From the NCBI RefSeq assembly GCF_007556585.1, contig NZ_VJNA01000020.1, forward strand, positions 1-51,532: DNA of 51,532 bases, written 5' to 3'. Source of the DNA: Tepidimonas aquatica. Lineage in GTDB: Bacteria > Pseudomonadota > Gammaproteobacteria > Burkholderiales > Burkholderiaceae_C. The notes beneath the pieces are model-generated. The model was not told the DNA's origin. It saw only the letters and a list, made by a program, of their open reading frames with translations, and searched no databases. The position numbers were made by a program, and so were the translations under genes. Each line of letters opens with the position of its first letter. The stretch's first letter is position 1. Of the stretch, positions 1 to 51,532 are shown in pieces.

Positions 1-143
1 CCAAACCCGACTGCTCACGCCGATTGGGGGCATTCCTCCGGCAGAAGCTGAGGCAAACTACTGGCGGCAACTCGCCGTCAGCGACTCCTCGATGGAGGTG
101 TCAACTTAAACCCAACAGCCTCCTCGATTCCCGGGGCGGTTCA
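1..143 (+). mobile_element. Right end of an IS3-family insertion sequence (partial)
   Basis: The element enters from outside the window and ends at about 143. It holds the last codons of a transposase and, after the stop, a terminal inverted repeat. Read inward on the minus strand the repeat begins TGAACCGCCCCGGGAATC, which is the TGAAC/TGTAC-type, GC-rich tip common in IS3-family elements of Burkholderiales. The host sequence resumes at 144 exactly inside codons of icmF. The other end and any target duplication lie outside the window, so the exact IS name cannot be given. Confidence 0.8.
2..109 (+). CDS. IS3-family transposase OrfB, C-terminal fragment (cut by window edge)
   Basis: An open frame entering from the left edge encodes 35 residues and stops with TAA at 107-109. 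The residues LLTPIGGIPPAEAEANYW match the conserved C-terminal tail of IS3-family OrfB transposases, typically PIG-x-IPPAE-x-E-x-x-YY. That tail follows the DDE integrase core, which lies outside the window. The frame stops about 34 nt before the IS tip, a usual spacing. The gene may be complete beyond the edge. Confidence 0.75.
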   Translation, partial: QTRLLTPIGGIPPAEAEANYWRQLAVSDSSMEVST

Positions 144-2295
144 CGCGGCCGTTGTCGGCCCGAAATTTGTCGATCTGCTGGTCGATGGCGGTGTTGAAAA
201 ACATCGCCAGGATGGCCGGCGCCGGGCCGTTGATCGTCATCGACACGCTGGTGCTGGGGTCGCACAGGTCAAAGCCGCTGTACAGCACCTTCATATCGTC
301 CAGCGTGGCCACGCTGACGCCGGAGTTGCCCACCTTGCCGTAAATGTCCGGGCGCGGATCGGGGTCGTGGCCGTACAGCGTCACTGAGTCAAACGCCGTC
401 GACAGACGCTTGGCGGGCATCCCTTCGGACAGCAGCTTGAAGCGGCGGTTGGTGCGAAACGGGTCGCCTTCGCCGGCGAACATGCGTGTGGGGTCTTCGT
501 TTTCGCGCTTGAAGGCAAACACCCCGGCGGTGTAGGGGAAACTGCCGGGCACGTTTTCCAGCATCAGCCACTTCAGCAGCTCGCCGTGGTCTTCGTACTT
601 GGGCAGCACGACCTTGCGGATCTTGTTGCCGCTCAGCGTCGTGTGCACCAGCCGCGTGCGCACCTCCTTGTCGCGGATTTTGACCACATACTCGTCGCCG
701 GCGTAGGCTTTCTGCATGTCGGGCCACTGCGCCAGCAGCTTGCGTGCGTCGGGGTGCAGGCGCTGCTCGCGCTGCGCGGCCAGGTCCAGCGTGGCTTCGG
801 CGGCTTTGGGCCGGTGGGGCTTGTCCACCGCCAGCATCGCCGCGGTGGCACGCAGCTGCTGGATTTCGCGCGCCAGCCGGGCTTGCTCGTGCACGCGCCG
901 CTTGTAGGCGCGCACGGTGTCGGCGATTTCGGCCAGGTAACGACTGCGTTGCGGCGGCACGATCGCGTGTAGGTTGGAGCTGTGGCGCGTGTGCACGCGC
1001 GGCAGCCGTCCGCCGTCCACGCCCAGCGGCAGGTGCAGCCCCAGCTCGGCCAGCCGCAGCAGCAGCGCTTGGTACAGCGCGGTGACGCCGTCGTCGTTGA
1101 AGCGCGCCGCCATCGTGCCAAACACCGGCATGTCCTCTGGGCGCTTGCCCCATGCCTCCTTGTTGCGCTGCACCTGCTTGGACACGTCGCGCAGCGCGTC
1201 CAGCGCGCCCTTGCGGTCGAACTTGTTGATGGCGACGAACTCGGCAAAGTCCAGCATGTCGATCTTTTCGAGCTGGCTGGCCGCGCCGAACTCCGGTGTC
1301 ATCACGTACAGCGGCACGTCCACGTGCGGCACGATCGCGGCGTCGCCCTGGCCGATGCCGGACGTTTCGACGATCACGAGGTCAAAGCCCGCCACCTTGC
1401 ACGCGGCGATCACGTCCGGCAGCGCGGCCGAGATTTCGCTGCCAAAGTCGCGCGTGGCCAGGCTGCGCATGTACACGCGTGGACCCTGCCGCCACGGGCC
1501 GATCGCATTCATGCGGATGCGGTCGCCCAGCAGCGCGCCGCCGCTTTTGCGGCGGCTGGGGTCGATGCTGATGACGGCCACGCGCAGCGCGTCGTCCTGG
1601 TCCAGCCGCAGGCGGCGGATCAGCTCGTCGGTCAGGCTCGATTTGCCCGCACCCCCGGTGCCGGTGATGCCCAGCACCGGCACACGCACCTGTCGGGCTT
1701 GCTCGCGCAGCGCTTGCAGCAGTGCAGGGTCGGCCCGACCGTTGTCCAGAGCGGTGATCAGTTGCGCCAGCGCCCGCCACGCGGTGTCGCTGTGGCCCTG
1801 AATGGCCTCCAGCGAGCGCGGCGCGTAGCCCGAGAGGTCATGGTCGCAGCGCATGACCATCTCGCCGATCATGCCCTGCAGCCCCATGCGCTGGCCGTCC
1901 TCGGGGCTGTAGATCCGGGCCACACCGTAGTCCATCAGCGCGCGGATTTCGCTGGGCACGATGACGCCGCCGCCGCCGCCAAACACCAGCACGTGGCCGG
2001 CGCCGCGCGCGCGCAGCTGGTCCACCATGTAGGTGAAAAACTCCATGTGCCCGCCCTGGTAGGAACTGACGGCAATGCCCTGCACGTCTTCCTGCAGCGC
2101 GGCGGTGACGATCTCGTCCACCGACCGGTTGTGCCCCAGGTGGATGACCTCGGCCCCCATGCTTTGCAGGATGCGGCGCATGATGTTGATGGCGGCGTCG
2201 TGCCCGTCGAACAAGCTGGCGGCGGTGACGAAGCGCACCTTGTGCGTCGGGCGGTACTGGGCCAGGGCTTGGTAGTCGGCGCTCAGTTGGGTCAC
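144..2295 (-). pseudogene. icmF: Isobutyryl-CoA mutase fused type (IcmF), 3' end lost to an IS insertion
   Basis: IcmF interconverts isobutyryl-CoA and n-butyryl-CoA using adenosylcobalamin. It fuses a B12-binding domain, a MeaI-like G-protein chaperone and the mutase large domain. Here residues about 20-150 carry the B12 domain (FDGHDAA). Residues about 205-420 carry the GTPase, with Walker A GTGGAGKSS, DPSRRKSGG, ETSGIGQGDA and NKFD. The mutase domain begins near 560. Homology ends at DKFRADNGR, about residue 717, where the family normally continues to about 1,090 residues. The last 12 codons of the open frame (to the TAA at 106) come from the IS inverted repeat. Most of the substrate-binding TIM barrel is therefore missing, and mutase activity is very unlikely; the chaperone half could still be made. 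The start is GTG at 2295, with AGGAG 6 nt upstream. Confidence 0.88.
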
Positions 2296-2336
2296 GGCGG
2301 TCTCCTGCGGCTGGTGGGGTGGGGCGCAAGTTTAGT

Positions 2337-2358
2337 TTGACGTTTACGTAAACGTCAA
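2337..2358 (-). promoter_or_regulatory. 22-bp perfect palindrome over the icmF promoter (LiuR-like operator)
   Basis: The half-site TTGACGTTTAC is followed directly by its exact reverse complement, with no mismatch in 22 bp. On the minus strand the first six bases can serve as a -35 (TTGACG), with TAAACT 18 bp on as the -10, so the palindrome would block icmF transcription when bound. The sequence resembles operators reported for the MerR-family regulator LiuR of branched-chain amino acid and acyl-CoA catabolism in proteobacteria. That assignment is from memory and not tested here. Confidence 0.6.
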
Positions 2359-2437
2359 TGGTGGCCCACCGCCCCCACGGTCGGCAACCTTCGGCGTTAT
2401 CAAGCCGCATGGCTACCGGAGGGCGGCAGGCTTGTTT

Positions 2438-2475
2438 TTGACGCTGCGGTCGTATTCGTATACTATCTGGAGTAT
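2438..2475 (+). promoter_or_regulatory. Promoter with overlapping inverted-repeat operator for the CsoR-like gene
   Basis: TTGACG (2438-2443) is followed after 17 bp by TACTAT (2461-2466), a good sigma-70 pair. The -10 lies inside an inverted repeat, ATACT-N6-AGTAT (2460-2475). AT-rich arms beginning ATAC are typical of CsoR-family operators, so this is the likely autoregulatory site for the gene that starts at 2505. Confidence 0.6.
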
Positions 2476-2504
2476 TTAGCTGAACGTGATGCAGCGCCTT
2501 TGCC

Positions 2505-2750
2505 ATGACCACCGTGCACGACCCCGAGCGCAAAAAAGCCTTGTTGTTGCGCCTCAAGCGCGTCGAGGGGCAGTTGCGCGGCATCCAGCGCCTGATCGAA
2601 GGCGACGCCGACTGCGAGCAGGTGGCGCAGCAACTGGCCGCCGCCCGCAAGGCGCTGGACAAAACCTTTTATGCGATGGTGGGCTGTGTGATGGTGCAGG
2701 GGGACACCCCGCCCGACGACGTGGCCAACCTGCTGGCCCGTTTTGCCTGA
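2505..2750 (+). CDS. CsoR/RcnR/FrmR (DUF156) family transcriptional repressor, CstR-like
   Basis: This is an 81-residue all-helical repressor of the CsoR family. LKRVEGQLRGIQRLIEGDADC matches the family N-terminal helix and first ligand position, with Cys37. In copper CsoR and formaldehyde FrmR a His (His61/His60) follows about 25 residues later. Here that position is Val62, and the neighbouring residue is Cys61. A protein with two cysteines and no metal-binding His suggests thiol or persulfide sensing as in CstR rather than copper or nickel sensing. This is supported by the next gene, a persulfide dioxygenase-rhodanese fusion that starts 28 nt after the stop. The start ATG lies about 30 nt after a promoter whose -10 overlaps an inverted repeat, as expected for autoregulation. 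Confidence 0.85.
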   Translation: MTTVHDPERKKALLLRLKRVEGQLRGIQRLIEGDADCEQVAQQLAAARKALDKTFYAMVGCVMVQGDTPPDDVANLLARFA

Positions 2751-2778
2751 AGTTCCGCTTACGGCTACGATGACGTGT

Positions 2779-3903
2779 ATGCGACCGATCCAACTGTTTG
2801 ACCCCGACTCATGCACCTACACCTACGTGCTGTTCGACCCTGACACGCGCGAAGCCGTCATCATCGACCCGGTGGACGAGCAACTGGAGCGTGACCTGCA
2901 GGTGTTGCGCGAGTACGGTCTGCGCCTGCGTTGGGTGGTGGAGACGCACGCGCACGCCGACCACATCACCAGCGCGCTGCGGCTGGCCGAGCACACCGGC
3001 GCACGCACCGCGGCTCCAGCGGCGTGCGGCATCGTCACCGTGCACCAGCCGCTGCACGACGGCGACGAGTTGCCGTTTGGCGCGCAGCGCTTGCGTGCGC
3101 TGGCCACGCCGGGCCACACCGCCGGCAGCATGAGTTACGTGTGGCAGGTGGAGGGCCGCACGCACGTGTTCACCGGCGACACCTTGCTGATCGGCGGCTG
3201 CGGCCGCACGGACTTCCAGTCCGGCAACGCCGAGGCGCTGTACCGCAGCATCACCGAGGTGCTGTTCGCGCTGCCCGACGACGCCATCGTGTGGCCGGGG
3301 CACGACTACCACGGCCGCACCCACTCCACCATCGGCCACGAAAAGGCGCACAACCCGCGGCTGGCGGGCAAGACCCTAGCCGAGTTCGTGGCCATCATGG
3401 CCAACCTCAACCTGCCCAAACCGCACCGCATCGACGAAGCGGTGCCGGCCAACCTGCGCGGCGGCGTGCGCCACGACGCCGACGGCGCCGAGCGCGAGGT
3501 GCCCCGGCCAGCGCAAGGCTACGCAGGCGACATCGCGCCGGAGCTGGCCTGGACCTGGGTGCAGCAGGGGCAGGCGCTGCTGGTGGACGTGCGCACCGAC
3601 GCCGAGCGCGAGTGGGTCGGCTACGTGCCCGGTGCCGTGGCGCTGGCCTGGAAGCAGTGGCCTGGCATGCAGCCCAACCCCGGGTTCGACGACGGTGTGC
3701 GGGCCTTGCTGCCGCAGGGCAAGCCGTTGTTGATGCTGTGCCGCAGCGGGGCGCGCTCGATCGCGGCAGCGCGCCGGGCCACCGAGCTGGGGGCCACCGC
3801 CTACAACATCCTGGAGGGGTTCGAGGGCGACCTTGACGCTGACGGCCACCGCGGCACGCTGGGTGGCTGGCGCAGGCGCGGTTTGCCGTGGCGCCAAAAC
3901 TGA
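2779..3903 (+). CDS. Persulfide dioxygenase-rhodanese fusion (MBL-fold, ETHE1/CstB/PRF type)
   Basis: The enzyme should oxidise glutathione persulfide to sulfite with O2 and transfer sulfane sulfur. The N-terminal metallo-beta-lactamase domain (about residues 1-230) has [28 protein letters not shown] and PGHDYHG, the ETHE1-type metal ligands. The C-terminal rhodanese domain (about 260-374) has the active-site loop CRSGARS. BpPRF of Burkholderia phytofirmans has this two-domain layout. ATG 2779 was chosen because the family begins a few residues before QLFD and because TACGAT lies 7 nt upstream. ATG 2770 in the same frame is the alternative, and the longer frame back to 2743 would need TTG. 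It probably forms a sulfide-detoxification unit with the CsoR-like repressor upstream. Confidence 0.9.
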
Positions 3904-3937
3904 TCGGCCGCCGCGGTGGGCGGGCGGTGCACCGGTT

Positions 3938-3943
3938 TATGAT
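3938..3943 (+). promoter_or_regulatory. Putative -10 box placing the coaX transcript start on its ATG
   Basis: TATGAT is followed by 6 nt and then the coaX ATG at 3950. A start site 7 nt after the -10 would make the mRNA leaderless, and no Shine-Dalgarno sequence is visible. No good -35 is seen. Confidence 0.4.
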
Positions 3944-3949
3944 GGCTGC

Positions 3950-4792
3950 ATGACACCGGTGGCCCCGCACGACACCACGCTGCTGGCGCTCGACGTCGGC
4001 AACACGCGCCTGAAGTGGGCGCTGTACGACGCCCCCCTGCCGGGGGCGCGGCTGCTGGCCCACGGCGTGCAGTTCCTCGAAAATATCGAAACCCTGGCCG
4101 AAGGCGACTGGCGCCAGCTGCGCGCGCCGCGCTGGGTGCTGGGCAGCATCGTGGCCGGCGCCGGCGTGCGCCACCGCGTCGAAGAGCAGCTCGAACAATG
4201 GGACGCCCCGCCGCAGTGGGTGGTGCCGCGCGCGCAAGAAGCGGGCGTGGTCAACGGCTACGACCACCCGGCGCGGCTGGGCTCAGACCGCTGGGTGGCC
4301 ATGATCGGGGCGCGCCAGCGCCTGCTGGCGCGCGGGCAGCAGCGGCCCTGTATCGTCGTCATGGTGGGCACGGCGGTCACGGTGGAGGCGCTGGACGCCG
4401 ACGGGCATTTTCTGGGCGGCATCATCCTGCCCGGGCACGGCATCATGCTGCGCGCGCTGGAGTCCGGGACCGCGGGCTTGCACGTGCCCACCGGCGATGT
4501 GCGGCCCTTTCCGACCAACACCAGCGACGCGCTGACCAGCGGCGGCACCTTTGCCATCGCCGGCGCGGTGCAGCGCATGTGGGACAACCTGCGCGCGCAC
4601 TGCCAGCAAGACCCCGTGTGCCTGATGACCGGCGGTGCGGGTTGGAAAATGGCGCCGTACATGACGGTGCCGTTCGAGCTGGTCGAGGGCCTGATTTTCG
4701 ATGGGCTGCTGACGATCGCGCGCGAGCGCTTCGGCATGGCCGCAGCCGCCATGGCCGCCGCCACCCCGTCGGCGCTGGGCGCCGCGCGCTGA
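3950..4792 (+). CDS. coaX: Type III pantothenate kinase
   Basis: CoaX phosphorylates pantothenate, the first step of coenzyme A synthesis, using the ASKHA fold and a monovalent cation. The 280-residue protein has the phosphate-1 motif DVGNTRLKW near the N-terminus. It also has [12 protein letters not shown] and the block [11 protein letters not shown]...GGIILPG with GHGIMLRAL, all typical of the family (Baf in Bordetella). The family usually has 240-270 residues, so this is slightly long. A longer frame runs back to 3833, but the homology begins only after ATG 3950. The gene lies 46 nt after the persulfide dioxygenase gene and converges on the amidohydrolase. Confidence 0.93.
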
Positions 4793-4809
4793 CGCGGGTC
4801 GTCAGCGCG
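4785..4809. terminator. Bidirectional hairpin spanning both convergent stop codons
   Basis: CGCGCTGACG, a 5-nt loop and the exact complement CGTCAGCGCG form a perfect 10-bp stem. It contains the coaX stop (4790-4792) and the stop of the minus-strand amidohydrolase (4802-4804). Only a short TTT follows on the plus strand, so termination strength is uncertain. Confidence 0.5.
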
Positions 4810-6013
4810 TTTGGGCCAGCCACGCCCGCGCCAGCTCCACCCACAGCGTGGCCCCCAGCGGAATCAGGGCGTCGTTGAAGTCGTAGCGCGGGTTGTGCAG
4901 CGTGCACGGCCCGGCATCGTGGCCCGGCCCGTGCTCGGCGCGGTGCGCGCCGTCGCCGTTGCCAATGAAGAAGTACGCCCCCGGCTTGGCTTGCAGCATG
5001 TAGGCGAAATCCTCCGCCCCCATCGTTGGCTCCTGCGGGTGCACGGCGTCGGGGCCGACCAGGTCGCGCATCACCTCGGCCACGAACGCGGCGGGCGCGG
5101 CGTGGTTGACGGTGGGCGGGTAGTTGCGCCGCAGCGCAAAGTCGGCCTGCAGGCCGTAGGCAGCGGCCACGCCGTCGGCGATGCCGCGCATGCGCGCCTC
5201 GATCAGGTCCAGCGCCTCGACGCTGAACGTGCGCACCGTGCCTTGCAGTTCCACATGGTCGGGGATGACGTTGGTCGCTTCACCGGCGCGCATCATCGTG
5301 ACGGAGATCACGCCGGGCTCCACCGGCTTCAGGTTGCGGGTCAGGATGGTTTGCCACGCCTGCACCAGCTGGCACGCCGCGGGCACGGGATCTTGCGCCA
5401 GGTGGGGCAGGGCGGCATGCCCGCCTTTGCCACGCAGCGTGAGGTGAAATTCGTTGCTGGAGGCCATCACCGGCCCGGCGCTGACGGCGAAGTGCCCCGC
5501 TGGCAACCCGGGCCAGTTGTGCATGCCAAAGACGGCCTGCACCGGCCAGCGCTCGAACAGGCCGTCGGCGATCATTTCGCGCGCGCCACCGCCGCCTTCT
5601 TCGGCCGGCTGGAAGATCAGCACCACGGTGCCGTCGAAGTCCCGCGTGCGCGCCAGGTGCTCGGCCGCCGCCAGCAGCATCGCGGTGTGGCCGTCGTGGC
5701 CGCAGGCGTGCATGCGCCCAGGGTGGCGGCTGGCGTGCGCAAAGGTGTTGAGCTCGGTCATCGGCAACGCGTCCATGTCGGCACGCAGGCCCACCATGCG
5801 GCCACAGGCGCCGCCGTCGCGCCCGTGCACGATACCTACCACGCCCGTGCGCCCCAGGCCCTCGTGCACCTCGATGCCGCACTGCCGCAGCCGCTCGGCC
5901 ACCCGCGCGGCGGTGCGCCGCTCCTCGAAACACAGCTCAGGGTGCGCGTGCAGGTCACGCCGCAGCGCGGCGTACTCGGCGGCGCGCTGCACGATCGGTT
6001 CGATCAGCTTCAT
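4802..6013 (-). CDS. M20-family amidohydrolase (hippurate hydrolase / N-acyl amino acid deacylase type)
   Basis: This 403-residue zinc peptidase-like hydrolase would cleave an N-acyl amino acid such as hippurate or an acetylated amino acid. It probably acts in the cytoplasm, as no signal peptide is seen. M20D motifs in order are LRRDLHAHPELCFEE, GLRADMDALPM, HACGHDGHTAMLLAAAEHL, FQPAEEGGGGAREMI and MGAEDFAYML. The Cys and His of the HACGHDGH block, the Glu-Glu pair and a C-terminal His are the expected metal ligands and catalytic base. Substrate cannot be fixed from sequence. ATG 6013 has TACGAT 6 nt upstream and no Shine-Dalgarno. It is divergent from the molybdoenzyme. Confidence 0.9.
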   Translation of the reverse strand: MKLIEPIVQRAAEYAALRRDLHAHPELCFEERRTAARVAERLRQCGIEVHEGLGRTGVVGIVHGRDGGACGRMVGLRADMDALPMTELNTFAHASRHPGRMHACGHDGHTAMLLAAAEHLARTRDFDGTVVLIFQPAEEGGGGAREMIADGLFERWPVQAVFGMHNWPGLPAGHFAVSAGPVMASSNEFHLTLRGKGGHAALPHLAQDPVPAACQLVQAWQTILTRNLKPVEPGVISVTMMRAGEATNVIPDHVELQGTVRTFSVEALDLIEARMRGIADGVAAAYGLQADFALRRNYPPTVNHAAPAAFVAEVMRDLVGPDAVHPQEPTMGAEDFAYMLQAKPGAYFFIGNGDGAHRAEHGPGHDAGPCTLHNPRYDFNDALIPLGATLWVELARAWLAQTR

Positions 6014-6019
6014 GCCGCC

Positions 6020-6025
6020 ATCGTA
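6020..6025 (-). promoter_or_regulatory. Putative -10 box of a leaderless M20 hydrolase transcript
   Basis: On the minus strand TACGAT is followed by GGCGGC and then the ATG at 6013. This has the same 6-nt spacing as seen at coaX, the molybdoenzyme gene and lptM. No clear -35 is visible. Confidence 0.35.
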
Positions 6026-6089
6026 GCGCCTGCCGCCGCGGCGCGGAAGGCCAATGCCCCGCGCGACCCCTGCGCCATCGTGGGCGGTC

Positions 6090-6095
6090 TATGAT
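6090..6095 (+). promoter_or_regulatory. Putative -10 box of a leaderless molybdoenzyme transcript
   Basis: TATGAT, 6 nt (GGGCGT), then the ATG at 6102. A standard +7 start would coincide with the A of the start codon. No Shine-Dalgarno sequence or convincing -35 is seen. Confidence 0.4.
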
Positions 6096-6101
6096 GGGCG
6101 T

Positions 6102-8207
6102 ATGACGCACGCTGCCTCCACCCACGGCACGGCCGCGGCACCGGCGCACGACGCCACGGTGCTGGGCGCCTGCCCGCACGACTGCCCCGACACCTGTTCG
6201 CTCGTGACCACCGTGCGCGCTGGGCGGGCCGTGTACCTGCGTGGCAACCCTGACCACCCGCAGACCGCCGGGGTGTTGTGCACCAAGGTCAGCCGCTACC
6301 TGGAACGGGTCTACCACCCGCAGCGCCTGACGCAGCCGCTCAGGCGTGTCGGCCCCAAGGGGGCGGGACGCTTCGAGCCCGTGTCGTGGGACGAGGCGCT
6401 GGACGATATCGCCGCGCGGCTGCGCGCCATCGCCGCGCGTGACCCGCAGGCCATCGTGCCGTACAGCTACGCCGGCACCATGGGCCTGGTGCAAGGCGAA
6501 GCGATGGCGGCGCGCTTCTTTCACCGCCTCGGCGCGTCGCTGCTGGACCGCACCATTTGTTCCAGCGCCGGCGCGGCTGCGCTACAAGTCACGTTGGGCG
6601 GCAAGGTCGGCATGCCGGTGCACACCTTTGCCGACAGCCGGCTCATCCTCATCTGGGGCAGCCACAGCATCGCCAGCAACCTGCACTTTTGGCGCGTGGC
6701 GCAGCAGGCCAAGCGCTGCGGGGCCAAGCTGGTGTGCATCGACCCGCGCCGTACCGAGACGGCCGACAAGTGCGACCTGCACTTGGCGCTGCGGCCGGGC
6801 ACCGATGCCGCGCTGGCCTACGCGCTGATGCACGAGTGCTTCGTGCACGGCTGGGTGGACCACGACTACCTGCAGCGCCACACGGTGGGTTGGCAAGCGC
6901 TGCGGGCGCGCGCTCTGCAGTGGCCCCCGGCGCGCGCGGCGGCGGTGTGCGGCCTGCCGGTGGCGGCGATCGAGGCGCTGGCGCGCGAGCTGGGCGCCTG
7001 TTTCGAGCGCGGCGAGCCCATCGGCATTCGCCTCAACTACGGCATGCAGCGCACACGCGGCGGCGGCAACGCCGTGCGCGCGGTGGCCTGCCTGCCGGCC
7101 GTGCTGGGGGCGTGGCGGCGCCGTGGCGGTGGCTTGCTGTTGTCCAGCTCCGGCTGGTTTCCGGTGCAGCGCGACGTGCTGTACCGCCCGGACCTGCTGG
7201 CGCGCAGCCCTTGCCCGCAACCGCGCACCATCAACATGAGCACCATCGGCGACGCCCTGCTGCATCCCGGCGGGGGCAGCTTCGGGCCGCGTATCGAGGC
7301 GCTGATCGTCTACAACAGCAACCCTGCGGCCGTGGCGCCGCAGTCAGGGCGGGTGGTGCAGGGCCTGCGCCGCGATGACCTGTTCACCGTCGTGCTGGAG
7401 CAATTCCAGACCGACACCGCCGACCATGCCGACTACCTGCTGCCGGCCACCACGCAACTGGAACACTGGGACATCCACCTCAGCTACGGCCACACCGACG
7501 TGCTGCTGAACCGCCCTGCGATCGCGCCGCAGGGGCAGGCGTGGCCCAACACGGCGGTGTTTCGGGCGCTGGCGCGCCGCCTGGGGTTCGATGAACCCTG
7601 CTTCGACGACGACGACCTGACGCTGTGCCGGCAGGCGTTTGGCACGGCGGTGGACTTCGAGCGGCTGCTGCGCGATGGCTGGGCGCCGCTGCCGGTGCCC
7701 GACGTGCCGTTTGCCGACGGGGGTTTTCCGACCCCGTCGGGCAAGTGCGAGCTGTTCAGCGCCGCGCTGGCGGCGCAGGGGCTGGATGGGTTGCCCGAGG
7801 TGTTGCCGAACCACGAACCCGCCGGGGCCGACCCACGTTACCCGTTGGCAATGATTTCACCGCCGGCACGGCACTTTCTCAACTCCACCTTCGTCAACGT
7901 CAAGTCACTGCGTGACGCCGAGGGTGAGCCGTGTCTGGAAATCCACCCGGATGACGCCGCCCCGCGCGGCATCGCCGACGGTGACACCGTCGAGGTGTTC
8001 AACGACCGCGGGCGGCACCGCACCCGCGCGCGCGTCACCACCCGCGCGCGCCCCGGTGTCGTCGTCGGCCTGGGTATCTGGTGGCGCAAGGACGGGCTCG
8101 ACGGCACCAACGTCAACGAGCTGACCAGCCAGGCGCTGACCGACCTGGGCCGAGCCCCCACCTTTTACGACTGTGCCGTGCAGGTGCGCCGCTGCGCAGC
8201 GGCGTGA
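6102..8207 (+). CDS. Molybdopterin-dependent oxidoreductase (DMSO reductase superfamily)
   Basis: This 701-residue protein belongs to the bis-molybdopterin guanine dinucleotide enzymes. The N-terminal [4Fe-4S] motif is CPHDCPDTC followed by a fourth Cys in VLCTKVSRY. The segment around TICSSAGAAALQ is where the metal-ligand region lies. WGSHSIASN, IDPRRTETADKCD and LNYGMQRTRGGGN are family motifs. The C-terminal domain starts near FTPSGKCELFS and includes LEIHPDDAAPRGI and NELT. There is no twin-arginine signal, so it should be cytoplasmic. The closest described group is the YyaE-like / formate dehydrogenase-like set, and its substrate is unknown. No small electron-transfer subunit is adjacent. 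ATG 6102 was chosen over the longer frame from 6054. Confidence 0.9.
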   Translation: MTHAASTHGTAAAPAHDATVLGACPHDCPDTCSLVTTVRAGRAVYLRGNPDHPQTAGVLCTKVSRYLERVYHPQRLTQPLRRVGPKGAGRFEPVSWDEALDDIAARLRAIAARDPQAIVPYSYAGTMGLVQGEAMAARFFHRLGASLLDRTICSSAGAAALQVTLGGKVGMPVHTFADSRLILIWGSHSIASNLHFWRVAQQAKRCGAKLVCIDPRRTETADKCDLHLALRPGTDAALAYALMHECFVHGWVDHDYLQRHTVGWQALRARALQWPPARAAAVCGLPVAAIEALARELGACFERGEPIGIRLNYGMQRTRGGGNAVRAVACLPAVLGAWRRRGGGLLLSSSGWFPVQRDVLYRPDLLARSPCPQPRTINMSTIGDALLHPGGGSFGPRIEALIVYNSNPAAVAPQSGRVVQGLRRDDLFTVVLEQFQTDTADHADYLLPATTQLEHWDIHLSYGHTDVLLNRPAIAPQGQAWPNTAVFRALARRLGFDEPCFDDDDLTLCRQAFGTAVDFERLLRDGWAPLPVPDVPFADGGFPTPSGKCELFSAALAAQGLDGLPEVLPNHEPAGADPRYPLAMISPPARHFLNSTFVNVKSLRDAEGEPCLEIHPDDAAPRGIADGDTVEVFNDRGRHRTRARVTTRARPGVVVGLGIWWRKDGLDGTNVNELTSQALTDLGRAPTFYDCAVQVRRCAAA

Positions 8208-8280
8208 CCTGGCGGTTCGGACGACCGTGGGCCCAGCCGCTGCGCTCGGCACGGGCCGCGGCGTCGCGCGGCGGTGCTGG

Positions 8281-8538
8281 TTATTCGAGTGTGTCCACCA
8301 ACGCGGCGTAGCGGCGCATGGCCTCGTCACGGGCCAGGCCCTTGAGCTTGGTCCACGCATCCCACTTGGCGCGCGCCACCAGGTCGGTCAGGCCCGGCTT
8401 GGGGCTGGTGTTGTCGCCCTCGGTGGCTTGCTTGTACAGCGCGTACAGCTGCAGCAGGGTGTTGTTGTCCGGGCGGCGCGTCAGCGTCTTGACGCGCTGC
8501 AGCGCGGCTTCGAAGGCGGTTTGGGCGTCGGTGCTCAT
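8281..8538 (-). CDS. Acyl-CoA-binding protein
   Basis: This 85-residue four-helix protein binds long-chain acyl-CoA in the cytoplasm. The signature LLQLYALYKQATEGDN, with the ligand-contact Tyr and Lys, and the later KWDAWTKLKGLARDEAMRRY are diagnostic of the ACBP family, and length is normal. ATG 8538 is preferred to the longer frame from 8604 because homology starts just after it. The predicted -10 lies only 8 nt upstream, so an extended N-terminus would not be transcribed. Convergent with the molybdoenzyme. Confidence 0.93.
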   Translation of the reverse strand: MSTDAQTAFEAALQRVKTLTRRPDNNTLLQLYALYKQATEGDNTSPKPGLTDLVARAKWDAWTKLKGLARDEAMRRYAALVDTLE

Positions 8539-8546
8539 GGCCAGTA

Positions 8547-8574
8547 ATAATACGAACGTTCGTTCGTTTGTCAA
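8547..8574 (-). promoter_or_regulatory. ACBP promoter with a TetR-type operator between -35 and -10
   Basis: On the minus strand TTGACA (8569-8574), a 16-bp spacer and TATTAT (8547-8552) form a near-consensus promoter. The spacer contains the palindrome ACGAACGTTCGT (8552-8563) and a further ACGA repeat. Such ACGAACG/CGTTCGT operators are typical of TetR-family fatty-acid regulators. The -10 ends 8 nt before the ATG, so the leader would be very short or absent. Confidence 0.6.
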
Positions 8575-8616
8575 CCGTGACCTGCCGCAGGCGGCTGGCT
8601 GCACTCGCAGCAGCGT

Positions 8617-9123
8617 TCAGCGCGTGGGCGCCGACAGCCCCGGGATCACCGGGTACGCCGCGGGCGGCGCGGAGGGTCTGCCCGCAGCGCGTTGATGCGA
8701 TGCCGCACCTAAGGGCTGTGCGGTGGGCGGGGCCGGGGGCTGTGGCGGAGCGGACGGAGCAAGGTTGGCGCCGCGCCCCGCGGCTGCGGCTTGCGCCAGC
8801 TCCGTGCCGTAGCTGCGCCCGTTGACCCGAAGCCCCTGGGCGGAGAGTTTTTCGGCCGTCTTGGGGCCGACGCCAGCCACGCGCGCTTGCAAATCGTCCC
8901 ACCCGCTGAAGGGCCGGTGCTGACGGGACTGCACGATGCGCTGCGCGAGCACGGGCCCCACGCCGCTGAGCGTGACCAGCTGCGCCGCGCTGGCCTGGTT
9001 GGCCTCCAGCACCTGCGCCAGTGCAGGCATGCACGCCGCCAGCCACACCCATGTCAGCGCCCGGATGCACGCACGCAGGCGGATCCAACCCGCACGGACG
9101 CCAGTTCGGACAAACGTCGGCAT
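8617..9123 (-). CDS. ComEA-like helix-hairpin-helix protein, exported
   Basis: This 168-residue protein has an N-terminal signal peptide (basic start, hydrophobic ALTWVWLAACMPALAQ). Next comes one ComEA-type double helix-hairpin-helix domain at about residues 38-100: NQASAAQLVTLSGVGPVLAQRIV, then FSGWDDLQARVAGVGPKTAEKL. The remaining 60 residues are low complexity, rich in Pro and Ala. ComEA proteins bind incoming DNA in the periplasm during natural transformation; the tail is unusual and its role unknown. ATG 9123 is preceded by a strong GGGAGGAG ribosome-binding site. The longer frame upstream lacks homology. Confidence 0.8.
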   Translation of the reverse strand: MPTFVRTGVRAGWIRLRACIRALTWVWLAACMPALAQVLEANQASAAQLVTLSGVGPVLAQRIVQSRQHRPFSGWDDLQARVAGVGPKTAEKLSAQGLRVNGRSYGTELAQAAAAGRGANLAPSAPPQPPAPPTAQPLGAASHQRAAGRPSAPPAAYPVIPGLSAPTR

Positions 9124-9476
9124 CGACGGCTCCTCCCTTCGAGATCCCCAACCATGGCGCACTGCGCCAACCACGGCATACACCAACGCCGCGCCAAAGA
9201 CTCTACCCCACCGTTGCGCCGCCGCGCAACGGGTTGGGGCCATGGTCGTCGGGCAGGGAGGGCGCCTTGGGGGCGGCTGACCTTCGGTCCTGCCCCAGGG
9301 GAAAGGACTGCATCGGTCTACAATGGGCAGAGCTCGCCGTCGGTACGCCGACATGCTTGATCGACCCCCTCAACGAGCCGACGGCGCACGGGGCTACATC
9401 CGCTGAGACGACCTTGAGCGCATGATTGCTGGTGGCGGCCTGCATCGGCCTACCCCCAATAGGGAATGTATTGCTT
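9124..9476. other. Intergenic region upstream of rfbB
   Basis: There is no gene in these 353 nt. I see a -10-like TACAAT at 9319-9324 without a convincing -35. There is a small hairpin GTCGG-TACG-CCGAC near 9342-9355. An AGGGA (about 9461-9465) sits 11 nt before the rfbB ATG. I see no JUMPStart/ops element. Confidence 0.4.
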
Positions 9477-10583
9477 ATGACGATACTCGTGACCGGTGGC
9501 GCGGGCTTTATCGGCGCCAACTTTGTGCTGGACTGGTTGGCGCAGTCCGATGAGCCGGTGGTCAACCTGGACAAACTGACCTACGCCGGCAACCTGGACA
9601 ACCTGGCCAGCCTGCAGGGCGATGCGCGCCACACCTTTGTGCAGGGCGACATCGGCGACCGTGCGCTGGTGCAGCGGCTGCTGGCCCAGCACCGGCCGCG
9701 GGCGGTGCTCAACTTCGCGGCGGAGAGCCACGTGGACCGCTCGATCCACGGCCCCGAGGACTTCATCCAGACCAATGTCGTGGGCACCTTTCGGCTGCTG
9801 GAGGCGGTGCGGGCCTACTGGAGCAGCCTGCCGGCGCCCGAGGCGGCGGCGTTTCGCTTCTTGCACGTCAGCACCGACGAAGTGTTTGGCAGCCTGGGGC
9901 CGCACGATGCCCCGTTCACCGAACAACACCGCTACGAGCCCAACAGCCCGTACTCGGCCAGCAAAGCCGCCAGCGACCACCTGGTGCGCGCCTGGCACCA
10001 CACCTACGGGCTGCCTGTGCTCACCACCAACTGCTCCAACAACTACGGGCCGTACCACTTCCCCGAAAAGCTCATACCGCTGATGATCGTCAACGCCTTG
10101 GCTGGCAAGCCGCTGCCGGTGTACGGTGACGGCCAGCAGGTGCGCGACTGGCTCTACGTGGGTGACCACTGCAGCGCCATCCGCCGCGTGCTGCACGCGG
10201 GCCAGCCTGGGCAAACCTACAACATCGGTGGCCGCAACGAAAAAACCAACCTGGAGGTGGTGCGCACCGTGTGCGCGTTGCTCGACGAGCTGGCGCCGGC
10301 CCCGGCGCGCGCCGTCGTCGATGCGCGCACCGGCCAGCCCGTGCGGCACTACAGCGAGCTGATCACCTTCGTGACCGACCGGCCCGGGCACGACCGGCGC
10401 TACGCGATGGACGCCAGCAAAATCGAACGCGAACTCGGGTGGACGCCGGCCGAGACGTTCGAGACGGGCTTGCGCAAAACCGTGCGCTGGTACCTGGACC
10501 ACCCCGAGTGGGTGCAGCGCGTGCAAAGCGGTGCGTACCGCGCGTGGCTGGCCCAGCACTATGGCGCGGCGGTGGCGGCATGA
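9477..10583 (+). CDS. rfbB: dTDP-glucose 4,6-dehydratase
   Basis: RfbB (RmlB) makes dTDP-4-keto-6-deoxyglucose, the second step of dTDP-L-rhamnose synthesis. The 368-residue SDR protein has the NAD motif [10 protein letters not shown] and [10 protein letters not shown]. It has STDEVFG with the catalytic Asp-Glu, and [10 protein letters not shown] with the Tyr-x3-Lys pair. [14 protein letters not shown] follows. ATG 9477 begins immediately before the Rossmann motif ([11 protein letters not shown]). It overlaps rfbD by 4 nt (ATGA), so the two are translationally coupled. Confidence 0.96.
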
Positions 10584-11551
10584 GCGCCCCGCGCATCCTG
10601 CTGCTGGGCAAAGACGGCCAAGTGGGCTGGGAGCTGCAGCGCGCGCTGGCGCCGCTGGGCGAGCTCGTGGCGCTGGGCCGCGCCGGTGGCACCGAGCCCG
10701 CCACGGGCGCGCCGCTGGTGGGTGACCTCGCCGACCTCGAAGGTTTGGCGGCCACCGTGCCGGCGGTGCGGCCGGCCGCCATCGTCAACGCCGCCGCCTA
10801 CACCACGGTGGACCAGGCCGAGCGTGAGCCTGAGCTGGCCCAGCGCATCAACGCCGACGCCGTGGCCGTGCTGGCCCAGGCCGCCGCCCGCTGCGGGGCG
10901 TGGTTGGTGCACTACAGCACCGATTACGTCTTCGATGGCCGCGGCGAACGCCCGTGGCGCGAAGACGACCCGACGGCGCCGCTGAGTGTGTACGGCCACA
11001 GCAAACTGGCGGGCGAAGAGGCTGTGCGTGCGAGCGGCTGCCGCCACCTAATCCTGCGCACCCAGTGGGTGTACGGCGTGCGCGGCGGCAACTTCGCGCG
11101 CACCATGCTGCGGCTGGCGCGCGAGCGCGATGTGCTGCGCGTGGTGGACGACCAATGGGGCGCGCCCACCGGGGCGGACCTGATCGCCGACGTCACCGCC
11201 CACGCCTTGCACCGTGTGCTGAGCGCTGGCGGCGCGGCCGACACGTTCAGCGGCACCTACCACTTGGCCGCCGCCGGTGCGACGACCTGGTGCGGCTACG
11301 CGCGCTACCTGGTCGAGCAAGCCCGGCAAGCCGCGCCCGACGCCGGTTGGCGCGTGCAGGCGATCGAACCGATCCCCACCGCCGCCTACCCCACGCCAGC
11401 GCGCCGCCCATCCAACGGGCGGCTCGACACGACGCGCCTGCAAACCACATTCGGGCTGCACCTGCCGCCTTGGCAGCACGGGGTGGCGCGGTGGGTGGCC
11501 AGCGTTGCACCCACGCTACGCTGCTGCGCGCCCACGGGTACTGGGCATTGA
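10580..11551 (+). CDS. rfbD: dTDP-4-dehydrorhamnose reductase
   Basis: RfbD (RmlD) performs the last step, reducing dTDP-4-keto-L-rhamnose to dTDP-L-rhamnose. This is a 323-residue reductase with [10 protein letters not shown] as nucleotide loop and [12 protein letters not shown]. It also has YSTDYVFDG, and [12 protein letters not shown] with the Tyr-x3-Lys pair. The start overlaps the rfbB stop, which rules out the much longer upstream frame. In most rhamnose operons rfbA follows directly; here two lipoprotein genes intervene. Confidence 0.95.
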
Positions 11552-11576
11552 CCGCGCAGCCCGAGGCTGATACTGT
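11548..11576 (+). promoter_or_regulatory. Promoter for the lipoprotein pair
   Basis: TTGACC (11548-11553), a 17-bp spacer and TACTGT (11571-11576) give a plausible sigma-70 promoter. It straddles the rfbD stop and would start transcription about 35 nt before the lipoprotein ATG. It suggests the two inserted genes can be expressed separately from rfbBD. Confidence 0.5.
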
Positions 11577-11617
11577 CACAACCGCCCAACACACAAGCAC
11601 CGCTCGAGGGGAAGACC

Positions 11618-12304
11618 ATGAACCCTAAACGATGGATCGTGGGGCCGGCGCTGGTAGCGCTGCTGGCCGCGGGGGGGTGCTCTCACGCGCCCATCCCAGT
11701 GGCTGAAAACTTTCCCTACACGGCGCAAAAAAAAGTGCGTTCCGCAGGCCATTGGGACGTGGTGGCGCAGCACGCCATGGCCACGACGCTGGAGCGTACT
11801 GGACAGGCGGGTGGTCGAGCCACGGTTGTGCAAGTTACCCTGCCGGACAATCCCAGTGTTTTCGACCGTGTCTTCCGCGAAATGCTGCTGACCCACTTCA
11901 GCCAAGCGGGTGTGCAAGTGGTGGAATCGGCCGACGCCCCCATCAAGGTGGTGTACAAAGCCCAGCTCGTGCGTCATTCAAGCGATCGCCCCCACCTGAT
12001 CCCTGGGATATTCACGGCCTTGACGGCGGGTGTGTACGTCGCGCACTACTTGGGCGTGCATGCGCACCAAGATGCCGCCTTGGCCGGCGGTCTCGGGTTG
12101 GCTGCGGTGGCTGACATCGCGCGCAGCCAATACACGGGTGGCCCCACCCACACCGAGCTCGTGTTGACCACGAGCATCATGCAAGGTGACCGGCACTTAG
12201 GGCGCATGACCAGCGTGTACTATCTCGAGGACGCTGATGTCGGCTTGTTCATGCAGCCGCCGCGTCTGCCTGCCGTGCGTGAGTACAAGGTGGTGTCACA
12301 ATGA
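11618..12304 (+). CDS. Lipoprotein of unknown function
   Basis: This 228-residue protein begins with a lipoprotein signal peptide ending in the lipobox LLAAGGC, so Cys21 would be lipidated. Residues about 60-110 look like a mixed alpha/beta domain (VVQVTLPDNPSVFDRVFREMLLTHF). Residues about 128-165 form a glycine-rich hydrophobic stretch (LTAGVYVAHYLGV, AALAGGLGLAAVADIA), like a glycine zipper that could insert in a membrane. I do not recognise the family. It has a GAGGGGAAG ribosome-binding site, its own likely promoter, and a 4-nt overlap with the FlgO-like gene, so the two probably act together at the outer membrane. Confidence 0.75.
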   Translation: MNPKRWIVGPALVALLAAGGCSHAPIPVAENFPYTAQKKVRSAGHWDVVAQHAMATTLERTGQAGGRATVVQVTLPDNPSVFDRVFREMLLTHFSQAGVQVVESADAPIKVVYKAQLVRHSSDRPHLIPGIFTALTAGVYVAHYLGVHAHQDAALAGGLGLAAVADIARSQYTGGPTHTELVLTTSIMQGDRHLGRMTSVYYLEDADVGLFMQPPRLPAVREYKVVSQ

Positions 12305-12867
12305 AACCGCATGTCTGGCTGGGGAGCTTGGTCTTGTCAGTGGCCGCCATCACGCTGGGGGGGTGCAGCTCCACCCCGGCAGCGCAGGCGCTGCCCACCT
12401 ACGAGCAAGCGGCATCCCACCCGTTTATCAAAGCCAACCGCGAAGCGCTGCAGCAACTGGTGGCTGGTCTCAGCCCCGCCGACGCGTCGCCCATGCTGGT
12501 GGCCACGATCGTGGATGTCAACGACTTGCGCGTCTCGTCGCCGTTGGGACGCACGCTTTCCGAGCAGTACAGCTCGGCCGCTGCGGCGGCAGGGGTGGAC
12601 GTGCGCGAGATGAAGCTGCGGGGTGACGTCTTCGTGCGCGAACAAACCGGCGAACTGCTGCTGTCGCGTGAGCTCAAGGACATTGCGCGCACCCACCAGG
12701 CCAGGGCGGTGCTGGTGGGTACGTACTCGGTGGCCGGTCAGTTTGTGTACGTCAGTATCAAGCTTGTACGCACCGAGTCCGGGCAGATTCTGCGCGGTTA
12801 TGATTACGCCCTGCCGATGGATCGGGAGGTGCAGCGGTTGGTGCGCAAGCCCACGGGCGACTACTGA
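12301..12867 (+). CDS. FlgO-family outer-membrane lipoprotein
   Basis: This 188-residue lipoprotein has a signal peptide ending in LGGCSS. The mature part matches the FlgO domain: MLVATIVDVNDLRVSSPLGRTLSEQ, a strand with VREMKLR, GELLLSRELKDIARTHQARAVLVGTYSVAG, then VYVSIKLVR. FlgO is known from Vibrio as an outer-membrane protein linked to the flagellum. No flagellar gene is present here, so a more general outer-membrane or cell-surface role is likely. ATGA overlap with the preceding lipoprotein gene indicates translational coupling. Confidence 0.82.
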   Translation: MKPHVWLGSLVLSVAAITLGGCSSTPAAQALPTYEQAASHPFIKANREALQQLVAGLSPADASPMLVATIVDVNDLRVSSPLGRTLSEQYSSAAAAAGVDVREMKLRGDVFVREQTGELLLSRELKDIARTHQARAVLVGTYSVAGQFVYVSIKLVRTESGQILRGYDYALPMDREVQRLVRKPTGDY

Positions 12868-12955
12868 CGGCCAGCCGCTCCTTGCGCCGCATGGGGGCGG
12901 GTTTCTTCGTTCAATCATCACCGCCTGATCCCGCCGGGTCGGGTGGCTTCCGTTT

Positions 12956-13846
12956 ATGCGCAAAGGCATCATCCTGGCCGGCGGCTCCGGCACCCGCTTG
13001 CACCCGGCCACGCTGGCCGTCAGCAAGCAGTTGCTGCCGGTGTACGACAAGCCCATGGTGTACTACCCGCTCAGCACGCTGATGCTGGCCGGCATCCGCG
13101 ACGTGCTCGTCATCAGCACGCCGCAGGACACCCCGCGCTTTGCCCAACTGCTGGGGGATGGCAGCCAGTGGGGCATGAATTTGCAGTACGCCGTGCAGCC
13201 CAGCCCGGACGGGTTGGCGCAAGCGTTCATCATCGGCGCGGACTTTTTGGCTGGCAGCCCTTGCGCCATGGTGCTGGGCGACAACATCTTCTACGGTCAC
13301 GACCTGGAAACGCTGCTGCAAGCCGCGTACGACCAGCCCTCAGGGGCCACGGTGTTTGCCTACCATGTGCACGATCCCGAGCGCTACGGCGTCGTCGAGT
13401 TCGACGCCCAGGGGCGTGCCGTCAGCATCGAAGAAAAACCTGCGCGGCCGCGCTCCCACTACGCGGTCACCGGGCTGTACTTTTACGACGCGCAGGTGGT
13501 GGACATCGCGCGCGCGGTGCGCCCCAGCGCCCGCGGCGAGCTGGAGATCACCTCGGTCAACCAGGCCTACCTGGAGCGCGGCCAACTGAACGTGCAGATC
13601 ATGAAGCGCGGCTACGCCTGGCTGGACACCGGCACGCACGACAGCTTGCTCGAAGCGGGGCAGTTCATCGCCACGCTGGAGCGGCGCCAGGGCCTCAAGA
13701 TCGCCTGCCCAGAGGAGGTGGCCTGGCGCCAGGGCTGGATCGACGACGCCCAACTGCAGGCCCTGGCCGAGCCGCTGGCCAAAAGTGGCTACGGGCGCTA
13801 CCTGCTGGGCCTGCTGCAGGGTGAATCGCCATGCCCTACACCGTGA
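12956..13846 (+). CDS. rfbA: Glucose-1-phosphate thymidylyltransferase
   Basis: RfbA (RmlA) couples dTTP to glucose-1-phosphate, the first step to dTDP-L-rhamnose. The 296-residue protein has the nucleotidyltransferase signature [26 protein letters not shown]. It also has [29 protein letters not shown] and [13 protein letters not shown]. Length and motif order are normal. The 88 nt before it hold no evident terminator, so transcription may continue from the lipoprotein genes. The 3' end overlaps rfbC. Confidence 0.96.
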
Positions 13847-14403
13847 CCCCGACGGCCATTGCCGATGTGCTCATCCTCACCCCGCGCGTGTTCGGGGACG
13901 AGCGTGGCTTCTTTTTGGAAAGCTTCAACCAGCGCGACTTCGAGGCGGCCACCGGGCTCAGCGGCATCGCCTTCGTGCAGGACAACCACAGCCGCAGCCG
14001 CCGCGGCGTGCTGCGAGGGCTGCACTACCAGCTGCCGCCGCACGCGCAGGGCAAGCTCGTGCGTGTGGCGCGCGGGGCGGTTTTCGATGTGGCGGTGGAC
14101 ATCCGGCGCGGCTCGCCGACCTTTGGCCGGTGGGTGGGGGTGGAGTTGAGTGAGTCCAACCACCGCCAACTCTGGATCCCGCCCGGGCTGGCGCACGGCT
14201 TTCTGACGCTGACCGACAGCGCCGACTTTCTCTACAAGGCCACCGACTACTACGCGCCCGAGTCGGAGCGCTGCATCCGGTGGGATGACCCGACGATCGG
14301 CATCGACTGGCCGTCGTTGGGCATGGCCCCGCTGCTGTCGGCCAAGGACCGGAAGGGTGCATTGATGTCGCAAGTCGTGCAGGCGGGCAGTCTTTTCATA
14401 TAG
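13831..14403 (+). CDS. rfbC: dTDP-4-dehydrorhamnose 3,5-epimerase
   Basis: RfbC (RmlC) epimerises dTDP-4-keto-6-deoxyglucose at C3 and C5. This is a 190-residue cupin with [32 protein letters not shown] holding the catalytic His, [19 protein letters not shown], and [13 protein letters not shown]. The start overlaps rfbA by 16 nt. The C-terminal extension [14 protein letters not shown] is a few residues longer than usual. It completes the rhamnose pathway within the window. Confidence 0.95.
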
Positions 14404-14425
14404 GAATCAAGTATGATCCCGCCCT

Positions 14426-15076
14426 GTGAGCCACCTGCATATCACCGCGCCCCTGTCGCCGACGCCTGAGCAGCGCGAGCGGCTGGTCGCGCTGCAGGCG
14501 GCGTTCGCCCGCGCGTGCAACCTGCTGGCCCCGGTGGTGCAGCAGCATCGCTGCTGGAACCGCGTGGCGCTGCACCACTTGGCCTACCGGCAGCTGCGGC
14601 AGGCGATGCCCGGGCTCGGCTCGCAGATGGCCTGTAACGCCATCTATTCGGTCTGCCGGGCGGCGCGCTTGGTGTATCAGCATCCGGCCAGCCCGTTTCA
14701 CGTCCAGCGCTTGGGCGCACGTCCGCTGCCGCTGCTGCGCTTCACCGACAGCTGCCCAGTATATTTTGACCGGCACACGCTGAGCGTGCGCCCCGGCGGC
14801 CTGTCGATGTTCACGCTCGATGGCCGGCTGCGCTTTGAGCTGGCGCTGCCGGAACAGCTGGTGCAGGCGTTCGGCCGCCTTCGGCTGCGCGAGGTGGTTC
14901 TGACCGGTGCGGCCGAGGCGGCGTATGCGCTGACGTTTTCGCTCGGCGACGCCGAGGCCGCCGCGGACGAAGCGCAGCCCGAGCTGCACGTCCAGCCCGG
15001 GGACGAGGGCGAATGCTCCGTCCTCTGGCCCCCCTATCTCCAAGTGGAGCCTGCATCCCATGTCCTCCATCCCTGA
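14426..15076 (+). CDS. TnpB-like protein reduced to the N-terminal (WED/REC) half, no RuvC domain
   Basis: This 216-residue protein resembles the N-terminal half of IS605-type TnpB/OrfB. PTPEQRERLVALQAAFARACN matches the opening strand and helix. The central helical block has WNRVALHHLAYRQLR and LGSQMACNAIYSV, the TnpB pattern of L-x-K/H-x-x-Y followed by SQMA. The next block, CPVYFDRHTLSVRPGG with LDGRLRFELALPEQ, matches the TnpB PYDDR-x-LS and LDGR strands of the WED barrel. The protein stops where RuvC-I would begin. There is no DGxD-type Asp, no second-half Glu, and no zinc ribbon. GTG 14426 was chosen; it lies 22 nt after rfbC. The stop overlaps the following ABC gene by 17 nt. Function is unknown: it may be an exapted RNA- or DNA-binding protein, or a remnant. 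Confidence 0.7.
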   Translation: MSHLHITAPLSPTPEQRERLVALQAAFARACNLLAPVVQQHRCWNRVALHHLAYRQLRQAMPGLGSQMACNAIYSVCRAARLVYQHPASPFHVQRLGARPLPLLRFTDSCPVYFDRHTLSVRPGGLSMFTLDGRLRFELALPEQLVQAFGRLRLREVVLTGAAEAAYALTFSLGDAEAAADEAQPELHVQPGDEGECSVLWPPYLQVEPASHVLHP

Positions 15077-16832
15077 TGCCGCCGGTGCTGCCCGATCCGT
15101 GGGGCTGAGCGCGGCGCTGCAGCCGCTGTGGCCGCTGGTGCGGCGCGCCTGGGGCTTTGCCGCCGTGGCGGCGCTGCTGGTGCTGGCCCCAACGTTTTAC
15201 ATGTTCGAGGTCTATGGCCGTGTGGTCACCAGCCGTAGCCACGTGACGCTATTGATGTTGACGCTAGCGGTGGTGCTGGCCTACGCCGTGATGGAGCTGC
15301 TCGAGTGGGTGCGCAGCGAAGTGATGCGTGACGCCGGCGACTGGTTCGACCGCCAGCTGGCCCCGCGCGTGGTCGATCTCATCCACGAGATGAATCTGCG
15401 CCGTCTCGGCGTCGGCAGCGTGCAGCCGATGGTGGATCTGCGCACGCTGCGCGACTTCTTCCAGCAGCCGGCCATTGCCGCGGCGATGGAGGCGCCGCTG
15501 GCGGCGGTGTTCCTGTTGATCCTGTTCCTCATTCACCCGGTGCTCGGCTGGGCGGCGCTGATCGGCGCCGTGCTGCAGGTTGGTCTGGCGTGGTGGAACG
15601 AGCGGCTGACGCAGCCGCCGCTCAGCGCCGCCAACCGCGCCGCGATCGCCGCGCAGCAGACCGCCGACGGCATGCTGCGCAACGCCGAGGTGGTGGAAGC
15701 CATGGGCATGCTGCGCGGGCTGCGCGCGCGCTGGTGGACGCTGCAGCAGGAGTTCCTGTCATTGCAGGCGCTGGCTTCCAACCGCGCCGGGGCATTCGCG
15801 GCGCTGACCAAATGGATCCAGGTCGTGTGGTCGTCGCTGCTGCTTGGGCTGGGGGCGTGGCTGGTGCTGGAAAACGCATTGCCCGGCGCCGCGGCGATGA
15901 TGATCGTCGGCTCGGTGCTGGGCGGGCGGGTGCTGGCGCCGCTGGTGCAGCTGGTCACGCAGTGGCGCACGGTCATCACGGCGCGCGATGCCTGGAAGCG
16001 GCTTGACCAGCTGCTGCGCCAGCTGCCACCGGCGCCTGAGGCGATGCCGCTGCCGGCGCCGCGCGGCCACCTGGCCGTGGAGGGCGTGCTGGTGCCGCCC
16101 CCGGGCGGGCAGGCGCCGATCCTGCGCGGCGTCAGCTTTGCCCTGCAGCCGGGCGAGGTGCTGGCGGTGGTGGGCCCCTCAGGCGCCGGCAAGACGACGC
16201 TGGCACGCGCGCTGGTGGGTCTTTGGCCGTCGCTGGGCGGCAAGGTGCGGCTGGATGGCGCCGACGTCTTTACCTGGCGCAAGGAAGAGCTTGGGCCCCA
16301 CCTGGGCTACCTGCCGCAGGGGGTGGAGCTGCTGGAAGGCACGATCGCCGAGAACATTGCCCGCTTCGGCGAGGTGGACCTGCGCCGCGTGCGCGAGGCG
16401 GCGCGTTTGGTCGGACTGGATGCCTTCATCGAAACCTTGCCGCAGGGTTACGACACCGAAGTCGGCCCCGATGGCCTGATCCTCTCCGGCGGTCAACGGC
16501 AGCGCGTGGCGCTGGCCCGCGCGCTCTACGGAGAGCCGGTGCTGGTGGTGCTGGACGAGCCCAACGCCAGCCTCGACGAGGCGGGCGACCAGGCGCTGGC
16601 GCAGGCCATCCAGACGCTCAAAGCGCGCGGCACCACCTTCGTCGTCATGACGCACCGCACCAGCATCCTGCCGGTGGTGGACAAGATGCTAGTGCTGGTT
16701 GACGGCGCCACGCGCGCCTTCGGCCCGCGCGATGAGGTGCTGGCCGCGCTGCGCGGCCAGCCGCCGGCCCAGCCGACGCCAGCCAACCCCGTGGCCACCC
16801 CCGGCCCGGCCGCCACGATGGCGGGGGTCTGA
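15060..16832 (+). CDS. Type I secretion ABC transporter, permease/ATPase subunit 1 (PrtD/RsaD type)
   Basis: This 590-residue half-transporter powers one-step export of a C-terminally signalled protein across both membranes. Membrane segments occupy about residues 30-310. The nucleotide-binding domain has Walker A GPSGAGKTT, Q-loop GYLPQGVELL, signature LSGGQRQR, Walker B VLVVLDEPNASLD and the H-loop MTHR, so it looks active. ATG 15060 overlaps the TnpB-like gene, with AAGTGGAG upstream. A second, similar ABC gene follows 11 nt on, so the transporter is probably a heterodimer. This is unlike the single PrtD/RsaD of classical systems. Confidence 0.92.
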   Translation: MSSIPDAAGAARSVGLSAALQPLWPLVRRAWGFAAVAALLVLAPTFYMFEVYGRVVTSRSHVTLLMLTLAVVLAYAVMELLEWVRSEVMRDAGDWFDRQLAPRVVDLIHEMNLRRLGVGSVQPMVDLRTLRDFFQQPAIAAAMEAPLAAVFLLILFLIHPVLGWAALIGAVLQVGLAWWNERLTQPPLSAANRAAIAAQQTADGMLRNAEVVEAMGMLRGLRARWWTLQQEFLSLQALASNRAGAFAALTKWIQVVWSSLLLGLGAWLVLENALPGAAAMMIVGSVLGGRVLAPLVQLVTQWRTVITARDAWKRLDQLLRQLPPAPEAMPLPAPRGHLAVEGVLVPPPGGQAPILRGVSFALQPGEVLAVVGPSGAGKTTLARALVGLWPSLGGKVRLDGADVFTWRKEELGPHLGYLPQGVELLEGTIAENIARFGEVDLRRVREAARLVGLDAFIETLPQGYDTEVGPDGLILSGGQRQRVALARALYGEPVLVVLDEPNASLDEAGDQALAQAIQTLKARGTTFVVMTHRTSILPVVDKMLVLVDGATRAFGPRDEVLAALRGQPPAQPTPANPVATPGPAATMAGV

Positions 16833-16843
16833 AAGCGAACGCC

Positions 16844-18604
16844 ATGTCACAGAAAGCCAACGTGTCCAATCCCAAGCCGCGCGGCAGCGAGCTGCGCCGC
16901 ACGCTGTGGGCCTTCCGGCGCGAGTTCTATGCGGTTGGCCTGTTCAGCATGATTGCCAACGTGCTGATGCTGACGCCGACGCTCTACATGCTGCAGGTGT
17001 ATGACCGCGTCCTCATCAGCCGCAGCGAGCTGACGCTGCTGGCGGTGTCGCTGCTGGCGCTGTTTTTGCTTGCCATCATGGCGGTGGCGGAATGGCTGCG
17101 CTCGCGCGTGCTGGTGCGCGTGGGCATGCGCATCGATGACGTGCTCAGCAACCGGGTCTTCCAGGCGTCGTTCGACGCCAGCCTCGGCCCCAACGACGCG
17201 CGCCAGGGCCGTGCGTTTGCGGACCTGACCGAGCTGCGCCAGTTCATCACCGGCAATGGGGTGCTGGCGTTCTTCGACCTGCCGTGGGTGCCGGTCTACA
17301 TCGCCGTGCTGTTCGTGATGCACCCGCTGCTCGGGTGGCTGGCGATCGGCTTTGCGCTTGTGCAGACCGCCATGGCCTGGTGGGGGCACCGCAGCGCGCT
17401 CGTGCCCATCGAGGCGCTGCAGCGCATGCAACAGGAGGAAAGCCGCTTCCTGCAGGCTAAACTGCGCAACGCCGAGGTGGTGCAGGCCATGGGGATGCTG
17501 CCGGGGCTGAAGGCGCGCTGGCAGCGCCGCCACGACGAGGTGCTGGAGCAGCACGCGCGCACGCACGCCCGCTCGCACCGCGCCACCGCCTGGAGCAAGT
17601 TCGTGCGCTACTGCCAGCAGTCCTTCATGCTGGGCGCGGGCGCGCTGCTGGTCATCGATGGCGAACTCACCGCGGGCGCGATGATCGCCGCCAGCGTGCT
17701 GGGCACGCGGGCGCTCGCGCCGATCGACCTACTGGTCGGCACGTGGAAGGGGTTCTTGAGCGCCCGCATGGCCTGGCAGCGGCTGGAGCGGCTGCTGCAG
17801 CGGCACCCGCCGCGCGACACAGCGCTGCGCCGTGTGGCCCCGCAGGGGCTGCTGACGCTGCGCGGCGTGGTGGCCAGCGCCGCGGGCCGCGCCGAGCCCA
17901 TTCTCAAGGGCATCGACCTCGAATGCCGGCCCGGCACCGTCACGGTGGTGATGGGGCCGTCTGGCAGCGGCAAATCGACGCTGGCGCGCGTCATCGTGGG
18001 CATCTGGCCGCAGGTGCAGGGGGAGGTGCTGCTCGACGGCCTGCCGCTGGACGGCTGGAACCGCGATGAGCTCGGGCCCCACCTCGGCTACCTGCCGCAG
18101 GACATCGAAGTGTTCGACGGCACCATCGCGCAAAACATCGCCCGCATGGACGAGCCGGATGCCGAGGCCGTCGTGCGCGCCGCCCGCACCACCGGGCTAC
18201 ACGCTGCCATCCTGCGTTTTCCCAAGGGCTACGACACGCCGATGGGCGAGGCCGGCCAGCTGCTCTCCGGCGGGCAGCGCCAGCGCGTCGCCTTGGCGCG
18301 CGCGCTCTACGGCGAGCCGCGCCTCGTGGTGCTGGACGAGCCCAACGCCAATCTCGACGACGCCGGCGAGGCCGCGCTGCAGCAGGCGCTGCAGGCGCTC
18401 AAGGCCGAGCGGCGCACCGTGGTCGTCATCTCCCACCGCCCGGGCGTGCTCGCGGTGGCCGACCGCGTGGTGCTGATGCGCGACGGGCGCATCGTCGCGC
18501 AGGGTCCGCGCGATCAGGTGCTGGCCGCGCTGCGCCCGGGCGCAGCCCCGGCGGCCGCCATGCCTGCCGCACCCGAGGGCGGCGGCCTGCCCGCCGTGGC
18601 TTGA
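16844..18604 (+). CDS. Type I secretion ABC transporter, permease/ATPase subunit 2 (PrtD/RsaD type)
   Basis: This 586-residue paralogue of the preceding gene has the same layout. The membrane domain lies at about residues 25-310. The ATPase domain has Walker A GPSGSGKST, Q-loop LPQDIEVFDGTIAQNIARM, signature LSGGQRQRVALARALYG, Walker B LVVLDEPNANLDDAG and H-loop ISHRPGVL. Both subunits keep a complete set of motifs, so neither nucleotide site is obviously degenerate. Residues after about 555 are Ala/Pro-rich. It is tightly linked to the HlyD and TolC genes downstream. Confidence 0.92.
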   Translation: MSQKANVSNPKPRGSELRRTLWAFRREFYAVGLFSMIANVLMLTPTLYMLQVYDRVLISRSELTLLAVSLLALFLLAIMAVAEWLRSRVLVRVGMRIDDVLSNRVFQASFDASLGPNDARQGRAFADLTELRQFITGNGVLAFFDLPWVPVYIAVLFVMHPLLGWLAIGFALVQTAMAWWGHRSALVPIEALQRMQQEESRFLQAKLRNAEVVQAMGMLPGLKARWQRRHDEVLEQHARTHARSHRATAWSKFVRYCQQSFMLGAGALLVIDGELTAGAMIAASVLGTRALAPIDLLVGTWKGFLSARMAWQRLERLLQRHPPRDTALRRVAPQGLLTLRGVVASAAGRAEPILKGIDLECRPGTVTVVMGPSGSGKSTLARVIVGIWPQVQGEVLLDGLPLDGWNRDELGPHLGYLPQDIEVFDGTIAQNIARMDEPDAEAVVRAARTTGLHAAILRFPKGYDTPMGEAGQLLSGGQRQRVALARALYGEPRLVVLDEPNANLDDAGEAALQQALQALKAERRTVVVISHRPGVLAVADRVVLMRDGRIVAQGPRDQVLAALRPGAAPAAAMPAAPEGGGLPAVA

Positions 18605-18650
18605 GCCGGATCCCGATACCCGTGAATGCCCGTACCGAAAGCCTGAACCC

Positions 18651-20018
18651 ATGAACGAAATCGCTTCCCCCGCCGGCGCGCGCGCCGGCGTCCCGGCCGA
18701 GGGTGATGCCTCCCCCGGCGCCGACCGCCTGCTGCCCCGGCCTGCCAGCCGCGCCACGCGCTGGGGCGTGCTGGCGGTGCTGCTGGGCTTCGGCGGCTTT
18801 CTCGCCTGGGCGGCGCTGGCGCCGCTGGACGAGGGCGTGCCCGCCCACGGGGTCGTCGCCATCGACACCAAGCGCAAGGCCGTGCAGCACTTGAGTGGCG
18901 GCATCGTGCGCCAGGTCCTCGTGCGCGAAGGCGACGTCGTGCAGGAGCAGCAGCCGCTGATCCTGCTGGACGACAAGACCGCGCGCGCCAATTACGAGGC
19001 CGTGCGCCAGCGCTACCTCGGTCTGCGGGCGATGCAGGGTCGCCTGCTGGCCGAGCAGGTCGGCAGCGCCAGCATCGCCTGGCACGAGGATCTGCTCGCG
19101 GCGCGCGACGACCCGTGGATCGCGGCCCAGATGCAGGCCCAGCAGCAGCTGCTGCGCTCGCGCCGTGAGGGGCTGCAGGCGGAGCTGCGCGCGATCGACG
19201 AGGCCATCGAGGGCCAGCAGGCGCTGCTGCGCGCCTACCAGGGCGTGCTGCCGAGCCGGCGCGAGCAGCTGGTGTTGTTGCAGGAAGACCTGCGCAACAT
19301 CGCCAGCCTCGTGGCCGAAGGTTACGCACCGCGCTTGCGCCAGAGCGAACTGCAGCGCCAGGTGGCCGAGCTGCAGGCCCAGCAGACCGAGCTGCTCGGC
19401 AATATCGAGCGCGCGCAGCGCGCGATCGCCGAGCTGCGCCAGCGCGCGCTGGCGCGCCAGCAGGACTACCGCAAGGATGTCGAAAACGAGCTCACCCGCG
19501 TCAACCTCGAGGCGCAGGCCGATGCCGAGCGCTACCGTGCGGCGCTTGCAGATTTGCAGCGCACCGAGATCCGCGCTCCCGCGGCCGGACAGGTGGTGGG
19601 GCTGGCGGTGCAGACCGTCGGTGCTGTCATTCAGCCCGGCCAAAAGCTGATGGACATTGTGCCGGAAGACGAGCTGCTGCTGCTGGAGGCACGGCTGGAG
19701 CCGCACCTCATCGCCAAGGTCGGGCCGGGCCTGCGGACCGATGTGCGCTTCTCCACCTTCTCGCACGACCCGCAGCTGGTGGTGGAGGGGGAGGTTGTCT
19801 CCGTCTCCGGCGACCTGCTCACTGACCCGCACACCGGCGCGGGCTTTTACCTGTTGCGCGTGGTGCTCACGCCGCAAGGTATGGCGGCGCTCGGGCAACG
19901 CCGCTTGCAGCCGGGCATGCCGGCCGACATCATCATCAAAACGGGTGAGCGTTCGTTGCTGACCTACCTGATGGGCCCGCTGGTGCGCCGGGTCGCCGCC
20001 AGTCTCAAGGAGGAGTGA
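18651..20018 (+). CDS. HlyD-family type I secretion periplasmic adaptor
   Basis: The membrane-fusion protein bridges the ABC pump and TolC channel. The 455-residue protein has a short cytoplasmic head, one transmembrane helix (WGVLAVLLGFGGFLAWAAL) and a barrel-sandwich half with TKRKAVQHLSGGIV. A long coiled-coil follows at about residues 100-305, very rich in Gln, Glu, Arg and Leu. After that come the second sandwich half TEIRAPAAGQVVGLAV and the C-terminal beta domain ending at ADIIIKTGERSLLTYLMGPL, typical of HlyD/PrtE. ATG 18651 follows a 46-nt gap. Confidence 0.94.
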   Translation: MNEIASPAGARAGVPAEGDASPGADRLLPRPASRATRWGVLAVLLGFGGFLAWAALAPLDEGVPAHGVVAIDTKRKAVQHLSGGIVRQVLVREGDVVQEQQPLILLDDKTARANYEAVRQRYLGLRAMQGRLLAEQVGSASIAWHEDLLAARDDPWIAAQMQAQQQLLRSRREGLQAELRAIDEAIEGQQALLRAYQGVLPSRREQLVLLQEDLRNIASLVAEGYAPRLRQSELQRQVAELQAQQTELLGNIERAQRAIAELRQRALARQQDYRKDVENELTRVNLEAQADAERYRAALADLQRTEIRAPAAGQVVGLAVQTVGAVIQPGQKLMDIVPEDELLLLEARLEPHLIAKVGPGLRTDVRFSTFSHDPQLVVEGEVVSVSGDLLTDPHTGAGFYLLRVVLTPQGMAALGQRRLQPGMPADIIIKTGERSLLTYLMGPLVRRVAASLKEE

Positions 20019-20022
20019 GCCG

Positions 20023-21402
20023 ATGCCGTCCCCCTCACTGCAAACGCTGGCCGCGCGTGGGCCGCGCTGGCTGCGCCTGGGCGGTGCGGCCCTGATCGCG
20101 TGTGCGGCGCTTAGCCCGGCCGCAGCGCTGGACTTGACCGAAGCCTATCGGCTCGCGCTCGACAACGACGCGACGGTACGCGCTGCGCGTGCCGCCGCCG
20201 AGGCCCAACGCGAACGCCTGCCGCAAGCGCGCGCCCAGCTCTTGCCCAACATCGGCGCCAGTGCCGCGCGCGCCCACAACGACCTCACGCGCACCCAGGC
20301 CAATATCCTGGGACAACCCGTCACCAGCGACGAGCGCTACTACAGCAAAAACGCCAACCTGACGTTACGCCAGCCGCTGTACCGCCCTGCGCTGTGGGCC
20401 GCTTTGGAGCAAGCACGGGCCGTCGTGGCCGATGCCGACGCCACCCTGCAAGCCGAACTGGACAACCTCGGGCCCCGCGTCGCCAGCGCCTACTTCGAAA
20501 CCCTCTACGCGCACGACCAATTGGCGCTCGTGCGCGAGCAAGTGCGGGTTGCGCAAATCCAGCTCGACGCTGCTGTCAAGGCCTGGCAAGCCGGCACCGG
20601 CACCCGTACCGATGTCGACGAAGTGCAAGCTCGGCTGGACTTGCTACGTGCAGACGAGCTGCGCGCGCGCCAGCAGCTCGACTTTACCCGTCACGGCCTG
20701 CGCGCGCTCATCGACCGCGAACCCGACGCCCTGGCTGTCCTCGACCCGCAGCTGCTCGTGCTCAGTCCCCCGCAACCGCTCGACCTCGATGCGTGGGTGG
20801 CCAAGGCCGAGCAGGGCAACCCGACCTTGCAAGCCCTGCGAGCCCGCGTCCAAGTCGCCGAGCAAGAAGTCCGGCGTGCCCAAGCGGGGCACCTGCCCAC
20901 GCTCGACGCTTACGCCCAGGTCACCCACAGCGCCAGCGAAAACGTCACCACTCCCAGCTCGCGCTACACCAACCGCAGCGTCGGCGTGCAGTTCAACCTG
21001 CCGCTGTACGCCGGGGGGGGCGTCAACTCCGCCACGCGCCAAGCCATGGCTGAACTGACGCGGGCCCAAGAAACCCTGCAAGCCACCCGCCGCGATCTCG
21101 GCGTGCGTCTGCACCGCGAATACCGCGCCATCACCGAAGGCATCGAGCGCGTGCGGGCACTGGAGCGCGCGGTGGCCGCCGCCGAGCAAGCCGTCATCTC
21201 CAACCAACGCTCCTACGAGGCGGGGGTGCGCACCGTGCTCGATGTCCTCAATGCCCAACAACAGCGCCAAACCGCCTTGCGTGACCTGGCGCAAGCCCGC
21301 TACGAAGTGCTGCTGGCGCGTGTGCGCCTGATGGCGCTGGCCGGCGAGAATGTCGAAGCGGAAATCGAGCGCATCAATGCGGCGCTGCGTGCACAGCCCT
21401 GA
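20023..21402 (+). CDS. TolC-family outer-membrane channel of the type I secretion system
   Basis: This 459-residue outer-membrane efflux protein forms the exit duct. A signal peptide (LRLGGAALIACAALSPAAAL) is followed by LTEAYRLALDNDATVRAARA, the standard first helix. Two repeats follow, with the second starting near AWVAKAEQGNPTLQALRARV. FNLPLYAGGGVNSATRQA and SYEAGVRTVLDVLNAQQ are family landmarks. AAGGAGGAG lies just before the start, inside the end of the HlyD gene, so translation is probably coupled. This is the last gene of the secretion operon; manC begins 12 nt later. Confidence 0.94.
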   Translation: MPSPSLQTLAARGPRWLRLGGAALIACAALSPAAALDLTEAYRLALDNDATVRAARAAAEAQRERLPQARAQLLPNIGASAARAHNDLTRTQANILGQPVTSDERYYSKNANLTLRQPLYRPALWAALEQARAVVADADATLQAELDNLGPRVASAYFETLYAHDQLALVREQVRVAQIQLDAAVKAWQAGTGTRTDVDEVQARLDLLRADELRARQQLDFTRHGLRALIDREPDALAVLDPQLLVLSPPQPLDLDAWVAKAEQGNPTLQALRARVQVAEQEVRRAQAGHLPTLDAYAQVTHSASENVTTPSSRYTNRSVGVQFNLPLYAGGGVNSATRQAMAELTRAQETLQATRRDLGVRLHREYRAITEGIERVRALERAVAAAEQAVISNQRSYEAGVRTVLDVLNAQQQRQTALRDLAQARYEVLLARVRLMALAGENVEAEIERINAALRAQP

Positions 21403-21414
21403 TATCGCCCAGTT

Positions 21415-22854
21415 ATGTTGTACCCCGTTATCCTCAGTGGTGGGGCAGGCACGCGCCTGTGGCCGATTTCGCGCGAATCCCACCCCAAGCCCTTCATCCA
21501 GCTACCCGACGGACAAACGCTCTTGCATAAAACCTACCGTCGCGCTGTCAACTTGCCCAACGTCGGCGAAGTCATCACCGTCACCAATCGCGACTACTAC
21601 TTTCGCACCAAGGACGAATACCAGGCGACCCAAGCGCGCCTGGCAAGCACCTATTTGCTCGAACCCGTGGGGCGCAACACCGCCCCTGCGCTGGCCATGG
21701 CCGCGCTGTATGTTGGGGAACGCTTCGGCCCCGAAGCGGTGCTGCTGGCCTTGCCGGCCGATCATCTCATCGCCAACCCCGACGCCTTCGGTCAGGCCGT
21801 TGCTGCGGCAACACAGCTGGCGCAGCAGGGCTGCCTGGTCACCTTCGGCGTGCAGCCCACCGCTGCCGAGACCGGCTACGGCTACATCCAAGTAGGCGAC
21901 CCTCAGCCGCCGGGCTACGCGGTGCGTCGCTTCATCGAAAAACCCGACGCCGCCAGCGCCGCGGCTTTTCTTGACAGTGGCGGTTTTTATTGGAATGCGG
22001 GCATGTTCTGCTTTCAAGCCCAGAGCCTGCTGCACGCCATGGAGCGCGCCTGTCCGCACCTGTTGCAAGCGGCACGCCAGTGCTGGGCGCTCACCACCCA
22101 GTCGGGCACCCCCGGCAGCGGCATGGTCGAGCTGCATGCGGCCAGCTTTAGCCAGCTTCCCGACATCTCCATCGACTACGCCGTCATGGAGCAGGCGCAC
22201 AACGTCGCCGTCGTGCCGTGCGATCTGGGCTGGAGTGACATCGGCTCCTGGAGCGCGCTCAGCCAACTCGTCGAACCCGATGAGCACGGCAACCGCCACA
22301 TCGGTCACGCGGTGGCGCTGGACTCGTACAACACCTTCATTCAGAGTGAGCGGCACCTCGTTGCCGCCGTGGGCGTGCGCGACTTATTTGTCGTCAACAC
22401 CGACGACGCCGTTCTCGTCGTGCATCGCGACAAAGTGCAGGATGTCAGACAAGTCGTGCAACATCTCAAGCAGCACGGACACGAGGCGTACCGCTTGCAT
22501 CGCACGGTCGTGCGCCCGTGGGGCACCTATACCGTGCTGGAGGAGGGGCCGCGCTTCAAAATCAAGCGTATCGAAGTGCGGCCCGGGGCGGCGCTCAGCC
22601 TGCAGATGCACCACCACCGCAGCGAACACTGGGTCGTCGTCAGCGGCGTCGCACAGGTCATCAATGGCGAGCAGCACATTTTGGTGCGCACCAACGAATC
22701 CACCTATATTCCGGCCGGCCACAAGCACCGGCTCATCAACCCGGGCAAAGTCGACCTCGTGCTCATCGAAGTGCAGTGTGGCGACTACCTGGGCGAAGAC
22801 GACATCGTGCGCTTTGATGACGACTACGGCCGTGCCGATCCTCCACGCTCCTGA
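21415..22854 (+). CDS. manC: Mannose-1-phosphate guanylyltransferase / mannose-6-phosphate isomerase
   Basis: The 479-residue bifunctional type II enzyme makes GDP-mannose. The N-terminal nucleotidyltransferase domain has LSGGAGTRLWPISRESHPKPF, with the pyrophosphorylase signature, and NTAPALAMAAL. The C-terminal cupin (from about 355) has RPWGTYTVLEEGPRFKIKRIEV, HHHRSEHWVVVSG and HKHRLINPG, with the metal-binding residues of phosphomannose isomerase. GDP-mannose then feeds Gmd and mannosyltransferases of the same operon. A phosphomannomutase is not in the window. Confidence 0.95.
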   Translation: MLYPVILSGGAGTRLWPISRESHPKPFIQLPDGQTLLHKTYRRAVNLPNVGEVITVTNRDYYFRTKDEYQATQARLASTYLLEPVGRNTAPALAMAALYVGERFGPEAVLLALPADHLIANPDAFGQAVAAATQLAQQGCLVTFGVQPTAAETGYGYIQVGDPQPPGYAVRRFIEKPDAASAAAFLDSGGFYWNAGMFCFQAQSLLHAMERACPHLLQAARQCWALTTQSGTPGSGMVELHAASFSQLPDISIDYAVMEQAHNVAVVPCDLGWSDIGSWSALSQLVEPDEHGNRHIGHAVALDSYNTFIQSERHLVAAVGVRDLFVVNTDDAVLVVHRDKVQDVRQVVQHLKQHGHEAYRLHRTVVRPWGTYTVLEEGPRFKIKRIEVRPGAALSLQMHHHRSEHWVVVSGVAQVINGEQHILVRTNESTYIPAGHKHRLINPGKVDLVLIEVQCGDYLGEDDIVRFDDDYGRADPPRS

Positions 22855-24037
22855 TGCCCACCTGTGCCCGGGCACTGAAGCAAGCGCCGAGCCGCTGCGG
22901 GTGCTGCACCTGGGCAAATACCTTCCCCCGCCGCCCGCAGGGGTCGAGGCCCACATCGACACCCTGTTGCGCCACCTGCCCAACTACGGCGTCGAACCGA
23001 CCCTGGTGGCTGGGGATAGCCCGGCGGCGCCGCAGCACCCGCCCACCACCCCCTATCGCACCGTGCTCGCGCGCAACTGGGGGCGCCTGGCGTCCGCGTT
23101 CATCACACCGGGTGTCGTTGCGTTGGCGATGCGCGAGTGCCGCCGTCATCGCTGCCAACTCGTCCACCTGCACCTGCCCAACCCGTGGGCCGACGTGATC
23201 GTGCACGCCATGCCGCCGCAGCTGCCCATCGTGGCCACCTGGCACAGCGATATCGTGCGACAACGCTGGGCACTTCCCCTGTACCGGTATGTGCAGCGCG
23301 CAACGTGCGCGCGCTTGCGCAGCCTCATCGTCCCCACGCTGGCCCACCAGCAGGGCAGCACGCAAATCCCGGCGCATGCCGACGTGGCGGTCATTCCCTA
23401 CGGCATCGAGACCGAGCCGCTCGATCCCCGCTGGGCCGACCCGGCCACGACCGCCACCTTGCGGCAATGGGCCGCTGGGCGTCCCATCATCCTCACCGTC
23501 GGTCGCCACGTGTACTACAAGGGCTACGCGTATTTGATCGATGCGCTGCATGCCATGCAAACCTCGGCGGTCCTGGTCATGATCGGGCAGGGGCCGCTGA
23601 CGGCCGAATTGCAGGCACAAGTGCGCCAACGCGGCTTGAGCGACCGTGTGCTCTTTCTCGGCCGCGCCGGCCACGCGCAGCTCGTTGCGGCCATGCATGC
23701 CTGCCAGCTCTTTACCCTGCCGTCCATCGAGCCGGCCGAAGCCTTTGGGCTGGCCAGCGCGGAAGCCATGGCCTGCGGCAAACCCACGGTCGTCTGCGAC
23801 CTCGGCAATGGCGTCAACGTCCTCAACCGCCATGGCGTCACCAGCATCGTCGTGCCGCCGCGCGACGTACGTGCGCTGGCGGCCGCGCTGGATACCCTGG
23901 CCAGCAACCCGGCGCAGTGCGAGCGCCTGGGTCAGGCCGCCCGCCGCCACATCCACGAGCGCTTCTCTGCGGCAGCCATGGCGCAGGCCACGGCCCAGCT
24001 CTATCGCCGCCTGCTCGCCCCCGCCACACCCGCCTGA
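22832..24037 (+). CDS. Glycosyltransferase family 4 (GT-B)
   Basis: This 401-residue cytoplasmic enzyme extends the polysaccharide. The N-terminal domain has HLGKYLPPPPAGVEAHIDTLL and the C-terminal nucleotide-sugar domain has ILTVGRHVYYKGYAYLIDA. The E-x7-E motif lies in EPAEAFGLASAEAMACGKP. The combination is typical of GT4 mannosyl- and related transferases. Donor and acceptor are not predictable. The only start near the homology is GTG at 22832, overlapping manC by 23 nt. The apparent longer frame upstream is a manC shadow. Confidence 0.88.
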   Translation: MPILHAPDAHLCPGTEASAEPLRVLHLGKYLPPPPAGVEAHIDTLLRHLPNYGVEPTLVAGDSPAAPQHPPTTPYRTVLARNWGRLASAFITPGVVALAMRECRRHRCQLVHLHLPNPWADVIVHAMPPQLPIVATWHSDIVRQRWALPLYRYVQRATCARLRSLIVPTLAHQQGSTQIPAHADVAVIPYGIETEPLDPRWADPATTATLRQWAAGRPIILTVGRHVYYKGYAYLIDALHAMQTSAVLVMIGQGPLTAELQAQVRQRGLSDRVLFLGRAGHAQLVAAMHACQLFTLPSIEPAEAFGLASAEAMACGKPTVVCDLGNGVNVLNRHGVTSIVVPPRDVRALAAALDTLASNPAQCERLGQAARRHIHERFSAAAMAQATAQLYRRLLAPATPA

Positions 24038-24040
24038 CCC

Positions 24041-25159
24041 GTGCAAACCGTCCTCGTCGCCACCATCGTCGCTTACTTGGCCACCCTGGCCATCATGCGC
24101 CTGGGCAGCCAGCACCTGCACCCCATCCACGATCCGCTCGAGGGCGTCCAGAAGTTCCACACCCGCCCCGTCCCGCGCATCGGTGGCGTCGCAGTGTTCG
24201 TCGCCGTGGTCGTCGCGTTGGCCTGGTCGGCCTGGCGCGGCTTGGTGGAGAGCAAACTCCTGGGCTTGGCGCTGGCCAGCTTGCCCGTCTTTGCTGCGGG
24301 TCTGGCCGAAGACCTGACCAAGCGCGTCTCACCCCGCGCGCGGCTGTTGGCCGCTGCCGGCTCGGCGGCCTTGGCGGGCCTGCTCGTCGGCGCCTGGCTT
24401 CCCCGTCTGGGTATCCCGCTGCTCGACGATCTCTTGCACCAATGGCCGGTGCCGGGGCTCGAAGTCGGTGTGCTGGCCGTCCTCATCACGCTGGTTGCCA
24501 CGACGGGGCTCACGCACGCCATCAACATCATCGATGGCTTCAACGGCCTAGCGGCTGCTGCCTGCGCCCTCATGTTCGCCGGCATGGGATATGTGGCGTG
24601 GGCGCTGGGCGACCAGACCCTGGCCCAACTGTGTTTGGCGGCCATCGGTGCGCTCCTGGGCTTTCTGGCGTGGAACTATCCCCGTGGCTGGATCTTCTTG
24701 GGTGATGGTGGCGCCTACCTGCTCGGCTTCACTCTGGCCCAGGTGGCCATTTTGCTGGTCGGCCGTCACCCGCAACTGTCGCCCTGGTTCCCGTTCTTGG
24801 TGTGCCTGTACCCGATCGTTGAAACGCTTTTTTCCATCTATCGCAAGTGGATCGTGCGCCGCATGTCCCCTGGTTTGCCCGATGCCCTGCACCTGCACAT
24901 GCTGGTGTACCGCCGCTTGCTGCGCTGGGCTGCCGGCACCCAGGCCGCGCGCGACTTCACGCGCCGCAACGCCGCCACCGCCCCCTATCTGTGGGCGCTG
25001 ACCTCGCTCAGCGTTGTCCCCGCTGTCCTCTTTTGGTATCGGCCGCCCGTGCTCATCGCCTGCGCCGTGGCCTTCGCAGTCCTGTATCTGCTGCTGTACG
25101 TGCGCTTGGTGCGCTTTCGCGCCCCCGCGTGGCTCAAGCGCCGCCTCGGGCGTTCTTGA
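24041..25159 (+). CDS. WecA-like polyprenyl-phosphate N-acetylhexosamine-1-phosphate transferase
   Basis: This 372-residue integral membrane protein of glycosyltransferase family 4 (WecA/WbpL/MraY superfamily) would start the glycan on undecaprenyl phosphate. About ten hydrophobic segments are visible. The motifs are HTRPVPRIGGVAVF near the N-terminus, NIIDGFNGLAA in the middle, and GDGGAYLLGF with a later PIVETLFSIYRKW. The RRMSPGLPDALHLHMLVYRR segment contains the cytoplasmic His motif. Start is GTG 24041, 3 nt after the previous stop. The presence of the enzyme fits an ABC-dependent O-polysaccharide pathway. Confidence 0.9.
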   Translation: MQTVLVATIVAYLATLAIMRLGSQHLHPIHDPLEGVQKFHTRPVPRIGGVAVFVAVVVALAWSAWRGLVESKLLGLALASLPVFAAGLAEDLTKRVSPRARLLAAAGSAALAGLLVGAWLPRLGIPLLDDLLHQWPVPGLEVGVLAVLITLVATTGLTHAINIIDGFNGLAAAACALMFAGMGYVAWALGDQTLAQLCLAAIGALLGFLAWNYPRGWIFLGDGGAYLLGFTLAQVAILLVGRHPQLSPWFPFLVCLYPIVETLFSIYRKWIVRRMSPGLPDALHLHMLVYRRLLRWAAGTQAARDFTRRNAATAPYLWALTSLSVVPAVLFWYRPPVLIACAVAFAVLYLLLYVRLVRFRAPAWLKRRLGRS

Positions 25160-25274
25160 GGCCGCCGCCGCTGGCGCCCAAGCACGTGTCCTCGCATAAA
25201 ATCGTGGGCTTTGCCGTCATCGACGGTTGCCCCACATCCTTTAGAAGAGACGGGCGTTTGCGCCCGCATCCGCC
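25160..25274 (+). promoter_or_regulatory. Leader of gmd with hairpin before the start codon
   Basis: This is the only sizeable gap in the polysaccharide operon, at 115 nt. A -10-like TAAAAT (25197-25202) has no convincing -35. CGGGCG-TTTG-CGCCCG (25251-25266) forms a perfect hairpin 8 nt before the gmd ATG, between a weak purine-rich AGAAGAGA and the start. It may affect initiation or simply be a GC-rich coincidence. Confidence 0.35.
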
Positions 25275-26330
25275 ATGACCACCGCAATCGTCACCGGAAT
25301 CACCGGCCAGGATGGTGCCTACCTTGCCCAGCTCCTGCTCGACAAGGGTTACCAGGTATACGGTACCTACCGGCGCAGCAGCAGCCCCAATTTCTGGCGC
25401 ATTCGCCACCTCGGTATCCACGACCACCCGGCGCTGCGCCTGGTCGAATACGACCTCACCGATCCGGGGGCTGCCATGGACCTGTTGCAGCGCTGCCAGC
25501 CCGACGAGGTCTACAACCTTGCCGCGCAAAGCTTCGTCGGCGTGTCTTTTCAGCAGCCCAGCACCACCGCCCAAATCACCGGTCTGGGCCCGCTGCATCT
25601 GCTCGAAGCCATTCGCCTCGTCAACCCCCGCGTGCGCTTCTACCAAGCCAGCACCTCCGAGATGTTCGGCAAAGTGCAGGCCATCCCGCAAAACGAAACC
25701 ACGCCCTTTTATCCGCGCAGCCCCTACGGCGTGGCCAAGCTGTTTGCGCACTGGATGACCGTCAACTACCGCGAAAGCTACGGCCTCTACGCCGCCAGCG
25801 GCATTCTGTTCAACCACGAAAGCCCCTTGCGTGGCCTGGAATTCGTCACCCGCAAAATCACCGACGCCGCCGCTCGCATCAGCGCCGGCCTGATGACATG
25901 CGTCGAGCTGGGCAACCTCGACGCCCAGCGCGACTGGGGCTACGCCCCCGAATACGTCGAAGGCATGTGGCGCATGCTGCAGGCCCCCGAGCCAGACACC
26001 TATGTCCTGGCCACCGGTGTCACCACCTCCGTGCGTGACTTCGTGCGCATGGCTTTCGAGGCGGCTGGCATCACGCTGGCATTTCGCGGCCAGGGGCAAG
26101 ACGAAGTCGGCATCGACACCGCCACCGGTCGCACCGTGGTGCGTGTCAATCCCAAATACTACCGGCCGGCCGAAGTCGATCTGCTCGTGGGCGACAGCCG
26201 CCGCGCGCGCGAACGGCTGGGCTGGCAAGCGCACACCGACGTGCGTCGGCTCTGCCAGCTGATGGTGCAAGCCGACCTGCAACGGCTGGCCCGCAGCGGC
26301 GATGCCGAGCCAGCGGCCCATCCGCAGTGA
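25275..26330 (+). CDS. gmd: GDP-mannose 4,6-dehydratase
   Basis: Gmd converts GDP-mannose to GDP-4-keto-6-deoxymannose, the branch point to GDP-D-rhamnose, GDP-L-fucose or GDP-perosamine. The 351-residue SDR has [54 protein letters not shown] and NHESPLRG, all diagnostic. No reductase, epimerase or aminotransferase to finish a sugar lies in the window, so the partner is encoded elsewhere or the enzyme has extra activity. Its stop overlaps the wzm GTG start. Confidence 0.95.
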
Positions 26331-27175
26331 CCGCGCAGTGGCGCACGGCCATGGTGCATCCGCTGCCGTCTGCCGCCGATTCGGCTCGGCGCCAAACCTG
26401 GCGCTTCGTGGTGTTGCTGGCGCGCCAGCGCCTCATCGAAGCCTACCGCGGGGCGGGTCTGGGGGCGTGGTGGTCCATCCTGCCGCAGCTGGCGCAAATC
26501 GGCACCTTGGCCCTCATCCTGGGCGCCGTCATGCAACATCGCCTGGGGGCGGCTGCCGGTGGCCCCCCGGTGCCTTACGTCGTCTACATGCTGCCTGGCG
26601 TGTTGCTGTGGCAACTGTTTCATGACACCTTGCTGCACGTGGCCGACGCCTTGCCCGCGCAGCGCCTCATCCTCAAAAAAAACGCCGTCGATCTGGCCGT
26701 CCTGCCGCTGTACGTGCCGCTGGCGCAAATGGCCCCCTTTGCCGTCGGGCTGGCGCTGCTGTGGTTACTCGTGAGCGTGCTGTGGCAGCCGATCGGGGTG
26801 CACGTGATCGGCGTCACCGTGCTGGCCGCTGCGGCGCTGCTGGCCCTGGCCTATTGCATCGGGTGGGTGTGGGGCAGCCTCGCCGTCATCGTGCCCGACA
26901 TACGACATGCGCTGGCTCCGCTGCTGCAGGTGGGCTTTTGGCTGACCCCCATCGTCTATCCAGCCAGCCTCATTCCAGCCCCCCTGCACGGTGTACTCGC
27001 CTGGGGCCACCCCTGGTACGGGCTGATCGCACCCGTGCAGGCCGCCTGGACCGGGCTGCCCGCCAGCGTGCCCCCCAGCGCCGCGCTGCTGCCGCTGCTG
27101 TTGGGCGCCATCCACGCCCTCGTGTTGCGCCGTATCGTTCGCCATGGCCGCAAGCTACTCCTCGATGCGCTCTGA
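26327..27175 (+). CDS. wzm: ABC-2 polysaccharide exporter permease
   Basis: This 282-residue inner-membrane protein forms the channel that exports lipid-linked glycan. About six hydrophobic segments are visible, with the family landmarks [20 protein letters not shown] near the first helix and [28 protein letters not shown] in the second half. It is paired with the Wzt-type ATPase downstream, as in O-antigen and capsule systems. GTG 26327 overlaps the gmd stop (GTGA). Confidence 0.9.
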
Positions 27176-28391
27176 TCAGCCGCTGTTGCGAATTCGGGGG
27201 CTGCGCAAGTGCTTCTATCCCCACACCCACAGCCGGCGCGCGGCGCTGGCGGCGCTGCTGGGGTGGCGCGGCGCCGCCGCCGGTGCGGCCCACACCGTGC
27301 TGCGCGACATCGATCTCGACCTTTGGCCGGGCGAAGCGCTGGCCATCATCGGCCGCAACGGCAGCGGCAAGTCCACCCTGCTCAAACTCATCACCGGCAG
27401 CCTCCTGCCCGACGAGGGCACCATCGAGTGCCGCGGCCGCATCAGCGCTCTCATCGAACTCGGGGCTGGCTTCGATCTGGCGGCAACGGGGCGCCAAAAC
27501 ATGGCCCTGCAAGCCGCCCTGTGGGGGGTGGCCGCCGATGTCCTGGCCCGTCAAGCCGACGCCATAATCACCTACAGCGAGCTGGGCACGGCCATCGACG
27601 AGCCCGTGCGCACCTACTCCTCGGGCATGCTGCTGCGGCTGGCCTTCGCCATCGCCATTCATGCGCAGGCCGAGCTGCTCATCATCGACGAGGCGCTGGC
27701 CGTGGGCGACGCGCGTTTTCAGCAAAAATGCCTGGCCTCCATCCGCCAGCACCTGGCCCGCGGTGGCGGTCTGCTGTTCGTCTCGCACGACCTCAACAGC
27801 GTCAAAACACTGTGCCAGCGGGCCATCTTGCTCGACGACGGCGCCATTCGCGCCCAGGGCCAGCCCGCCGCCGTGTGCGACGCCTATCTCAGCCAACTGC
27901 TGGGCGCGGGCTCGGCCAGCGCCGCAAGCGGCGAGCAGGACAGCGCCGACACCCCAGCCACCGTCACCGCGCTGCTGCTCAACGGCCGCCCCACCCGCGA
28001 CATCGTCCTGCGCAGCGGTGACTGGCTCGACATCACCGTGCACCTGCGCGCCAACCAAAGCGTGCAGCAACTCGCCGCCGGCTTCATGTTGCACGACGCG
28101 CGCGGCCAAGACCTGTTTGGTGTCAACACCCACCTGGCCGGACACCGTATCGACCTGACCCACCCCGGCGACACCTGCACCGTCACTCTGCGGGCGCAGC
28201 TGCTGCTGGGTGCCGGCCACTACACCGTCACTGTTGCCGTGCACGACGCGCTTGACTACACCCGCAACGTTATCTATTGGCAATTCGGTGCTATAGCCAT
28301 CGAAATTGTGGATCCCGACAGCACCAGTGTCGGCCACTGCCGCTTGCCGTACCAACTCAACGTCGCACAGTCTTCCTCAGCCGCCGCATGA
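27144..28391 (+). CDS. wzt: ABC polysaccharide exporter ATPase with C-terminal carbohydrate-binding domain
   Basis: This 415-residue protein has an N-terminal ATPase domain. It contains Walker A GRNGSGKST, IELGAGFDLAATGRQNM (family-specific), signature YSSGMLLRLAFA, Walker B LLIIDEALAVGD and H-loop VSHD. The C-terminal part (about 275-405) is predicted beta-rich, matching the Wzt_C domain. In E. coli O8/O9a that domain recognises the terminally modified glycan before export. Its presence suggests chain-length control by a capping modification, possibly by the methyltransferase encoded next. ATG 27144 overlaps wzm by 32 nt; ATG 27165 is an alternative start. Confidence 0.92.
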   Translation: MAASYSSMRSDQPLLRIRGLRKCFYPHTHSRRAALAALLGWRGAAAGAAHTVLRDIDLDLWPGEALAIIGRNGSGKSTLLKLITGSLLPDEGTIECRGRISALIELGAGFDLAATGRQNMALQAALWGVAADVLARQADAIITYSELGTAIDEPVRTYSSGMLLRLAFAIAIHAQAELLIIDEALAVGDARFQQKCLASIRQHLARGGGLLFVSHDLNSVKTLCQRAILLDDGAIRAQGQPAAVCDAYLSQLLGAGSASAASGEQDSADTPATVTALLLNGRPTRDIVLRSGDWLDITVHLRANQSVQQLAAGFMLHDARGQDLFGVNTHLAGHRIDLTHPGDTCTVTLRAQLLLGAGHYTVTVAVHDALDYTRNVIYWQFGAIAIEIVDPDSTSVGHCRLPYQLNVAQSSSAAA

Positions 28392-29401
28392 TCACCGCTA
28401 TTCTCTACCGCCTCTACGGCTGGCTCATCCGCCTGCCCGGCCTTGGCCCGCGCATCGAGCGCTGGATCCGCGCCCACCGCGGGCTGGCCTACTGCCTGCG
28501 CAATCTGGCGTTGCGGCTCGACGGGGCAGGGCGCGCCAGCACAGGCGTCGCCCCGGCAGCGCCCACGGCGCTGCAAGACCTGGAGTGGATGCTGGTGGGC
28601 CTGCGCACGGCTGTGTCCCAGCTGCAGCGCCGACTCGATGTTCTTGACGGACGACACGTCGGCGAGCCCCCGTGGCAAGCGGCGCTCGACGCCCACAGCC
28701 ATGCCCTCAACCTCAAGGTCGATGGGGCGCTGGAAGCCCTGACCCGCCGCGTCGAGCGCGCCGAACGCCACCTCGGCCAAGCCATCCTGCAGTCCACCCA
28801 GCCCCTGGCCGCTCCGCGCATCCTCAACCCGCACAAACTCGCCCAACACCGCGACCGGCCCCAAGGCCTGTGGCTCGAACTCGGCTGCGGCGAGCGGCCT
28901 GACCCCGAGCGCATCAACATCGACCTGCGGCCCCTGCCGGGCGTGGACATCATCGCCCACGTCGGCCAGTTACCACTGCCCGACGCCAGCGTGCGCGACC
29001 TGCGCGCGGCCCACCTCGTCGAGCACTTCACCCTGCAGCAGTTTGCTGACCGCATCTTGCCCGAGTGGCGCCGCGTCCTGGCGCCTGGCGGGCGGCTGCG
29101 CCTCATCACGCCCGACCTGGCCGCCATGCTGCGCGCCCACCTGCAGGGCCAACTCAGCGAAGCCGATCTGGTCCACGTCCTCTACGGCGGGCAAGACTAC
29201 GAAGGCGACTTTCACTACCACGCCTACAGCCCCGCTTCGCTCAGCGCCCTGCTGGCCACCCACGGCTTTGCCGACATCCAGGTGGTTGCCCACGGCCGCC
29301 CCAACGGCCTGTGCCTGGAGTTCGAACTGCTGGCCCACGCCGGTGCGCTGACCACAGCAGCCGACACGCCCGACGCCGCTGCGACGTCCGCCTCAAACTG
29401 A
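28388..29401 (+). CDS. SAM-dependent methyltransferase of the polysaccharide operon
   Basis: This 337-residue protein has an N-terminal part (residues 1-150) with helical, coiled-coil-prone segments (LEWMLVGLRTAVSQLQRRLDVLD and ALEALTRRVERAERHL). A short class I methyltransferase domain follows: LWLELGCGERPDPERINIDLRPLPGVD, then LRAAHLVEHF and EWRRVLAPGGRLRLITPD. The coiled-coil plus methyltransferase layout recalls enzymes that cap O-polysaccharide chains (WbdD-like), and it follows wzt directly (ATGA overlap). Methylation of the glycan end is therefore a reasonable but unproven role. Confidence 0.75.
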   Translation: MITAILYRLYGWLIRLPGLGPRIERWIRAHRGLAYCLRNLALRLDGAGRASTGVAPAAPTALQDLEWMLVGLRTAVSQLQRRLDVLDGRHVGEPPWQAALDAHSHALNLKVDGALEALTRRVERAERHLGQAILQSTQPLAAPRILNPHKLAQHRDRPQGLWLELGCGERPDPERINIDLRPLPGVDIIAHVGQLPLPDASVRDLRAAHLVEHFTLQQFADRILPEWRRVLAPGGRLRLITPDLAAMLRAHLQGQLSEADLVHVLYGGQDYEGDFHYHAYSPASLSALLATHGFADIQVVAHGRPNGLCLEFELLAHAGALTTAADTPDAAATSASN

Positions 29402-29420
29402 ACAGCTCCCGTTTGCCGCC

Positions 29421-31634
29421 ATGCCATCCTTGCGCGTCAGCCTCGTCATCTGCACCTACAACCGCGCTGCCAGCTTGCCGCGCACCCTGCAGGCGCTGGA
29501 CTATTTGCGCTACCCGGCGCGCGAAACCCTGGTCGTGGTCGGCCCCTGCACCGACAACACCCTGGACGTGCTCAAACCCTGGCAGGGCAGGGTGCGCATC
29601 CTGCACTGCCCCGAGGCCAACCTGTCCATGGCGCGCAACATCGGCATCGACCACGCCGCCGGTGACATCGTCGCCTTCACCGACGACGACGGCCTGCCCG
29701 AAGCCAACTGGCTCGACACCCTGGTGGCCGCTTTCGAGGCCGACCCCCGCCTGGGCGGCGCGGGCGGCCACGTGCGCGACCACACCGGCGTGGCCTACCA
29801 AACCCGGCACATCCGTTGCAACCGCTGGGGTGAGGCGCAATTTTTCGATCGCGCGCCCGAGGCCGAACACCCCGACTGGTTTCCCAGCCTCATCGGCGTC
29901 AACAGCGCCTTTCGCCGCGCAGCGCTGGCCGACATCGGCGGCTTTGACGAAGAATACGCCTACTTCCTGGACGAGACCGACGTCTGCCTGCGCCTGCTGG
30001 AAAAAGGCTGGCGCCTGCGCACGCTCGATGACGCCGAAGTCCACCACGCCTACGCGCCCAGCCACCTGCGCACCCCGCAGCGCGTCCCCACCACGCTATA
30101 CCTCACCGCCCGCAGCAAAATCTACTACGCGCTGCGCCACCAACCCCAGCCGCCGCTGCGGCCCCTGGCCATCGTGCAGCGCCAGCGCGATGATCTGCTG
30201 GCCTCCGTGCAACACCTGCGGGCCGCCGGCAAAATCGACGCCGCCGCAGCCCAGCGCCTGCGCGACGACATCTGGCGCGCCAGCGCCGACGCCGCGCACG
30301 ACGCCTTTGCCCACCCCGCCGGGCGCACCGTTGCCCTGCGCCCGGCCGACCCGGCCGCCTGGCTGCCCGCCCAGCCCCCGTGGCCGGCCGGCCCCAAAGC
30401 CCGCCTGCTGCTCATCAGCCGCAACTACCCGCCCCAGCCCATCGGCGGCATCGCCCGCTACACCCACACCCTGGCGCACGCCCTGGCGCGTCTGGGCCAC
30501 GAAGTCCACGTCATCGCCCAAACCACCGACAGCGTGCGCACCGACTTCGAAGACGGCGTCTGGGTCCACCGCATCGAACCCACCGCCGCGCACGACTGCC
30601 CCCCGCCGCCGCCAGACCGGCCCGCGCTGCCTCTGGTGCTGCGCCAGTGGACCCACGCCGTGGCGCACACCGCCGCCGGCCTGCGCCAGCGCCTGGGCAT
30701 CGACACCGCCATCGCCGCCCTGTGGGACGTCGAAGCCTACGACCTCGCGCGCCAACCCGGCTGGCGCGTCCTCACCTACCTCGTCACCAGCTACGCGCTG
30801 AACCTGCCGCACAAGCCCGACTGGGGCGGCAACCCCCACTACCTGCGCCAGCACGTGCAGCCCATCATCCAGGCCGAAGGCTGGCTGCTGCGCCACAGCC
30901 ACGCCCTGCTGGCCAGCACCCAGCAAATCTGGCACGACGTGCAAGCCACCTATCCCGAGCTCGGCGCCGGCGCCCCGGTGCCCACGGTGCACCACGTGCC
31001 CTTTGGCATCCCCGACGATCCGGCGGCCGCGCCGGCGGGCGCCAGCGCCGCCGCGGCCAGCGCTGCCGCCTGCACCGTGCTCTTTGTCGGGCGCTTTGAG
31101 CCGCGCAAAGGCATCGACCTCGTCTTGCACGCCATCGCCCAACTGGCCCCGCAGTACCCCAACGTGCACTGGCGCCTCATCGGCAACGACCGCCTGCCGC
31201 ACCCCGAGCAACCCCACACCACCTACCGCCAGCTCTTCGAAAGCCAACACCGCGGCCAGCCTTGGCTGGCCCGCGTGCACTTCGAAGGCGAAGTCGGCGA
31301 CGCCGCCCTGCTGCGCGCCTACCGCGAATGTGACCTCTTCATCGCCCCCAGCCGCTACGAATCCTTCGGCCTCATCTACCTGGAAGCCATGCGCGCGGGC
31401 AAACCCTGCATCGGCGGCGCAGGCGGCGGTGGCGGCGAACTCCTCAGCCCCGACATCGGTGTGGCGGTGGGCACCGATGGCCCACCGCCCCTCATCGACG
31501 CGCTGCAAGCCCTCATCGAGCAGCCCCAGCGGCGCGCCGCCATGGGGCAGCGCGCGCGCGCCCACTACCTTGCCCACTACAGCGACCACGCCTTCGCCCA
31601 GCGCCTGCTGCGTGCCCTGGAACTCGGGTGCTAG
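29421..31634 (+). CDS. Fused glycosyltransferase: GT2 N-terminal and GT4 C-terminal domains
   Basis: This 737-residue two-domain enzyme could add two consecutive sugars. Residues 1-290 form a GT-A family 2 domain with LVICTYNRAASLPRTLQAL, MARNIGIDHAAGDIVAFTDDDGLPE (DxD) and FDEEYAYFLDETDVCLRLL. Residues about 325-735 form a GT-B family 4 domain with LISRNYPPQPIGGIARYTHTLAHAL, LFVGRFEPRKGIDLVLHAI and PSRYESFGLIYLEAMRAGKPCIGG (E-x7-E). Both domains keep catalytic motifs. The linker contains the basic, helical stretch after residue 240. Confidence 0.9.
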   Translation: MPSLRVSLVICTYNRAASLPRTLQALDYLRYPARETLVVVGPCTDNTLDVLKPWQGRVRILHCPEANLSMARNIGIDHAAGDIVAFTDDDGLPEANWLDTLVAAFEADPRLGGAGGHVRDHTGVAYQTRHIRCNRWGEAQFFDRAPEAEHPDWFPSLIGVNSAFRRAALADIGGFDEEYAYFLDETDVCLRLLEKGWRLRTLDDAEVHHAYAPSHLRTPQRVPTTLYLTARSKIYYALRHQPQPPLRPLAIVQRQRDDLLASVQHLRAAGKIDAAAAQRLRDDIWRASADAAHDAFAHPAGRTVALRPADPAAWLPAQPPWPAGPKARLLLISRNYPPQPIGGIARYTHTLAHALARLGHEVHVIAQTTDSVRTDFEDGVWVHRIEPTAAHDCPPPPPDRPALPLVLRQWTHAVAHTAAGLRQRLGIDTAIAALWDVEAYDLARQPGWRVLTYLVTSYALNLPHKPDWGGNPHYLRQHVQPIIQAEGWLLRHSHALLASTQQIWHDVQATYPELGAGAPVPTVHHVPFGIPDDPAAAPAGASAAAASAAACTVLFVGRFEPRKGIDLVLHAIAQLAPQYPNVHWRLIGNDRLPHPEQPHTTYRQLFESQHRGQPWLARVHFEGEVGDAALLRAYRECDLFIAPSRYESFGLIYLEAMRAGKPCIGGAGGGGGELLSPDIGVAVGTDGPPPLIDALQALIEQPQRRAAMGQRARAHYLAHYSDHAFAQRLLRALELGC

Positions 31635-31653
31635 ACTGCTTGCCGCCGCCGCA

Positions 31654-31896
31654 ATGCACAAAGACGCCCCCAACCCACCGCCTTTTTGCGCCATGGTCAG
31701 CACCGCCAGTCAACCGCACCGCACCGCGCTCATCGAGCTCTACATCGGCTACTTTGGCCGCGCCCCAGAAGCGCAGGGCCTGTCCTACTGGGAGGGCGAA
31801 CTGCAAGCCGCCCTGGCGCGCGGTGACAGCGCCGCGCAGGCGCTGGCGCAGTCCGACCGAAGCGCCCTGCACGCCGTCACCCTGGCGCTGGCCTAA
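31654..31896 (+). CDS. Mini-protein made of one DUF4214 module
   Basis: The 80-residue product carries RTALIELYIGYFGRAPEAQGLSYWEGEL, nearly the same as the N-terminus of the S-layer-like protein at 33147 (EKLIELYIGYFNRAPEAAGLSYW). It then stops after 30 more residues. There is no signal peptide and no RTX repeat. ATG 31693 would give 67 residues. It may be a partial duplication or a small partner of the S-layer protein. It sits 20 nt after the fused glycosyltransferase and 27 nt before the acyltransferase, so it belongs to the polysaccharide operon. Confidence 0.65.
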   Translation: MHKDAPNPPPFCAMVSTASQPHRTALIELYIGYFGRAPEAQGLSYWEGELQAALARGDSAAQALAQSDRSALHAVTLALA

Positions 31897-31923
31897 AGGC
31901 GTCGCCGGCGCTGCGTTCACCGC

Positions 31924-32934
31924 ATGTTTGGGTCCTTGCGCCTGCTGCTGGCGCTGCTCGTTGCCCTCAGCCACGTGGGTGTGAGCGTGCGCGGCTACCA
32001 CCTGGGCGTGCCCGCCGTGGTGGTCTTTTTGCTGCTCAGTGGCTACGTCGTGGCCGCCATGCTGCACGGCGCGCCGGCGTGGCGCGCCTTTTGGGCCGAG
32101 CGCGCCCTGCGCCTGCTGCCGCCGTACTACACCGCGGCGGCACTCGGCGTGGGTGTGTGGCTGCTCAGCGGCGCGGCCATCCCATTCTTCAGCGGCGCCG
32201 GCCAGCCCGCCCTGTGGCTGGCGGCGCTGGCCATCATCCCCCTCAACTACGCCACCCTGTGGCCTGTCCTGGACACCTTCACCCCCGTGCCGCCCGCGTG
32301 GTCCCTGGGGCTGGAAATCCAGTTTTACCTGCTGGCTCCCTGGCTGCTGGCCGCGCCGCGGCGCGCCGCGCTGGCCTGGGCCGCAAGCGCTGCGGTGGGC
32401 GCAGCCGCCCAACTGGGCCTGCTGCCCAGTGACGCCTTTGGCTACCGCCTGCTGGTGGGCAACCTCTACATCTTCCTCAGCGGTGCCGCCCTGTATTGGG
32501 TGCAGCATGGCCCGGCGGCCAACGCCGCGCGCTGGCGCGCGGCGCTGTACCTCACCTGGGCTGGCGTGGCCGTCGTGGCCGCTGCCACCGCCGCGCTGGG
32601 GCGCTGGGGCACCCCCTTCGTGGCCGAAGTGGCCGTGGGCTACCTGCTCGGCCTGCCGCTGGTGGCCGCGCTGGCGCGCCTGAGCCGCCGCCGCTGGGAC
32701 GACGCCCTGGCCCACCTGGCCTACCCTCTATTCCTGGTGCACTTTGCCGCCCTGTGGGCGCTGCAAGGCGCGGGCAGGCAGCCCTCACCCCAGGCCCCGC
32801 TGGCGCTGGCCGCCTACCTATGCCTGGCGCTCGCGCTGGCCGCTGCCGTCCACCTGGTTGCCCAGCGCCCCTGGCTGCACTGGCGCCGCCGTCTGCGTGC
32901 CGCAGCCCAAGCCGCGCCCTCCTGCGGCGCATAA
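31924..32934 (+). CDS. Acyltransferase family 3 (OafA-like) membrane protein
   Basis: This 336-residue protein has about ten hydrophobic segments. Acyltransferase-3 proteins move acyl (often acetyl) groups onto surface glycans. FGSLRLLLALLVALSHVGVSV contains the conserved His of the first helix. The sequence AFWAERALRLLPPYYTAA matches the R-x10-R-like motif region of the family, and VPPAWSLGLEIQFYLLAPWLL is a strong family signature. The last gene of the operon before the S-layer promoter, it probably decorates the exported glycan. Confidence 0.88.
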   Translation: MFGSLRLLLALLVALSHVGVSVRGYHLGVPAVVVFLLLSGYVVAAMLHGAPAWRAFWAERALRLLPPYYTAAALGVGVWLLSGAAIPFFSGAGQPALWLAALAIIPLNYATLWPVLDTFTPVPPAWSLGLEIQFYLLAPWLLAAPRRAALAWAASAAVGAAAQLGLLPSDAFGYRLLVGNLYIFLSGAALYWVQHGPAANAARWRAALYLTWAGVAVVAAATAALGRWGTPFVAEVAVGYLLGLPLVAALARLSRRRWDDALAHLAYPLFLVHFAALWALQGAGRQPSPQAPLALAAYLCLALALAAAVHLVAQRPWLHWRRRLRAAAQAAPSCGA

Positions 32935-33034
32935 AACCCGCGTCGGGCCGGGCAGGGCGTTGGACCCGTGCAACAGGTCGCGCTGGTTCTGCCGCCGGCC
33001 GAGCCAGCCGCGCCGCTCATCGAACATGCCCCTA

Positions 33035-33062
33035 TTGAAGCGCCTGCAAATGCCGCTATACT
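33035..33062 (+). promoter_or_regulatory. Promoter of the S-layer-like gene
   Basis: TTGAAG (33035-33040), a 16-bp spacer and TATACT (33057-33062) form a good sigma-70 promoter in a 212-nt gap. Transcription should start near 33069, giving a leader of about 78 nt before the ATG at 33147. The TTTGGAG ribosome-binding site ends 6 nt before the start. No other feature was seen in 32935-33034. Confidence 0.6.
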
Positions 33063-33146
33063 GTGTGGGCGACAGTGCGCAGCAGCCACTCCGTTGTAGT
33101 GTTGCGCGTATGGTGCTCGTTTCAACCCACTCCTTTGGAGATATCA

Positions 33147-36023
33147 ATGGCTTCATTCATCACCGCTCAACAACGTGAGAAGCTCATCGAGCTGTACATC
33201 GGCTACTTCAACCGTGCGCCCGAGGCTGCTGGTCTGAGCTACTGGGCTGGCCAACTGCTGGCTACCCTCAACGCCGGGCAAAGCGAAGCGCAAGCCTTCG
33301 CCGGCATCGCCAACCGCTTCTACGACGCGGGCGTGCAGTTTGGTGTGTACAGCTCGGCCATGACGGTGGAGCAGTTCATCACCACCGTGTACCAAAACGT
33401 GCTGGGCCGCGACCAAGTCGATGCCGCTGGCATGACGTACTGGAAGACCAAGCTGCAAAACGGTGGAGTCTCCCGCGGCGAGTTCGTCATGCAGCTGATT
33501 CAAGAAGCGAAGAATTACGTCGCCAACGCGCCGGCCAATGACCCGTACAAGTGGGTCGGCACCTACTTGGAAAACCGCAAGGCAGTGGGGGACTGGTTTG
33601 CCAACAACAGCACCGGCCTCACGGGTAATGACGCCATCACCAAGGGCACGCAAGTTCTGCAAACCGCGGTGACCAAAGCCACCGCCCAGGCTGGTCAGAC
33701 TACCACCCAAGCCGTAGCCGCGGCGCAGACGGCCAACCAAAGCGCCCAAGGCCAGACCTTCATGCTCACTGCGAGTGTGGACACCATCACCGGCACCTCC
33801 GGCAACGACACCATCAATGCGCCCTTGGTCGTTGACGTCACCAAAGGCACCGCCACGCTGCCTTCGTTGACCTCGTTCGACGCCATTGACGGCGGCGCGG
33901 GCACGGATACGCTGAATATTTTCCTCACCGGCGATCAGTCCAAATTTAGCACCTCCGCCACGGTCAAGAATGTTGAAACCATCAATTTCAATGTTGACGA
34001 CAAATTGACTGCCGATGTCTCCGCTTGGGGCGGCAATGCAGTCAATGTGACCCAAGTTGGTACAGCCGCTGCGCAAAGTGTCACGGTTGGCGCTGCCTCG
34101 GTTTCCGTCAAGGGTGGCAGCACGGTTGCGGTTACCGACGGTACGACCAACGCCAATGTCCTGACCACGGTGTCCGTGGACGGTAACACGGGCCAAGCCA
34201 CGCTCACCGGCAAGGCCATTGCGACAGTTTCCCTGGCGAACACCAAACAAGATGCTGACGTCGTGAATGCCACGGCTTCCGGCAAGGGTGCGCTGATCCT
34301 GAACGTGAACAACGTCACGGGCGGCGCCAAGATCACCGACACCAAAGACAACTACAGCACGGTGACCGTGAACGCCACCGGCAAGGCGTCGGACATTGCT
34401 GTCAAGTCAAACACGGCCGGTACCCTCACCGCTGCCACCCTGGGCGGTGACGCGGCGCTGACCTTTGCCACCAATTCGACGAAGCTGGCCGCCGTGACCA
34501 TCACTGGCTCGGGTGGTGTCACGGCCGACTTCTCCGCGGCTGGCACGACGTCCGTGGATGCCTCCGCTTCGTCCGGCGCCAACAGCATCACGCTGGACGG
34601 CACGAAGTCGACCTACAAGGGCGGCTCGGGCGCCGATACGGTTCTGTTGGCCGCTGCGCCGACCAAGGCCATCGACGGTGGCGCGGGCGCCAACACCCTG
34701 TCCTTGGACGCGATTGCCGACCTCACCACTCTGACCAAGACCAGCCTGGCCAACGCCACCAACTTCCAGACCATCCAGCTGACGGGGGCGGTGGGTACCG
34801 CCAAGGATGCTGGAAAGAGCACGCTTGACGTGGCGAACCTGCCTGCCGGTATGGTCAATGTGACGTTGAACACCACCACGGATGCCGAAAACCTGACGTT
34901 CAAGAACGTCGCTTCCGGCTTCAACTTCACCCAGTTGGCATCGCAGGCCAAAAGCTCCACGATTACCCTCGCCAAAGATGGCTCGGCCGACGTGCTGAAC
35001 CTGACCATCGGCAACGGCAAGAGCGCCACCATCGACCTGACCACAGGCGGCGGCATCGTCGCGACCAAATTCGAAACCGTCAACATCACCGCCAATGCCG
35101 ACACCAGCAAGGCGGCTGTGCAGCACAAGCTGACGATCGACGCTTCGGGTGCCACGACCCTGAATGTGACGGGCGATGCCGGTATCAACTTCACCGGCTC
35201 CACCCTTACCGCCGTGACGACCGTTGCGGGGGGCGCCTCCAAGGGCGATCTGGTCATCGACTTGACTGGGGGCGTGACCACGGGCGTCACCGTAACCACC
35301 GGTTCTGGCGCCGACACCATCACCACCGTAGGCGCTGCAGGCAAGGTGGATACCATCAACTCTGGCACGGGCAACGACACCATCAAGGTGGGCGATGGCA
35401 ACAACGTGATCGTGGCAGGTGGCGGCGACACCAAGACCGGCGTGACCATCACGGCCGGCAAGGGTGACAACACCATCACCGTCAACGGCTCGGGTATCTC
35501 CACAATCACCGCCGGTGACGGCAAGAACGCCATCACCGGCGGCGCGGGTGCGGATACCGTCACCGTCGGCAATGGCAACAACACCATCAACGCCGGTGCG
35601 GGGGATGACTCCATCACCGTGGGTAAGGGCGCTAACACCCTGACCCTGGGCGCGGGCAAGGATACGGTCGTATTCAAAGCCGCAGCCTCGTCCAGCGCGG
35701 TCTTCACCACCATCACCGACATCGCCGCGGGCGACAAGCTTGACTTCTCGAAGCTGGGTGACATCACCAACACCGACGGCAAGCTCGGCGCCGCGCTGAC
35801 CAGCGGGGTCAACGACTATCAGACCTTCCTCAACGCTGCGGCGGGCAAAGCGGTGGGCACGCTGTCGTGGTTCCAGTTCGGTGGCGACACCTACTTGGTC
35901 TGGGAGAAAGCCGGCAATGGTACTTTCGATGCCGGTACCGATCAGATCGTCAAGCTGGTGGGCTTGGTCGACCTGAGCAACTCCACGACCGCGCAGGCTA
36001 CCGACACGCTGACCATCGTCTAA
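33147..36023 (+). CDS. S-layer-like RTX surface protein with N-terminal DUF4214 domain (type I secreted)
   Basis: This 958-residue protein is likely exported by the type I system at 15060-21402. Residues 1-130 are a DUF4214 domain (EKLIELYIGYFNRAPEAAGLSYW and TVYQNVLGRDQVDAAGMTYWKTKL). DUF4214 proteins include S-layer and RTX proteins. Residues about 200-750 are Thr/Ala/Gly/Val-rich beta-repeat sequence. Residues about 720-850 hold RTX-like calcium-binding repeats (GSGADTI, GTGNDTIKVGDGNN, GGAGADTVTVGNGNN, GAGDDSI). The C-terminal tail (WFQFGGDTYLVWE, then IVKLVGLVDLS) resembles the C-terminal 'bluetail' secretion-signal region. I found no cysteine and no N-terminal signal peptide, both typical of this class. 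It has its own promoter and stable 3' hairpins, which fits very high expression. Caulobacter RsaA is the nearest architectural analogue. Confidence 0.85.
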   Translation: MASFITAQQREKLIELYIGYFNRAPEAAGLSYWAGQLLATLNAGQSEAQAFAGIANRFYDAGVQFGVYSSAMTVEQFITTVYQNVLGRDQVDAAGMTYWKTKLQNGGVSRGEFVMQLIQEAKNYVANAPANDPYKWVGTYLENRKAVGDWFANNSTGLTGNDAITKGTQVLQTAVTKATAQAGQTTTQAVAAAQTANQSAQGQTFMLTASVDTITGTSGNDTINAPLVVDVTKGTATLPSLTSFDAIDGGAGTDTLNIFLTGDQSKFSTSATVKNVETINFNVDDKLTADVSAWGGNAVNVTQVGTAAAQSVTVGAASVSVKGGSTVAVTDGTTNANVLTTVSVDGNTGQATLTGKAIATVSLANTKQDADVVNATASGKGALILNVNNVTGGAKITDTKDNYSTVTVNATGKASDIAVKSNTAGTLTAATLGGDAALTFATNSTKLAAVTITGSGGVTADFSAAGTTSVDASASSGANSITLDGTKSTYKGGSGADTVLLAAAPTKAIDGGAGANTLSLDAIADLTTLTKTSLANATNFQTIQLTGAVGTAKDAGKSTLDVANLPAGMVNVTLNTTTDAENLTFKNVASGFNFTQLASQAKSSTITLAKDGSADVLNLTIGNGKSATIDLTTGGGIVATKFETVNITANADTSKAAVQHKLTIDASGATTLNVTGDAGINFTGSTLTAVTTVAGGASKGDLVIDLTGGVTTGVTVTTGSGADTITTVGAAGKVDTINSGTGNDTIKVGDGNNVIVAGGGDTKTGVTITAGKGDNTITVNGSGISTITAGDGKNAITGGAGADTVTVGNGNNTINAGAGDDSITVGKGANTLTLGAGKDTVVFKAAASSSAVFTTITDIAAGDKLDFSKLGDITNTDGKLGAALTSGVNDYQTFLNAAAGKAVGTLSWFQFGGDTYLVWEKAGNGTFDAGTDQIVKLVGLVDLSNSTTAQATDTLTIV

Positions 36024-36033
36024 GCCCTGATGG

Positions 36034-36065
36034 GGCAGGTATCCAGCAACCGCTGGATGCCTGCC
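36034..36065 (+). other. Long 14-bp stem-loop just after the S-layer gene
   Basis: GGCAGGTATCCAGC (36034-36047), loop AACC and GCTGGATGCCTGCC (36052-36065) pair along 14 positions with one G-U wobble. No T-run follows, so it is not a terminator by itself. It may protect the 3' end of an abundant mRNA. Confidence 0.6.
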
Positions 36066-36102
36066 GCCAGCCAGCTGTGTGCTGTTGGCTGACGTGATCT
36101 CG

Positions 36103-36135
36103 ACCCCGTCTCCTCTCGCAGGGGCGGGGTTTTTT
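36103..36135 (+). terminator. Intrinsic terminator of the S-layer gene
   Basis: ACCCCG pairs with CGGGGT across a 16-nt loop and is followed by a run of T residues (36130-36135). It lies about 80 nt after the stop codon. Confidence 0.7.
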
Positions 36136-36164
36136 CATGATGCCGGCCGTATCATGAAAAAACC
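36128..36164. other. Perfect 14-bp inverted repeat overlapping the terminator T-run
   Basis: GGTTTTTTCATGAT (36128-36141) and ATCATGAAAAAACC (36151-36164) are exact complements around a 9-nt loop. The repeat overlaps the terminator stem and T-run and ends 24 nt before the next gene's ATG. It could be a terminator acting in both directions or an alternative fold. Confidence 0.6.
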
Positions 36165-36188
36165 TCGAACACCGAAAAGGACACCACC

Positions 36189-37724
36189 ATGACCGACTGG
36201 ACCGCCGGCTACGTCTCCGAAATTGGCTACACCTACGGCTACTACACCGAGCTCAACCCGCAGCGACTGGCCCTTCCGCTTCTAGCGGCCGGCATTGCAC
36301 CGCCCAAGGTGGAGGCCGCCTGCGAGCTGGGCTTTGGCCAGGGCATGAGCGTCAACATCCACGCGGCAGCCAGTGGCACCGCCTGGTGGGGCACGGACTT
36401 CAACCCCGCACAGGCCGGCTTTGCGCAGGAGCTGGCCGCCGCCTCCGGCGCCGCTGCCAAGCTGTATGACCAGGCCTTTGCCGAGTTCTGCACCCGGCCC
36501 GACCTGCCGGACTTCGATTTCATCGGTCTGCACGGCATCTGGAGCTGGATTTCGGACGAGAACCGCGCGGTCATCGTAGATTTCATCCGGCGCAAGCTCA
36601 AGGTCGGCGGGGTGCTCTACATCAGCTACAACACCCAGCCCGGCTGGGCGGCCATGGTGCCGATGCGCGAACTCCTGATCGCCCACGGCGATGCCCTGGC
36701 GGCCAAGGGGCAGGGCATCGTCAACCGCATCGATGCGGCGCTGGGCTTTGCCGAGCAGCTTTTTGCCGCCCAACCTGCCTATGCGGCGGCCAATCCGCAG
36801 GTGCCGCAGCGCATCGCCAAGATGCAGGAGCAAAACCGCCATTACCTGGCCCACGAATACTTCAACCGCGACTGGCACCCGATGTCGGTGGCCAAGATGG
36901 CCGAATGGCTGGCGCCGGCCAAGCTGGGCTACGCGGCCTCGGCCCACTATCTGGATCATGTGGATGCCATCAACCTGTCGGAGCAACAACAGGCCTTGCT
37001 CAACGGCATCCCGGATGCCGGCTTTCGCCAACTGGTGCGGGACTTTTGCTGCAACACGCAGTTCCGTCGAGATTACTGGATCAAGGGCGTGCGTCAGCCC
37101 ACGGCGCTAGAGCGTCTGGAAGGCTTGCGCGCGCAGCGCCTCATCCTCACCAGCCCGCTTCAGGCGGTGGAGCTCAAGGTCACCGGCAACCGGGGCGAGG
37201 CGACGTTGAACGAAGGGGTGTACCGGCCCATTCTGGACCTGCTGGCCGGCCACAAGCCACACACGCTCGGCCAGGTCGAGCAGCAGTTGGCGCCGCGGGG
37301 CATCACCTTCGCGCAAATTCTGCAGGCGGCGCTGATTCTGGTGGGCAAGGGCGATGTGGCGGTGGCGCAGGACGAGGCCAGCGCCAGCCGCGCCAGAAAG
37401 CCCTGTGACCGCCTCAACCAGCACCTGATGCACAAAAGCCGCGCCAGCAACGACCTGGCGTATCTGGCCAGCCCCGTCACCGGCGGCGGGGTGCAGGTCA
37501 ACCGCTTTCAACAGCTCTTTTTGCTGGCCCGCCATCAAGGGCGCAAGATGCCCGAGGAATGGGCGCGCTTTGTCTGGGAGCATCTGCAGGCTCTGGGCCA
37601 GCGGCTCACCAAAGAGGGCAAGGTGCTGGAGGCCGCAGATGAAAATCTCGCCGAGCTCACCGCCCAGGCGCAGGCCTTTGCTGAGAAGCAGTTGCCCATT
37701 CTGAAAGCCCTGCAGACGGCTTGA
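36189..37724 (+). CDS. Methyltransferase with regulatory domain (possible surface-protein lysine methyltransferase)
   Basis: This 511-residue protein has an N-terminal class I SAM domain. ACELGFGQGMSVNIHAAA holds the glycine-rich motif, followed by GTDFNPAQAGFAQEL, FDFIGLHGIWSWISDENR and KVGGVLYISYNTQPGWAAM. A middle 'methyltransferase regulatory' domain (about 210-290, with HYLAHEYFNRDWHPM) follows, and a C-terminal region carries winged-helix-like segments. The same architecture is known from the rickettsial protein-lysine methyltransferases that modify the outer-membrane protein OmpB. It lies between two similar terminators directly downstream of the S-layer-like gene, so methylation of that lysine-containing protein is a plausible role. 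AAAAGGA precedes ATG 36189. Confidence 0.82.
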   Translation: MTDWTAGYVSEIGYTYGYYTELNPQRLALPLLAAGIAPPKVEAACELGFGQGMSVNIHAAASGTAWWGTDFNPAQAGFAQELAAASGAAAKLYDQAFAEFCTRPDLPDFDFIGLHGIWSWISDENRAVIVDFIRRKLKVGGVLYISYNTQPGWAAMVPMRELLIAHGDALAAKGQGIVNRIDAALGFAEQLFAAQPAYAAANPQVPQRIAKMQEQNRHYLAHEYFNRDWHPMSVAKMAEWLAPAKLGYAASAHYLDHVDAINLSEQQQALLNGIPDAGFRQLVRDFCCNTQFRRDYWIKGVRQPTALERLEGLRAQRLILTSPLQAVELKVTGNRGEATLNEGVYRPILDLLAGHKPHTLGQVEQQLAPRGITFAQILQAALILVGKGDVAVAQDEASASRARKPCDRLNQHLMHKSRASNDLAYLASPVTGGGVQVNRFQQLFLLARHQGRKMPEEWARFVWEHLQALGQRLTKEGKVLEAADENLAELTAQAQAFAEKQLPILKALQTA

Positions 37725-37734
37725 GGTGATGGAA

Positions 37735-37767
37735 GCCCCGTCCTTCGCAAGAGGGGCAGGGTTTTTT
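37735..37767 (+). terminator. Terminator downstream of the methyltransferase
   Basis: GCCCC (37735-37739) pairs with GGGGC (37753-37757), followed by AGGG and a TTTTTT run (37762-37767). It resembles the terminator at 36103 in sequence as well as shape. Confidence 0.6.
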
Positions 37768-37826
37768 CCATAAGGGCCTTGCGGGTGGGGCAGGGCTCTT
37801 ACGGAAGAGATGAAAAAGGAGGAGCG

Positions 37827-38345
37827 ATGCGACGCGCATTTCTGATCGTCGGTTTTAACAACTGGGGTAAGACGACGCTCGTCTATGACCTGTTTGGCAA
37901 GCAACGATTTCTTGTGGGCTACGGCTATCGGCTGCAGCGCGATGTCGGGCGGCGCTTTACCGTCGAATCCCACTCCAACGACGATACCGGGCAGCAGCGT
38001 TACATCGACTTGATCGACAAGCGCGTCCGCAAAGCGCCGGCAGATGCGCAAGACCTCATTAGCGTGCTCTGCCCCAGCCGGGAGCCCACCAACGACGCGT
38101 GCCGCATTCTTGGCAGCCCGGCTTTCCAGCCCTTCGACGAAATCCATTTGCTCCTGCTGCGCTACAAGTGGGACTTGCACGCGGAGCTGCGCATCGGGGA
38201 CATCCAGGCGTATTTCAGTGCCTGTGGCAATCGGCGGCTGCGCCTTCACGTCGTCGATGAAGGAGTGAGTGGTTCTGATCAAGAGCGAGGGCAGCGCCGC
38301 CGCACGCAGGCGCACGATATCATCCGCAGTGTGCTGAGCGAATAA
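37827..38345 (+). CDS. Small P-loop NTPase-like protein of unknown function
   Basis: This 172-residue protein starts RRAFLIVGFNNWGKTTLVYDLFG, a clear Walker A (GFNNWGKT). A Walker B-like region is not certain; FDEIHLLLLRYKWDL and RLHVVDEG are candidates. I do not recognise the family. ATG 37827 has a very strong AAGGAGGAG 3 nt upstream, so the longer frame from 37779 is not needed. The stop TAA overlaps the ATG of a 31-residue reading frame (TAATG), and that frame overlaps a third one (ATGA). The three look translationally coupled. Confidence 0.65.
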   Translation: MRRAFLIVGFNNWGKTTLVYDLFGKQRFLVGYGYRLQRDVGRRFTVESHSNDDTGQQRYIDLIDKRVRKAPADAQDLISVLCPSREPTNDACRILGSPAFQPFDEIHLLLLRYKWDLHAELRIGDIQAYFSACGNRRLRLHVVDEGVSGSDQERGQRRRTQAHDIIRSVLSE

Positions 38346-38440
38346 TGGAGGATCACGGTTCCTTCTCCGACCTCGACAAGCCAGGAGCCATGGAGGGGGG
38401 CTGCGAGAGCTGGTGGGGAGAGTGTTGCCAAAATGAATGA
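38345..38440 (+). CDS. 31-residue peptide, coupled between the P-loop gene and a truncated gene
   Basis: The ATG overlaps the stop of the P-loop gene (TAATG), and the TGA overlaps the next ATG (ATGA). The short product is acidic and contains three Cys and two Trp in CESWWGECC near its C-terminus. There is no signal peptide and no hydrophobic stretch. The tight double overlap supports translation. A peptide with clustered Cys and Trp could be a small metal-binding protein or a substrate of modification, but nothing in the window proves either. Confidence 0.45.
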   Translation: MEDHGSFSDLDKPGAMEGGCESWWGECCQNE

Positions 38441-38583
38441 GCGAGCTGCTTCTTGACCGGCCGGCAAAGCTGGCCGAACTCGACGCCATCGAAGCCGAAT
38501 CCATCGGCTGGCTGCCGCTGGGCGAAGGCGCCTATCTCCATCTGGGCAAGCCGGATGAGGAAGAGGTCGTGATCACCGTGGTG
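38437..38583 (+). pseudogene. Truncated gene fragment, 5' part only
   Basis: An ATG overlapping the stop of the 31-residue peptide opens a frame whose first 49 residues look like real coding sequence (SELLLDRPAKLAELDAIEAE, then LGKPDEEEVVITVV). After about 38583 the frame runs on to 38769 only as the antisense of the TnpB-like fragment, so its true 3' half is missing. No family recognised. Confidence 0.5.
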
Positions 38584-38937
38584 GGTGTGGCGATCGAAAT
38601 AGACTGGGCAGCTTTCCGAGAAGCGGAGCAGTGGCAAAGTTTTGTTGCCCCAGCGTTGAATATGAAACGGGCTTTGCGGATGTTGAAATGCCAAACGCGC
38701 CGATCGACAGACGGAGTAAATGGCATTGCACGCCATTTGCGAACCGAGCGCAGGAAGATTTTCGCGTAGTGCGCGGTACGCCAAATGGTGTAACGCAACA
38801 CGGTTCCAGCAGCGATGTTGCCTTACGATGGGGGCCAAAAAATTGCAGGCTTGGGCAAACGTCCGCTGCAGATCCCGGAGCCGCGCCGCTTGGTCGGGTG
38901 ATGTGGCAAGCGGTACACAGATCCGGAGGAAGTTCAT
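38584..38937 (-). pseudogene. TnpB-like N-terminal fragment, second copy, 3' truncated
   Basis: Residues 1-118 align without gaps to the protein at 14426, with 83 identical positions by hand count (about 70%), including HRCWNRVALHHLAYR, LGSQMACNAIYSVCR and SCPVYFDRHT. Homology stops exactly at RHT. The frame then continues to 38353 as the antisense of the adjacent truncated gene, so the WED-like C-terminal part is gone. The start is ATG 38937, which aligns with GTG 14426; a longer frame begins at 38967. A recombination or deletion joined two genes tail to tail. Confidence 0.7.
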
Positions 38938-38967
38938 ATAGGACGTAGTGTAGCACGGTTTTGACAC

Positions 38968-38992
38968 AAAAACGGCAGCCCGATGGCTGCCG
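38968..38992 (-). terminator. Terminator of metK
   Basis: On the minus strand CGGCAGCC, loop ATCG and GGCTGCCG form a perfect 8-bp stem followed by TTTTT. It lies 32 nt after the metK stop. Confidence 0.8.
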
Positions 38993-39023
38993 CAGTGGGC
39001 GTGGAGCGTTCGGCCGCGTCCGG

Positions 39024-40208
39024 TCAGCGCGCGATCCCCGCCAAATCCCGCAACACCGCCACCTTGTCGGTGCGCTCCCAGGTGAACTCCGGCTCATCGC
39101 GGCCGAAGTGGCCGTAGGCGGCGGTTTTGCTGTAGATGGGCCGCAGCAGGTCCAGCATCTGGATGATGCCCTTGGGCCGCAGGTCGAACACCTCGCCCAC
39201 GATCTTGGCGATCTTGTCGTCGGGGATGACGCCGGTGCCTTCGGTGTACACCGTCACGTTGATGGGGCGGGCCATGCCGATGGCGTAGCTGACCTGGATC
39301 TGGCACTGACGAGCCAGGCCGGCGGCGACGATGTTCTTGGCCACGTAACGCGCGGCATAGGCGGCTGAGCGGTCCACTTTGGTCGGGTCTTTGCCGCTGA
39401 AGGCGCCGCCGCCGTGCGGGCAGGCCCCGCCGTAGGTGTCGACGATGATCTTGCGCCCGGTCAAGCCGCAATCACCCTGCGGTCCGCCCACCACAAAGCG
39501 ACCGGTCGGGTTGATCAGGTAGCGTGTGTTGTGCAGCCACTCCTTGGGCAACACGGGCTTGATGATTTCCTCGATGCACGCCTCGATGAAGGCCGGCTTC
39601 ATGTGTTTGCCGTCGCTCATCTCCGGGCTGTGCTGGCTGGACAGCACCACGGTGTCGATGCTGTGCGGGCGGCCGTCGACGTAGCGCATTGTGATCTGGC
39701 TCTTGGCGTCCGGGCGCAGGAACGGCAGCCGCCCATCTTTGCGAAGTTGCGCCTGGCGCTCGACGATGCGGTGCGCATAGTAGATCGGCGCCGGCATCAG
39801 CTCGGGCGTTTCGTCGCAGGCGTAGCCGAACATCAGACCTTGGTCGCCCGCGCCGGTGTTGAGGTAGTCGTCCGACGCATGGTCCACGCCCTGGGCGATG
39901 TCGTAGCTTTGCTTGTCGTAGGCCACCAGCACCGCGCAGCCTTTGTAGTCGATGCCGTACTCGGTGTTGTCGTAGCCGATGCGCTTGATGGTGTTGCGCG
40001 CCACTTGGATGTAGTCCACGTGCGCGTTGGTGGTGATTTCACCGGCCAGCACCACCAGGCCGGTGTTGCACAGCGTCTCGGCCGCCACGCGGCTGCGCGG
40101 GTCTTGCTCGAGGATGGCGTCGAGGATGGCGTCCGAGATCTGGTCGGCCACCTTGTCCGGGTGGCCTTCGGAGACCGATTCGCTGGTGAAAAGAAAGTCG
40201 TTCGCCAT
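39024..40208 (-). CDS. metK: S-adenosylmethionine synthetase
   Basis: MetK makes SAM from methionine and ATP in the cytoplasm. The 394-residue protein has [21 protein letters not shown] at the N-terminus, [15 protein letters not shown], and the P-loop-like [23 protein letters not shown]. Length is normal. ATG 40208 was chosen because homology starts at [11 protein letters not shown], and AAGGAG lies 10 nt upstream. The SAM made here serves all methyltransferases in the window. It is divergent from the lauroyl transferase gene. Confidence 0.97.
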
Positions 40209-40239
40209 GGTTGCTACACTCCTTAGGAATCGTGGGGCG

Positions 40240-40254
40240 CCGGCGTTGCGCCGG
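40240..40254 (-). promoter_or_regulatory. Hairpin in the metK leader
   Basis: CCGGCG-CAA-CGCCGG forms a perfect 6-bp stem about 15 nt upstream of the metK ribosome-binding site (AAGGAG). Candidate -10 TAGAAT lies further up, at about 40339-40344 on the minus strand. The rest of 40209-40409 shows no further gene. I could not match the leader to a known SAM or SAH riboswitch. Confidence 0.35.
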
Positions 40255-40409
40255 TCCCTCACAGGGGCGTGATGGCGAACGCTTTAGCGGCATTTGTGAA
40301 TCGCCCGCAAGTAGTTCAGTAACTCGGCGATAGGATGCCATTCTAACCGAAAGGATGTGCCGAGGGTGCGGCACGCCTTGTTGCCCCTTGGGGGCTGCAC
40401 AACGCAACG

Positions 40410-41255
40410 ATGCTCATCACGCTGTTTCGAACGTTGGGGCGCTGGCCGCTGCCGGCGCTGCATGCCCTGGGTTGGATGGGCGGCTGGCTGGTGTGGCTGG
40501 CCTCGCCCACCTATCGCCGCCGGTGGCGGGCGCACACCCGGCAGGCCGGCTTGAATGGGCGGGCGCGCTGGGCGTCGGTGGGGGCGGCGGGCCAACAGGT
40601 GGCCGAGCTGCCGCGGCTGTGGTTTGGACCGCCGGTGCCCGTGGGATGGCGGGGGGCAGCGCACATCGAGGCGGCGCTGGCCCGTGGCCACGGGGTGCTG
40701 TTTTTGACACCGCACCTGGGTTGCTTCGAAGTCACCCCGCGCGCCTACGCCGAGCGGTTTGGGGTGCAGGGGCGCCCGATCACGGTGCTGTACCGCCCGG
40801 CGCGCCACGCCGCGCTGGACGCCGTGCTGCGTCAAGCGCGGCAGCGGCCTGGCATGGCGGCGGCGCCCACGACGCTGGCCGGTGTGCGGCAGTTGATGCA
40901 AGCCCTGCGCCGCGGCGAGGCGGTGGGCTTGCTGCCCGACCAAGTGCCCCCGCAAGGCCTGGGTGTGTGGGCCCCGTTTTGGGGCGCGCCTGCTTACACG
41001 ATGACGCTGGCGGCCCGCTTGGCCCAGCAACCCGGTGTGCACGTGCTGTTGGCTTGGGGCGAGCGCTTGCCGTGGGGGCGCGGCTACGTGGTGCACGTGC
41101 AGCCGTGGGCCGAGGTGATGGACGAGCCGCTGGCCACCGACCCGGCACAGGCGGCGGCCCAGATCAACCGGGCGATGGAGCTGCTGATTCGCCGCTGCCC
41201 CGAACAATACCTGTGGGGCTACGCGCGCTACAAGTCACCCCGTGCGCTCGGGTGA
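40410..41255 (+). CDS. lpxL: LpxL/HtrB-type lipid A acyltransferase
   Basis: This 281-residue inner-membrane enzyme adds a secondary acyl chain to lipid A. A hydrophobic N-terminal anchor (LPALHALGWMGGWLVWLASPTYRRRWRAH) is followed by the catalytic H-x4-E motif in LTPHLGCFEVTPRAYAERFG. It also has VLYRPARHAALD, GVRQLMQALRRGEAVGLLPDQVPP and the terminal EQYLWGYARYKS. All are standard. The gene faces metK across 201 nt and its 3' end overlaps the alpha/beta hydrolase gene by 21 nt. Confidence 0.92.
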   Translation: MLITLFRTLGRWPLPALHALGWMGGWLVWLASPTYRRRWRAHTRQAGLNGRARWASVGAAGQQVAELPRLWFGPPVPVGWRGAAHIEAALARGHGVLFLTPHLGCFEVTPRAYAERFGVQGRPITVLYRPARHAALDAVLRQARQRPGMAAAPTTLAGVRQLMQALRRGEAVGLLPDQVPPQGLGVWAPFWGAPAYTMTLAARLAQQPGVHVLLAWGERLPWGRGYVVHVQPWAEVMDEPLATDPAQAAAQINRAMELLIRRCPEQYLWGYARYKSPRALG

Positions 41256-42161
41256 TGGGAGAAACCCGCCGATCAACGCCAGCACCTGCGCCGGTTGCTC
41301 GTGCAGCAGCCAGTGCGAGGCTTGCGGCAGCCGTTCGATGTGCAGGTCCGGCACCCAGTCGCTCAGCCCGTCCAGCAGGCCGGGCAGCAGGGCCTGATCC
41401 TTCAGGCCCCAGATGACCTGCGTCGGCACCCGTACGCGCAGCAGCTCATCGGGCAGCTCCACCCCCGCCGCGCCGGGGTCGTCCGCAGTGGGTGGCCGCA
41501 AGGGCGAGGCGACGTAGTAGTTCAGCCCGCCTTGCAACCCCATCGCCCACACGGCCTCGTACTGCGCCTGCAGGGCTGGCGTCAGCCAGGCCGAGGTGTC
41601 CGACATGCCCCGAAAGAACGCCCACAGCCGGGCATAGCCGTTGGCCGACAGGCGTTGCGCCGCGTCGGGCCGGGCCAGAAAGTTCATGTAGGCGCTGGCG
41701 GCCTGTTGTGCGGGGGAGTGGCGCAGGTCGCGCCAAAACGCGCCCGGATGGGGCGAGTTCAGGATGATCAGCCGTTGCAGCCGCTGTGGTTGCAGCGCAG
41801 CCAGGTTCCACGCCACAGCGCCGCCCCAGTCGTGGGCGACCACGGCGGCGACGCGGCCGGGGGTGGGGCCCGCAGCGGTGACGGCGTCGATCAGCGCGGC
41901 GATGTCCTGCATCAGGTGACGAGCCCGGTAAGCCTCGGCCGTGGCTGGGGCGCTGGAGCGCTCGTAGCCGCGCAGATTGGGCGCGATGCAGCGCCAGCCG
42001 CCATGCTCTGGCTTGGCAAACCGCACCAGCGCCTCGTCCCAGACGAAGGCGGCCTCCGGGAAGCCGTGCAAAAACAGCAGTACGGGCCGGCCGGTCTGGC
42101 CGGCGGCACGCACGCTCAGGGTGATGCCGTGGGGCAGCGCAAGCTCAAACGTTTCGACCAT
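41235..42161 (-). CDS. Alpha/beta hydrolase (epoxide hydrolase-like)
   Basis: This 308-residue cytoplasmic hydrolase has HGFPE as the oxyanion motif and AHDWGG with Asp as nucleophile. WGLKDQALLP contains an acidic member of the catalytic set and ASHWLLHEQP the catalytic His. An Asp nucleophile with HGxP is typical of epoxide hydrolases and haloalkane dehalogenases. The substrate is unknown. ATG 42161 was taken because the longer frame to 42950 lacks homology. It overlaps the lpxL 3' end. Confidence 0.88.
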   Translation of the reverse strand: MVETFELALPHGITLSVRAAGQTGRPVLLFLHGFPEAAFVWDEALVRFAKPEHGGWRCIAPNLRGYERSSAPATAEAYRARHLMQDIAALIDAVTAAGPTPGRVAAVVAHDWGGAVAWNLAALQPQRLQRLIILNSPHPGAFWRDLRHSPAQQAASAYMNFLARPDAAQRLSANGYARLWAFFRGMSDTSAWLTPALQAQYEAVWAMGLQGGLNYYVASPLRPPTADDPGAAGVELPDELLRVRVPTQVIWGLKDQALLPGLLDGLSDWVPDLHIERLPQASHWLLHEQPAQVLALIGGFLPSPERTG

Positions 42162-42202
42162 GGACGGTGCTCTCCGGTGGATGGCCCCGCCGCGGCTCGG
42201 AG

Positions 42203-42844
42203 CTACGGCGCCGGCCGGCCCCATTGCCACAGCCGTTGCGCCACCTCGTCGACCCCGATGCGCTTGAGGGCGGAAAACAGCATCGCATCGCCACCGCGGG
42301 TTTGCAGTCGCGCAACGGACAGCGCCTTGGCCTGCTCCTGGCGCGACAGCTTGTCGGCCTTGGTCAGCAACACCAAAAACGGCATTTCCTGCTCGACGCG
42401 CGGGCGGATCACGTCCAGCAGCGCCTCGTCCAGCTCGGTCAAACCCAGCCGGGCGTCGGCCAGCAGCACCACCGCGCGTAGGTTGGGGCGGCTGACCAGG
42501 TAATTGGCCATGACCTGCTGCCAGCGCCGTTTGGCCGCCTGCGGCACGGCGGCATAGCCATAGCCGGGCAAGTCGGCCAGCACAGCATCGGTGGTGCCTT
42601 GCTTGCCCACCGCGAACAACACGATGCTCTGCGTACGTCCCGGCATTTTGGACGCAAACGCCAGCTGCCGCTGTTGCGCCAGCGTGTTGATGCAGGTGGA
42701 TTTGCCGGCGTTGGAGCGGCCGACGAAGGCGATTTCCGGCACGCTCAGCACCGGCAGGTCGCGCAGCTGCGGCGCTTCGGTCAGGAAGCGTGCGGTGTGC
42801 AGCCAGGCGTGCGCCTGGGCGGGGGAGGGGGGGGTGTGGTCCAT
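42203..42844 (-). CDS. engB: Ribosome biogenesis GTPase YihA/YsxC/EngB
   Basis: This 213-residue GTPase is needed for 50S subunit assembly. The G1 motif is GRSNAGKST, G3 is DLPGYG and G4 is TKAD, in the expected order and spacing; LLDVIRPRVEQEMPFLVLLTKADKL is typical. ATG 42844 is the first near the homology. It is divergent from the cytochrome c4 gene. The 125-nt gap contains TACAAT on the minus strand and TAGAAT on the plus strand within the same segment near 42877-42882, as an overlapping divergent promoter. Confidence 0.95.
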   Translation of the reverse strand: MDHTPPSPAQAHAWLHTARFLTEAPQLRDLPVLSVPEIAFVGRSNAGKSTCINTLAQQRQLAFASKMPGRTQSIVLFAVGKQGTTDAVLADLPGYGYAAVPQAAKRRWQQVMANYLVSRPNLRAVVLLADARLGLTELDEALLDVIRPRVEQEMPFLVLLTKADKLSRQEQAKALSVARLQTRGGDAMLFSALKRIGVDEVAQRLWQWGRPAP

Positions 42845-42969
42845 GGCAAACTCGCGGCAGGATGGGCGGGCATTGTAGAATCGGTGGCGTTTCGCTCACG
42901 CTGCCGGCGCCAAGGTGCGTGCCGCCGCGGTGCCTGGGCTGTCTCACCAACCTACGTCACGACCTCGCC

Positions 42970-43584
42970 ATGAAACCCATCGTCACGCTGATCGGCGCCG
43001 CCATGGCCGCCACCCTGACTTGGTCTGCCCACGCCCAGTCGGCGCAGCCGGACCTCAAGCGTGGGGCGGCGCTGTACGGCCAGGTGTGCGTGGCCTGCCA
43101 TGCGGCGGACGGCAACTCCACCACCGCCGCCAACCCCAAGCTGGCGCAGCAGCACCCCGAATACCTGATCAAGCAGCTGCAGGAATTCAAGTCGGGCAAG
43201 CGGGCCAACGCCGTGATGGTGGGGTTTGCCACGCCGCTGTCGGACCAGGATATGCGCGACATCGCCTACTGGTTGGCGAGCCAAAAAGCCACCACGGGGG
43301 CGGCCACCGACGCCGAGAAGGTGCGTCTGGGCGAGCGCATTTACCGCGGTGGCCTGATGGATCGTCGCATCCCGGCCTGCGCGGGCTGCCACGGGCCGGC
43401 GGGCTCGGGCATCCCGGCCGAGTACCCGCGCCTGAGCGGCCAGCACGCCGAGTACACGGCCACGCAGCTGAAGCTGTTCCGCACCAACGAGCGCGCCAAC
43501 AACAAGCAGATGCACGAGATCGCGCGCTACCTGACGGACGTCGAAATCGCGGCGCTGGCCGATTACATCGCCGGCTTGCGTTGA
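42970..43584 (+). CDS. Cytochrome c4 (diheme)
   Basis: This 204-residue periplasmic electron carrier delivers electrons to terminal oxidases. The signal peptide (MKPIVTLIGAAMAATLTWSAHAQ) is followed by two similar cytochrome c halves with heme motifs CVACH and CAGCH. Axial Met residues are probably in NAVMVGFA and NKQMHEIA. The duplicated structure and length are those of cytochrome c4. ATG 42970 begins the signal peptide. The system II maturation genes resB-ccsA downstream attach its hemes. Confidence 0.94.
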   Translation: MKPIVTLIGAAMAATLTWSAHAQSAQPDLKRGAALYGQVCVACHAADGNSTTAANPKLAQQHPEYLIKQLQEFKSGKRANAVMVGFATPLSDQDMRDIAYWLASQKATTGAATDAEKVRLGERIYRGGLMDRRIPACAGCHGPAGSGIPAEYPRLSGQHAEYTATQLKLFRTNERANNKQMHEIARYLTDVEIAALADYIAGLR

Positions 43585-43752
43585 TGCGCCGGTGCGCGCG
43601 GTGGACCGTTGGTCCCACGCGGGTCAGGGAATATCAGTCTCCGTTAATATAGGCGCCGCCACGCGCGGCCGCGCGGCGGGAACCAAGCGCCGCGCGCCTC
43701 CTCTCAAGGCAGGCAGGTCCGTGGTGGACCTGCCTTTTTTGTCGAGCGTCGC
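43585..43752 (+). promoter_or_regulatory. Intergenic region between cytochrome c4 and resB, with an intrinsic terminator near resB
   Basis: The main element is a terminator at 43712-43740: GGCAGGTCC, loop GTGGT, GGACCTGCC, then TTTTTT. It ends only 12 nt before the resB ATG. Upstream, AATATAGG near 43646-43653 might be part of a promoter, but no convincing pair is seen. No ribosome-binding site stands out before resB. Confidence 0.55.
43712..43740 (+). terminator. Intrinsic terminator 12 nt before resB
   Basis: A perfect 9-bp stem (GGCAGGTCC / GGACCTGCC) with a 5-nt loop and six T residues. It may terminate the cytochrome c4 transcript or act as an attenuator for resB. Confidence 0.8.
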
Positions 43753-45894
43753 ATGAGTGCATCCACCGCCGGCATCGAACTGCCCCGTGTCCACCGTCGC
43801 CTGGCCGCGTGGGTGGAGTTGCTGTCGTCGATGCGGTTTGCCATCGCGCTGCTGAGCGTGATCTGCATCGCCTCGGTGGTCGGCACCGTGCTGAAGCAGC
43901 ACGAGCCGCCCAGCAACTACGTCAACCAGTTCGGGCCGTTTTGGTACGAGGTGTTCGCGCGGCTGGACCTGTATTCGGTCTACAGCGCATGGTGGTTTTT
44001 GCTGATCTTGGCGTTTTTGGTGGTCAGCACGTCGCTGTGCATCGTGCGCAACACGCCCAAGATCCTGGCCGACATGCGCCAGTTCAAGGAGCATGTGCGC
44101 GAGCAAAGCCTGCGCGCGTTCCACCACAAAGCCGAGGCCGACCTGCCCGAGCCACCGCGGCAAGCGGCCGAGCGCATGGGGCAAGCGCTGCTGCGCCGCG
44201 GCTGGAAGGTGCGGCTGCAAGCCCGCCCGACCGAGCACGGCACCGGCTGGATGGTGGCGGCCAAGGCCGGGGCGGCCAACAAGATCGGCTACCTGGCGGC
44301 GCACGCGGCCATCGTCATCATCTGCATCGGTGGCTTGCTCGACGGCGACCTGATGGTGCGGTTGCAGCTGTGGTTTGGCGGCAAAGAGCCGCTGCGCGGC
44401 GGCGGACTCATCGCCGAGGTGCCCGACAAGCACCGTCTCAGCGACGCCAACCCCACCTTCCGTGGCAACCTGCTGGTCACCGAAGGTACCCGGGCTGGCG
44501 TGGCCGTGCTGCTGCAGCCCGAGGGCGTGGTGCTGCAGGAGTTGCCGTTCGAGGTCGAGCTGAAAAAGTTCATCGTCGAGTACTACGATACCGGCATGCC
44601 GCGGCTGTTTGCCAGCGACATCGTCATCCACGACCGCTACAGCGGCGAGGCCAAGCCCGCGCGGGTCGAGGTCAACCACCCCGTCGAGCACCGCGGCATC
44701 CAAATCTACCAGTCGAGCTTCGACGACGGTGGCTCGTTGGTCAAGCTGCGCGCGCTGCCGCTGGGCGCGGCGGTCAAGCCGTTCGAGGTGCAGGGCCGCA
44801 TCGGCGAGGCCACGACGCTGACCAACGGCCACGAGCGGTTGCGGCTGGAGTTCACGGGGCTGCGCGTCATCAACGTCGAAAATATGGGCGGCTCGAACAC
44901 GGCAGGCGCCGACGTGCGCAAGGTGGACCTGCGCCAGGCGATCGAGGCGCGCCTGGGGGCGGGCAACAAAACGTCGAGCGAGCGCCAGTTGCGCAACGTG
45001 GGCCCGAGCGTCACGTACAAGCTGCGCGACGACGCCGGCCAGGCGCGCGAGTTCCACAACTACCAACTGCCGGTGGATATCGACGGCCAGCGGGTGTACC
45101 TGCTGGGCGTGCGCGACACGCCGGCTGAGCCGTTCCGTTACCTGCGCGTGCCGGTGGACGAGCGCGACGGGCTGGAGGGGTTTGTGCACCTGCGCACCGC
45201 GCTGGCCGACCCGGCGCTGCGGCGCCAGGCCGCGCAGCGCTACGTGGCGCAGGCAGCGGCAGACCAGCCGGAGGCCGTGCGCACCGCGTTGCTGGGGTCG
45301 GCCCAGCGCGCCATCGACCTCTTCGCGGGCGACGACCCGGAGCTGCAGCGGTTGCCCAAGGGCGACGCGCCGCGGCTCGGGGGGCTGCTGGCACTGTCGG
45401 CGTTTGTCGAAGCCAACATCCCCGAGGCCGAGCGTGAGCGCTTCAGCGACGTGCTGCTGCGCATCCTCAACGGTACGCTGTGGGAGCTGTACCAGCTCAG
45501 CCGCGCCCAGGCAGGCTGGCCGCCGGCGGAACGCGGCGAGGCCAGCGCCGCGTTCATGACGCAGGCGGTGCTGGCGCTGTCGGATGCGTTTTTCTACCCC
45601 GCGCCGCTGGTGCTGCAACTGACCGAGTTCGAGCAGGTGCAGGCCAGCGTCTTTCAGGTGGCGCGGGCGCCCGGCAAGACCATCGTGTACACCGGCTGCG
45701 TGCTGCTGATCGTGGGGGTGTTTGCGATGTTGTACGTGCGCGAGCGTCGGCTGTGGGTGTGGTTGGCGCCGCGCGGCGAGGGCGCGCACGCGCTGATGGC
45801 CTTGTCGAGCAACCGCAAGCTGCTGGACAATGACCGTGAGTTCGATGCCTTGCGAGCGCTGTTGAGCCCACCCCGTTCTGAGGAGACTGCGTGA
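43753..45894 (+). CDS. resB: ResB-like cytochrome c biogenesis protein (system II)
   Basis: ResB works with CcsA/ResC to carry heme across the inner membrane and attach it to apocytochromes. The 713-residue protein has three N-terminal hydrophobic segments (FAIALLSVICIASVVGTVL; WWFLLILAFLVVSTSLCIV; IGYLAAHAAIVIICIGGLLDG). A long periplasmic domain and a last C-terminal helix (IVYTGCVLLIVGVFAMLYV) follow. HRGIQIYQSSFDDGGS is a typical motif. ATG 43753 lies just after a terminator. ccsA follows 1 nt after the stop. Confidence 0.94.
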   Translation: MSASTAGIELPRVHRRLAAWVELLSSMRFAIALLSVICIASVVGTVLKQHEPPSNYVNQFGPFWYEVFARLDLYSVYSAWWFLLILAFLVVSTSLCIVRNTPKILADMRQFKEHVREQSLRAFHHKAEADLPEPPRQAAERMGQALLRRGWKVRLQARPTEHGTGWMVAAKAGAANKIGYLAAHAAIVIICIGGLLDGDLMVRLQLWFGGKEPLRGGGLIAEVPDKHRLSDANPTFRGNLLVTEGTRAGVAVLLQPEGVVLQELPFEVELKKFIVEYYDTGMPRLFASDIVIHDRYSGEAKPARVEVNHPVEHRGIQIYQSSFDDGGSLVKLRALPLGAAVKPFEVQGRIGEATTLTNGHERLRLEFTGLRVINVENMGGSNTAGADVRKVDLRQAIEARLGAGNKTSSERQLRNVGPSVTYKLRDDAGQAREFHNYQLPVDIDGQRVYLLGVRDTPAEPFRYLRVPVDERDGLEGFVHLRTALADPALRRQAAQRYVAQAAADQPEAVRTALLGSAQRAIDLFAGDDPELQRLPKGDAPRLGGLLALSAFVEANIPEAERERFSDVLLRILNGTLWELYQLSRAQAGWPPAERGEASAAFMTQAVLALSDAFFYPAPLVLQLTEFEQVQASVFQVARAPGKTIVYTGCVLLIVGVFAMLYVRERRLWVWLAPRGEGAHALMALSSNRKLLDNDREFDALRALLSPPRSEETA

Positions 45895-45895
45895 G

Positions 45896-47254
45896 ATGAA
45901 CACCGCAACCGAAACCATCGACCTGCGTCTGGAGGGCGCCGCCCAACGCGGGGCGCGCGGCTGGCTGGCCCGCCGCCGTTGGTCGGACTGGCTGTACGCC
46001 GTGCTGGTGCTGGTGGGCGCGGGTGTGGCCTACGCTCAGTGGGGTCACGCCATGGACGGCTACGAAAAAGCCATCCTGGCTGGCGTGGCGCCGGCGCTGG
46101 TGGCGCTGGCCTGGTTTTGGCGGCCGGTGCAGGCGCTCACCGTGGGGGTGGCGGCGCTGTCGCTGCTGGCCATCGGCCTGTACCAGGTGGATGGCCGCGC
46201 CGACCTCGGGCGCGCTGAGCAGGTGTTCGCGCTGAAGTACTTTTTGTCCAGCCAGTCGGCCATCCTGTGGATGAGCGTGCTGTTTTTTATGAGCACGGTG
46301 TTTTACTGGATCGGGCTGCTGGCGCCGCGCGGTGACACCGCCGAAAAACTCGGTTCGCGCATGGCCTGGGCGGGTGTCGTGATGGCGCTGACCGGCACGA
46401 TGGTGCGTTGGTACGAAAGCCACCAGATCGGCCCCGGCATCGGCCACATCCCGGTCAGCAACCTGTACGAGGTGTTTGTGCTGTTCGCCTGGCTGACCGC
46501 CGCCTACCACCTGTACTACGAAGACCGCTACCAGACCCGCCGCATGGGCGCGTTTGCGATGCTGATCGTCAGCGCCGCGGTCGGCTTTTTGCTGTGGTAC
46601 ACGGTGGTGCGCGAAGCGCACCAAATCCAACCGCTGGTGCCGGCGCTGCAGAGCTGGTGGATGAAGCTGCATGTGCCGGCCAATTTCATCGGCTACGGCA
46701 CCTTCGCCATCGCGGCGATGCTGGCGTTTGCCTACCTGATCAAGCAAAGCGCGGGCGAGACGCGCTGGTACAAACTGGCGCCGCTGTGGTTGCTGGGCAT
46801 CGTGCTGTGCTTCGAGCCGCTGGTGTTTCGCCGGGGCGCGGCCGAGCAGGGGGCGGGGTACTGGTTCGTCTACTTTGGCGTGTCGGCGCTGATCGTGGGC
46901 GGCATCATGGCGGCGCGGCGGCGCATCGCCGATCGGCTGCCCAGCCTGCAGGTGCTCGACGACGTGATGTACAAGGCCATCGCGGTGGGGTTTGCGTTTT
47001 TTACCATCGCCACCGTGCTGGGGGCGCTGTGGGCGGCCGAGGCCTGGGGCGGCTACTGGAGCTGGGACCCCAAGGAAACCTGGGCCTTGATCGTGTGGCT
47101 GAACTACGCCGCGTGGTTGCACATGCGCCTTATCAAAGGCCTGCGCGGCACGGTGGCCGCGTGGTGGGCGCTGGCCGGGTTGGCGATCACAACGTTTGCC
47201 TTCCTCGGGGTCAACATGTTCCTGAGCGGCTTGCACAGCTACGGGGCGCTGTGA
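45896..47254 (+). CDS. ccsA: Cytochrome c biogenesis protein CcsA/ResC (system II)
   Basis: This 452-residue polytopic membrane protein has the tryptophan-rich heme-handling motif [21 protein letters not shown]. Conserved His residues are in [16 protein letters not shown] and near the C-terminus (LHMRL, GLHSYG). It forms the holocytochrome c synthase with ResB. Databases often call the same protein CcsB. It overlaps no other gene and is followed by a relic of msrP. Confidence 0.94.
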
Positions 47255-47267
47255 TGCGCATGTGACG

Positions 47268-47367
47268 ATGGCCGCGCCGCACGAGTACGGTTTTTACGCC
47301 AACGTCAACCCGGACGTGCCGCACCCACGCTGGAGCCTGGCCACCGAGCGGCGGTTGTGGCAGGCGG
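47268..47367 (+). pseudogene. msrP: Relic of the methionine sulfoxide reductase catalytic subunit MsrP (YedY)
   Basis: An ATG at 47268 opens a frame with [18 protein letters not shown] followed by SLATERR. This matches the C-terminal region of MsrP/YedY, NEYGFYSNVNP-x-V-x-HPRWSQATERR in family members. Only about 30 residues survive. The N-terminal Tat signal, the molybdenum-cofactor domain and the last 30 or so residues are all missing, and the frame then runs into the antisense of lysA. msrP typically lies between ccsA and lysA in related genomes (from memory). Confidence 0.7.
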
Positions 47368-48669
47368 TCAGTCGAGCGCGAGCACGCGCTCTTGCCGCCA
47401 CAGGTCGGCCACCGTTTCGCGCGCGCGGATGAGCTGGCTGCGCGCGCCGGCCACCAGCACCTCGGCGGCTTTGCCGCGCGTGTTGTAGTGGCTGGCCATG
47501 CTCATGCAGTAAGCGCCCGCGGACCCCACCGCCAGCCAGTCGCCCGGCTGCACGGCCAGCCGCCGCCCACGCCCCAGCCAGTCGCCGCTTTCGCACACCG
47601 GCCCCACCACATCCCATTCGATGGCCGGCAAATCGCTGCGCGGGCGCAGCGGTGCGATGGCGTGCCAGGCCTCGTACATGGCCGGCCGCGGCAGGTCGTT
47701 CATCGCAGCATCGACGATGAGGAAGTTTTTACCCGTGCCGGGCTTGAGGTACAACACCTCGGTGACGCACACGCCGGCGTTGCCCACCAGCGAGCGCCCG
47801 GGCTCGAACAGCAAACGCCGCCCGCCATGGCCCCGCGCGTCCAGCCGTGCCAGCAGCGCCTGCACCAGCGCCTGCGGCGTGGGGGGCTGCTCACCGTGGT
47901 ACTCGATGCCAAGCCCGCCGCCCAGGTCCAGGTGGTGCAGGGCGATGCCGTCGGCCTCGATCGCCTCGACCAAGTCCAGCACACGGTCCAACGCATCGAG
48001 GTACGGCGCGATCGTGGTGATTTGCGAGCCGATGTGGCAGTCGATGCCCACCACCTGCAGCCCAGGTAGGGCGGCGGCGTGGCGGTAGGCGTCCAACGCC
48101 TCGTCGTGCGCGATGCCGAATTTGTTGTCGCGCAGCCCCGTCGAGATGTAGGGGTGGGTCTGGGCGTCGACATCCGGGTTGACGCGCAGGCTCACCGGCG
48201 CGCGCACGCCCAGCTCGCGCGCTACGGCGTCAAGCACTTCCAGCTCGGCGCGGCTTTCCACGTTGAAGCAGCCAATGCCGGCCTGCAGCGCGGCGCGCAT
48301 TTCGGCGCGCGTTTTGCCGACCCCGGAAAAAACGATGCGGTCCGGCGCAACGCCCGCGCGCAGCGCACGCGCCAGCTCGCCGCCGGAGACGATGTCGACG
48401 CCGCAGCCGGCCTGCACCAGCGCCTGCACGATGGCCAGCGTCGAGTTGGCCTTCATCGCGTAGCAGACCTGGGCGTCGCGCCCGGCCAGCGCCTGCTGCC
48501 ACGCCGCGGCGGCTGCGCGCAGCGCCGCCAGCGAGTACACGAACAAGGGCGTGCCATGCTCGCGCGCCAGCTGCGCCAGCGGCACATCTTCCACCCAAAG
48601 CTCGCCGTCACGGTAAGCAACGTAAGGGGCGCCAGGCAGGTAGGGGGGGGTGGGGTCAGCGGGGGGCAT
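47368..48669 (-). CDS. lysA: Diaminopimelate decarboxylase
   Basis: LysA makes L-lysine from meso-diaminopimelate with pyridoxal phosphate. The 433-residue protein has [14 protein letters not shown] with the PLP lysine, [45 protein letters not shown] and [16 protein letters not shown] is also present near the C-terminus. Length is normal. The start overlaps the lptM 3' end by 14 nt, and the two are co-transcribed from the promoter before lptM. Confidence 0.96.
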
Positions 48670-48808
48670 CGGGTGTGGTCGGGGCAGCGGCGGCGGAGGG
48701 CGTGGCGGGCAGGGTCAGCGGGCCTTTTTGGCCACATCCGCCCAGGGTCATCAGGCAAACGGCGGCCAGCCACACCCAGCGGCGGCCTACAATGGGGCAC
48801 TTAGGCAT
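48656..48808 (-). CDS. lptM: Small lipoprotein LptM (YifL-like)
   Basis: This 50-residue lipoprotein starts [10 protein letters not shown], has a short hydrophobic stretch ([15 protein letters not shown]) ending in the lipobox, and continues [10 protein letters not shown], the LptM hallmark. In E. coli LptM helps mature the LptD-LptE lipopolysaccharide translocon. The Pro/Ala/Thr tail is short. The ATG at 48808 has TAGAAT 6 nt upstream, so the mRNA may be leaderless. It overlaps lysA and is divergent from cyaY, as usual in Burkholderiales. Confidence 0.88.
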
Positions 48809-48814
48809 ACGGCG

Positions 48815-48820
48815 ATTCTA
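48815..48820 (-). promoter_or_regulatory. Putative -10 box of a leaderless lptM-lysA transcript
   Basis: On the minus strand TAGAAT is followed by CGCCGT and then the lptM ATG. The spacing equals that of coaX, the M20 hydrolase and the molybdoenzyme gene. No convincing -35. Confidence 0.4.
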
Positions 48821-48823
48821 GCG

Positions 48824-49153
48824 ATGACCGACCTCGAATACCTGGACCGCGCCGAAAGCGTGCTCAAGGCGGTGGAGCTCAACTGCGACCGCCTCAACGA
48901 CGAAACCGACGCCGACATCGACAACCAGCGCGTCGGGGGCATGGTGACGCTGACGTTTCGCAACGGCAGCCAGATCGTCATCAACCTGCAAAAGCCGCTG
49001 CACGAGATCTGGATGGCCACGCGCTCCGGCGGCTACCACTACCGCTTTGACGGCCAGCGTTGGATGGACACCAAGGGCGCCGGGGAGTTTTTTGCCCACC
49101 TGTCGCGCGAGGCCTCGGCGCAAGCCGGCATGCCGTTGACGTTTCGGCCCTGA
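48824..49153 (+). CDS. cyaY: Frataxin-like iron-sulfur assembly protein CyaY
   Basis: This 109-residue frataxin binds iron and modulates iron-sulfur cluster assembly by IscS. The acidic first helix ([21 protein letters not shown]) is followed by the strands [38 protein letters not shown] and [19 protein letters not shown] 48824 starts at the homology. It stands alone between lptM (divergent) and the PBP1a gene (convergent). Confidence 0.95.
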
Positions 49154-49177
49154 ACACGGCGCTGGGTCGGCCCGTGC

Positions 49178-51532
49178 TCAGTTGCGGAACAAATCCAGGA
49201 TGCTGCGGCGCTCGTCCCCGGGCGCGGCTTCGCCGGCGGCGGGCATGCTGTTGTCACCCTCGAAGCCCAGCCGACGCACGTAGTTGCCGCCAGCGTATTC
49301 TTCGAACACCCAGTCGCCACCGCTGAAGGCGACACCCGCCGGTGGTTGCAGTTCGTGCACCGGCTCGTTGCGCAGCGCTTGCGCCATGAAGTCGATCCAG
49401 ATCGGCAGCGCCAGCGCCCCACCGGTGGCGCGCCGGCCCAGGTTGCGGGGCTGGTCGTAGCCCAACCAGGCGGCGGCTGACAAGGTGGGGTGAAAGCCGA
49501 CGAACCACGCGTCCTGCGCGTCGTTGGTGGTGCCGGTTTTGCCGTACACGTCCGGGCGCTTGAGCGTGGCCTGGGCGCGCGCCGCGGTGCCGCTGCGCGT
49601 GATTTCGTTGAGCAACTGGCTCATCACAAAGGCGTTGCGCTCGGGCAGGGTGCGGTTGGCCTCGTCCGTCTGTTGCCCCGGTACTTGCAGCAGCACCCGA
49701 CCCTTGGGGTCGGTGATGCGGGTGATCAGCACCGGCGGCAGGTAGTGCCCGCCGTTGGCGAACACGGCGTAGCCGGCGGCCATTTCCAGCGGCGTGACCG
49801 CGCCGGCGCCCAGCGCCATCGTCAGGTACGGCGGGTGCTTGGCCGGGTCGAGGCCAAAGCGGGTGATCCACTGCTGCGCGTAGTCGGTGCCGATGGCGCG
49901 CAGGATTTGGATCGAGACCATGTTTTTGGATTTGGCCAGTGCCGTGCGCACCGTCATCGGACCGTCGTACTGGCCATCGTAGTTTTTGGGCTCCCAAGGC
50001 TTGCCGCCGGTGACGCTGGCCGGGAAAAACAGCGGCGCGTCGTTGACCACGGTGGCCGGCATGATGCCTTTTTCCAGCGCGGCGGAGTAGATGAACGGCT
50101 TGAAACTCGAGCCCGGCTGGCGCTGCGACTGGGTGACGCGGTTGAACTTGTTGCGGTCGAAGTCAAAGCCCCCCACCAGCGCGCGGATGCCGCCGTCGCG
50201 CGGGTCGACGGCGACGAACGCCGCTTCCACCTCGGGCGTTTGCGTCAACACCCACCCCTGCGGGGTTTGCACGATGCGCACCACCGCCCCCGGGCGCAGC
50301 TTCAGCTGCGGCGGCGCCTTGGCGTGCAGGCCGGAGCGCACCGGGTCCAGCCCCGCACCGGTGATGTCGATGGTGCCGCCGTCGCCGCGCGCGACCACCA
50401 CCTTGGTCGGGCTGGCCGACAGCACCACCGCGGTCAGCAGCGTGTCGTTGTCCGGCAATGCCGCCAACGCTTCGTCGATCGCGGCTTCGCGTGCGGCTGG
50501 GTCGGCCGGCAGGTCGATAAAACGCTCCGGTCCACGGTAGAACTGCCGTTGCTCGAACGCCAGCACGCCGTTGCGCAGCGCCCGCCAGGCGGCCCGCTGC
50601 AGGTTGGCATCCACCGTGGTGTACACCTGCAGCCCGGCGGTGTAGGCGTGCTCGCCGTAGCGCGCGACGATGGTTTGGCGCACCATCTCGGCGATGTACT
50701 CGGCACGCACGCCATCGTCGTCAGCGCCGCGGCGCAGACGCAGCGGCTCGGCGCGCGCAGCCTTGGCCTCGGCTTCGGTGATGAAGCCGTTTTCCAGCAT
50801 GCGATCGATGATGTAGAGCTGGCGTGCCCGCGCGCGCTTGGGGTTGCGGTAGGGGTTGTAGGCCGAGGGCGCTTTGGGCAGTCCCGCCAGCAGCGCCGCT
50901 TCGGCCACCGTCAAGTCTTTGAGCGGCTTGCCAAAATAGGCCTGCGCCGCGGCGGCAAAACCGTACGAGCGCTGCCCCAGAAAGATCTGGTTCATGTAGA
51001 TTTCCAGGATCTGCTCCTTGGTCAGCGTGTGCTCCAGCTTGAAGGTCAGCAAAATCTCGTACAGCTTGCGCAGGTAGCTCTTTTCGCTGGAGAGGTACAC
51101 GTTGCGCGCCACCTGCATCGTGATGGTGGAGGCGCCCTGGCTTTTGGCTTCGCCCAGGTTGGCCAGCGCCGCGCGCAGCAGGCCCCGGTAGTCCACGCCG
51201 CCGTGCTCGAAGAAGCGCGCGTCCTCGATGGCCAGCACGGCGTTGATCATCACCGGTGGGATGTCCTCGAACGGCACGACGATGCGGCGTTCTTCGCCAA
51301 ACTCGCCCAGCAACGTGCCGTCGCGGGCGTAGATGCGCAGCGGAAGCTTCGGTCGGTAGTCGGCCAGCTCGCTGACGTCGGGCAGGTTGGGATAGGCCAG
51401 CGCCAGCCCCAGCGCGACCAGCATCGCACCGGTGGCCAACAACGCTACCAAAACCCCCAACGTGCCCAGCAACACGCGCAACCACCACGGCTTGGGCGCG
51501 GTCTTGGGGGTGGGCGTGTGTTGGGCGCGGGG
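49178..51532 (-). CDS. mrcA: Penicillin-binding protein 1A (5' end outside the window)
   Basis: This is a bifunctional peptidoglycan synthase. A membrane anchor (LGTLGVLVALLATGAMLVALG) is followed by the glycosyltransferase domain, with EDARFFEHGGVDYRGLLRA, QGASTITMQVARNVYLS and EIYMNQIFLGQRSYGFAAAA. The transpeptidase domain has SSFKPFIYSA (active-site Ser), KSKNM and KTGTT. The in-frame TTG at 51481 is not a likely start: the frame stays open to 51532, encoding 17 more residues (ending PKPWW before the helix). The true start is beyond the window. Confidence 0.95.
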   Translation of the reverse strand, partial: PRAQHTPTPKTAPKPWWLRVLLGTLGVLVALLATGAMLVALGLALAYPNLPDVSELADYRPKLPLRIYARDGTLLGEFGEERRIVVPFEDIPPVMINAVLAIEDARFFEHGGVDYRGLLRAALANLGEAKSQGASTITMQVARNVYLSSEKSYLRKLYEILLTFKLEHTLTKEQILEIYMNQIFLGQRSYGFAAAAQAYFGKPLKDLTVAEAALLAGLPKAPSAYNPYRNPKRARARQLYIIDRMLENGFITEAEAKAARAEPLRLRRGADDDGVRAEYIAEMVRQTIVARYGEHAYTAGLQVYTTVDANLQRAAWRALRNGVLAFEQRQFYRGPERFIDLPADPAAREAAIDEALAALPDNDTLLTAVVLSASPTKVVVARGDGGTIDITGAGLDPVRSGLHAKAPPQLKLRPGAVVRIVQTPQGWVLTQTPEVEAAFVAVDPRDGGIRALVGGFDFDRNKFNRVTQSQRQPGSSFKPFIYSAALEKGIMPATVVNDAPLFFPASVTGGKPWEPKNYDGQYDGPMTVRTALAKSKNMVSIQILRAIGTDYAQQWITRFGLDPAKHPPYLTMALGAGAVTPLEMAAGYAVFANGGHYLPPVLITRITDPKGRVLLQVPGQQTDEANRTLPERNAFVMSQLLNEITRSGTAARAQATLKRPDVYGKTGTTNDAQDAWFVGFHPTLSAAAWLGYDQPRNLGRRATGGALALPIWIDFMAQALRNEPVHELQPPAGVAFSGGDWVFEEYAGGNYVRRLGFEGDNSMPAAGEAAPGDERRSILDLFRN

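Follow-up and report, generated by a model that had tools for sequence, protein, structure and literature searches.

What could one half of a TnpB protein be doing at the head of a secretion operon? The question is raised by an ORF in the 2.67 Mb genome of Tepidimonas aquatica, within the 51,532-nt stretch of contig NZ_VJNA01000020.1 that was analysed here as a whole (the window), in which the original prediction saw a RuvC-less TnpB-like protein, retained and domesticated rather than left over as a random fragment. The ORF at 14426–15076 is real, with 216 codons counted from a GTG, and the TnpB-like motifs quoted for it are found in its product. The spacing described for its neighbours was also found, with the rfbC stop at 14403 leaving a gap of 22 nt before the ORF and the end of the ORF reaching 17 nt past the start of the downstream ABC gene (ATG at 15060). 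Here we refer to the product as half-TnpB. The genes of the window with which we are concerned are the following:

14426..15076, + strand: REC-lobe-only TnpB derivative (WED and REC, no RuvC or zinc ribbon), GTG start, 216 aa, gene 1 of the secretion operon
15060..16832, + strand: type I secretion ABC permease/ATPase 1 (ABC1), PrtD type, TIGR01842, overlapping the half-TnpB stop by 17 nt
16844..18604, + strand: second ABC permease/ATPase (ABC2), 46% identical to ABC1
18651..20018, + strand: HlyD-family periplasmic adaptor, TIGR01843
20023..21402, + strand: TolC-family outer membrane protein, TIGR01844
33063..36023, + strand: DUF4214 and RTX nonapeptide-repeat protein, 986 aa, candidate secretion substrate
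38353..38967, - strand: second, truncated copy of half-TnpB, with residues 1–118 (38584–38937) 70% identical to the first copy and unrelated sequence thereafter

The ABC, HlyD-adaptor and TolC genes form a type I secretion operon, with TIGR01842, TIGR01843 and TIGR01844 all matched above cut-off. The 986-aa DUF4214/RTX protein is a candidate substrate of this secretion system, and a link to the S-layer, suggested at first, found no support in any analysis. Glycosyltransferase and nucleotide-sugar genes lie near the candidate substrate gene. No secretion gene was found among the neighbours scanned around the truncated copy, and the gene beside it (39024–40262) was recognised by eye as what we take to be an S-adenosylmethionine synthetase.

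Half-TnpB as the recognition lobe of TnpB

The window protein matched nothing in Pfam at E ≤ 10, its sole NCBIfam match had E 0.08, a PDB sequence search gave nothing useful, and the best Pfam match of nine homologues had E 0.025. As these searches were uninformative, TnpB homology was judged by comparing profiles, sequences and folds. The family profile (79 homologues) aligned with 10 TnpBs of the related clade by hhalign with probability 100, an E value of 1.4e-42 and 32% identity over 169 columns, the matched region being the N-terminal half of TnpB. The N-terminal parts of seven longer proteins from G054 (427–439 aa) and of one from G083 (396 aa) align with half-TnpB as well, and RuvC motifs and a zinc ribbon are present in the long relatives that were translated (4 of the 7 from G054, plus the G083 protein). 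Among the 10 clade TnpBs, the predicted D-E-D residues and zinc-ribbon cysteines fall in invariant columns, whereas half-TnpB stops before RuvC, and no in-frame GxDxG RuvC motif was found in 88 family loci (80 best-of-217 loci and 8 longer fetches, genomes partly overlapping). The N-terminal TnpB identity and the lack of RuvC and zinc ribbon, both read at first from the window alone, were thus borne out.

The AlphaFold model of the window protein (pLDDT 90.5, pTM 0.87) was compared with the PDB by Foldseek, and its first matches were TnpB and Cas12f, as the original prediction would have it. Ranks 1–26 were all Cas12f, TnpB, Cas12k, Cas12n, Fanzor or TranC, five of them with E ≤ 0.001, and the TM-scores were moderate (0.42–0.57 by query length, ranks 1–17). 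The ISDra2 TnpB structure 8ex9, in which RuvC is unresolved, gave a TM-score of 0.58 by target length with E 3e-3. In ISDra2 TnpB (PMC10097598), WED (residues 1–12 and 117–176) and REC (13–116) form the recognition lobe, all the TAM contacts listed fall in these two domains (residues 1–176), and binding of the wRNA scaffold falls mostly to WED and RuvC. The window protein is this WED and REC lobe plus a short tail.

The tail (residues 188–208, 14987–15049) follows a variable linker, has the consensus PEYVMVE in the 79-member alignment and is predicted by AlphaFold to form strands. It lies near where the first RuvC strand of a TnpB would begin, and could represent either a remnant or a newly formed contact surface.

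Residues Y54, C70 and D115 are invariant in 79/79 family rows and 10/10 TnpB rows and align to Y52, Q80 and T123 of ISDra2; K76 and F77 both fall in an alignment gap against ISDra2, so that their register is uncertain. By sequence alignment, the TAM-contact residues of ISDra2 are mostly non-identical in half-TnpB, which counts against the TAM-derived operator considered below. In a maximum-likelihood tree of the lobe, sampled from 33 of the 79 family alignment rows and 13 TnpBs, the family members separated from the TnpBs with an ultrafast bootstrap of 94, for which a single domestication event would be the simplest reading.

Distribution of the family and its place before the secretion genes

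Among 60 relatives, a full-length short homologue was detected in nine genomes, that of T. aquatica included. A scan of the genome collection gave 217 relatives, and the locus counts given here rest on the best 80 of these 217. The 80 are nearly all from beta-proteobacteria, mostly Burkholderiales, and belong to Tepidimonas, Acidovorax, Comamonas, Delftia, Polaromonas, Rhodoferax, Ramlibacter, Limnohabitans, Thauera and other genera. In 200 family genomes, the full-length protein was found in 16, leaving out the fragments or weak matches of G433, G466, G523 and G590, while the class-wide search (274 genomes) found the two copies of T. aquatica and otherwise distant TnpBs only, which later served as controls. 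A plasmid search returned 11 records, none with a place covering 80% of the query, where the annotation was TnpB family protein in 7, transposase in 2, hypothetical protein in 1 and none in 1.

The frame was open in all 80 loci (best 80 of 217; in L059 and L097 a contig edge interrupts it), and lengths from the chosen starts were 192–228 aa with the single exception of L100 (317 aa), which has a long tail. Compared with its closest homologue L030 over 215 codons (NG86), the window gene had a dN of 0.155 and a dS of 0.81 (dN/dS ~0.19). The 79-member alignment, made of the window protein, 76 of the best 80 loci, L008 and L009 (L059, L079, L097 and L100 were omitted), has 47 invariant columns.

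Directly downstream of half-TnpB, ABC1 was found in 78 of the best 80 of 217 loci; the other two (L060 and L097) end at a contig edge and were dropped from the operon count. Judged by this position, the family does not occupy the varied genome places of a mobile TnpB. In 72 of the 78 loci the end of half-TnpB overlaps or touches ABC1, and in the other 6 there are gaps of 1–42 nt (extrapolated from alignments). Wherever the contig left room in these best 80 loci, ABC2 came next in 70/70, HlyD in 67/67 and TolC in 61/62. On the other hand, rfbC was present in only 2 of the 80 fetched flanks (L088 and L095), ~2.9 kb off, and the conserved partner of half-TnpB is the secretion operon, not rfbC.

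The same association was seen from the side of the transporter. Among the 60 relatives, an ABC1 with at least 57% identity over most of its length occurred in exactly the nine half-TnpB genomes. A near miss was G018 (65% complete), where ABC1 is split on two contigs with 52% identity over residues 1–460 and 67% over 456–566; no half-TnpB homologue was found in this incomplete genome. Near the distant ABC1 homologues of G016, G017, G018, G050 and G051 (best match 41–52%), neither the protein nor the operator described below was found in the 1.5 kb upstream. The homologues are thus intact frames with fixed secretion-gene neighbours rather than scattered pseudogenes, and the data support reading the window ORF as a TnpB derivative without RuvC that was retained, domesticated and linked to secretion genes.

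An 11-bp site at the promoter and over the start codon

The upstream regions of the family have in common an 11-bp element, TTCATATAGGA, often present as an inverted pair flanking the -10, with one copy over the start codon. The corresponding features of the window are:

14395..14405, + strand: predicted operator half-site with the sequence TTCATATAGGA (first five bases TTCAT), lying shortly before the -10-like hexamer
14412..14417, + strand: -10-like hexamer TATGAT, recognised by eye, ending 8 nt before the GTG, with a similar layout in relatives
38933..38943, - strand: predicted operator half-site covering the truncated copy's start codon; its - strand sequence is TCCTATATGAA

With this layout, the half-TnpB mRNA of the window would be almost leaderless; a sigma-70 consensus scan called no promoter in 14300–14500. 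The window promoter has one clear half-site and no pair, which, like the negative promoter scan, counts against the operator reading, and in its closest relatives (L030, L031 and L032) as well, only the upstream half-site is clear.

Within the best 80 of 217 loci, a palindromic form of the site was matched at 10 or more of 12 positions within 260 nt of the conserved codon in 79, where shuffles expect 0.6/80; the one locus missing it, L059, begins at a contig edge and was left out of the PWM. In a k-mer scan of 77 of these 80 loci (without L059, L060 and L097), covering up to ~6 kb on each side, TCCTATATGAA was the most widely shared 11-mer (62/77) and TTCATATAGGA was present in 54/77, both only in the promoter region. 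Across 76 upstream sites, ten of the 11 positions are conserved in 71–76, position 9 is G in 58, T in 13 and A in 5, and conservation drops sharply outside the site. These sites were picked by their best consensus match, which inflates the inner counts and leaves the sharp edges unaffected.

Of the 57 loci among the best 80 that have paired sites, 55 carry a TANNNT hexamer in the interval, compared with 24% of shuffles, and in 41 the sites start 26–28 bp apart. The start codon falls inside the second site in 58 of the 80. At one mismatch, two sites were counted in 61 of these loci, one in 12, three in 6 and none in 1 (L059), and inverted, back-to-back and direct arrangements all occur; L115 has direct repeats ahead of its start, and L420 and L421 have them at the head of the operon. 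Such variation in number and order fits each 11-bp site being bound on its own. Like operon autorepressors, the family has a conserved operator that extends across the core promoter in front of its own operon, with the exception of G176, the promoter being placed by the TANNNT hexamers.

The site is also confined to the gene. Allowing one mismatch, the T. aquatica genome contains TTTCATATAKGA at the two gene copies and nowhere else. In the 200 family genomes searched, the exact half-site was present in 15 of the 16 with a full-length protein and every occurrence lay beside a gene copy, so that no wider regulon appeared among exact half-sites of these 15 genomes, nor at one mismatch in the genome of T. 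aquatica, where alone that search was made. The sixteenth genome (G034) has only a 9/11 match, which counts against the operator reading, as do the stray exact sites in 29 of the 184 family genomes that lack a full-length protein. In 399 order genomes, the strict paired pattern was found once, at the homologue of that genome, and in six of the nine order genomes with a full-length protein the gene is accompanied by sites that are exact or differ at one position.

Two of the other three are instructive. In G171 (L420) and G131 (L421) another ORF precedes half-TnpB, and two direct sites, 16 bp apart, lie before that ORF, ~1.5 and 2.2 kb upstream. Sites at a new operon head argue against simple inheritance of a start-codon sequence. 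In the ninth genome, G176 (L422), no site with up to one mismatch was found in 12 kb, though the gene and the ABC genes are intact, and this counts against the operator reading. The half-TnpB of G176 has a different N-terminus. A 14-bp version of the site in viral contigs was mostly a matter of chance, since among 120 matches listed only one (L338) starts a TnpB.

A relative of the site was seen in G032, where three palindromes, TTCATATATGA / TCATATATGA, lie within ~90 bp (L145, G032:C1:484379-484467). No half-TnpB homologue was found in this genome, and the palindromes may be the operator of another regulator.

In IS200/IS605 elements, the motif flanking the left end serves as the TAM of the TnpB. 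The related TnpB element of G054 is present in 7 copies, six of which have TTCAT followed by AGAA at the left end with differing outer flanks, the seventh being shorter on the left; in G129 the left end is TTCAT in 3/3 elements. By eye, TCAT precedes the left end of the phage-contig elements L374, L375, L376, L378, L247, L248 and L249, and GTCAT is found at that of L119. The 5′ end of the operator, TTCAT, thus matches the left-end target and presumed TAM of the related TnpBs, and the operator would be the presumed clade TAM plus six bases. For comparison, the TAM of ISDra2 is TTGAT (PMC10097598).

The same site turned up in full-length TnpBs. Of 11 standalone TnpBs with no tnpA before them by eye, eight have at least 10/11 of it across the start codon, namely L247 (cut by the contig end), L248, L411, L412, L413, L414, L415 and L418; weaker matches were seen in L119 and L416 (8/11) and L417 (6/11). 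In phage-contig TnpBs (L247, L248, L374, L375, L376, L378, L412 and L415), the site, at 10 or 11/11, covers the gene's own start codon and comes right after the -10. No control TnpB of other clades reached 9/11 (0/16; 20 were offered and 4 dropped, with the start not found or a frame below 250 aa), and the site was absent in 5/5 TnpBs after tnpA or its remnant (L252, as annotated, and by eye G054 and three G129 copies). Shuffled TnpB start regions average ~7, with single shuffles of the AT-rich L247 and L248 reaching 10, and the eight positive TnpBs are related and partly of recent common ancestry, hence not independent events. From these sequences, the start-codon site would appear older than the truncation of TnpB, and it is possible that TnpBs of the clade autoregulate through it. 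The guides of such TnpBs derive from variable flanks, which suggests that they do not determine the fixed six-base stretch behind the TAM.

A putative autorepressor and its alternatives

We propose that half-TnpB is a TAM-reading lobe that became fixed in first position in a type I secretion operon with two ABC genes, and that would bind directly, without a guide RNA, to the 11-bp operator, whose 5′ end would be the ancestral TAM. Protein bound to the copies flanking the -10 and to the one over the start codon would block RNA polymerase; by such a block half-TnpB would repress its own operon and set the level of the secretion machine, with negative feedback as the outcome. Binding of the 11-bp site by half-TnpB itself is, on the sequence evidence, very likely; given binding, repression is likely, and an RNA-free mode of binding is probable. 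That half-TnpB both binds the site and represses its own operon, to which TAM identity and site confinement point, we consider somewhat better than an even bet, while the whole, with binding, repression and no guide RNA, falls a little short of one. Guide-free binding is the most likely mode because the lobe that helps to hold the guide scaffold and closes the heteroduplex channel has been lost, and the searches turned up no candidate guide.

The strongest alternative, unlikely in our view, is a minimal RNA-guided repressor with a fixed guide RNA encoded elsewhere, for which the operator would be the TAM (TTCAT) plus a six-base seed match (ATAGGA). TldR depends on guide seed nucleotides 1–6 (PMC13418256), and since the operator is exactly the TAM plus 6 bp, a fixed guide could also explain the site; WED, moreover, contributes to scaffold binding in TnpB (PMC10097598). 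A trans-encoded guide RNA is possible. Against it, the half of the RNA/heteroduplex channel that RuvC would supply is absent, and the same six bases stand at the start codons of TnpBs whose guides come from variable flanks. Nor did the searches for a guide favour it: among the 70 most shared 11-mers listed from the k-mer scan (77 loci, ~6 kb on each side), only the operator was non-coding by position, though the scan would miss an RNA conserved in structure and not in sequence. No exact match to the TnpB right end fused to ATADGA was found in 21 protein-carrying genomes, where one-mismatch fusions numbered 8, against 11 in the reversed control. An Rfam scan found nothing in the window, nor in six TnpB control loci, and was thus uninformative.

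Less likely again is that the 11-bp site is bound by a host regulator with no link to the operon and that half-TnpB has another job, for example as a secretion accessory factor. Co-conservation alone cannot tell which protein binds, and the palindromic relative of the site occurs three times in G032, where half-TnpB was not found; against this, in 15/15 genomes having both, the exact site is only at the half-TnpB gene, it also occurs at related TnpB genes in phage contigs, and it starts with the target/TAM sequence of that TnpB clade. Post-transcriptional autoregulation, in which half-TnpB would bind the 5′ end of its own mRNA, cover the start codon and block translation, is improbable. It would agree with the start ATG being enclosed by a site (58 of the best 80 of 217 loci) and with RNA binding by the WED domain of TnpB (PMC10097598), but the other copy of the site is upstream of the -10 and hence outside the transcript, it is the only clear copy in the window, L030, L031 and L032, and direct repeats are found before the start in L115 and at the operon heads of L420 and L421. 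A non-functional insertion-sequence fragment or pseudogene, open by accident, is what the second window copy (38353–38967) truly is, but for half-TnpB itself this was rejected as next to impossible on the open frames of near-uniform length, the dN/dS, the fixed operon position and the conserved operator.

The preferred reading, direct repression by half-TnpB of its own operon, sets it beside several known systems. With the TnpBs of IS200/IS605 (G083, G054, G129 and phage contigs) it shares the WED and REC lobe at the identity given above, the left-end target/TAM (TTCAT or TCAT) and the 11-bp site over the start codon; it differs from them in having no RuvC nuclease, no zinc ribbon, no guide that could be found, and a fixed place in a secretion operon. 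TldRs, of described regulators the nearest and reportedly first presented in a 2024 Nature paper, are likewise TnpB-derived, nuclease-dead, fixed by non-transposon genes and proposed to act at a promoter, whereas in half-TnpB the whole nuclease lobe is missing and no guide was found. TldRs have a mutated RuvC domain and use a guide RNA (PMC13418256). As RuvC is absent here rather than retained and inactivated, a contrast already drawn in the original prediction, we do not file the family as TldR.

The fold of the recognition lobe is shared with Cas12f by Foldseek, and silencing by Cas12m relies on binding, not on cutting (PMC11013384, PMC10442227); these binders of Cas12f/Cas12m type, however, are full-size, CRISPR-guided effectors. 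With classical first-gene autorepressors half-TnpB would share its place as first gene, operators around the -10 and one target promoter per genome, although the DNA reader of half-TnpB would be a TnpB lobe and not a helix-turn-helix or ribbon-helix-helix. In the literature covered (titles and abstract starts, with few subscription journals), neither a RuvC-less TnpB regulator nor a TnpB in a type I secretion operon was found. Half-TnpB would be an exapted TnpB regulator, and one of a new kind if guide-free binding holds.

The described domesticated TnpB regulators, the TldRs, keep an inactivated nuclease domain and an RNA guide, while here half of the protein is gone and yet a precise operator with the ancestral TAM has been kept across many genera. 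Should the lobe read DNA by itself, TAM recognition would be a stand-alone function and a source of transcription factors. A broader scenario, which we put forward tentatively as a shade less probable than the full reading above, is that the TAM-reading lobe alone is a guide-free, sequence-specific DNA binder with which the standalone TnpBs of the clade already repress themselves by way of a TAM-bearing operator at the start codon, and that loss of the nuclease turned it into a transcription factor of a secretion operon. The site at the start codons of full-length TnpBs gives a prediction on how mobile elements restrain their own expression. The broader scenario, if true, would mean a class of transcription factors built from the Cas12/TnpB recognition lobe, together with an RNA-independent regulatory activity of TnpB.
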